A DNA stretch of 32,944 nt from Deltaproteobacteria bacterium (lineage in GTDB: Bacteria; Desulfobacterota; Syntrophobacteria; BM002), in NCBI GenBank assembly GCA_022340905.1, contig JAJDNB010000164.1, forward strand, positions 1-32,944. The letters run 5' to 3'. The translations under genes and the position numbers were made by a program. This document shows, piece after piece, positions 1 through 32,944 of the stretch. A model generated the notes under the pieces. It ran no database searches and had not been told where the DNA came from. It saw only the letters and a list, made by a program, of their open reading frames with translations. Within the stretch, counting starts at the first letter, position 1, and each line of letters starts with the position of its first letter.

Positions 1-1139
1 CCAAATTTGAGCGGCACCAAGGTATCATTTTCTGAAAGGATACCCTTTTCCAGCGCCTCCGTAGTCCAGGCCAGGGCCACCCCTGCTGACATGACATCCA
101 GTCCGACTTTTTCCACTGCATCCATAAGGGCGAGCACTTTAGAGGCATCCGTCACTCCTAGCATGGCTCCTGATGCAAAAATAGGCTCGAAATCATAGGA
201 AACCTGACGATACAGATATTGATTCGGCTCCATGAATTTCTCCCGCACGAATCCCACGTGAACACAGCCCACCGGACAGTTAGAACAAGCAGTGTGACGC
301 AACAGGGTGTCCCGGGCAAATCTTTCGCCGCTAATTCCTTCCATCTCCGGATCACTAGTCTGTTTAAGATTCCTGAAGGGTAGAGCCTTAAGCTCATTCA
401 ACACCCCTAGGTTAACCGGGGTACCGAGGTTATGATACTTTTCCATCATGTCTGTGGTGGTAAGCTGCTGGTAAACTTCTTTGAAAAGATCGGGGTATTC
501 CTTGCCCTCCGGCAGGTCAAAGACACCGTCTCCATGAATTACCACAGCCTTGAGGTTCTTGACACCCATGACCGCGCCCCCTCCAAGCCTGCCGAAATGA
601 CGGTAGGTGTCCACATTGATGCAGGCCATGGCCGAGCCAACTTCCCCAGCAGGACCTATACGCATAATGCTCCTATGCCCTGAGCCTGTTGACATGCGGC
701 GGAGAAGCTTTCCTGCCTGATCTACCTCCATGCCCCACATGTAGTGGACATCTTTAAGTTCAAGCTGGCGCGAACCGATGAGAAGGCAGGAGGGTTTGGC
801 AGCCTTGCCAGCAAGGACAAGCCCGTCCAGATCGGCAAAGCGAAGTGCAAGAGCTGAGCGGCCCCCAGCGTGGCTTTCCGCGTATTGGTCGTGGTAAGGT
901 GATTTGAAAGCACACACGGTCTTGCTCATGAGGGGAAAATACCCGGTAAGAGGACCGATGGTAAAAATGAGAGGCTGATCCGGGTCGTCCCATGGCCTGT
1001 CCCTATGGCCATATTCATTAAATAGGAGAGCTGCCAAGCCGCTGCCCCCGGCAATCTGATCCCGACCCTCAAGGGTGAGAATTTTGCCCTTACCTTTATC
1101 AAGATCCACCTTGAGTACCCTGAAGTGGTCTCTGATCAT
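1..1139 (-). CDS. Aldehyde:ferredoxin oxidoreductase, tungsten family (partial, N-terminal part)
   Basis: An uninterrupted minus-strand frame runs from ATG at 1139 off the left edge, giving 379 residues of a protein that in this family is about 600 long. It starts with the AFOR N-terminal fold (GGSGLAALL near residue 31, IGPLTG near 61) and contains C285-x2-C288-x3-C292, matching the first three ligands of the [4Fe-4S] cluster; the fourth Cys would lie outside the window. Family enzymes carry a tungsto-bispterin cofactor and oxidise aldehydes to acids, or reduce acids, with ferredoxin in the cytoplasm. Its ATG overlaps the TGA of the upstream ferredoxin gene in an ATGA quartet, so the two are probably translationally coupled. 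The subfamily (AOR, FOR, GAPOR-like or AorB of an AorABC enzyme) cannot be fixed from this part alone. Confidence 0.93.
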   Translation of the reverse strand, partial: MIRDHFRVLKVDLDKGKGKILTLEGRDQIAGGSGLAALLFNEYGHRDRPWDDPDQPLIFTIGPLTGYFPLMSKTVCAFKSPYHDQYAESHAGGRSALALRFADLDGLVLAGKAAKPSCLLIGSRQLELKDVHYMWGMEVDQAGKLLRRMSTGSGHRSIMRIGPAGEVGSAMACINVDTYRHFGRLGGGAVMGVKNLKAVVIHGDGVFDLPEGKEYPDLFKEVYQQLTTTDMMEKYHNLGTPVNLGVLNELKALPFRNLKQTSDPEMEGISGERFARDTLLRHTACSNCPVGCVHVGFVREKFMEPNQYLYRQVSYDFEPIFASGAMLGVTDASKVLALMDAVEKVGLDVMSAGVALAWTTEALEKGILSENDTLVPLKF

Positions 1140-1588
1140 GGCAATAACTCCTCTGCTTCATTTTGGGCTGTCGGCTCAACCGGAACCTTTAAGATCTCCA
1201 AACAGTCGTGAGGACAGAACTCCACGCATCTGCCGCAGTGGATGCAAACAAAGGGCTCTTTGTTTTCATCAAGATAGATAGCATCCACTGGACAGGCCTC
1301 GGCGCAGTCTCCGCAGTGAATACAAAGTTTTTTCTTAAAAATAACCCCCCCACCCTTGCGTTGCGAATAGGCCCCGGTTGGACAGGCCTCGGCACAGGGG
1401 GCAGGGTCGCAGGCAAGACAGGGCCTAGCCTCAAAGCCGGTTGACAAGCCGCCGGAAGATCTTATGCGAATGCCCGCCGTATCCCATGAAAGGCGTTTGT
1501 GGACGAGGCGGGCACAAGCCAGCGAGCAGGAGTGGCAGCCAATACATCTTTCCATCCTGGGAGTCGTCAACACTCTCGCGGTCTTCAT
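1136..1588 (-). CDS. Four-cluster 4Fe-4S ferredoxin subunit, AorA/HycB-like
   Basis: 150 residues with sixteen cysteines in four cluster motifs: C15/18/21/25, C57/60/65/69, C89/92/95/99 and C115/118/121/125, plus one extra Cys at 129. This arrangement fits electron-transfer subunits of the HycB/DmsB type and the AorA subunit known from multi-subunit tungsten aldehyde oxidoreductases. It has no signal peptide, so it is cytoplasmic. The start at 1588 has an AGGAGA ribosome site about six bases upstream. The gene lies directly upstream of, and overlaps by four bases, the aldehyde oxidoreductase, so it probably relays electrons from its [4Fe-4S] cluster. Whether a flavoprotein AorC partner exists beyond the left edge cannot be seen. 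Confidence 0.9.
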   Translation of the reverse strand: MKTARVLTTPRMERCIGCHSCSLACARLVHKRLSWDTAGIRIRSSGGLSTGFEARPCLACDPAPCAEACPTGAYSQRKGGGVIFKKKLCIHCGDCAEACPVDAIYLDENKEPFVCIHCGRCVEFCPHDCLEILKVPVEPTAQNEAEELLP

Positions 1589-1751
1589 AGATGGTCTCCT
1601 GGGAAGTGCACAAATTAATTAAAGCAATGTATTAAAAATAAATCACTTTATATCATGAACTTATATAGTTAATACTTATCTATTTGATAGTTTGCAGAGC
1701 CACCATATGTCTTTCTCTATCGAGCCGATTTTCACCTAAATAACATACTCA

Positions 1752-1768
1752 CCCCTTTTGTAAAGGGG
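1752..1768. other. Short GC hairpin in the aor-mla spacer
   Basis: CCCCTTT at 1752-1758 pairs with AAAGGGG at 1762-1768 across a three-base loop. It lies between the 3' end of the mla operon and the aor operon, both on the minus strand. There is no clear T-run on either side, so a terminator role is only possible. Confidence 0.35.
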
Positions 1769-1877
1769 GCACCACCGGGGATTTTAAAGCTTAAAGTAAA
1801 ATTCCCTCGCATTCTATAAGGGCAGAGGGATTTCCGCGTCTGAGGCAATATCTTTTGCAATAAGGAGGGGGGTTCTT

Positions 1878-2510
1878 CTATCTGGCAGAAGCAGCCTTGA
1901 TCTCCCCGGCAATTTCGCGACTGAGGTCGGCCACTAGTGCGCTCAGGGTGGCAACGAGGGTTTCGTAACTCTTATCTGCCAGGGGCTTACTAAAACTTGT
2001 CTGTCTGGTTACAGTCTGTTTTCTCTCATTCCCTTCAAATTTTAGAATGTAATACTGAGCGAGCAGCGAAGCTTTAACCCCTGGTTCACCATCAAAACGA
2101 ACGACATCCACAACGACTTGATAGTCCAATGGCAGCTCCTGTTTGCTCCTATAAGGGAAGATGAGGATGCGATCCGTAGAAAGGAGGACAGACAGGTTTT
2201 GAGCCAAAATGGCGGTGAAGGTGCTGTTTAAAGGCTCTCCCCAGTAATGGAAGTCGTGAATCTTGATCTCGTTCGTACTGGTCCGGGTCACAATCTGGGG
2301 CCGATTCAGGTACTCTTGGACTCTCACGGGACCAATCCCGAGTACGACTCCCTCACCCACTACTGCCCCATGTTCTTCTGCGGATGAGGTAAGGGGCTGA
2401 AGCAGGTAGAAATCTGTGGGCTTTTGGGTTCCCGTTCCCAAGCAGCCTCCAAAAGAGACAAACAAAGCAATCAGAGCGGTTCCTAACAGACACGAGCGAT
2501 TAAAACGCAT
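1878..2510 (-). CDS. PqiC-family ABC-transport auxiliary lipoprotein
   Basis: 210 residues with a lipoprotein signal: a hydrophobic stretch ending in a lipobox FGGC with the lipidated Cys at residue 23. The mature start (TDFYLLQPL) and the later VGIGPVRVQEYLNRPQIV-like segment are typical of the ABC_trans_aux/DUF330 family (PqiC). These lipoproteins act with MCE proteins in phospholipid transport between inner and outer membrane. It is the last gene of the four-gene mla-like operon. Its GGGAGGTAAG ribosome site sits in the final codons of the MCE gene and only three bases separate that stop from this ATG, so co-translation is expected. There is no membrane segment apart from the signal. Confidence 0.88.
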   Translation of the reverse strand: MRFNRSCLLGTALIALFVSFGGCLGTGTQKPTDFYLLQPLTSSAEEHGAVVGEGVVLGIGPVRVQEYLNRPQIVTRTSTNEIKIHDFHYWGEPLNSTFTAILAQNLSVLLSTDRILIFPYRSKQELPLDYQVVVDVVRFDGEPGVKASLLAQYYILKFEGNERKQTVTRQTSFSKPLADKSYETLVATLSALVADLSREIAGEIKAASAR

Positions 2511-2513
2511 TAC

Positions 2514-3515
2514 TTACCTCCCTAAAGACACTTTGCCGCGGATAAGGGCGTCTGGCTGCCTTTGCAGGTACCCGGCAAGAGAATTGATGGAATCGGCCAT
2601 AACCTTGAGTTGTTGAAGAGTCCTGGTGAGCTCGTACATGAGAGTCGAGTCGGGATCGACCACGTCACTAATCGAGGCGAGGGCGACTTCTGCATTCTTG
2701 ACGGAGGCTTGGGCAGTCTTCAGCGTCTCCTGCAATTGAGTAAATGTGGGCTCAACCTGAGTATTCACATTCTGCACCAACTTCTGGGTATCCTTCATGG
2801 TCTCCTCGATGCTGGTGGTTAGGGGGCCGACCCGGCGATCCAGATTACGAGCCAGCTTGCCGAGGTCTTGCAAGCTCCTGTTAAGGGCGGTGACGGCCTC
2901 TGTCAGCTCAGGTGAAGTGGCAAGCTTTTCGATTGCCGCCATTGTTTTTCTCGCGTCTTCAACTATCTCCTTTATGGGGAGATTCTCCAATGTTTTGGCT
3001 AATTGCTCCATAGCGGTGGGAATTGTTGGGAGTTCAGGTACTTTCTTATCGAGCCCGACGTAGTGGACCGGAGTATCCGGAAACATGTCGAATGCCACCT
3101 GAAGTTTACCCGTAACCAAACTCTGCAGCTCTAGCTTGGCTCTCAGACCGCGCTCAACCAACAGTTTCATGAACTCATCCGGGCCTGCGGCAATCCTCTT
3201 CTTTTCCGCCGAGCTGAACTCTCCTACGTCCTTAACCTTGTCGGGAAATACCTCCACATACACTGGGGTTTGAAACTTCAGTGTTTCCCGATCAATGACA
3301 ACCTTGATAGCGGTCACCGTACCGATCTGTACGCCTTTGAGGGTTACGGGGGCTCCCACAGTCAATCCCTTAACTGAACCAGGAAAGAAAAGCACCCATT
3401 CATGCTTTTCTTCAAAAAACTTTCCTGAACCGAAAACTATTACGCCAATGGTGGCCAAAACCACAGCCCCAACCACAAAAGCACCGATGACCTTAGGATT
3501 TGCCTTTTTTGTCAT
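2514..3515 (-). CDS. mlaD: MCE-domain lipid-transport protein (MlaD/PqiB type)
   Basis: 333 residues: one N-terminal membrane anchor (about 9-30), one MCE domain (about 38-120, with FPGSVKGLTVGAPVTLKG and GVQIGTV), then a long helical tail to the C-terminus rich in short amphipathic repeats. This is the periplasmic substrate-binding ring subunit of an Mla-type phospholipid ABC transporter. E. coli MlaD is about 180 residues, so the tail is long and may form a helical channel or needle as in PqiB/YebT; that is inference. The start at 3515 has AGGATG eight bases upstream. It lies between the ATPase gene and the PqiC-like lipoprotein gene in one minus-strand operon. Confidence 0.9.
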   Translation of the reverse strand: MTKKANPKVIGAFVVGAVVLATIGVIVFGSGKFFEEKHEWVLFFPGSVKGLTVGAPVTLKGVQIGTVTAIKVVIDRETLKFQTPVYVEVFPDKVKDVGEFSSAEKKRIAAGPDEFMKLLVERGLRAKLELQSLVTGKLQVAFDMFPDTPVHYVGLDKKVPELPTIPTAMEQLAKTLENLPIKEIVEDARKTMAAIEKLATSPELTEAVTALNRSLQDLGKLARNLDRRVGPLTTSIEETMKDTQKLVQNVNTQVEPTFTQLQETLKTAQASVKNAEVALASISDVVDPDSTLMYELTRTLQQLKVMADSINSLAGYLQRQPDALIRGKVSLGR

Positions 3516-3566
3516 AGTTCTAACATCCTGTCAGTATAAAACACTTTATCAATCAAACAATGTGGG

Positions 3567-4337
3567 CTACTTCGCCGCTTCCTTATCCTCTCCCCGGGTG
3601 AGAAACCTGTGAACCTTAGGATCCGGTGGATTGGCAACAAGCTCTTTAGGATCCCCACTGGCGATCATGGTTCTTGAATCTACATCGAGAAAAACTGAGT
3701 TGTTGCCGATGGCAAAAATGGACGCCAGCTCATGGGTCACCACAACAATTGTTGCCCCAAGACTCTCCGACAGCTCTTTGATAAGGTCATCCAACAACCT
3801 GGCGCTGATAGGATCCAGCCCAGCAGAGGGTTCGTCGAAAAAAAGGATGTCAGGGTCCAGAGCCATAGCCCGTGCCAGGCCCGCCCGCTTTTTCATGCCA
3901 CCGCTAATTTCGGACGGGTAGAACTCCTCAAATCCTGCAAGGCCCACCAGGGAAAGCTTGAGGGAGACTATCTCGCCAATCTGGCTAGGGCTCAGATCGG
4001 TGTACTGCTCAAGGGGGAGAGCGATGTTCTCCGCCAGGGTCATAGAACTCCACAAGGCGCCACTCTGGTAGAGGATACCCACGTTCTGTATAATCTGTTC
4101 TTGTTGCTCAGGGCTCGTCTCCCAAAAGCTCACATCGCCATAATAGACTTGCCCCTTTGCTGGCGATTTGAGTCCCACCATGATTCTCATCAGGGTGCTT
4201 TTGCCGCAACCGCTGCCACCCATGACGATAAAAATATCTCCCCGGTTGACGCTGAAGTTGAGATCTCGCATGAGCACAAAGTCACCATAGGCCATGGTGA
4301 GATCATGCACTGTAATATGAGGTTCTTTGTTGTTCAT
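3567..4337 (-). CDS. mlaF: Mla-type ABC transporter ATP-binding protein
   Basis: 256 residues with all ABC ATPase motifs: Walker A GGSGCGKST at 40-48, signature SGGMKKR at 144-150, Walker B ILFFDE at 164-169, the D-loop SAGLDP and the switch His in VVVTHE. The SGGM signature and the SAGLDPISA D-loop are typical of the MlaF/Ttg2A (MKL) subgroup, which powers phospholipid movement with the MlaE permease. It is followed 51 bases later by the MCE gene and preceded by the permease gene with a 97-base gap. The ribosome site before 4337 is weak (GGA only). Confidence 0.93.
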   Translation of the reverse strand: MNNKEPHITVHDLTMAYGDFVLMRDLNFSVNRGDIFIVMGGSGCGKSTLMRIMVGLKSPAKGQVYYGDVSFWETSPEQQEQIIQNVGILYQSGALWSSMTLAENIALPLEQYTDLSPSQIGEIVSLKLSLVGLAGFEEFYPSEISGGMKKRAGLARAMALDPDILFFDEPSAGLDPISARLLDDLIKELSESLGATIVVVTHELASIFAIGNNSVFLDVDSRTMIASGDPKELVANPPDPKVHRFLTRGEDKEAAK

Positions 4338-4434
4338 ATTTTCCGAGCAAATGTTTCAGAGCAAAAATTAAAGCACCCATAGCCCATAGTGAAAGATACT
4401 TGCTCTCGACGCCATGCGCTCTGCGCTTGGATGT

Positions 4435-5589
4435 CTAAATGCCGATGATATTGGTAACAACCGCGAAAATACCATCGAGTACTATTATCAATACTATTGA
4501 AGTGACCACCGCCGAGGTGGCCGCGTCTCCCACGGCTGAAGCGCTGCGTCCGCATTCCATGCCTCTGAGGCAGCCCGTTATGGCTACGACTACTCCGTAA
4601 ATCGCACTCTTGAAGACCCCTATACCGAACTGAGTAAGGTTGAGTGAGGCTTTGGTCTGCCCCATATATTGGGTAAAGCTAATATCAAACATGCCAGTGC
4701 CGACAACAAAGCCACCCAGTATGCCCACCAAGTCGGAGTAGAGGCAGAGAAGAGGCATCATCAAGATGAGGGCAAGCATACGAGGCAAGACCAAAAATTC
4801 CATGGGTGAGATGCCCATGGTGGTCAGAGCATCAACCTCTTCATTTACCTGCATAGTGCCAATCTGGGCGGCAAAGGCAGCTCCGGTGCGACCGGCCATG
4901 ATAATCGCGGTCATTATTGCCCCCATCTCCCTGGCCATGGCAATGCCTACCAGATTTGCAATGTAAATCTGTGCCCCGAACAGGGCCAACTGAACCGCCC
5001 CCACAAATGCCAGGATCAAGCCCACCAGAAAACTGATCAGGGAAACAATAGGCAGGGCATCGGCACCGCATTGCTGAAGCGTCAACCAAAGGTCCGTGCG
5101 ACGAAACTTGGCCTTGCCCACCAGGAATCTACCAAAGGCAATTGTGGCTTCGCCCAAGAATGTGGTCATGCCGGTAACCTGGCGAGCGATGTCCATACCA
5201 GCCTTGCCAACCTGGACCAAAAAAGGTTCCCGCAAGGCCATCTTGCGGGCGTCTTTCTTCTCCGGCACCGCGGCAGCCAGGTCCAGCAAGCGCCGCACCC
5301 CTTCCGGCAACCCTGACCGATCCACATCAATTTGCCGTTTGCTGCATTGATCAAAGACCTTGAGTAAAAAGGTGATCAATACACTGTCCCAACTTCCGAG
5401 CTCATTTGTATCAAAGGTGATCCGTTGGAGCGGCTGTCCGGAATCGACCTGCTTCTGTACCTCCTCCGGCGAAGGGATGACCTTGCCGATAGTCCAATCC
5501 CCCGCCAGCCTCAAAGCCAGGCTGTTTTCCCTGGGCCGGCTAAAAGCAAGGTCGCCTGATGATGTAATTACTCCGGTTGTAGTATCCAT
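4435..5589 (-). CDS. mlaE: MlaE-type permease with N-terminal STAS domain
   Basis: 384 residues. Residues about 15-115 form a STAS-like domain (MlaB-type), and residues about 150-384 are the MlaE/YrbE permease with several membrane helices, including EVDALTTMGISPMEFLVLPR, the conserved cytoplasmic coupling segment of this family. Fusion of STAS to permease replaces the separate MlaB of E. coli and is known in other Proteobacteria. It is the first gene of the minus-strand operon mlaE-mlaF-mlaD-pqiC, behind a strong promoter at 5617-5645. I see no good Shine-Dalgarno before the ATG at 5589. No gene for the periplasmic carrier MlaC or the outer-membrane MlaA is present here. Confidence 0.92.
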   Translation of the reverse strand: MDTTTGVITSSGDLAFSRPRENSLALRLAGDWTIGKVIPSPEEVQKQVDSGQPLQRITFDTNELGSWDSVLITFLLKVFDQCSKRQIDVDRSGLPEGVRRLLDLAAAVPEKKDARKMALREPFLVQVGKAGMDIARQVTGMTTFLGEATIAFGRFLVGKAKFRRTDLWLTLQQCGADALPIVSLISFLVGLILAFVGAVQLALFGAQIYIANLVGIAMAREMGAIMTAIIMAGRTGAAFAAQIGTMQVNEEVDALTTMGISPMEFLVLPRMLALILMMPLLCLYSDLVGILGGFVVGTGMFDISFTQYMGQTKASLNLTQFGIGVFKSAIYGVVVAITGCLRGMECGRSASAVGDAATSAVVTSIVLIIVLDGIFAVVTNIIGI

Positions 5590-5616
5590 ATGTAGATGTT
5601 TGAAAGAGTCTAACGT

Positions 5617-5645
5617 ATAATATCTGAAACTCTTGGACGGTTCAA
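5617..5645 (-). promoter_or_regulatory. Sigma-70-like promoter of the mla operon
   Basis: Read on the minus strand, TTGAAC (5645-5640) and TATTAT (5622-5617) are separated by 17 bases, 5/6 matches to each consensus box. It points into mlaE, whose ATG is about 28 bases from the -10 box. Read by eye only. Confidence 0.6.
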
Positions 5646-5706
5646 TCTCTACCGTTCTCAGGAGCTAGCTACTACAGAAAAACAATTATACTGAGGTGAC
5701 AACAAG

Positions 5707-6030
5707 ATGAAGAAAATCATAGTGATTATCTGTACAGTTTTCTTGCTTCTGGCTAGTGCTGCCATCCCCAGCGATAATACTGTTTACGTCACCAAGAAAA
5801 ACTATCCCATGGCCCTCACCAAAGAAGACTTTGAGATGTTTCATCAAAGTATTCTCAATGATGATGCTGCCGTGTTTTTGAAACTCCGGCAAGAAGGTAG
5901 GGCTTGGCTGTCGAGGGCAGGAGTGGAAGTCTACATTGTCGAAACTTATGACTCCGGCAAAATCAAGATCAAGCCAAAGGATGGAACACAAGAAATCTGG
6001 ACGTTGCAGGAGGCGCTAGAAAAAAAGTAG
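5707..6030 (+). CDS. Small exported protein of unknown function
   Basis: 107 residues beginning with a clear signal peptide (MKKIIVIICTVFLLLASAAIPS), so the mature part of about 85 residues is probably periplasmic. The start has a GAGGTGA ribosome site seven bases upstream. The mature part is charged and has no cysteine; it contains KKNYPMALTKEDFEMF and a C-terminal SGKIKIKPKDGTQEIWTL that looks like a small beta-strand module. I do not recognise the family. It is divergent from the mla operon with about 117 bases between starts, so shared regulation is possible, and it converges with the binding-lipoprotein gene 38 bases downstream. Its stop codon is followed at once by an AGCCAGGAGCCAGGAGTCAG repeat. 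Confidence 0.8.
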   Translation: MKKIIVIICTVFLLLASAAIPSDNTVYVTKKNYPMALTKEDFEMFHQSILNDDAAVFLKLRQEGRAWLSRAGVEVYIVETYDSGKIKIKPKDGTQEIWTLQEALEKK

Positions 6031-6056
6031 CCAGGAGCCAGGAGTCAGCAGACAGA
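6028..6056. repeat. Stop-adjacent AGCCAG/AGTCAG repeat, copy 1
   Basis: Starting with the TAG stop of the upstream gene, the sequence repeats a degenerate CCAGGAG / TCAGCAG unit for about 29 bases. Similar tracts adjoin stop codons at 27444 and 30489. Confidence 0.55.
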
Positions 6057-6068
6057 AAACACCACCAC

Positions 6069-6884
6069 CTAAGGCAATCGCTCCAACCACGACGAGTCCT
6101 CAAACCAACGCTCTGTTAAGTTGCCCAGTTCCCCTGTTTCTTCGAGCATAAAGAGAAAATTGTCCGCCCAGTTGACCAGATGGGGGTCATAAGAGGGCAT
6201 GGCAATGCCTATAGGTTCATAGGTAAGGGGGGTAAAAACTGAAAGCAGCCCCTGATTTGGATGGCGAAACAGGGACACCACGCAGATGGGATAGTCGGCA
6301 ACCATAGCATGAACTTTGCCCTTGAGCACCAGGTCTACAGCCTCATCATAGTCTTTTGCCGGTATGAACTGGGCCTTTGGTAATACTGACTCAACAAAAT
6401 ATTGACTGGTGGAGCCTTTGAGGGCGGTTAACCTGGTATTTGGGCTGTTTACTTCGGTGGCTTCTTTTGCCTTTGCTATTGTCTCGATCTTTGTAAGGAA
6501 CGCCTTCCCAGAAACATAATAAGGACCAACAAATGCAACTTTCAAGTTCCGTTTGGGGGTCATAGTCATCCCCGACATGACCATGTCCACCTTGCCGCTT
6601 TCTAGGGTTGTAAGGAGCTTCGAAAATTCCATAGTTTCAATCCTCAGTTTAACCCCCATGGCGTCGGCCATCATTTTGGCCAGGTCCACCTCGAACCCTA
6701 TTACTTCACCATCCTTGGTTGTCATGTTAAGGGGTGGCATGCTCCCAGCCGTCCCCAGCACCAATTCGCCTCTTTGTAAAATGTTATCAAGTACTGGCTT
6801 TGGCGTAGGCTTGACTATCTTCTGGGTACAACCGAAAAGAAAAAATGGCAAAATAAGGACAAGAACAACTATAGCCTTTTTCAT
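6069..6884 (-). CDS. Amino-acid-type ABC transporter substrate-binding lipoprotein (SBP family 3)
   Basis: 271 residues with a lipoprotein signal peptide (FFLFGC, lipidated Cys 19) followed by a family 3 solute-binding domain: LVLGTAGSMPPLNM, a GFEVDLAKMMAD segment and MVMSGMTMTPKR, the usual ligand-binding landmarks for polar amino acids. The ribosome site GGGAG lies about eight bases before the ATG at 6884. No permease or ATPase gene is adjacent, so it is an orphan binding protein; it may serve a transporter encoded elsewhere or act as a sensor. Mature size and the absence of a C-terminal kinase or cyclase domain argue for simple binding. Confidence 0.9.
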   Translation of the reverse strand: MKKAIVVLVLILPFFLFGCTQKIVKPTPKPVLDNILQRGELVLGTAGSMPPLNMTTKDGEVIGFEVDLAKMMADAMGVKLRIETMEFSKLLTTLESGKVDMVMSGMTMTPKRNLKVAFVGPYYVSGKAFLTKIETIAKAKEATEVNSPNTRLTALKGSTSQYFVESVLPKAQFIPAKDYDEAVDLVLKGKVHAMVADYPICVVSLFRHPNQGLLSVFTPLTYEPIGIAMPSYDPHLVNWADNFLFMLEETGELGNLTERWFEDSSWLERLP

Positions 6885-7013
6885 GAGCTTTCTCCCTTGA
6901 ATTCTGGTTTCAGCGATAGGGGGGTATCTTACTGTTGGTCAGGCTTACTCGAAATAATATCAGACAAGTTTAAGACTGCTACAGCTGAGAGTCAACAAAG
7001 AAGAGGAGAATTC

Positions 7014-7042
7014 TTGACATAAACAGTAAGTTAGGCAAGAAT
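7014..7042 (+). promoter_or_regulatory. Putative sigma-70 promoter of the MscS gene
   Basis: TTGACA at 7014-7019, a 17-base spacer and AAGAAT at 7037-7042 (4/6 to the -10 consensus). Transcription would start near 7049, leaving a leader of about 44 bases before the ATG at 7093. Confidence 0.5.
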
Positions 7043-7092
7043 CGACCTTTGGGGAACATTGTCTCCCTCATTCGGTAATGGAAGGATGAAAA

Positions 7093-9540
7093 ATGGGTAA
7101 ATCGAAAAGATTTATTCTTTTGTCGATTCTTTTCTTCTGCGGACTTTTCTACTGTGCTCAACTGGGCTGGGCAGCCAACCCGTTAGCAGTAAAGGCTGCA
7201 AAAGGCAAGAAAAAGTCTGAGGCCCAGGCAGAGGTCAAACCACCGGAAAAGCTCACCGGCGACCAGATCGATGGTTTTATGGCCACCCTCAGTGACCAGC
7301 AGGTCAGACGCCTTCTCATTGAAGAACTCAGGAAAAAGGCAGAGCAAGAAAAGGCGACCGCTCAGACCGGACAGTACGCTGAAAGAGGAAGCGGACTGCA
7401 ACAGGTGTTCGATGAAGCCGATGCCGCAGCTTCTGCGATTTTTACGCGAATTAGGAGAATTTTTCGTGAGTCGGCGTCGGTCTTGTCCCAACCCCGCGCC
7501 CTGATTGCTCTGTTATCCGACGACAAGGGAACTGCTTCCTTACTCTTGACCTTTGTAGAGCTGATTGGACTGATTGGAGTAGGTTTGTTAGGAGTGTGGC
7601 TGCTCGTACGTCTTACGGAAGATTATCGCAATCAGCTCCTTTCCACCGTGCCTCTAGGGAGCCTAGAGAAATTAGGCCGCATACTTCTACGGCTGCTCCT
7701 CAGTGCTTTGGTATTGGCTGCTTACGTACTGATCACCTTCGTCCTCTTTATCGTTTTCTATGATAAAGGAAGCGCTTCATATACTATTATTCTTACCTAC
7801 GTGATCGTCAGCTACTATTTACTGGCCATCATTTTCCTCGCCAGGATCCTCCTTTCACCCGCATCCCCCACCTTACGGTTGGTACCTATGGCGGATGAAG
7901 ATGCAGCTTTCCTCTACCGTTGGTTTCTCCGAATTACCATTGTGGCGGCGGTTATTGTCGGAGCGAGTGCGATTGTCCGCAATATCGTGCTCAGCGAGGA
8001 ACTCTACTTGCTTCTTTACAGCGCAGCGGGCCTCAGCGTTTTTCTACTACTCATCGTAATGATCTGGCAGAGTCGACAGAGAGTGGCGCAAGCTATCTGC
8101 CAGGATGCTGCTGAAGGTACTTGTGACTACTCCCCGCTGCGTGCCGGGTTTGCCAAGAGTTGGCATATCCTGGCGATTGTATATGTAATTTTGATGGGAG
8201 CCTTCTGGCAAATCGGCGCCTTGATCGAAGGAAAGGGAACCATCTTAAAACTCATTGGCAGCCTTTTCCTCATTCCTCTATTCGTCGGCATTGATCAATG
8301 GGGAGAACGTTTGATGAAGGTCGCCTCAGGTGAGTTGCCTGAAACCTTTGACTTAAGCGGAGACGAAAGGGTCGAAGCTGGGGATGATCCAGAATCAAGT
8401 GGCCGACACCTTACCGACCATGAACCCGCATGGGACGAGAAAGAGGTAACGCACCATTATATCCCCTTGCTCAAACAACTTTTCCGTATTGTGCTAGCGT
8501 TAGCCCTGCTCTTCCTCTTTCTCAGGTTATGGGACATTGACCTCTCCATCACCAGAATTTTCTCCTCCACTCTGCTCAGTATCATCGTTGCGGTATTGCT
8601 CGGACTTTTCATCTGGGAGTATACGAAAACGTTGATTGACAAAAAACTCGAGGAAGAATTCTCCGGAGATGGCGAAGAGATTGAGGAGGGTGGCGGCGCC
8701 GGCGGCACCAGGAAGGGCACCTTGCTAATGCTTCTTAGAAAATTTGTCCTTACCGTCCTGGTGGTAATTGTGATGATGATAGTATTGGCGCAAATAGGGG
8801 TAAACATCGGACCCATGATTGCCGGCGCCGGTATCGCTGGGCTGGCCATCGGCTTTGGCGCCCAGACCCTGGTGAAGGATATCATTTCGGGGGTGTTCTT
8901 CCTCGTTGACGATGCCTTCCGCGTAGGTGACTTTGTGGAAACGGCCGGCATGAAGGGTTCAGTTGAAAAAATCTCTTTGCGCTCCATGAGGCTTCGCAAC
9001 GCTCGCGGTCCGATAATCACAATTCCATTTGGTGATATGAAGACAGTTACAAACTTCAGCCGTGACTACCAAATCATGAAGCTCGATATCCGGGTTCGTT
9101 ACGACACCAACATCAAAAAAGTAAAAAAGATCATCAAAAAAATTGACCAGAAAATCCAGGAGGATCCGGAACTCGCAGCAGGTCTGCTTGACAAAATCAA
9201 GTCCCAGGGTGTGAAAGCAATGGATGATTCCGCCATGATAATGCGGGTCAAATTCAAGACAGTTCCCGGCCGGCAGTTCATTATCCGGCGAGAAGTATTT
9301 CAACGAATTCAAGAGGCCTTTCGTAAAGAGGGCATACAGTTCGCCCATCGCAACGTTACCGTGTATATGCCGCCAGAGACAACCGCCGGGGAATCAAAGA
9401 AGGAAACAGATAGCGAGGACGACTCCTCCACCTCAACTGATAAAAGAAAGCTCGAGGCAGCTGCGGCTGCAGCCCTCGCCATAGCCGCCGAGGAGGAGGA
9501 AGCCGCCAAAGAAGGTGAAAAAGAGAAAGACGACCGTTAA
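7093..9540 (+). CDS. Large MscS-family mechanosensitive channel with acidic tail
   Basis: 815 residues. A signal-like N-terminus (cleavage near LGWAA) is followed by a charged periplasmic stretch to about 130, roughly ten membrane helices, and a canonical MscS pore and beta domain from about 540 to 750 (GIAGLAIGFGAQTLVKD near 580-600, then DDAFRVGDFVE). The last 50 residues are Ser/Thr- then Ala/Glu-rich. The length and additional helices resemble the enlarged MscS paralogues such as YbiO or MscM, which open on membrane tension to release solutes. The start is supported by GGAAGGA upstream; a nearer ATG at 7086 only encodes four codons. It is a single gene with its own promoter and is not in an operon with the convergent cyclase. 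Confidence 0.92.
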   Translation: MGKSKRFILLSILFFCGLFYCAQLGWAANPLAVKAAKGKKKSEAQAEVKPPEKLTGDQIDGFMATLSDQQVRRLLIEELRKKAEQEKATAQTGQYAERGSGLQQVFDEADAAASAIFTRIRRIFRESASVLSQPRALIALLSDDKGTASLLLTFVELIGLIGVGLLGVWLLVRLTEDYRNQLLSTVPLGSLEKLGRILLRLLLSALVLAAYVLITFVLFIVFYDKGSASYTIILTYVIVSYYLLAIIFLARILLSPASPTLRLVPMADEDAAFLYRWFLRITIVAAVIVGASAIVRNIVLSEELYLLLYSAAGLSVFLLLIVMIWQSRQRVAQAICQDAAEGTCDYSPLRAGFAKSWHILAIVYVILMGAFWQIGALIEGKGTILKLIGSLFLIPLFVGIDQWGERLMKVASGELPETFDLSGDERVEAGDDPESSGRHLTDHEPAWDEKEVTHHYIPLLKQLFRIVLALALLFLFLRLWDIDLSITRIFSSTLLSIIVAVLLGLFIWEYTKTLIDKKLEEEFSGDGEEIEEGGGAGGTRKGTLLMLLRKFVLTVLVVIVMMIVLAQIGVNIGPMIAGAGIAGLAIGFGAQTLVKDIISGVFFLVDDAFRVGDFVETAGMKGSVEKISLRSMRLRNARGPIITIPFGDMKTVTNFSRDYQIMKLDIRVRYDTNIKKVKKIIKKIDQKIQEDPELAAGLLDKIKSQGVKAMDDSAMIMRVKFKTVPGRQFIIRREVFQRIQEAFRKEGIQFAHRNVTVYMPPETTAGESKKETDSEDDSSTSTDKRKLEAAAAAALAIAAEEEEAAKEGEKEKDDR

Positions 9541-9594
9541 ATAAATTGCGGATTGAGGAATTAAAGTTGTAGATTTCGCGGGTGGAAATTGGGG

Positions 9595-10827
9595 TTAGGT
9601 GCTGGTGCGATTGCGTCCAGCTTTTTTTGCTCGATACAGAGCTTTATCTGCCGCAGTAAGGACTTGCTCCGAAAAGGTGTATTTTTCGTTTCTCTCCGCA
9701 ACACCAATACTTATGGTTACTTTCACTCTTTTTCGAAACCCTCTAACCCCCTTCGGCTTTTCTATTTTTTTACCTGATCGATTGCTCCCCCGAATTACAA
9801 AACGCGCCCGTTCCACAGTTTTTCTCAATCCCTCTAGATGAGAAATGGCCGCTTTGCTATTCAGCCCGGGAAAAAGAATGGTAAACTCCTCGCCCCCGTA
9901 GCGAAAAGCTTTGCCGCCGCCGGATACCATGGTTAGCTTCGACGCTACCAATCGCAAAACCTCGTCGCCAACCTCGTGGCCGTAACGATCGTTAAACTTC
10001 TTGAAGAAATCAATATCAACCATAGCCACAGTAAAGTTGCCACTCAGTTGAGGAAGCTTTTCCTCCAAAGCGCGCCTGCCAGGAAGGCCAGTCAATTCAT
10101 CTTTAAAGGCCATGCTATGGGAGGTTTCAATCACCGAGACGACTAAAACAAGTCCCGCGGTAGCCAAATAGATAGTTGAAATTGGACCAACCTTGCCCAC
10201 CGCAAAAGCTAGGAAAACCGACAACAGCGCCCAAAAGAAACCATTTTCAATTACCGACTCGTTTTGAATAAAACCGACGGTGAAAGAAAGAAATGCTATG
10301 CCAAAGGAAAAAAGACAAGGAAGTGAAAGGGGGAGACGTGAAAGCAAGTTTTCGTCAGCCACGGAATAGTTTACCAAAGCGGCTAGGCCCCAGCCTCGGT
10401 ATCGACATAGGAGAAATACACCCAAAACTTGCAGCAGGATGATGCTCAGTCGAACCGCGCCATAGAAGGTTAAAATCCCCCGCTCTCTCATGCGAGAGAC
10501 AAACACGAGATTCAGAGGCAGAAGAAAACCAATGGCATTGTAAACAGTTTGGTCGATTCCTCTTGAGGCGACACCTATGTTAGGGGAGAATATAAGCAAT
10601 CCCCTGTCTGCTAGAGCAAGTAAAAGCATGGCAAAGATCAAGCGACTGCGGTTGAAGCGCCAGCCGAGCAAAATTCCGGCTGCTGCCACCAAATATGGAT
10701 AAATGTGCACCAGAGCAAACAGTGATTTATCCGGAAGGCCAAAAGATATAAGGACAGCCGCGGTAAAAACCACAAGTCCACCGGGAACGAAAAGGGAGAA
10801 GAGGGTTCTTACAACCACCGAATTCAA
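9595..10827 (-). CDS. Membrane-bound GGDEF diguanylate cyclase
   Basis: 410 residues: six or more membrane helices in the first 235 residues, then a GGDEF domain from about 240 to 410 with the active motif RYGGEEF at 309-315 and the upstream DELTGLPGRR and DIDFFKKFND landmarks. It should make c-di-GMP from two GTP at the inner membrane; the N-terminal multi-helix region is a sensor of unknown ligand. The position normally holding the RxxD inhibitory site reads SGGG, so product inhibition at that site is probably absent. The start is TTG at 10827 with AAGGAG upstream. A basic insert (about 340-365) with several Lys/Arg sits between GGEEF and the C-terminal SIGVAE motif. Confidence 0.92.
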   Translation of the reverse strand: MNSVVVRTLFSLFVPGGLVVFTAAVLISFGLPDKSLFALVHIYPYLVAAAGILLGWRFNRSRLIFAMLLLALADRGLLIFSPNIGVASRGIDQTVYNAIGFLLPLNLVFVSRMRERGILTFYGAVRLSIILLQVLGVFLLCRYRGWGLAALVNYSVADENLLSRLPLSLPCLFSFGIAFLSFTVGFIQNESVIENGFFWALLSVFLAFAVGKVGPISTIYLATAGLVLVVSVIETSHSMAFKDELTGLPGRRALEEKLPQLSGNFTVAMVDIDFFKKFNDRYGHEVGDEVLRLVASKLTMVSGGGKAFRYGGEEFTILFPGLNSKAAISHLEGLRKTVERARFVIRGSNRSGKKIEKPKGVRGFRKRVKVTISIGVAERNEKYTFSEQVLTAADKALYRAKKAGRNRTST

Positions 10828-11334
10828 CTCGCTAAACTCCTTTCGCCGGCCAAGTGGACGTTACCTCATTGAGGAGATTTCGGAGCATTCTCAGAGCCGG
10901 GACTGGTCGAATGCGATGCAATCAACGTGCCGAAGGATGCTGCTATCGGCGGACAGCCCATTAGTCATATGGCTTCGCCGTCATTGGGTCATTATGCTTC
11001 GCTGTCATTTATCGTAAAAGGTAAAAGCTAGAGATCGGAGGTCAGAAGATTTGCGGAATGCGGATTCCGGATTTCGGAATTAGGGAATTGGAGAATTAGA
11101 AAATTAGGGAATTCGTAAAAATCGCAGAAGACGTAGAAATCGTAGAAGTCGACCGTTTAGCTCATAGGCCACAGAAAAAACCTAATTCAGAGATCGGAGA
11201 TCTGAACATAGCGAGTAAAAGACTGAGCCTATGCGGACAACGTTTAACGGATAACTAATAACGTTATGCCCCGTTCACCGCTCACGGCTTACTGGTCACC
11301 GCTTACATTTTGATGGCTTCGACAAATCAACTAA
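10828..11334. other. Spacer without genes; degenerate repeat tracts
   Basis: No convincing gene. From 10963 to 11014 there are two CTTCGCYGTCATT units, and from about 11053 to 11150 a tract built from GGAATTAGGGAATT, GCGGATTCCGGATTTCGG and CGTAGAAATCGTAGAAGTC words. Around 11268-11310 a further motif (CCGTTCACCGCTCACGG) repeats in degenerate form. Confidence 0.5.
10963..11014. repeat. CTTCGCTGTCATT repeat, copies 1 and 2
   Basis: GGCTTCGCCGTCATT at 10971 is followed by CTTCGCTGTCATTTATCG at 10997-11014. The second matches 17 of 18 bases at 30544-30561, about 19.5 kb away. Confidence 0.6.
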
Positions 11335-11362
11335 TTGACAATCGACTCGATCCGGGGATAGT
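11335..11362 (+). promoter_or_regulatory. Putative sigma-70 promoter of the SIS gene
   Basis: TTGACA at 11335-11340, a 16-base spacer and GATAGT at 11357-11362 (4/6). A GGAGGAGGG ribosome site follows before the ATG at 11391. Confidence 0.45.
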
Positions 11363-11390
11363 TTTGAGGGGGTAGGAGGAGGGAAGCTTC

Positions 11391-12542
11391 ATGCTCGGAG
11401 ATGAATACATTTATCAAGAGATGCTCGAGCAGGAAAAAATTGTTTCTCTTCAGCAGACGCTCCCTCCGCTGGAGTGGCCCGTTCCTTCGCATAGGGTATT
11501 TATCACAGGATCGGGGGATTCCTATTGTGCCGCCCTTTTCGGCCAGTGGGTGATGAAGGAACGTGGCCAGGTATTTGGTCTGCCAGCCCTTGAAGCAAGT
11601 CAAGCTGCCCAGAACTTCCAGCCTGGTGACACTCTCATCGGCATCAGCGTTTCCGGCCATACGGCAAGGGTTTTAGAAGCGGCAAAGAGAGCCTTGGCCG
11701 CAGGTGCCCAGGTAGTAGCTATAACCGACAATCTCTGCAGCCCGTTAGCAGAGCTGGCCTCTTCGATCTGGCCTATTTACGCTTCTCCCCAGGATGAACT
11801 AAGGAATACTAAATATACAGACGCGTGTGCTAAACAATACGTCGGTTATCACCACGATGTTGCTCAGACCAAAACATTCTGGGCTGTACTGCTTACTCTT
11901 GTAAGAGCAAGCGAAATAGAACTAGACTGGCATCTCCTCCTAGAGCACACTCGTACCTTACTCTCACCCACATTTTATGATCCCTTATTCAACAAAGCCA
12001 ATTTCTGGGCCGAAAGCAGGCAAACCTTCTTTTTGGGAAGCGGTTGGGCGAAGATTGCAGCTCGCTTTGCCAGTTACAAAATGTGCGAGTTCAATCGCCT
12101 GTCACTTTTCGCCGGCATGGAGGAATACTGCCACACTCTCTACTTCATAACCCGATCGAAGGACACTGTTGTTTTGCTTATCTCAGACGAGGATACTGCT
12201 GCCAGAGCAATGGAGATTGTACCTGTGCTCTGCGAATTCTTCGACGCCAGGATCATCTGGCTCCAACCTGAGATTTCTTACAGTGAGCACACGCCTAGCA
12301 AAACTGACTACGGTGTTGAGGTGGTAAACATACCCGCCTCCAGTCAGCCCCTGCAGCAGTTTCTCGATTCCTTCCTGGCGCTGAAATGGCTGACCTATGC
12401 CATCGGCAGGGTTGACGCTCCCAACATCAATACCTTCCATGCCGGCTACGATACAGAGCGGCTTGTGTCGGGCACCTTGCGAACCATCCGCAAATCTGTC
12501 ATTAGAACGCCTAAACCAAAAAAATTGGCGAAAGCTGACTAG
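11391..12542 (+). CDS. Two-SIS-domain sugar-phosphate isomerase-like protein
   Basis: 383 residues with two SIS folds: the first about 30-150 (ITGSGDSYCAALFGQW, GISVSGHTARVLEAAKRAL, VVAITDN) and the second about 195-330 (FLGSGWAKIAARFASYK). The two-domain plan and the GMEEYCHTLYF segment, placing an acidic residue and His where GlmS-type isomerases have AELKHGP, resemble the isomerase half of glucosamine-6-phosphate synthase without its glutaminase half. It may isomerise or deaminate a phosphosugar, but the substrate cannot be read from the sequence. It has a strong GGAGGAGGG site and its own promoter. Its TAG overlaps the stop of the convergent zinc-ribbon gene in a CTAG. Confidence 0.82.
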   Translation: MLGDEYIYQEMLEQEKIVSLQQTLPPLEWPVPSHRVFITGSGDSYCAALFGQWVMKERGQVFGLPALEASQAAQNFQPGDTLIGISVSGHTARVLEAAKRALAAGAQVVAITDNLCSPLAELASSIWPIYASPQDELRNTKYTDACAKQYVGYHHDVAQTKTFWAVLLTLVRASEIELDWHLLLEHTRTLLSPTFYDPLFNKANFWAESRQTFFLGSGWAKIAARFASYKMCEFNRLSLFAGMEEYCHTLYFITRSKDTVVLLISDEDTAARAMEIVPVLCEFFDARIIWLQPEISYSEHTPSKTDYGVEVVNIPASSQPLQQFLDSFLALKWLTYAIGRVDAPNINTFHAGYDTERLVSGTLRTIRKSVIRTPKPKKLAKAD

Positions 12543-12745
12543 CGAGGAGTGCTGTCAGCACCTCCTGCCTCATACGAACAGGTGGTAAAGTCTATGGTAG
12601 TGCCACATTTCGCGCATGTGTGCGTCTTATTAAATTCGTCGGAAAAGATTTCTTTCTCTTCTCCGCAACTGTTGCACTTGCAAACGAACGATTTGAGATC
12701 CTTAAAAGATTGGTACCCTGGGCAATGCTGTGGTGTTGTAGTCAT
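12539..12745 (-). CDS. Small zinc-ribbon protein
   Basis: 68 residues with seven Cys: C8, C22, C24, C27, C44, C47 and C56. C24-x2-C27 and C44-x2-C47 form a plausible zinc ribbon. The start is supported by a purine-rich GGAGGAGGAG site upstream. It has no signal peptide and ends in a loose tail (GGADSTPR). I know of similar small ribbon proteins in anaerobic Deltaproteobacteria, but no function can be assigned; redox, RNA or protein binding are all open. It converges with the SIS gene and shares the bases of its stop codon. Confidence 0.78.
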   Translation of the reverse strand: MTTTPQHCPGYQSFKDLKSFVCKCNSCGEEKEIFSDEFNKTHTCAKCGTTIDFTTCSYEAGGADSTPR

Positions 12746-13100
12746 GATAAATCTCCTCCTCCAGATTCTGATTCAGTTGTTCCAGATGTCATGGCTTTAC
12801 GCGAGAATCATATTTTCTCAATATGAAAGTTTAGTCAGCCATCTGATAAAAGTCCAGGGAAAAGACCTTAGAAAATTGGAGCACGCGAACCACTGAGGCA
12901 GGTAATCTCGTCTGAGTTACAAAGGTCGTAAGTCAAATTAAGGTAATAGTTATCGATCTTCCATATATGAGGTACAACATTTGCATAGCATATGGGGTTG
13001 TATTTGTGATAAATTGGCTCATTATGGACTAATTCTTTTCACGTATTCAGTTATCTTCACAAAGAATATAAGTCAAATCTTTCACAAGGAGGATGTCTCC
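12746..13100. other. Divergent spacer, AT-rich
   Basis: No gene beyond an upstream extension of the next frame that lacks a ribosome site. It holds a short hairpin CATATT/AATATG near 12808-12824 and an AGGTAATAGTTAT word at 12941 that resembles the hairpin family at 14359 and 15417. Promoters for the flanking divergent genes must lie here, but I cannot pick them with confidence. Confidence 0.4.
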
Positions 13101-13415
13101 ATGGGTACTTTCAGGAAACAGTCACTGGTTTTTCTCCTGGCAGTTGTGCTCGCCTTCACCTGGGCAGCTTCCCCCGTTCTGGCCGCGGAAAAGAAGTATG
13201 TAGTCGGAGAAGACAGGAACGCACCTGCCATGATCTTTGACTTGGTGCTCCTCAGACCTCTGGGTTTGGTTGGTTTCGCCGCAGGCACAGTCTTCTTCTT
13301 CGTTTCTTTGCCATTCAGTCTCCTTGGGGGCAATACTGGAGAAGCGGCGCAGAAACTTGTGGTGGCACCTGCCAAGTACACTTTTACACGTCCACTCGGT
13401 GCAGAAGATTACTAA
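13101..13415 (+). CDS. Small exported membrane-associated protein, unknown function
   Basis: 104 residues from the ATG at 13101, chosen because AAGGAGGATG lies just upstream; a longer frame from 12981 has no such site. A signal peptide ends near SPVLAAEKK. The mature part has one hydrophobic segment (LGLVGFAAGTVFFFVSLPFS) between two RPLG motifs (LLRPLGLV and TRPLGAED). I recall similar RPLG-flanked small proteins in other Proteobacteria, but no function is known to me. It is 113 bases upstream of uppP on the same strand, so co-transcription is possible. Confidence 0.78.
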   Translation: MGTFRKQSLVFLLAVVLAFTWAASPVLAAEKKYVVGEDRNAPAMIFDLVLLRPLGLVGFAAGTVFFFVSLPFSLLGGNTGEAAQKLVVAPAKYTFTRPLGAEDY

Positions 13416-13528
13416 GGTAATACTTCGCTCACCTCACCTTCTCGCCAAGGAGCTGGCTCGCCAGTATTGGTGGGCGATTTTGCTGTGTTGACTTTGTTTT
13501 GGTTCCCGTAGAACGTGAGCTCTAATCT

Positions 13529-14353
13529 ATGAATGTCCTGGAGGCCTTGTGTCTCGGCGCTCTGCAAGGAGTAACTGAATTTCTGCCTATTAGTAGCTCA
13601 GGACATTTGGTACTGGCCCAACATCTGTTAGGATTCCAGGAATCACAACTGTTCTTTGACATTGCGGTGCATGTAGGTACCCTCATGGCCGTATTCCTGG
13701 TATTTTGGCGTGACTTGGCCCTGATGGTCAGAGGAAGCTTCAGGGCCATAGGCCAGGCCATTTCCTCCCAAACCGCTTTCAACTCCACCGGTCTGGATAG
13801 TAGCGTAAAGATGGCCTTAATGATTTTGGTAGGTTCCATTCCCACCGCCCTCATAGGTTTATTTCTGAAGGACGTCTTCGAGCAATTTTTTACCTCAGCC
13901 AAAATCGTGGCTTTGGGTTTGTGGGTCACTGGCTCTTTTCTTATCTGGAGTCGTTGGGCCAAGCCGCGCCGCACGCTTCTGGAAAACCCCGGTGTATTTG
14001 ACGCGCTGTTTATTGGCTTAGTCCAAGGCATGGCAATCACCCCTGGCCTCTCACGCTCTGGTGTTACCATCACCACGGGAATGCTCCTCGGCCTTGGACC
14101 AGACCTGGCATTCCGCTTTTCTTTTCTCCTTTCTATTCCGGCTATCCTGGGAGCTCTGGTCCTCGAAGCTTTCCACAAAGGCGGCAACCACCCTGAATGG
14201 CATGTGGTGGCCGTAGGCTTCTTCTCGGCCTTTTTCGTCGGCTGGGCCGCCTTGCGCCTCCTGCGGTCTCTGGTAGATAAAGGAAAGCTCTTCTATTTCG
14301 CCCCCTATTGCTTTGTTTTGGGAGTTTTGGCTCTCGCTATTGCCCTCTTCTGA
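13529..14353 (+). CDS. uppP: Undecaprenyl-diphosphatase
   Basis: 274 residues, the usual length of the UppP/BacA family, with about eight membrane helices. Both signature motifs are intact: EFLPISSSGH near residues 17-26 and ITPGLSRSG near 170-178, which contribute the catalytic Glu, His, Ser and Arg. It dephosphorylates undecaprenyl pyrophosphate at the outer face of the inner membrane to recycle the lipid carrier for peptidoglycan and O-antigen; extra copies give bacitracin resistance. The ribosome site is weak (GTGAGC). It converges with the response-regulator gene, and a near-perfect hairpin begins six bases after its stop. Confidence 0.95.
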   Translation: MNVLEALCLGALQGVTEFLPISSSGHLVLAQHLLGFQESQLFFDIAVHVGTLMAVFLVFWRDLALMVRGSFRAIGQAISSQTAFNSTGLDSSVKMALMILVGSIPTALIGLFLKDVFEQFFTSAKIVALGLWVTGSFLIWSRWAKPRRTLLENPGVFDALFIGLVQGMAITPGLSRSGVTITTGMLLGLGPDLAFRFSFLLSIPAILGALVLEAFHKGGNHPEWHVVAVGFFSAFFVGWAALRLLRSLVDKGKLFYFAPYCFVLGVLALAIALF

Positions 14354-14358
14354 GACGA

Positions 14359-14399
14359 AGGTAATAGATGGGTTATTGGATGTATCCCACCTATTACCT
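14359..14399. repeat. AGGTAATA hairpin, copy 1 (possible bidirectional terminator)
   Basis: AGGTAATAGATGGG at 14359-14372 pairs with CCCACCTATTACCT at 14386-14399 (13 of 14) across a 13-base loop. It lies between convergent uppP and the regulator gene and belongs to the same family as 15417-15474. It lacks a T-run, so intrinsic termination is unproven. Confidence 0.65.
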
Positions 14400-14515
14400 A
14401 AGACCCATAACCCTTAAATTAATCAACTGGCGCCATGGGCTCTGCCTTGTTGTCTTTGTGCTCTGCGTGATCTTCGTGGTGTGAAACAGTGGGGATGTGA
14501 GACTCTTTCGGTTGG

Positions 14516-15160
14516 TCAGATTAATTCAACGAGCTTTCTGCGCACTGCATAATGTACCAGTTCTGCGGTGCTCTTGCAGCCAAGCTTCAGGAGAATATTG
14601 GTGCGGTGAGTATCCAGAGTGCGGACGCTTATGTTGAGTCTCTTGCCAATCTCTTTCCTACTTTTTCCCTCAGCTATGAGCTTGAGCACCTCCCGCTCTC
14701 GCGGTGAGAGTCTGGCTTGCTCCTTTTTGTCGTCAATTTCATCGTATCCATTGATTTGGTCGACCGATATGGACGGACTCAAAAATCGTTCGCCCTTACA
14801 GATGGCTTTGAGCGCGCCAAAAAGACATTTGGCATCGGCATCTTTCACCAGGTAGCCTGAACCGCCAGCCTCAAAAAACTGGGCAACAAATCCTTCATCC
14901 TTATGCATGGTAAGGGCTACCACTTTAATCCCTGGCAGCGCTTCAGTGATGTGACGAGTCGCCTCGATACCACTCAGGTCAGGCATAGAAAGGTCCATAA
15001 GAACGAGGTCTGGGCGACATTTCTTGACCTGCTCAATAGCTGAGTGGCAGTTGTCGGTACTACCGATCACACAAAATTCTGGTCTGGCCTCTAGAAGGAG
15101 TTTCAGGGACTCGGCGAAAATGGTGTGGTCATCAACGAGAAAGACGTTGTGTTTTTGCAT
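14516..15160 (-). CDS. NarL/FixJ-type response regulator
   Basis: 214 residues: receiver domain 1-120 with the acidic pair D10/D11, phospho-acceptor D56 in LVLMDLSMPD, the Thr/Lys switch residues further on, and a LuxR-type helix-turn-helix at about 148-210 (LSPREREVLKLIAEGKSRKE). It should bind DNA when phosphorylated. No histidine kinase gene adjoins it, so the partner is unknown. No Shine-Dalgarno is evident before the ATG at 15160. A linker of about 25 residues rich in Glu/Lys separates the domains. Confidence 0.94.
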   Translation of the reverse strand: MQKHNVFLVDDHTIFAESLKLLLEARPEFCVIGSTDNCHSAIEQVKKCRPDLVLMDLSMPDLSGIEATRHITEALPGIKVVALTMHKDEGFVAQFFEAGGSGYLVKDADAKCLFGALKAICKGERFLSPSISVDQINGYDEIDDKKEQARLSPREREVLKLIAEGKSRKEIGKRLNISVRTLDTHRTNILLKLGCKSTAELVHYAVRRKLVELI

Positions 15161-15498
15161 GGCAGTGTCGTGCGCATCTGGGGTTACATGCTCTTACACC
15201 ACTTTTCTGTAACCATTCATCTCACGAATCTGTTCCGCAGCTCCTCGAAAGATACAGAGTCGGGGGAAAATCAATCATTTTTTATTAGCAGATTGCTCAG
15301 CCTTGGGTCAACAGTAATTCAAGACTCTGCTAAAAAACCCATGCTTGCTGTTTGCCAAAGAAGGAAGCAAATGCAAATAAGGACAGGGTAAGCTGGGAGC
15401 GAAACGACACGGCGAAAGGTAATAAGTTAAGGGTAATAGGTTAGAGGTTGGAGAGATCCCATAACTTATTACCTATCACCCAGGACCGATAAATTACG
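15161..15498. other. Spacer upstream of the regulator and the tRNA
   Basis: No gene supported. It contains the second AGGTAATA hairpin (15417-15474) and otherwise shows no recognised element. Confidence 0.4.
15417..15474. repeat. AGGTAATA hairpin, copy 2
   Basis: AGGTAATAAGTTAAGGG at 15417-15433 pairs with CCCATAACTTATTACCT at 15458-15474, 16 of 17 bases, across a 24-base loop. The right arm and its flank align with the copy at 14386-14420, so both are copies of one element. Confidence 0.7.
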
Positions 15499-15527
15499 TT
15501 GACACTTCTTCATCTACTTGATATAAA
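15499..15527 (+). promoter_or_regulatory. Consensus sigma-70 promoter of tRNA-Ala
   Basis: TTGACA at 15499-15504, exactly 17 bases, then TATAAA at 15522-15527. Transcription would start near 15534, about ten bases before the mature tRNA. Confidence 0.75.
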
Positions 15528-15544
15528 TAAATTTTACACGAGGT

Positions 15545-15621
<77 letters not shown>

Positions 15622-15642
15622 ATTTTATTTTTATGGCAAAAT

Positions 15643-15704
15643 AGCCGGAAGTAACGGATCATTGATAGACAAAGCCAGATCCGCACTGCCGGCTTTTTCT
15701 TTTT
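15643..15704 (+). terminator. Two-stem rho-independent terminator after tRNA-Ala
   Basis: Outer stem AGCCGG (15643-15648) pairs with CCGGCT (15689-15694); inner stem CGGATC (15655-15660) pairs with GATCCG (15678-15683). A T-rich run TTTTTCTTTTT follows to 15704. Confidence 0.75.
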
Positions 15705-16111
15705 AGTAATTTTCTACCCTTTGAAAAAGCAACAATGGATGTTGGGAATCAAGCATTTCAACCCCCGGCCAGGGGTACCTACGCCATCATCACCCTTCTG
15801 GCAATATCTCTTATTCTTTCCATATTAACTAGCCTGGATGTTGCACCAATTGCTTACTAAAGCCTCTCAGCTGGGAAGCAAGATGTTTTCTTAAGGTTCC
15901 AAAGCAGTACCTAAAAAATATCTCGTATTAGGCATGAATCTTGAACGTCCGTCACCGTGATCTTAGCTTACGCGCACTGTTTCACTTCTCACCTTCCAAA
16001 GCGTCAGGCAACTAATGTATCTTGAAAAAACAGTTAACCACCTCTGTTAATCGAAGCCGTGCTGCGAAATGACGCAATTTTGGTAGTGCCACTTGAGGAC
16101 AAGGAGAAAAA
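15705..16111. other. Spacer between tRNA terminator and receiver gene
   Basis: Apart from the doubtful 41-codon frame at 15735-15860, I see only the AAGGAG ribosome site just before 16112. Confidence 0.4.
15735..15860 (+). CDS. Possible 41-residue single-helix membrane peptide or gene remnant
   Basis: An ATG at 15735 opens 41 codons: a polar start, then a hydrophobic stretch (TYAIITLLAISLILSILTSL) long enough to span a membrane. There is no convincing ribosome site. It could be a small membrane protein, the decayed N-terminus of a multi-pass protein such as a rhomboid-like protease, or chance. Confidence 0.2.
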   Translation: MDVGNQAFQPPARGTYAIITLLAISLILSILTSLDVAPIAY

Positions 16112-16810
16112 ATGGCCACATACTCCCTTTTAAAAAACAGATCTCTTACCATATTAGTCGTAGAGGACGATGCCGAGCTTAGAGAAATCTTACAGGTCGA
16201 ATTCGAACTCGAGGGCTTGACGGCTATTACTGCCACAAATGGCAGTGAAGCTGTTACCACAGTTCGGAAACTTAAACCTGATTTAATATTAATGGATATA
16301 ATGATGCCAGGGATGGATGGTATCGAAGCCACGAAAATTGTCAAAAGTAATGAAGAAACTAAACACATTCCCATAATAATGCTCACTGCTTCAGGAAATA
16401 GAGATGACATTGTCGCCGGACTTGAGGCAGGCGCAATCGATTATATAACCAAACCGTTCTTCATGCCCGAGTTAAAAGCTCGCCTGAAGTCGGTGCTTCA
16501 GCATAAAGTAATGTATGACGAACTAAAGAGAATCCAGGATACGTTAATAAGAAGGGAGCGACTACAAACTATAAAGGAACTTACTGAGACATTTCAAGGA
16601 TCCATCAATGGACCGCTTACCGTGATTCTTGGCAGGATACATCTCCTCAAGAAAAAAAACGGCAAAATAGCTTGGGAAGACTTAGAGGCATTGCAAAAGG
16701 CGGCGGATAAAATAAAAGAGATAGTGAATCATCTGGGCATCATGGAGTGGATGTATCCATTGCCCCTCTTGAATGATATTGATTTTGTTGACCTACCCTT
16801 CCTCAACTAA
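16112..16810 (+). CDS. Receiver-domain protein with degenerate histidine-kinase dimerisation helix
   Basis: 232 residues. Residues 12-130 are a complete receiver: acidic pair D19/D20, phospho-acceptor D62 in LILMDIMMPG, T92 and K114. Residues about 148-215 resemble the DHp helix pair of histidine kinases (RRERLQTIKELTE, INGPLTVILGRIHLL), but at the position of the phospho-acceptor His the sequence reads FQGSINGPL instead of a canonical AHEINNPL, and no ATPase domain follows. So it can be phosphorylated but cannot be a kinase. It may dimerise through the helices or interact with kinases. It has a good AAGGAG site and no DNA-binding domain, and it is not in an operon. Confidence 0.87.
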   Translation: MATYSLLKNRSLTILVVEDDAELREILQVEFELEGLTAITATNGSEAVTTVRKLKPDLILMDIMMPGMDGIEATKIVKSNEETKHIPIIMLTASGNRDDIVAGLEAGAIDYITKPFFMPELKARLKSVLQHKVMYDELKRIQDTLIRRERLQTIKELTETFQGSINGPLTVILGRIHLLKKKNGKIAWEDLEALQKAADKIKEIVNHLGIMEWMYPLPLLNDIDFVDLPFLN

Positions 16811-16832
16811 CACCGTATCATTGCAAATTTGA

Positions 16833-16901
16833 GATTTGAGACTCTAGATTTTTGATTGTGGAATCTTTTCCAACTCAATCTAAAATCTGCACTCTCAAAT
16901 C
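16833..16901. repeat. Long imperfect inverted repeat between convergent genes
   Basis: GATTTGAGACTCTAGATTTT on the left pairs imperfectly with a right arm ending CTCTCAAATC at 16901; about 30 bases per arm with a short loop near 16864-16867. It separates the convergent genes ending at 16810 and 16918, so a bidirectional terminator role is plausible. It belongs to the AATCTGAAATC-type word family. Confidence 0.6.
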
Positions 16902-16917
16902 TTAACTGTCGACTGGG

Positions 16918-17340
16918 TTACATGCGAATCATCCGGCTTACCTGGGAATCAACGCATTTGTATATCTCTTCGTCGGTACCGTAAATATCCACGATTGTCC
17001 GGTGGTTGATCAGGGTCTCGATGATAAAGGCGGTGAGGTAGAGACTGATGAAATTGGGACGACGAACGATGGTCCTCAATGGGGCGATCCGGTACTGAAC
17101 GTCAAAATCTTCCGCTGATATCAGTGTCTTGATACATCCAGCCAGCTGGCGCTCCAGCTCTTTCTTGTTCTTCGTTTCTATGAGTCTGTCCTCAATCAAC
17201 TTCATGGCGATCCGATTCGCCAGATCATCTACTACCTCATACAGCTGACTAATTGCTCCTGCTCTTGCTGCTTCCTTAGCAGAGTCCAGCCGGGATATGA
17301 CATTGCTTTCTCTCACATTTGGTCTATAGTCTCTTGCCAT
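16918..17340 (-). CDS. Conserved-looking protein of unknown function
   Basis: 140 residues from the ATG at 17340, preferred over a TTG at 17355 because GAGGTG lies eight bases upstream of the ATG. It is mostly alpha-helical and charged, with no signal peptide, clear membrane helix or known catalytic motif; a single Cys at about residue 68 and one near 126. The stretch RRPNFISLYLTAFIIETLI is the most hydrophobic part. It follows the PilZ gene by 60 bases on the same strand, so the two are probably one operon and this protein may act with or downstream of the PilZ protein. I do not recognise the family. Confidence 0.72.
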   Translation of the reverse strand: MARDYRPNVRESNVISRLDSAKEAARAGAISQLYEVVDDLANRIAMKLIEDRLIETKNKKELERQLAGCIKTLISAEDFDVQYRIAPLRTIVRRPNFISLYLTAFIIETLINHRTIVDIYGTDEEIYKCVDSQVSRMIRM

Positions 17341-17400
17341 CTCTTCACACCTCAAACCAGTTCTTCGCCAAAACTCTTTCCGACGATTTCATTGTATTGA

Positions 17401-18000
17401 CTATTCACCAGGGCTGCATTCCTCTAGGAAATTTGTCAGTGCTCTTCGAACGTCCTCCTGCATTGGCAAGAAATGCACGCCAACAATATAGCCTTCGCCC
17501 TTGTCTTTAGGTCTCGACCACACTACTTCTCCCTTCAAGGGAATGGTACCATGGCGCGATGAATTCAGCTTAGTATGAAAGATACTTCCAACTTTAAGTT
17601 TAGTCAACGAGTGTAACCTCATTCCTCCCATGCTGAGGTTCAGTATCCTAATGTTTTTCTCTTGGAAAACTTGGGTAAAAAGATCCTCACCCTCTGAAAC
17701 ACTGTGCCTCAGATGCTGGCGTCGCTCCGGCAGTCTTACCTGAATACTGGCGCCCTTGATGAGAGCATAAAGGTAGTTTACCAGACTGGTAAACCGAGCG
17801 GTATCTTCAGTAGACCCGTTTTGTTCTAAATTATACTCAATGGTTTCCTGGAGATCGGCAATGCCGCTAAGCAGCTCATCCAGCTGGGTCTTTCGCTCTC
17901 TGTTCATTCCAGAGGTGTTGATAATATTGATCAGGGGGCGGAGGGTAAATTTGATTTTTTGTTCGAAAAGATCAAGCTTTTCTTTGGTGGGACCTCCCAT
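17401..18000 (-). CDS. PilZ-domain c-di-GMP receptor with helical N-terminus
   Basis: 199 residues: an all-helical region 1-90 with coiled-coil character, then a PilZ domain from about 90 to 195. The c-di-GMP contacts are present: R94-x3-R98 and NLSMGG at 121-126 (N replacing the usual D). It should change partner binding when c-di-GMP binds. It is the first gene of a two-gene unit with the unknown protein downstream. A promoter-like pair lies at 18070-18098. The helical N-terminus probably mediates dimerisation or partner contact. Confidence 0.88.
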   Translation of the reverse strand: MGGPTKEKLDLFEQKIKFTLRPLINIINTSGMNRERKTQLDELLSGIADLQETIEYNLEQNGSTEDTARFTSLVNYLYALIKGASIQVRLPERRQHLRHSVSEGEDLFTQVFQEKNIRILNLSMGGMRLHSLTKLKVGSIFHTKLNSSRHGTIPLKGEVVWSRPKDKGEGYIVGVHFLPMQEDVRRALTNFLEECSPGE

Positions 18001-18069
18001 GCGCCCGGCCCTTGTTGGGAGTTGAAGCTCGGAGATTCTGCTGATTTGTCAACAACCTAGTCTGAAAGC

Positions 18070-18098
18070 ATTCTCTGTTTAACACGATTCCTTGTCAA
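18070..18098 (-). promoter_or_regulatory. Putative promoter of the PilZ operon
   Basis: On the minus strand TTGACA (18098-18093), 17 bases, then GAGAAT (18075-18070; 4/6). Confidence 0.45.
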
Positions 18099-18301
18099 TC
18101 GCAAGAAAAAGATCAGGTTACCCTATTTATCTCTATGTAGGCCTGGGCAAACGGCCCGTCCTCTTTTCCTCTTTCTCATGGACTAGTGGAACTTCTACAA
18201 TTTTAGATGTGAGATCGCAGATTGTAGAATGTTTAACGCTTTAAAATTTGACCAACGAAGAGAGATCCGATAGCGTTAGTACTGAATCGCAAGGATTTTT
18301 C

Positions 18302-18329
18302 TTGACGAAGCTCTCGACTGTATTATAGT
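18302..18329 (+). promoter_or_regulatory. Putative promoter of the acidic-protein/DUF721 operon
   Basis: TTGACG (5/6) at 18302-18307, 16 bases, then TATAGT (5/6) at 18324-18329. Start of transcription near 18336; the AAGGAG site at 18361 follows. Confidence 0.5.
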
Positions 18330-18373
18330 TAATTTCGTTCGTCAAATTAATTGCAGTGCAAAGGAGTTCCCCC

Positions 18374-18685
18374 ATGGATTTTGATCTCGAGGATGGCCTT
18401 TATATTTTTGAAATTACCCTCGGCTATAAGGTGGCTGAGATTGAGAACATGACAGTTCCTCTAATCATAAAAGCCGACGATGTTGATGACGCAGAAGAAG
18501 TGGTTCAGGAATATCTGGAGATAATTAATCTCGCCGGGGATTTCTGGATTGCCGACATAACCGGCCCCTTTGATCCTGAAGAATACCAGAAGGAAGTTGA
18601 CGAGGGAGAAAGGGAACGTTGGGATCGTATGGAAGATTACAGTGAGGAGGATTTTCTGGAAATCATCCACGCAGAGGAGACGTGA
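18374..18685 (+). CDS. Acidic small protein of unknown function
   Basis: 103 residues from the ATG at 18374, chosen because AAGGAG sits eight bases upstream; a GTG at 18356 would precede that site. It is strongly acidic (many Asp/Glu, notably DDVDDAEEVVQEYLE and the C-terminal third) with no Cys, signal or membrane segment. The start FDLEDGLYIFEITLGYKVAE suggests a small alpha/beta fold. I do not recognise it. It lies 22 bases upstream of the DUF721 gene in the same direction, and the compact spacing suggests one operon. Confidence 0.75.
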   Translation: MDFDLEDGLYIFEITLGYKVAEIENMTVPLIIKADDVDDAEEVVQEYLEIINLAGDFWIADITGPFDPEEYQKEVDEGERERWDRMEDYSEEDFLEIIHAEET

Positions 18686-18707
18686 GAGAAACGAGGTTCC
18701 AAGTATA

Positions 18708-19193
18708 TTGAAGAGAGAGGCTCCTGAACATATAGGATCAATCCTGGAAAAATTGCTTGCCAACCCCGAATGGAAGAACAAACTGCAAGCTTCCATACCT
18801 TTGCTTCGTTGGCAAGAGATAGTGGGGGATAAAATTGCCAGACAATCCCAGCCAGAATCGTTACAAAATGGTGTGCTCCTGGTAAGGGTTGCAAACCCCG
18901 CCTGGCTCCATCATCTCCGCTTTTTGGAAGAAGACTTGCGCCAAAAGCTAAACAAAAAGCTACCTTCTTTAGACGTCAAGGAGCTGCGCTTTCGGCAAGG
19001 GCCTCTGGACCAGGCAGAACCAATAAAATCCCCGTCCCGTCCCGGAAAGATTTTGACCCCTCGAAACGATCAAGAAAAGCCTACGCCTCTGGACCGGGAA
19101 CAACTGAGACTTCTGCAATCGGTAACTGATCCTGAGTTGCGAAGAAATCTGGAGAGCCTATTCAGGAGACAACTGACACGTTCCCGTACATAG
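18708..19193 (+). CDS. DUF721 / DciA-like protein
   Basis: 161 residues if read from TTG at 18708; no ATG or GTG with a ribosome site fits the frame better, and GAGG lies about ten bases before it. Residues about 25-90 carry the DUF721 pattern: LLRWQEIVGDKIARQSQP, then LVRVANPAWLHHLRFL. Family members include DciA, the ancestral loader of the replicative helicase DnaB, so a role in replication initiation is plausible. The C-terminal part (basic, Pro-rich, then a short helical end) is poorly conserved in general. Its last 32 bases overlap the convergent TrmN6-like gene. Confidence 0.75.
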   Translation: MKREAPEHIGSILEKLLANPEWKNKLQASIPLLRWQEIVGDKIARQSQPESLQNGVLLVRVANPAWLHHLRFLEEDLRQKLNKKLPSLDVKELRFRQGPLDQAEPIKSPSRPGKILTPRNDQEKPTPLDREQLRLLQSVTDPELRRNLESLFRRQLTRSRT

Positions 19194-19932
19194 CATTCAT
19201 TTCCTCTGCATAGTTGCCATCGCTTCCGTATATGGCAAAAGGTTTGTTTACTCGGAGTTCTTCCCCTCCCCCTTTTACCGACTCCAAGTGCACTAACCTA
19301 GCCTCCGAATCCAGAGTAGAATAGATGATGGTGAGTGTTTTCGGAGCAAAACCTCCCGAACGTAATTCTGCAAAAAGTCTGCAAAGACGCCTCGCCGGAT
19401 AGATAACGGCTAATCGTCCTTTGTGACGTAAAAGTCGAGCTGCTGCCCCAACCACATCTCCCAAAGTGGCTGATAGTTCGTGTCGCGCTATGGCTTTCCC
19501 CGAATTAGTGTTCAGCCGACCACTGAGCAATTTACCGTAGGGCGGATTGCTCAGCACCAAGTCTATGGGGCCCCCTACCCTGCCAACCTCTAATCTTCTG
19601 AGATCACCCTGGACAATATGTATTATGTCTTCGAAACCATTGATTTGCACATTGCGCTTTGCCATGGAAACCAGGGATTCCTGCAATTCAATTCCGGTGA
19701 CATGTTCCACTGATTGCAAGGATGCTAGCAGCAGCGGAATCACTCCACAGCCAGTACCCAGATCAACAACCCGATCTTGGGAACGAACCAGGGTAAGTCC
19801 GGCCAGCAATACCGCGTCAATGGAAAAACGGTAGCCCTGCTGGGGCTGGATAATCTTTAAACGTCCCTGGCAGATGGAGTCCAGAGTCTCCCCTCGTCGG
19901 GGTTTGCTGAGGTCAAATGGGCACATCTTCAT
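19162..19932 (-). CDS. tRNA1(Val) A37 N6-methyltransferase-like (TrmN6/YfiC family)
   Basis: 256 residues: a Rossmann methyltransferase with SAM motif VVDLGTGCGVIPLLLA (about 57-72) and the N6-adenine catalytic motif NPPY near residue 128. The N-terminal QGYRFSIDAVLLAGL is characteristic of the YfiC/TrmN6 group, which methylates A37 of tRNA-Val. Whether this copy has the same target is inferred. It starts inside the last 20 bases of the DUF1015 gene, so the two are translationally linked, and its 3' end overlaps the convergent DUF721 gene by 32 bases. A second ATG at 19926 is an equally possible start. Confidence 0.87.
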   Translation of the reverse strand: MKMCPFDLSKPRRGETLDSICQGRLKIIQPQQGYRFSIDAVLLAGLTLVRSQDRVVDLGTGCGVIPLLLASLQSVEHVTGIELQESLVSMAKRNVQINGFEDIIHIVQGDLRRLEVGRVGGPIDLVLSNPPYGKLLSGRLNTNSGKAIARHELSATLGDVVGAAARLLRHKGRLAVIYPARRLCRLFAELRSGGFAPKTLTIIYSTLDSEARLVHLESVKGGGEELRVNKPFAIYGSDGNYAEEMNAMYGNVSVVS

Positions 19933-21262
19933 CAGGGTCTAAGAGGTTGAGCACTGAACCGTCGATAACCTTCGGATGGAAATACGTAGACTTGTGCGGC
20001 ATGAACAGCCCAGAGGCAGCAACTTCTCGGAGTTGTTCAATCTTGGTGTGATTCAGTAAAAAGGCAACCTGAAAACGTTTGCTTTGCACTTCTTCTATTG
20101 CCCCCACGGCGTCGTGTCGATACTTGATCTTGGTTTCATCATTTAACAGGGCTTGATCAACACTGAGGAGTCGCTTGAGGATCAACTCGGTGAGCACCAC
20201 CACATCAAGCTTCTGCAAGGGAACCGGCAACTGTTCTTGCCAAATGTGGTGATTAACCTGTTTCCGCAACTTTAAGAGGACAAATTCCTCACACCCGGAC
20301 ACACAAAGCCCTATGACCTGGTGATTCCCGGGCTCATGCAAGGATTTGAGAAATTCCCCTTGCACCTTATGCCGACTAGAGGCAGCAAAGGGAAAAGAGA
20401 ATACTTTAAAGTAGTCAGCTGCCCGCGCCAAAAACGTCTTCATCTCAAACTGCGGTAGGTTAGTAAATAGCCGATGGGTTGGGAGAATAGACAATCCCTC
20501 CTGGTGCATGTTTGCCAAATACATCAGTACATAGTTGAATGAGGCCCGTTCCCCTCTCCTCGGATATTTCTGCTGCATGAATCTCTGGTAGTTAAGCGCT
20601 GTCTCATACCGATGATGGCCGTCGGCAATGAAAGTCACCTTTTTTTTCATGGACTCTATGACCTTGCCAATCACCTCTTTTTGAGAAACGCGCCACATAC
20701 GATGATGAATTCCCTTACTATCAGTGAAATCAAAGAGCGGTCTTTCCTCACGCCCCTCGCCCAGAGAGTGACTTACCTCCTGGGCCGGATCGGGGTAGAG
20801 AGCGAAGACCTGGCTGAGGTTGGCACTACATGCTTTCATGAGTTGCAATCGTTCAGACTTAGTTCCCTCATACGTGTGTTCGTGCGGTAGCACCGATCCA
20901 TGGGAAAAATCTTGCAGCCTTACAAGGCAGATGAATCCCCGTCTGGTCCTCACCTGACGAGGGGACTCTTGGTAGGCAATCTCGTAGTCATAAAAGGCTG
21001 GCTTTGAATCTCGGATCAATACCTTTTCCCGTTGCCAGGTCCTGAGCGTTTCAGCCGCTCGGATATGCCAGTTGTTATGTTCATTGTCGCCAGGATGGGA
21101 CCGGCCTAAAATCAATCTGATCATGTTATAGGGGTGACGGGCATAGAACATTTCCTGCTCTTCAGGAGAAATTACATCAAAAGGTGGGGTAATCACCTCG
21201 TCCATATTACCTATGAGCTCTTGATTGTATAAGAGACCCTTTAGCGGAGCAACTTCGAGCAT
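19913..21262 (-). CDS. DUF1015 family protein
   Basis: 449 residues, typical family length. Landmarks are the N-terminal PLKGLLYNQ, TPPFDVISPEE, the HPYNMIRLILG segment and the central ADGHHRYETAL motif near residues 213-223. The family is widespread in anaerobes and has no experimentally settled general role that I can cite. The start at 21262 has AAGGAGAG upstream. It is followed by the TrmN6-like gene with a 20-base overlap, so both are probably one transcript. It has no signal peptide. Confidence 0.9.
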   Translation of the reverse strand: MLEVAPLKGLLYNQELIGNMDEVITPPFDVISPEEQEMFYARHPYNMIRLILGRSHPGDNEHNNWHIRAAETLRTWQREKVLIRDSKPAFYDYEIAYQESPRQVRTRRGFICLVRLQDFSHGSVLPHEHTYEGTKSERLQLMKACSANLSQVFALYPDPAQEVSHSLGEGREERPLFDFTDSKGIHHRMWRVSQKEVIGKVIESMKKKVTFIADGHHRYETALNYQRFMQQKYPRRGERASFNYVLMYLANMHQEGLSILPTHRLFTNLPQFEMKTFLARAADYFKVFSFPFAASSRHKVQGEFLKSLHEPGNHQVIGLCVSGCEEFVLLKLRKQVNHHIWQEQLPVPLQKLDVVVLTELILKRLLSVDQALLNDETKIKYRHDAVGAIEEVQSKRFQVAFLLNHTKIEQLREVAASGLFMPHKSTYFHPKVIDGSVLNLLDPDEDVPI

Positions 21263-21510
21263 ATTTGACTCTCTCCTTCGACGGCAGGCCAGCGAAATAA
21301 ATTATCCAGCCGAGAGCATAGCCCAACACGTAGTGTCAAGGAGTATTGGACTGCTGGAGGAGTGGCGTAATGGAAGTATAACAAAACTCTCGGGAGTTCA
21401 ATCTTTTTTCATTTCTTCAGTGGTCAAAAAGTCTTCTTGCTGCCTGCCTGTCCCGAGCTTGTCGCGGAATTGCGAGCTGCTAGCTGGTAATTGCGCTGGT
21501 GCAATGCCGA

Positions 21511-22368
21511 CTACCTCAGCCCCCATTTCAGTTTGTTTCGGAGAATGGTGAAGTAGTCTTCCTGGCGAGACTTTATCAAAAAGAGGGGGAGATCAGCCTG
21601 TTCGACACGGACTATATCCCCTGCCCGCAACTCGCAACCCACCTGTCCATCGCAGGTCAGGGTGACATCGTTTGCCTTGGCGCCGACCCTGATTTCAACA
21701 TGGGCGTCGCCCGGTAACACGATGGAACGATTGGTCAAGGAGAATTCACAGATGGGGGTCAAGATAATACTCTCAGCCGTAGGATAAACTATAGGACCAC
21801 CGGCAGAGAGATTATATGCCGTTGACCCTGTGGCAGTGGCGACGATCAGTCCGTCAGCTCGATAGGTTGTCAAGTGAAGGCCGTCAATGGTGACTTCCAA
21901 ATCAACGATCCTGGCAAGAGCGGCTTTATTTATCACCACGTCATTAAGAACAGTACTGTCCAAGACAACCGCACCCTTCCTCTCAAAGGTGGTTTGGAGA
22001 CGCATGCGCCTTTCCACCTCAAACCGCTGCGCTAAAATATCTTCGAAGAACCGGTAGCATTCCTCCACGCTTACTTCAGTAAGAAAACCCATGCCGCCGA
22101 TGTTTACACCCAGAACTGGTATGTTTCGATCGGTAAGAAGCCGGGCAACGCTAAGCAATGTTCCGTCGCCCCCAAGGACTACAACAGCCAGACTATCACT
22201 TGGTATTTTTCGGGCAAAATCTTGGAGGCTGCTCTCCTGGGCATGGGGGGCAATGTTTTCCAGCAAAAACACTCGCGCATCTCGATGCTCGAACCACTTG
22301 GTTATCTTCACACCGAGCTGCGCTGCCAGAGCCTCACCCTTTTTATATATTATTGTGATTTTAGCCAT
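21511..22368 (-). CDS. nadK: NAD kinase
   Basis: 285 residues, standard for bacterial ATP-NAD kinases. The key motifs are present: GGDGT at 66-70, the GVNIGGMGFL segment, and TATGSTAYNLSAGGPIV, which bind ATP and NAD. The enzyme phosphorylates NAD to NADP in the cytoplasm. A GGGAG site precedes the ATG, and a perfect TATAAT lies just upstream of it, although its -35 partner is poor. A 248-base gap separates it from the DUF1015 gene downstream, so the two are probably separate transcripts. Confidence 0.96.
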   Translation of the reverse strand: MAKITIIYKKGEALAAQLGVKITKWFEHRDARVFLLENIAPHAQESSLQDFARKIPSDSLAVVVLGGDGTLLSVARLLTDRNIPVLGVNIGGMGFLTEVSVEECYRFFEDILAQRFEVERRMRLQTTFERKGAVVLDSTVLNDVVINKAALARIVDLEVTIDGLHLTTYRADGLIVATATGSTAYNLSAGGPIVYPTAESIILTPICEFSLTNRSIVLPGDAHVEIRVGAKANDVTLTCDGQVGCELRAGDIVRVEQADLPLFLIKSRQEDYFTILRNKLKWGLR

Positions 22369-22709
22369 TAGCTCCCTTTTTCATTATAATCCCCATTTCC
22401 CAGTCCAACAGAGAAGAAACCCTTACCTGCAAGCAACTAGTGAAATCGAGTGGTCGTGCCTGCAGAGACAGGCTGAACTAATCCTTTAACAAAATAATAA
22501 GGCGCCGGTCAACTGCTACTCGCTAAACCTAGATATTTTAAAGATTGTGGCGGGAAGCCTCCGGCAAGAAGAGCTGCATGATATGGGGAGTTGGGGTGAA
22601 ACTGTTATTCCGTGCGAAAAAAAGTTGTAAAATGATTTATTCTGGACTATAGGTAAGCTTTATTTTTTACTGTCCGCAGTTTTTGGAACATATTCTGGTA
22701 GCGTGATCG
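22369..22709. other. Divergent spacer between nadK and the receiver-GGDEF gene
   Basis: No gene. The minus-strand TATAAT near 22383-22388 may serve nadK. A stretch around 22548-22580 (AAGCCTCCGGC) recalls the c-di-GMP riboswitch core, but the other conserved parts are missing. Confidence 0.4.
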
Positions 22710-23660
22710 ATGAATCAGAAAGGTAATACTCCTTACACCATTCTTTCTGTGGACGATGACACGGAAATGGCTGCCTTGCTCCACGAAGTGGTAAGCCAGT
22801 TGGGGCACACCAGTGTCACCGCAGTAGATGGTGTCGATGCATTAGAAAAGCTCGGAGAACGCCAGTTCGATATGGTCATAACCGATATTGCCATGCCAAG
22901 AATGAACGGAATCGAACTGACGAAAAGAATCAAGACCGATCTAGAGGACGTGGATGTAGTTGTTGTCACTGGATACCAGGACAAATACAAGTACACCGAT
23001 GTCATAGAAATCGGCGCTAGCGACTTCATTTCCAAGCCCTTTAACATCAATGAACTGGAGGCGAAGATCAACCGAATCATCCGTGAACGTGAACTGCGGG
23101 CCGAGCTCAAAAGACTGTCCATCCGCGACGGCCTCACCGGTCTCTATAACCGTCGGTACTTTGATGAAAACTTGAAAAGGGAAGCAATCCGTGCTTTCCG
23201 GCAGCACTATGGCCTCTTTCTTCTTCTGGTCGATGTTGATAATTTCAAAAACTACAATGATCAGTTCGGCCACCAGAAGGGGGACGATCTACTCAAGGAA
23301 CTGGCCAGATTAATGATGCTATACAGCCGCGACAACGTTGATTCAGTCTACAGATACGGGGGTGACGAGTTTGCTGTGATCATTCCCCATGCCGAACCCC
23401 AACAAGCAATGATGGTTGCTAAAAGGCTGAGAAGCAAGTTTAACGCGAGTGATCTCGGCCCCGCATCTCTTAGTATGGGAATGGCCCGATTGGAAGGTAA
23501 ACTGAAATCCTTAGAGCAAGATTTAGAAAACCTGCTGCGCACGGCAGACCAACACCTATATATGGCCAAGAACAACGGGGGCGATCAGATTCGTGCGGCA
23601 GGGGAAAATGCCCGCACGCAAAACTCACCATATAACCAACCAAGCTACCAGCAAACCTAA
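22710..23660 (+). CDS. Receiver-GGDEF response regulator (diguanylate cyclase)
   Basis: 316 residues: receiver domain 8-125 with acidic residues D15-D17, phospho-acceptor D59 in MVITDIAMPR and K109, then a GGDEF domain from about 135 with DGLTGLYNRRYF and active site RYGGDEF at 215-221. It is a PleD/WspR-like cyclase, probably activated by phosphorylation. The inhibitory site is off-register: SRDNVDSV gives RxxxD rather than RxxD. The C-terminal 25 residues are unstructured. The ribosome site before 22710 is poor. Confidence 0.94.
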   Translation: MNQKGNTPYTILSVDDDTEMAALLHEVVSQLGHTSVTAVDGVDALEKLGERQFDMVITDIAMPRMNGIELTKRIKTDLEDVDVVVVTGYQDKYKYTDVIEIGASDFISKPFNINELEAKINRIIRERELRAELKRLSIRDGLTGLYNRRYFDENLKREAIRAFRQHYGLFLLLVDVDNFKNYNDQFGHQKGDDLLKELARLMMLYSRDNVDSVYRYGGDEFAVIIPHAEPQQAMMVAKRLRSKFNASDLGPASLSMGMARLEGKLKSLEQDLENLLRTADQHLYMAKNNGGDQIRAAGENARTQNSPYNQPSYQQT

Positions 23661-23971
23661 GCTTTTCATCTAAAGTGAATCACACTTCCTGTAAGACCAA
23701 GGCCGGCTATGTCAACTGGTCCGGAGAGAGCTTTTGGTTACTTTCCTTTGTAGTTACTACAGTGGAGTAATGCAGTGCAGCGATTTCAGATTTAAGAGCT
23801 CGGAAGATAGTGGCAGGGTATTGATTTAGAGTCAATCTGTAATCTGAAATCAAAAATGATAGATCCTCGAATACTCCTGAACAGCTTGAAGCTTTGCGGC
23901 AAAACAATTTAACTCCACCGGCAGGGGTCAATTTGTTGCTAAAATTTTGAGGGAAATTAGTTAAAAAGTTC
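23661..23971. other. Spacer upstream of the polyamine regulator
   Basis: No gene. It holds the GATTTCAGATT inverted repeat (23782-23851) and otherwise no recognised element. Confidence 0.45.
23782..23851. repeat. GATTTCAGATT inverted repeat
   Basis: GATTTCAGATT at 23782-23792 is perfectly complementary to AATCTGAAATC at 23841-23851, with a 48-base interior that itself contains related words (GATTTAGAGTC). Member of the AATCTGAAATC-type dispersed family. Confidence 0.55.
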
Positions 23972-24000
23972 TTGACAAAAAAGTTTCGAATCATTATAAA
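23972..24000 (+). promoter_or_regulatory. Consensus sigma-70 promoter of the XRE-cupin / spe cluster
   Basis: A perfect TTGACA at 23972-23977, 17 bases, then TATAAA (5/6) at 23995-24000. Transcription would start near 24007. Confidence 0.75.
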
Positions 24001-24013
24001 GAGCATTCTTTAT

Positions 24014-24028
24014 TAAACTTAAAGTTTA
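24014..24028. promoter_or_regulatory. Perfect 15-bp palindrome, probable operator
   Basis: TAAACTTAAAGTTTA is a perfect palindrome around the central A at 24021. It lies about 7-21 bases after the predicted transcription start and 13 bases before the regulator ATG, a position that suits autorepression by the XRE-cupin protein. The link is inferred from position and symmetry. Confidence 0.6.
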
Positions 24029-24041
24029 GTGTCTGTAAACC

Positions 24042-24593
24042 ATGGAAGCTGTTCTGAATATAGGAGAAAAGATAAGAAGACTTCGCAAAGCAAACAACCT
24101 CACCCAGGAGGAGCTGGCAAATCGCGCCTATTTGACCAAAGGATTTATCAGCCAGCTGGAGCGAGATCGGACTTCACCTTCAATTACTACTTTAAAGGGT
24201 ATACTGGACGTTCTCGGCGAGGAACTAGCTGACTTCTTCCTGGACATCAAACATGAAAGTGTTTTATTCAACAAGAATGCAAGAGTTTTGAGTTCCACCT
24301 CTACCGAGCAGATGAGGGTGGAATTACTGGTGCCTAGCGCCCAAAGCAGGTTAATGGATCCTGTGCTCGTGAGCTTGAAGCCAGGGGCATCAACGGAAAC
24401 TCATTTGGGTCATGAGGGTGAGGAGTTCGGGTTCCTCCTTCAGGGCAGTGTCACTCTTTGGGTCGATAAAGAGGCCTACAGAATGCGAAAGGGAGACTCC
24501 TTCTATTTCGCCTCACATAGGGAGCACAAACTTCACAACACGGGCAAATCCACAGCAAAACTCTTGTGGATTGTTTCTCCTCCCGTTTTCTGA
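24042..24593 (+). CDS. XRE-family regulator with C-terminal cupin domain
   Basis: 183 residues: an XRE helix-turn-helix at about 8-65 (IRRLRKANNLTQEELANRA, GFISQLERDRTSPSI) joined to a cupin_2 effector domain at about 110-180 (HEGEEFGFLLQGSV, then KGDSFYFAS..HKLHN). This architecture is that of PuuR-like regulators, several of which control polyamine metabolism and sense small ligands with the cupin. It is directly upstream of speD and speB, behind a consensus promoter and a perfect palindrome. The likely role is autoregulated control of polyamine synthesis; the ligand is unknown. No strong Shine-Dalgarno precedes the ATG. Confidence 0.9.
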   Translation: MEAVLNIGEKIRRLRKANNLTQEELANRAYLTKGFISQLERDRTSPSITTLKGILDVLGEELADFFLDIKHESVLFNKNARVLSSTSTEQMRVELLVPSAQSRLMDPVLVSLKPGASTETHLGHEGEEFGFLLQGSVTLWVDKEAYRMRKGDSFYFASHREHKLHNTGKSTAKLLWIVSPPVF

Positions 24594-24663
24594 CCAGCCG
24601 GATCTAATCAAAGAGCCGGGTTTAAGGTTAAAACTTGCTCAGTTGAACAAGGAGGTGGCAAAA

Positions 24664-25101
24664 TTGAAAAAGCCTGAATACGGTTTTGGCATGCATCTGA
24701 TTTTCGACGGATATGGATGCGATCGCCAGCGGCTTGAGGACATTTCCCTCATCTACGACTTTTTGAGCGAGTATCCTGCCCAGATCAAAATGACCAAAAT
24801 CATGCCCCCCTACGTTTTCCGATACGATGCTGAGAATTCCGAGGATTGGGGCATTTCAGGTTTTGTGCTTATCGCCGAGAGTCATATCAGTATCCATACC
24901 TTCCCTGAAAAAAACTACTTTAGTCTGGATATATTTTCCTGCAAAAATTTCGATTCCGACCACGCCATTTCTTACATCAGCAATCTTTTTGGTACCGAGA
25001 AGTGTGAAATTAAGCTCCTAGACAGGGGGTTAGAATTTCCCAATGATGTAAGAAGGTCAGCCCAAATCGTGCAAGCAGAGCGTCATCGCCTGAACTGTTG
25101 A
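24664..25101 (+). CDS. speD: S-adenosylmethionine decarboxylase proenzyme
   Basis: 145 residues starting from TTG at 24664. That start is chosen because a near-perfect AAGGAGGTG ends seven bases before it and the product then has the length of bacterial class 1b SpeD. All self-processing and catalytic residues are present: S65, cleavage Ser 73 in ESH, H78 and C93, matching S55/S63/H68/C83 of the Thermotoga enzyme. After serinolysis the new pyruvoyl group decarboxylates SAM to supply aminopropyl groups. It lies 70 bases after the regulator gene, and its TGA overlaps the ATG of speB by one base. Confidence 0.94.
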   Translation: MKKPEYGFGMHLIFDGYGCDRQRLEDISLIYDFLSEYPAQIKMTKIMPPYVFRYDAENSEDWGISGFVLIAESHISIHTFPEKNYFSLDIFSCKNFDSDHAISYISNLFGTEKCEIKLLDRGLEFPNDVRRSAQIVQAERHRLNC

Positions 25102-26042
25102 TGTCCGCGGCGGGACCCATGAGCTCAGATCGGCGATATGAAGTGCAGTCTATTCCAGCCCTTGCTGCAGCCTCGGCCTCTTTCGGTGGACGGGATGGCG
25201 CTACAGTAGATTCCGAAAAAGCAAAGGTTCTTATCCTTCCCGTACCTTACGATGGTACTACCACCTATGCGCCTGGTACTCGCCAGGGACCTAGTGCTAT
25301 CATCCAGGCTTCCCAACACCTCGAACTTTTCGATGACGAAACAGGTTATGATGTCTTTCGGGTCGGCATTGCCACCCTCGAAGAAGTGGAGGCGGACGTC
25401 AGCAGCCCACAAGCCATGGTGGCTAAAGTCAAATCGCTCGGCGAAAAAATGCTCGACGGAGGTTTTTTCCCTCTCATGTTCGGAGGAGAACATTTGCTGT
25501 CACTTGGTATGATCGAGGCTGTTGCCAGCCGTACAGAAGATCTATCCATTCTGCAACTTGACGCACACACCGATCTTCGAAAGTCCTACCAGGGTGCAGA
25601 GCACAGCAATGCCTGTGTCATGCGACTTGCCAGTCACTATGGGGCGCTAGTGCCAGTTGGGATACGATCATTAAGTGATGAGGAACATCGCTGGATTGAA
25701 GAACATAGTGTACACGTCTTCTATGCAAGAGATATTTACAATCGCTCGAACTGGCAAGAGAAAGTAGTGGGGCAATTGCTCTCCCATGTTTACATAACTA
25801 TTGACTTGGACGTCTTCGATCCTGGAGTAATGCCTGCAGTGGGCACTCCAGAACCAGGCGGACTCCACTGGTATGAGGTCCTGAGGTTACTTCGTTTAGT
25901 ATGCCAAGCCAGAAAGGTTGTGGGAGCGGACATCATGGAACTTTGCCCTCAGCCGGGCAATATTGCTCCAGATTTTTTTACTGCTAAACTAGCCCAGAAA
26001 CTACTAGCCTATCGGTTCGAAAGTGAGCTGTCTCCATCCTGA
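25101..26042 (+). CDS. speB: Agmatinase / ureohydrolase family (SpeB-like)
   Basis: 313 residues from the ATG at 25101, sharing one base with the speD stop; a later ATG at 25119 is also possible and neither has a clear ribosome site, so translational coupling is likely. The ureohydrolase di-manganese ligands are intact: GGEH, DAHTDLR and DLDVFDP, with the AVGTPEPGGL segment typical of agmatinases. It hydrolyses agmatine to putrescine and urea, or N1-aminopropylagmatine to spermidine as in Thermus. Because it is paired with SpeD and not with an arginine decarboxylase here, the second activity is a serious alternative. About 20 N-terminal residues are unlike the family and may be disordered. 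Confidence 0.92.
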   Translation: MSAAGPMSSDRRYEVQSIPALAAASASFGGRDGATVDSEKAKVLILPVPYDGTTTYAPGTRQGPSAIIQASQHLELFDDETGYDVFRVGIATLEEVEADVSSPQAMVAKVKSLGEKMLDGGFFPLMFGGEHLLSLGMIEAVASRTEDLSILQLDAHTDLRKSYQGAEHSNACVMRLASHYGALVPVGIRSLSDEEHRWIEEHSVHVFYARDIYNRSNWQEKVVGQLLSHVYITIDLDVFDPGVMPAVGTPEPGGLHWYEVLRLLRLVCQARKVVGADIMELCPQPGNIAPDFFTAKLAQKLLAYRFESELSPS

Positions 26043-26050
26043 CATTGTAT

Positions 26051-26080
26051 TTGACAAAAAGAAAAAGAGATTGTTAAGAT
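26051..26080 (+). promoter_or_regulatory. Putative promoter of the CorC gene with very short leader
   Basis: TTGACA at 26051-26056, 18 bases, TAAGAT (4/6) at 26075-26080. The start would fall near 26087, only a few bases before the ATG at 26093 and about 21 before that at 26108. Confidence 0.45.
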
Positions 26081-26092
26081 TAAAGTCCAGAA

Positions 26093-27037
26093 ATGCATCA
26101 TGAGCACATGGCCTTTGATTTCAAGGCCAGAGTAGACGCCCTCGCGCAAAAGGAGATTCTGACTCCCTTGGAAGAAGGATCTGACACAGGTATTTGGCAA
26201 AGAATTGCCTCCCTCCTAAAATTTAGGCACCGCAAGAAACCTTCACAACCCGATCTGCAAAGAGAAATTAAGCAACTCATTGACGTTGGCGAGGAGGAAG
26301 GGCTGCTCAGTGAAGACGAAGGAGATATGATCGAGAGTATCCTCTCGTTCCGCGACACGCTGGCCAGAGAAATTATGGTGCCCCGCCCTGACGCAGTGAT
26401 CATCAGCGCTGATACGCCAATCGAAATGCTCCTTCAGTTAGTCATCCAAGAAGGGCATTCTCGCTTTCCTGTTCATGATGGTAGTATTGATAATATTATC
26501 GGCGTCCTACATGTCAAAGATCTACTGTCTTTCTGGAGTCAAGAGCATTTGAATCTCAAGGACATCTTACGCACCCCTTATTTTATTCCTGAAACAAAAA
26601 AGATTAGCCATCTCCTCAGAGAACTACGAGACAAGAAGTCGCACATGGCAATTGTCATCGACGAATATGGCGGCACTGCTGGGTTAGTAACTATTGAGGA
26701 TATCATTGAGGAGATTATAGGTGAAATTCATGACGAGTATGACAATGACGACATCCTAATGGTTCCCACCGCCGAAGGTGACCTTGTAGTAGACGCCCGG
26801 CTTGAGATTGAAAAACTACTGGAACATTTTAGTCTCGAAGTGCCCAAGGGGAACTTTGAGTCTGTGGGTGGATTTATCATAAGTCTTCTGGGCAGGGTTC
26901 CCCAACCTCATGAAACTATAACCCACGCCCCTTTGGAAATGACCATCGAATCGGCAGATGCGAGAAAAATACGCAAGGTCAGAGTCAGAGTGCTGGAAGA
27001 AGAAGTAAAACCTGACATCAGCCCTGCCGACACCTAA
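26093..27037 (+). CDS. CorC/HlyC-type CBS-domain protein
   Basis: 314 residues: an N-terminal linker, two CBS domains (about 85-145 with REIMVPRPD and SRFPVHD, and 150-215 with DEYGGTAGLVTIEDIIEEI), and a C-terminal CorC_HlyC (FAD-binding-like) domain at about 225-305. Unlike full-length HlyC-type proteins it has no membrane domain, so it matches E. coli CorC/YbeX, linked to magnesium/cobalt efflux and ribosome-related roles. CorC next to lnt is also the E. coli order. The start is uncertain: 26093 or 26108, neither with a ribosome site. Confidence 0.9.
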   Translation: MHHEHMAFDFKARVDALAQKEILTPLEEGSDTGIWQRIASLLKFRHRKKPSQPDLQREIKQLIDVGEEEGLLSEDEGDMIESILSFRDTLAREIMVPRPDAVIISADTPIEMLLQLVIQEGHSRFPVHDGSIDNIIGVLHVKDLLSFWSQEHLNLKDILRTPYFIPETKKISHLLRELRDKKSHMAIVIDEYGGTAGLVTIEDIIEEIIGEIHDEYDNDDILMVPTAEGDLVVDARLEIEKLLEHFSLEVPKGNFESVGGFIISLLGRVPQPHETITHAPLEMTIESADARKIRKVRVRVLEEEVKPDISPADT

Positions 27038-27093
27038 CCTCTGCGGTTGGCGACATCAGTAGCACGTCCATACTTGCCGGTGAGGAGCTATCT

Positions 27094-27444
27094 TTGGGAA
27101 GAGAAAGACGCCAATTTCCTAGAGTTGAAGTGAGCTGGCCTGTGACCATGCTCACTGCCCAGGGCCCAATTCATGGGGAGATCACCAATATTAGTCTTGG
27201 GGGTGCATTTGTCCATTGCCTAGAGGAGCCAGATGCAAACGAACCTTTTCGAATGGTAATCACCGTACCCGACTCTCGACGGTTCATCAGGGCCACTGCC
27301 AGGGTGGCTAGGTCAAACATTTATAATCCAGATGACGCCGATGAGCTGTCGGGTATTGGTGTCCGGTTTGTGGATATTTCTGAAGATGATCGCCAGTACA
27401 TTCGTGAGTTGGTGTCGAGGCTCGATGAGTCAAGAATCAAGTAG
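27094..27444 (+). CDS. Single-domain PilZ protein
   Basis: 116 residues from TTG at 27094, supported by GGTGAGGAGC upstream. It is almost only a PilZ domain: R6-x3-R10 in RRQFPR and NISLGG at 32-37, the two c-di-GMP-binding motifs (N in place of the usual D). It should bind c-di-GMP and signal by protein contact. It sits 56 bases after the CorC gene and 275 bases before lnt. Its stop codon is followed directly by an AGCCAGTAG-type repeat. Confidence 0.88.
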   Translation: MGRERRQFPRVEVSWPVTMLTAQGPIHGEITNISLGGAFVHCLEEPDANEPFRMVITVPDSRRFIRATARVARSNIYNPDDADELSGIGVRFVDISEDDRQYIRELVSRLDESRIK

Positions 27445-27462
27445 CCAGTAGTCTGTAGTCAC
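27442..27462. repeat. Stop-adjacent AGCCAG/AGTC repeat, copy 2
   Basis: TAGCCAGTAGTCTGTAGTCA starts on the stop codon of the PilZ gene; same unit type as at 6028 and 30487. Confidence 0.5.
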
Positions 27463-27719
27463 TTAGGAAATTCGTTAATAAGTTAATTAGTCAATACTTC
27501 TATTCGTCAAATCTTCAAACATTTCGCAATCCGAAATCCGAAATTACCCTATGCCCTATGCGCAGTGCTCCATGCCTTCTCAAAGGAGGCAAATGCTGGT
27601 GCACATGGGCGAGCTTTCATGTTAGAATGCCCACCGTTTTGGTTCGGACACTTTCTGGCTGCAGGTCCTGATCTGTGTTCACGAAATATTGAAAGCCAGC
27701 ATAATCTACTGAAATCATA

Positions 27720-29285
27720 ATGGCTGCGACAGAGACCCATTCATTCTTTCATACCAGTGCTAAACACTATTTCATTGCAATCTGTTCAGGACTACTCCTA
27801 ACTGTATGCTTCCCTCGCACAGGTCTAGCTTTTGCTGCTTGGGGGGCTCTCATACCTTTTTTATATCTTGCGGCACATAACCACCCACGCGCTTGCTTTA
27901 CTCTCGGCTGGCTTGCCGGTTTGTCTCATGGTCTGAGCCTTCTCTACTGGATAACCTATGTGGTCAACCGGTACGGCAACCTCCCTCTTCCGGTTAGCCT
28001 GGCGGTTTGTTTTCTTTTAGTCGCCTATCTAGCCATATTCCCAGGTCTCTTCTGCGCTGGGCTAAGTTGGCTACGGCATCGTGGTCTGCCCTGGCTTATG
28101 GCTGCGCCTTTTTTCTGGGTTACCTTGGAGCTAGGCAAAAGTCGTCTGCTCACTGGATTTCCCTGGGAAAACTTGGGCTATAGCCAGTACAGTTGGCTAC
28201 CAGTAATTCAAATAGCTGACATTACCGGTGTGTTTGGCCTATCCTTTGTTTTGGTTCTCTCCAACGTACTCCTTTTTGCCCTGATTTTTCCAATAAACAG
28301 CCAGAAAAAAGCTTTGACTAGGATTTATTCTTCACTCCTTTTGATCGGTTTGATTTTCATCGTAGTTGGTTATGGCAGCTGGAGACTAGCCAAGCCAAAG
28401 GCCCACAAAGCCTCATCATTTAGAGTCGCTCTGGTTCAGGGTAACATCGCTCAAGATACAAAATGGGATCCCGCCTTCCAAAAAACCACCTTAGAAAAAT
28501 ATGAACGCTTAACCAAAGAGGTTGTAAAACATCAGCCTCAGCTGGTCATATGGCCTGAAACGGCTACACCCTTCTTCTTTTTGGCTGATCAAAAAAATAC
28601 CGAGACCATATTTCGGCTGGTCAGAGAAATCAAAACACCTTTGCTCTTCGGCAGTCCCGCGTACCGTCGAAAGGGTGATTTACTGAAACTCTACAACCGT
28701 GCTTATCTGCTCGACGGGTCTGGCATGCTCATTGGCTATTACGACAAAATACATCTGGTTCCTTTCGGAGAGTATGTGCCTTGGAAAGGGCTACTTTTTT
28801 TCGTGGACAAACTAGTCCAAGCGACCGGAGACTTTGCTTCGGGGAAAAAAACCGTAGTCCTGGATCTTTTGCCTGCAAAAATAGGAGTGCTCATATGTTA
28901 TGAGTCTATTTTTCCTGAACTGAGCCGTAATCTGGTTAATGGAGGTGCCAATTTTTTGGTCAATCTCACTAACGATGCCTGGTTTGGGCGAAGTAGCGCC
29001 CCTTATCAACACCTTTCCATGGCGGTGCTTCGCTCAGTAGAAAATCGTGTACCCATGGCCCGATGCGCCAACACTGGCATCAGTGCTTTTATCGATTCCC
29101 GAGGTCGCATCCTTCAGGTTAGCAGCCTCTTTGAGGATGCGACCATGTTTGGTAAGGTACAACTGGGAGAAGGTAAGACTATTTACACCCGCTATGGCGA
29201 CTGGTTCGGCTGGTCCTGCCTTGTGCTAACAGTGTTAGGATTTGGGTTCTCAATGATAGGGAGAGGTAAGAAAAAAAAGGCCTAG
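27720..29285 (+). CDS. lnt: Apolipoprotein N-acyltransferase
   Basis: 521 residues: about six to eight membrane helices in the first 230 residues, then a nitrilase-type domain. The catalytic triad is recognisable as Glu in VIWPETATPF (about 279), Lys in YDKIHLVPFGEYVPW (about 343) and Cys in LICYESIFPE (about 393). It transfers the third acyl chain to the N-terminus of lipoproteins in the periplasmic leaflet of the inner membrane, which would serve the lipoproteins encoded elsewhere in this window. It sits between PilZ and prfB. No Shine-Dalgarno is visible before the ATG. Confidence 0.95.
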   Translation: MAATETHSFFHTSAKHYFIAICSGLLLTVCFPRTGLAFAAWGALIPFLYLAAHNHPRACFTLGWLAGLSHGLSLLYWITYVVNRYGNLPLPVSLAVCFLLVAYLAIFPGLFCAGLSWLRHRGLPWLMAAPFFWVTLELGKSRLLTGFPWENLGYSQYSWLPVIQIADITGVFGLSFVLVLSNVLLFALIFPINSQKKALTRIYSSLLLIGLIFIVVGYGSWRLAKPKAHKASSFRVALVQGNIAQDTKWDPAFQKTTLEKYERLTKEVVKHQPQLVIWPETATPFFFLADQKNTETIFRLVREIKTPLLFGSPAYRRKGDLLKLYNRAYLLDGSGMLIGYYDKIHLVPFGEYVPWKGLLFFVDKLVQATGDFASGKKTVVLDLLPAKIGVLICYESIFPELSRNLVNGGANFLVNLTNDAWFGRSSAPYQHLSMAVLRSVENRVPMARCANTGISAFIDSRGRILQVSSLFEDATMFGKVQLGEGKTIYTRYGDWFGWSCLVLTVLGFGFSMIGRGKKKKA

Positions 29286-29381
29286 TATCAATTCCCAAGC
29301 GACAAATCTCACTGTACAAATTAACCAAATTATGCTTCACTATAATCGGAATATGATCCCGTAAGTAAAGGAGAGAGATTT

Positions 29382-30489
29382 ATGGCTTCTCCGACAAAAT
29401 TACAGATTGAAGAACTCCTTGGTCGCCTCGAAGACCTGCGAGGTCATCTTTGACATCTCCGAAAAATCCCGCCACCTCAAAGAAATAGAAGTCATAATAT
29501 CCAAAGAAGGTTTTTGGGAGAACCCGGACCAACAGCGTGAGGTCTTGAAAGAGCGTGCTGTGCTTTCCGACACCCTCGACAAATTCAAGCGGCTCAGCGG
29601 TGAGTTGGAAGATGTGTCGATTCTCTACGACTTAGCTCTGGAGGAGGAAGACCAACAGGAACTGGACGAGATTGCTGGGAAACTCAAAGCAATTGAGTCG
29701 GAAATTTCGGCTCTAGAATTCCAGCGGATGCTTGGTGGAACAGATGACCCCCTTGATGCGATAGTGAGCATAAACGCAGGTGCTGGGGGTACTGAAGCAC
29801 AGGACTGGGCGGAAATGCTCCTGCGCATGTATTTACGCTGGACGGAAAAACGGAACTTCACAAACCAAATTATTGATCTGATGCCTGGCGAAGAGGCCGG
29901 CATAAAGAGCGTGACCTTTACTGCTAGCGGCCACTATGCCTATGGCCTCCTCAAAGCGGAGAAAGGCATTCACAGATTGGTACGTATATCCCCATTTGAC
30001 GCCAGTGGGCGACGGCATACCTCTTTCGCCGCAGTTTTCGTCTACCCTCAGGTAGAAGATGAAATAATCGTCGATATCAAGAGCGCTGATCTTAAGATTG
30101 ACACCTTTAGGTCCAGTGGTGCTGGGGGTCAGCATGTTAACAAGACCGACTCTGCCGTCCGCATATCCCACCTGCCCACGGGCATAGTGGTTCAGTGTCA
30201 GAACGAAAAATCCCAGCACCGCAACCGAGAAATGGCCATGAAGGTCCTGCGCTCCCGTCTCTACGAGCGAGAACAGCAGCTGCAGTCAGAAAAATTGCAG
30301 GAGATCCACGACTCCCTCGAAAACATTTCCTGGGGTAGTCAAATTCGCTCTTATGTGCTTCACCCCTATCGATTAGTAAAGGATCACCGGACTCAAGTGG
30401 AAAAGGGAAATGTCGATGCAGTCCTCGATGGTGATCTGGATGAACTCATAGAGGCCTACCTTCTCCAGGAAGGAGGCGCAGAAAAATAA
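29382..30489 (+). CDS. prfB: Peptide chain release factor 2, expressed by programmed +1 frameshift
   Basis: The start is ATG at 29382 with AAGGAGAGAG upstream. After 23 codons the frame meets TGA at 29451-29453, within CATCTTTGAC preceded by GAGGT, the known RF2 autoregulatory shift site; the ribosome slips +1 and skips 29451. The joined product (29382-29450 plus 29452-30489) is 368 residues. It carries the SPF codon-recognition tripeptide in ISPFDASGRRHTSF and the catalytic GGQ in SGAGGQHVNK. It releases peptides at UGA and UAA. Low RF2 levels cause a pause at the TGA and promote the shift, restoring RF2. A TATAAT at 29341-29346 may be the -10 of a dedicated promoter. Confidence 0.95.
29437..29454 (+). 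promoter_or_regulatory. RF2 programmed frameshift signal
   Basis: An internal Shine-Dalgarno-like GAGGT three bases before the slippery CTT, followed by TGA C: the standard arrangement at codon 24-26 of bacterial prfB. Confidence 0.9.
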
Positions 30490-30513
30490 CTGGCAGCTGG
30501 CAGCCAGCAGCCA
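30487..30513. repeat. Stop-adjacent GGCAGCTGGCAGCCAG repeat, copy 3
   Basis: Immediately after the prfB stop comes CTGGCAGCTGGCAGCCAGCAG, the third tract of this kind directly following a stop codon. Confidence 0.5.
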
Positions 30514-30519
30514 CTATCT

Positions 30520-30690
30520 GGTCATTTGCTCCGCGTCACTTGGCTTCGCTGTCATTTGTCGACTTTAGGTCAGTATGATTAGTGATCTTGAGGGGGGGCA
30601 AACAACCACAAATGACCATAAATGACGGGTGCCAGCCCAAGTGACGACGAAGCGCACAGGCGCGAGGTACAATGACTTGAAGGTGCCCAG
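30520..30690. repeat. CTTCGCTGTCATT repeat, copy 3, with inverted partner
   Basis: CTTCGCTGTCATTTGTCG at 30544-30561 matches 10997-11014 in 17 of 18 bases. Downstream, about 30609-30675, related words appear inverted (AAATGACCATAAATGACGG, CCCAAGTGACGACGAAGCG). Confidence 0.55.
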
Positions 30691-30727
30691 TTAGTGCCTG
30701 GTGCATAGTATTTCAGCTATGCCGAAA

Positions 30728-32728
30728 TTAGGCCATCCGCAGCTTTAGAATTTCCTCTCTGGCACTTGCTTTCACTATTTCAACGCGAAAATGATCTCCG
30801 GGACTGAGTCCCCTGCCCTCTTCGAGAGGCATGCTGGCCTCGAGAAGATATTCTGGTATTAACAAGTTATAGGTTCTTCTGCCCTGATTCAAAACCAGGG
30901 CATCCACGAATTTTATCTGTTCCCTTTCAAAATATTTGAGCACCCAGTATCTCGTCCATTCCTTTTTGATCTGCAAAGTTCGACTCTGGCCAATCGTTAT
31001 CCTAGAAATAACAGGATCAAGGACCTCCGAAGTGTAGGATGGCGGCTCGCCCCGTACCAAACTTTTGAGTTGACGCAGTATCACTAAGTCCATGTAACGC
31101 CGAATTGGGGACGTCCAATTTGTATATGCTGCCATTCCCAGGCCGCTATGAGGTTTGGGTTGAGTCGACAATTCAGCGCGGCTCAGATAACGGCGCTGCA
31201 AGTAGTTTAGGTAGAGATCGTCAGTGCCTTCACCGATCACTATCTCTTGAGGCTTCCCCTGACTTCGATAGATGGCAGGTACGCGGTTAGCAGCCAGCGT
31301 TTCGGCAGCCAAACCATTGGCAAGTATCATTAGTTCCGAAACCACCAGTTGGGCAGGGGTCTCTCGGTCCAAGGTTGCAATCTTGATCTCGTTTTTGTTG
31401 ACCCAAACGCGTAGTTCTGGCAAGGGCAACAAAAGGGCTCCTTGCTTAATTCTCCGTCGACGGAGTCTGGTGCAGAGGCGATAGAGTCTCCCCAAGCCCT
31501 CCTCTAACGTCACCAGTTCATTGGCCTCGGAATAGGTAAGTTGCCGCTGTACCCTAATCCGGCTCAAAGCAAATCGATAATCTTGCAAATTGTCATTCTC
31601 ATCAAATCGCACCAAAACACTTGTCGCCAGACGCTCCTCCCCCTGTCTGAGACTACAGACATCTTCGGACAGCTTGGTTGGCAGCATTGGAATCCTGGTA
31701 TCGGGCAGATAAAGGGAGTTGACCCTTTCGAATGCTTCTAAATCTAGCGGAGTATCGGGAAGAACAAAAGCTGCCGCATCCGCGATATGAACGCCCACCT
31801 CGACACCATGTTCAGCCGGACGAATACTTAAAGCGTCGTCGTAATCTTTGGTCAGGGGTCCGTCAATAGTGAAAGTGGGCAAGGAACTCAGGTCCTCACG
31901 GGTATGATCCCTCAACCCACCGCCATCATCTCCCAATTCCTCTGCAATTTGATCTGCAGTTTCAAGAACTTCCTCTGGAAAGTCTTCTTGTATTCCAAAG
32001 CGATGGAAATAGAGATTCTCATCTTCATTCCACACGCCTAATTTCACCAGAAGGGGAAAGATTCCTTGGGGCACGGGGACCTGGGCCACGGCGAGAATTT
32101 TTTTGATCTGCTGGTAGTCAGATGCCTCTGCACCAAAGAGGCAAAAATCTTTAAGCATTCGTAGGTAAGGCCCAGTATTTTCCGGCTCCACTATTGGTTC
32201 TCCCCTCCACACTGATCCGAGCCAATGACTACCCTCAGCCAGCTCTTTCTCTTTTTGTGCCTGCCGTTCATGCTGCAGGAGTATCTGCTTGAGCTTCTCC
32301 TGGCTGTTAGCATAGAAAAGCCGATCCTTCAGTTTAAAGTGGATGGAGTCCGTTAACAGAGCTCGAAGCACTGCAGAAGTATGATCTGAGGTAATCTCTT
32401 CACTAAAACATATTTCTGCCAAGTCATTACAACTGAACCCCTCTTCTTCCTCGTGCAGCAGATCCCACAATTCTTCCACAGAAATACGGCCCATGAGATT
32501 CTGACGCCTCGCCGCCGCCTCCTGAAGAATAGCAATCAGTTGTATTCGACTCAGTCTTATGTCCACCAGTTCATGGTCCGTGTGGAGAATTCTCTTCACC
32601 GAGACATTGGTTTCACGATCCTGCTCAGTTAAGACCAGAAGACGGCTGTTTTTCACCTCCAAACAGACCGCGCACAAGAGCCTTTTACTCTCGAAGAATT
32701 CTACTCTTGCCCCTGGTTTAATCTCCAT
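30728..32728 (-). CDS. RNase II/RNB-family exoribonuclease
   Basis: 666 residues. An N-terminal region with a winged-helix-like stretch (about 75-150) precedes the RNB catalytic domain at about 270-570. All four catalytic Asp are present in IDGPLTKDYDDAL near residues 289-299, and TSPIRRYMDL near 535-545 supplies the conserved Arg. The C-terminal 80 residues look like a reduced S1 domain. It would degrade RNA 3' to 5' in the cytoplasm. It is the second gene after the amidase, 35 bases downstream, with no good ribosome site. Its spacer contains CAGATTGTAGATTGCGGATT, again a dispersed-repeat word. Confidence 0.92.
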   Translation of the reverse strand: MEIKPGARVEFFESKRLLCAVCLEVKNSRLLVLTEQDRETNVSVKRILHTDHELVDIRLSRIQLIAILQEAAARRQNLMGRISVEELWDLLHEEEEGFSCNDLAEICFSEEITSDHTSAVLRALLTDSIHFKLKDRLFYANSQEKLKQILLQHERQAQKEKELAEGSHWLGSVWRGEPIVEPENTGPYLRMLKDFCLFGAEASDYQQIKKILAVAQVPVPQGIFPLLVKLGVWNEDENLYFHRFGIQEDFPEEVLETADQIAEELGDDGGGLRDHTREDLSSLPTFTIDGPLTKDYDDALSIRPAEHGVEVGVHIADAAAFVLPDTPLDLEAFERVNSLYLPDTRIPMLPTKLSEDVCSLRQGEERLATSVLVRFDENDNLQDYRFALSRIRVQRQLTYSEANELVTLEEGLGRLYRLCTRLRRRRIKQGALLLPLPELRVWVNKNEIKIATLDRETPAQLVVSELMILANGLAAETLAANRVPAIYRSQGKPQEIVIGEGTDDLYLNYLQRRYLSRAELSTQPKPHSGLGMAAYTNWTSPIRRYMDLVILRQLKSLVRGEPPSYTSEVLDPVISRITIGQSRTLQIKKEWTRYWVLKYFEREQIKFVDALVLNQGRRTYNLLIPEYLLEASMPLEEGRGLSPGDHFRVEIVKASAREEILKLRMA

Positions 32729-32763
32729 CTTGAAATCCGCAATCTACAATCTGCAACGTTCCC

Positions 32764-32944
32764 TTACCCTCTCCCGGGAACACTTTCTATTTGTCTGATG
32801 TATGACTGGATTCCCGCCAGAACTGCCTCAGCTACTGCGTCCTGGTAAGTAGCGCTCTTTAGCCGCTTCTCCTCCAACCTGTTAGTTATGAAAGAGATCT
32901 CCACCATAATCGACGGCATCTGCGCGCCAATGAGGACATAAAAA
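32764..32944 (-). CDS. N-acetylmuramoyl-L-alanine amidase (Amidase_3), 3' end only
   Basis: The last 59 codons of a minus-strand gene enter from the right edge and stop at TAA 32766-32764. The sequence FYVLIGAQMPSIMVEISFIT followed by NRLEEKRLKS and a final helix (AVLAGIQSYIRQI) is the characteristic C-terminus of Amidase_3 (AmiA/B/C, CwlM): the Glu in MVEISF is the conserved catalytic Glu. These zinc amidases cleave peptidoglycan side chains, often during cell division, in the periplasm. It is probably co-transcribed with the RNase gene 35 bases downstream. Confidence 0.88.
   Translation of the reverse strand, partial: FYVLIGAQMPSIMVEISFITNRLEEKRLKSATYQDAVAEAVLAGIQSYIRQIESVPGRG

Follow-up and report, generated by a model that had tools for sequence, protein, structure and literature searches.

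The gene P0001, on the forward strand of the window (the whole stretch of 32,944 nucleotides analysed here), raises the question of what a response regulator may do when its receiver domain (REC) is followed by a kinase-type DHp hairpin with neither the phospho-acceptor His nor the ATPase (CA) domain of a kinase. The open reading frame (16112..16810, +) starts at an ATG preceded by a Shine-Dalgarno-like AAGGAG, read directly from the sequence (16101..16106, +), and encodes 232 residues arranged as REC, helix, His-less DHp and short tail, an architecture that rests on Pfam matches and on full-length copies in five congeners. The receiver covers residues 13-125 (16148..16486, +), with a Pfam Response_reg (PF00072) match of 1.1e-30 on residues 14-125. 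Its signature of an acidic pair, an Asp, a Thr/Ser and a Lys is present as D19/D20, D62, T92 and K114, all of which, together with Y111, are invariant in the alignment of the six orthologues. Asp62 (16295-16297, +) is the phospho-acceptor by position. The closest solved and named receivers are those of PleD and of the PhoB/OmpR type, whose outputs are GGDEF or DNA-binding domains, whereas the output of P0001 is a DHp. A Foldseek search with the P0001 model gave receiver domains as its best 50 matches and nothing informative for the DHp.

Behind the receiver, a helical linker continuous with REC alpha5 (residues 126-157; 16487..16582, +) leads into DHp helix 1 (residues 158-181; 16583..16654, +), which carries the dead H-box and is followed by a turn, DHp helix 2 (residues 188-208; 16673..16735, +) and the C-terminal tail (residues 209-232; 16736..16807, +). 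In the AlphaFold model, a monomer based on 33 sequences with a mean pLDDT of 83, one helix joins REC alpha5 to DHp helix 1 over residues 118-181, and another extends over 188-207; confidence is lower in the DHp (block means of 64-73), low from residue 211 and below 50 over the last 22 residues. The Pfam HisKA model matches residues 165-208 with 18.2 bits, short of the family cut-off (26.9), and both Response_reg and HisKA are matched at E<=0.1 in all six orthologues, P0001 included. The helical hairpin, a feature of HisKA kinases, is present by the monomer model and by these HisKA matches. The H-box reads QGSINGPL (FQGSINGPL with the Phe in front), compared with xHExxNPL in kinases. As outlined in PMC3510030, in the HisKA motif H-E/D-x-x-T/N the acid at H+1 is kinase-specific and the Thr/Asn at H+4 phosphatase-specific. 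By this motif P0001 has Gly163 (16598-16600, +) in place of the acceptor His, Ser164 at H+1 and Gly167 at H+4: the His, the acid and the H+4 Asn are all gone, and their three replacements are invariant in 6/6 orthologues. Despite the loss of these catalytic positions, PLTVILG and the helix pattern are preserved. The relay His of a Spo0B/ChpT-type phosphotransferase is likewise absent from this H-box.

No HATPase_c match at E<=0.1 was found anywhere on the contig of the window, and 107 bp separate P0001 from its convergent neighbour. A local CA profile, made from 86 kinases of the fetched loci and able to detect the kinases in L140 and L147 as a control, found no CA remnant at E<=1 in the six frames of the window, of the five congener loci or of the locus of a paralogue described below. 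The original prediction had described a complete receiver, an H-box FQGSINGPL without His, a missing ATPase domain and a kinase-type ancestry of the DHp, and these descriptions all hold; as to its interpretation, the ancestry and the His loss stand, whereas the absent ATPase domain is not peculiar to P0001, CA-less DHp proteins with the His in place occurring in at least 44 genomes of the phylum (see below). The roles it had proposed, a dimerising decoy, a kinase inhibitor or a phosphate sink, are candidates, and the outcome it had named as refuting, that P0001 is simply a truncated gene, was not obtained. In the source genome, 48 of the 52 HisKA matches are followed by a HATPase_c match at a distance of up to 600 bp (below the cut-off in three of the 48), and the four exceptions are P0001, C109 (REC-DHp-REC-GGDEF), C85 (DRRSG repeats followed by a DHp) and C83 (a small DHp). 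Kinase-like proteins without a HATPase domain are also mentioned for Archaeoglobus in the census PMC1183210.

The disabled form of P0001 is conserved among close relatives. Full-length matches (1-232) were obtained in 6 of the 12 family genomes, namely the source genome and five congeners. The congener orthologues are 70-84% identical to P0001 overall and 65-81% in the DHp part, which argues that this DHp is not due to chance. The alignment of homologues proposed with the original prediction indicates that the His loss is itself conserved: the H-box is QGS[IV]NGPL, or further QGS[IV]NGPLT, in all six orthologues, and PFLN forms the C-terminal end in five of the six. The gene order around P0001 (NarL-type gene, 145-aa gene, PilZ gene) is the same in the five congeners. 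In G005, the match comprises the last 31 residues of P0001, beside a run of N. Two genomes were left out of the absence count: G001, where neither flanking gene was matched, and G004, where the contig ends 286 bp past the flanking gene and these 286 bp hold no P0001 end, the gap between this gene and P0001 being about 86 to 336 bp in other genomes. G009 and G011, which belong to two further genera of this family, have the 145-aa gene with no P0001 adjoining it within the stretch read, and the family's three other genera all lacked a match at E<=1e-6 in the DHp search; P0001 therefore looks like a trait of the genus.

Mean pN/pS over 15 pairs, obtained by simple counting with synonymous differences near saturation, is 0.14 for the REC, 0.19 for the linker, 0.23 for the DHp, 0.28 for the tail and 0.185 overall, and the DHp value points to a dead module that is still constrained. 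Since close relatives in the genus keep the same disabled form, P0001 is probably a working control part and not a broken gene. Neither the class search (55 genomes) nor the family search (12 genomes) gave an orthologue with both His and CA; 80 loci from an earlier search, matched mainly via the REC, lay outside the one-by-one check for a CA. A REC-PAS-DHp protein of G011 (L236), with an intact His, a REC 53% identical and an additional PAS-like stretch, was rejected as an orthologue; it runs off its contig, where any CA would be out of view.

In the window, P0001 has no same-strand neighbour near enough to suggest an operon partner. The 145-aa protein (16918-17355, -) is strongly conserved, with 82-95% identity among congeners and 71-83% in three other genera of the family (one copy being partial), and has no Pfam or NCBIfam match at E<=0.01. 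Its gene is adjoined by one for a PilZ-domain protein (17401-18000, -). The window also has a REC-GGDEF gene (22710-23660) and a GGDEF gene (9595), which with the PilZ gene suggest a c-di-GMP neighbourhood.

DHp proteins without CA form a wider class. CA-less REC- or PAS-DHp proteins, mostly His-bearing and with a short C-terminal tail of consensus YxxGxxIIDIDxSS (Y..G..IIDID.SS), occur in at least 44 genomes of the phylum. A profile of nine rows, three of them P0001-type (A2), was searched over 247 genomes of the phylum; as a DHp profile would be expected to, it matched every one of the 247, and many of the best matches listed were short proteins with the tail covered. The loci read comprised 30 from this search and 40 more stretches picked for tail coverage, 7 of which are wider views of earlier loci. 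Most DHp proteins in the 40 stretches end about 64-84 residues past the H-box, with a tail of the consensus type and no G-box. Class members (L153-L220, for example L165, L179, L161 and L153) are linked to PAS or REC, or take the form REC-DHp-tail-REC-GGDEF. Proteins of this last form, or parts of them, were recognized by appearance in 8 of the 30 loci and in C109 of the source genome, with their domains checked by Pfam for C109/L147 and L153.

A second profile was built from 43 CA-less proteins outside the genus, L054, L063 and L106 having been dropped from the first 46. Among the matches listed, 65 rows without G-box cover the tail, where rows are distinct open reading frames, some nearly identical, and CA absence was judged mostly by the G-box pattern rather than by a full domain search. 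The acceptor column holds His in 61 of them, which come from 44 genomes (43 being seeds picked by a His-requiring pattern and 18 free of this bias), and the four His-less rows are P0001 orthologues. All 83 rows with a G-box have the His. P0001 itself, L022, the G006 paralogue and L145 are His-less too, with a match that ends before the tail. In two His-bearing REC-DHp genes of the phylum, L200 and L207, the 3' end is overlapped by an open frame for a CheY-like receiver, an arrangement that would suit a relay from one receiver to another.

P0001 has the class architecture, i.e. an input domain and a DHp, no CA and a C-terminus soon past helix 2, and lacks the conserved His. Seven proteins of the same phylum for which no name was found (L165, L204, L184, L193, L208, L200 and L207) have, like P0001, a REC followed by a DHp hairpin and no CA, and end about 60-70 residues past the H-box, as P0001 does. 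REC and DHp are above the Pfam cut-offs in all seven, and they keep the His (HE in six, HQ in L208) where P0001 has Gly. Among such His-bearing proteins, L165 is the best blastp match, with 33% identity over residues 14-228. Alignments with L204, L208, L193 and L184 also reach residue 228 of 232, and those with L200 and L207 reach 179. The E-values (6e-36 for L165) are those of a search of a few dozen open reading frames, with scores that owe much to the REC.

The DHp core alone fits CA-less and kinase profiles about equally well. In P0001 it scores 49.6 bits with the CA-less profile and 45.5 bits with a kinase profile for which 32 of 86 CA-bearing sequences were used (the ones outside L051-L130) and 54 left out; this is a difference of 4 bits, compared with 19-66 for members of the 43. 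Across the orthologues the difference runs from +5.6 to -2.2, and the paralogue stands at -4.1; the kinase profile is favoured by one orthologue and by the paralogue. In a tree read without support values, the P0001 clade lies between the CA-less and kinase groups, next to L184 and at the edge of the kinases. As for the tail, the CA-less profile extends into it in 4/6 orthologues, the match ending at column 83 in P0001 and at 86 in L022. The core of the tail (DFVDL in P0001) has its best fit at the DIIDI register in all six orthologues, with shuffle p values of 0.004-0.025 in register and 0.03-0.14 when six registers are allowed. The log-odds of the whole tail are negative in all six, and the tail of the G006 paralogue has no fit to the motif. 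P0001 has at most a tail remnant, whereas the CA-less REC-DHp proteins have a clearer tail; DFVDL is a possible weak remnant of the class motif, standing for DIIDI. Judged by these comparisons, descent of P0001 from the CA-less class is likely, if not proven: the protein probably belongs with the CA-less REC-DHp proteins and has lost its relay His, although DHp core and tail, taken by themselves, do not decide this.

P0001 is not the only DHp of this kind. The G006 paralogue is 51% identical to it overall and 40% in the DHp part, which identifies its DHp by homology; it reads QESNDNRL, with Q-x-S kept and the His absent. A REC-GGDEF gene lies on the same strand little over 100 bp downstream of it and is 60% identical to the REC-GGDEF at 22710 in the window. 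In other congeners, no His-less REC-DHp was found beside REC-GGDEF genes of this type, so that the link between paralogue and REC-GGDEF is a single case, and the c-di-GMP network as partner of P0001 is a weak lead. A REC-PAS protein of the sister genus G009 (L235:1384-2478, -) has a REC 52% identical to that of P0001 and a DHp-like end, recognized by eye, that reads MANDFND with Asn for His; the local CA profile found no CA in the six frames of its stretch. Pfam HisKA has no match at E<=0.1 in this protein or in the paralogue. The small DHp C83 (L145:1000-1239, G000:C83; 80 aa), with Val for the acceptor His, was matched in all 9 genus genomes searched and in G011. Its copies in the genus have Val (8/9) or Ala (1/9) at this position and keep the E at H+1 and the N at H+4, in open frames of 70 to 311 aa whose start is sure for the shortest; C83 may be a docking protein or a receiver phosphatase of minimal size. 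Also observed were small proteins in which DRRSG-type repeats precede a CA-less DHp (L144:2235-2696 and L134:3451-3990), with SHLxxQPLTVI and Leu at H+1; their genes are adjoined by a REC gene with an HD-GYP-like domain. It could be imagined from P0001, the paralogue, L235 and C83 that the lineage has repeatedly turned CA-less DHps into dead docking domains, pseudo-phosphotransferases competing with live DHps for receivers, and that a response regulator output here would consist in occupying another regulator rather than in DNA binding or enzyme activity; we regard this generalization as doubtful.

For P0001 itself we tentatively favour, at somewhat below even chances, a response regulator with a dimerising, non-catalytic DHp output, descended from the CA-less REC-DHp-tail proteins, in which Asp62 gates docking without phosphotransfer. 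In that ancestor, the His of the DHp would have served for relay or for docking. A cognate kinase would phosphorylate Asp62 of P0001, this would change the REC and the continuous helix and through them the DHp bundle, and the bundle would dock on partner receivers (or on a kinase DHp) and block or hold the partner with no phosphotransfer. From the intact REC residues we infer that Asp62 could be phosphorylated; dimerisation is predicted from the DHp fold, docking is suggested by the kinship and by the conserved former H-box, and the inhibitory or scaffold outcome is a guess.

Two other explanations are close rivals of this docking regulator. The first, in our estimate unlikely but a serious competitor, is that the dead DHp acts on an intact kinase, which it would block or redirect by heterodimerising with the kinase's DHp or by docking there, with REC phosphorylation as the gate. 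The hairpin and hydrophobic pattern kept alongside lost catalytic residues would fit such a role, as would the many HisKA kinases of the genome (the 48 of 52 matches above), and precedents are outlined for GacS with another sensor kinase (PMC5992135), for DivL (PMC4211667) and for Osp acting on CckA (PMC9430884); however, the window has no kinase gene, there being no HATPase_c match on its contig. It is about equally improbable that the DHp is a dimerisation stalk only, P0001 being a CheY-like receiver or phosphate sink and the conservation of the helices reflecting bundle packing. The full receiver, the lack of any catalytic position in the DHp and the stronger conservation of the REC (pN/pS of 0.14 vs 0.23) agree with a stalk, but the former H-box QGSxNGPL is among the most conserved DHp stretches, which packing alone would not obviously need. 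In kinases, the H-box is a docking face. Far less probable is a DHp that still acts as a relay through a new phospho-acceptor, either Ser164 (H+1) or some other His: Ser164 and Gln162 are conserved in the six orthologues and the G006 paralogue, but the seven proteins share no His in linker or DHp (the paralogue has Tyr for H131 and Lys for H207, the G006 orthologue Ala for H177), which makes a new acceptor residue unlikely, and Ser is not known to be an acceptor in HisKA relays. Finally, a decaying, mis-assembled or truncated kinase gene, to which the weak HisKA score might point, can hardly be credited and was rejected: five other genomes hold full-length copies in synteny, which share the same end point, selection is purifying, and no CA was found in six frames.

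If the docking regulator is the right reading, a receiver-controlled, non-catalytic DHp would join the list of response regulator outputs, a DHp could persist as a pure docking module after losing both CA and His, and P0001 would be a natural His-less form of the CA-less DHp class. The analysis also brings out this class itself, with its conserved tail and its presence in at least 44 genomes, for which phosphotransfer, phosphatase activity and the use of another kinase's CA are candidate roles. Titles and abstract openings, from a literature that covered few subscription journals, gave no description of a receiver joined to a DHp that lacks both His and CA.

Among known systems, ChpT and Spo0B retain the His along with a degenerate CA-like domain, and DivL keeps its CA domain and has no REC. 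P0001 would resemble ChpT (the subject of PMC3433190) and Spo0B in having a DHp-type dimer used apart from kinase catalysis, and differs from them in having no His, no CA-like domain and a REC. With DivL, a pseudo-histidine kinase (PMC4211667), it would share the use of a kinase-derived part as a docking or sensing module. The REC-like protein Osp, described as an inhibitor of CckA (PMC9430884), is a receiver protein acting on a kinase transmitter, similar to the role proposed for P0001, but it is a single-domain protein without DHp, whereas P0001 has both REC and DHp. Docking modules derived from kinases (DivL), DHp phosphotransferases that work as dimers (ChpT and Spo0B) and kinase-inhibiting receivers (Osp) are thus already known.
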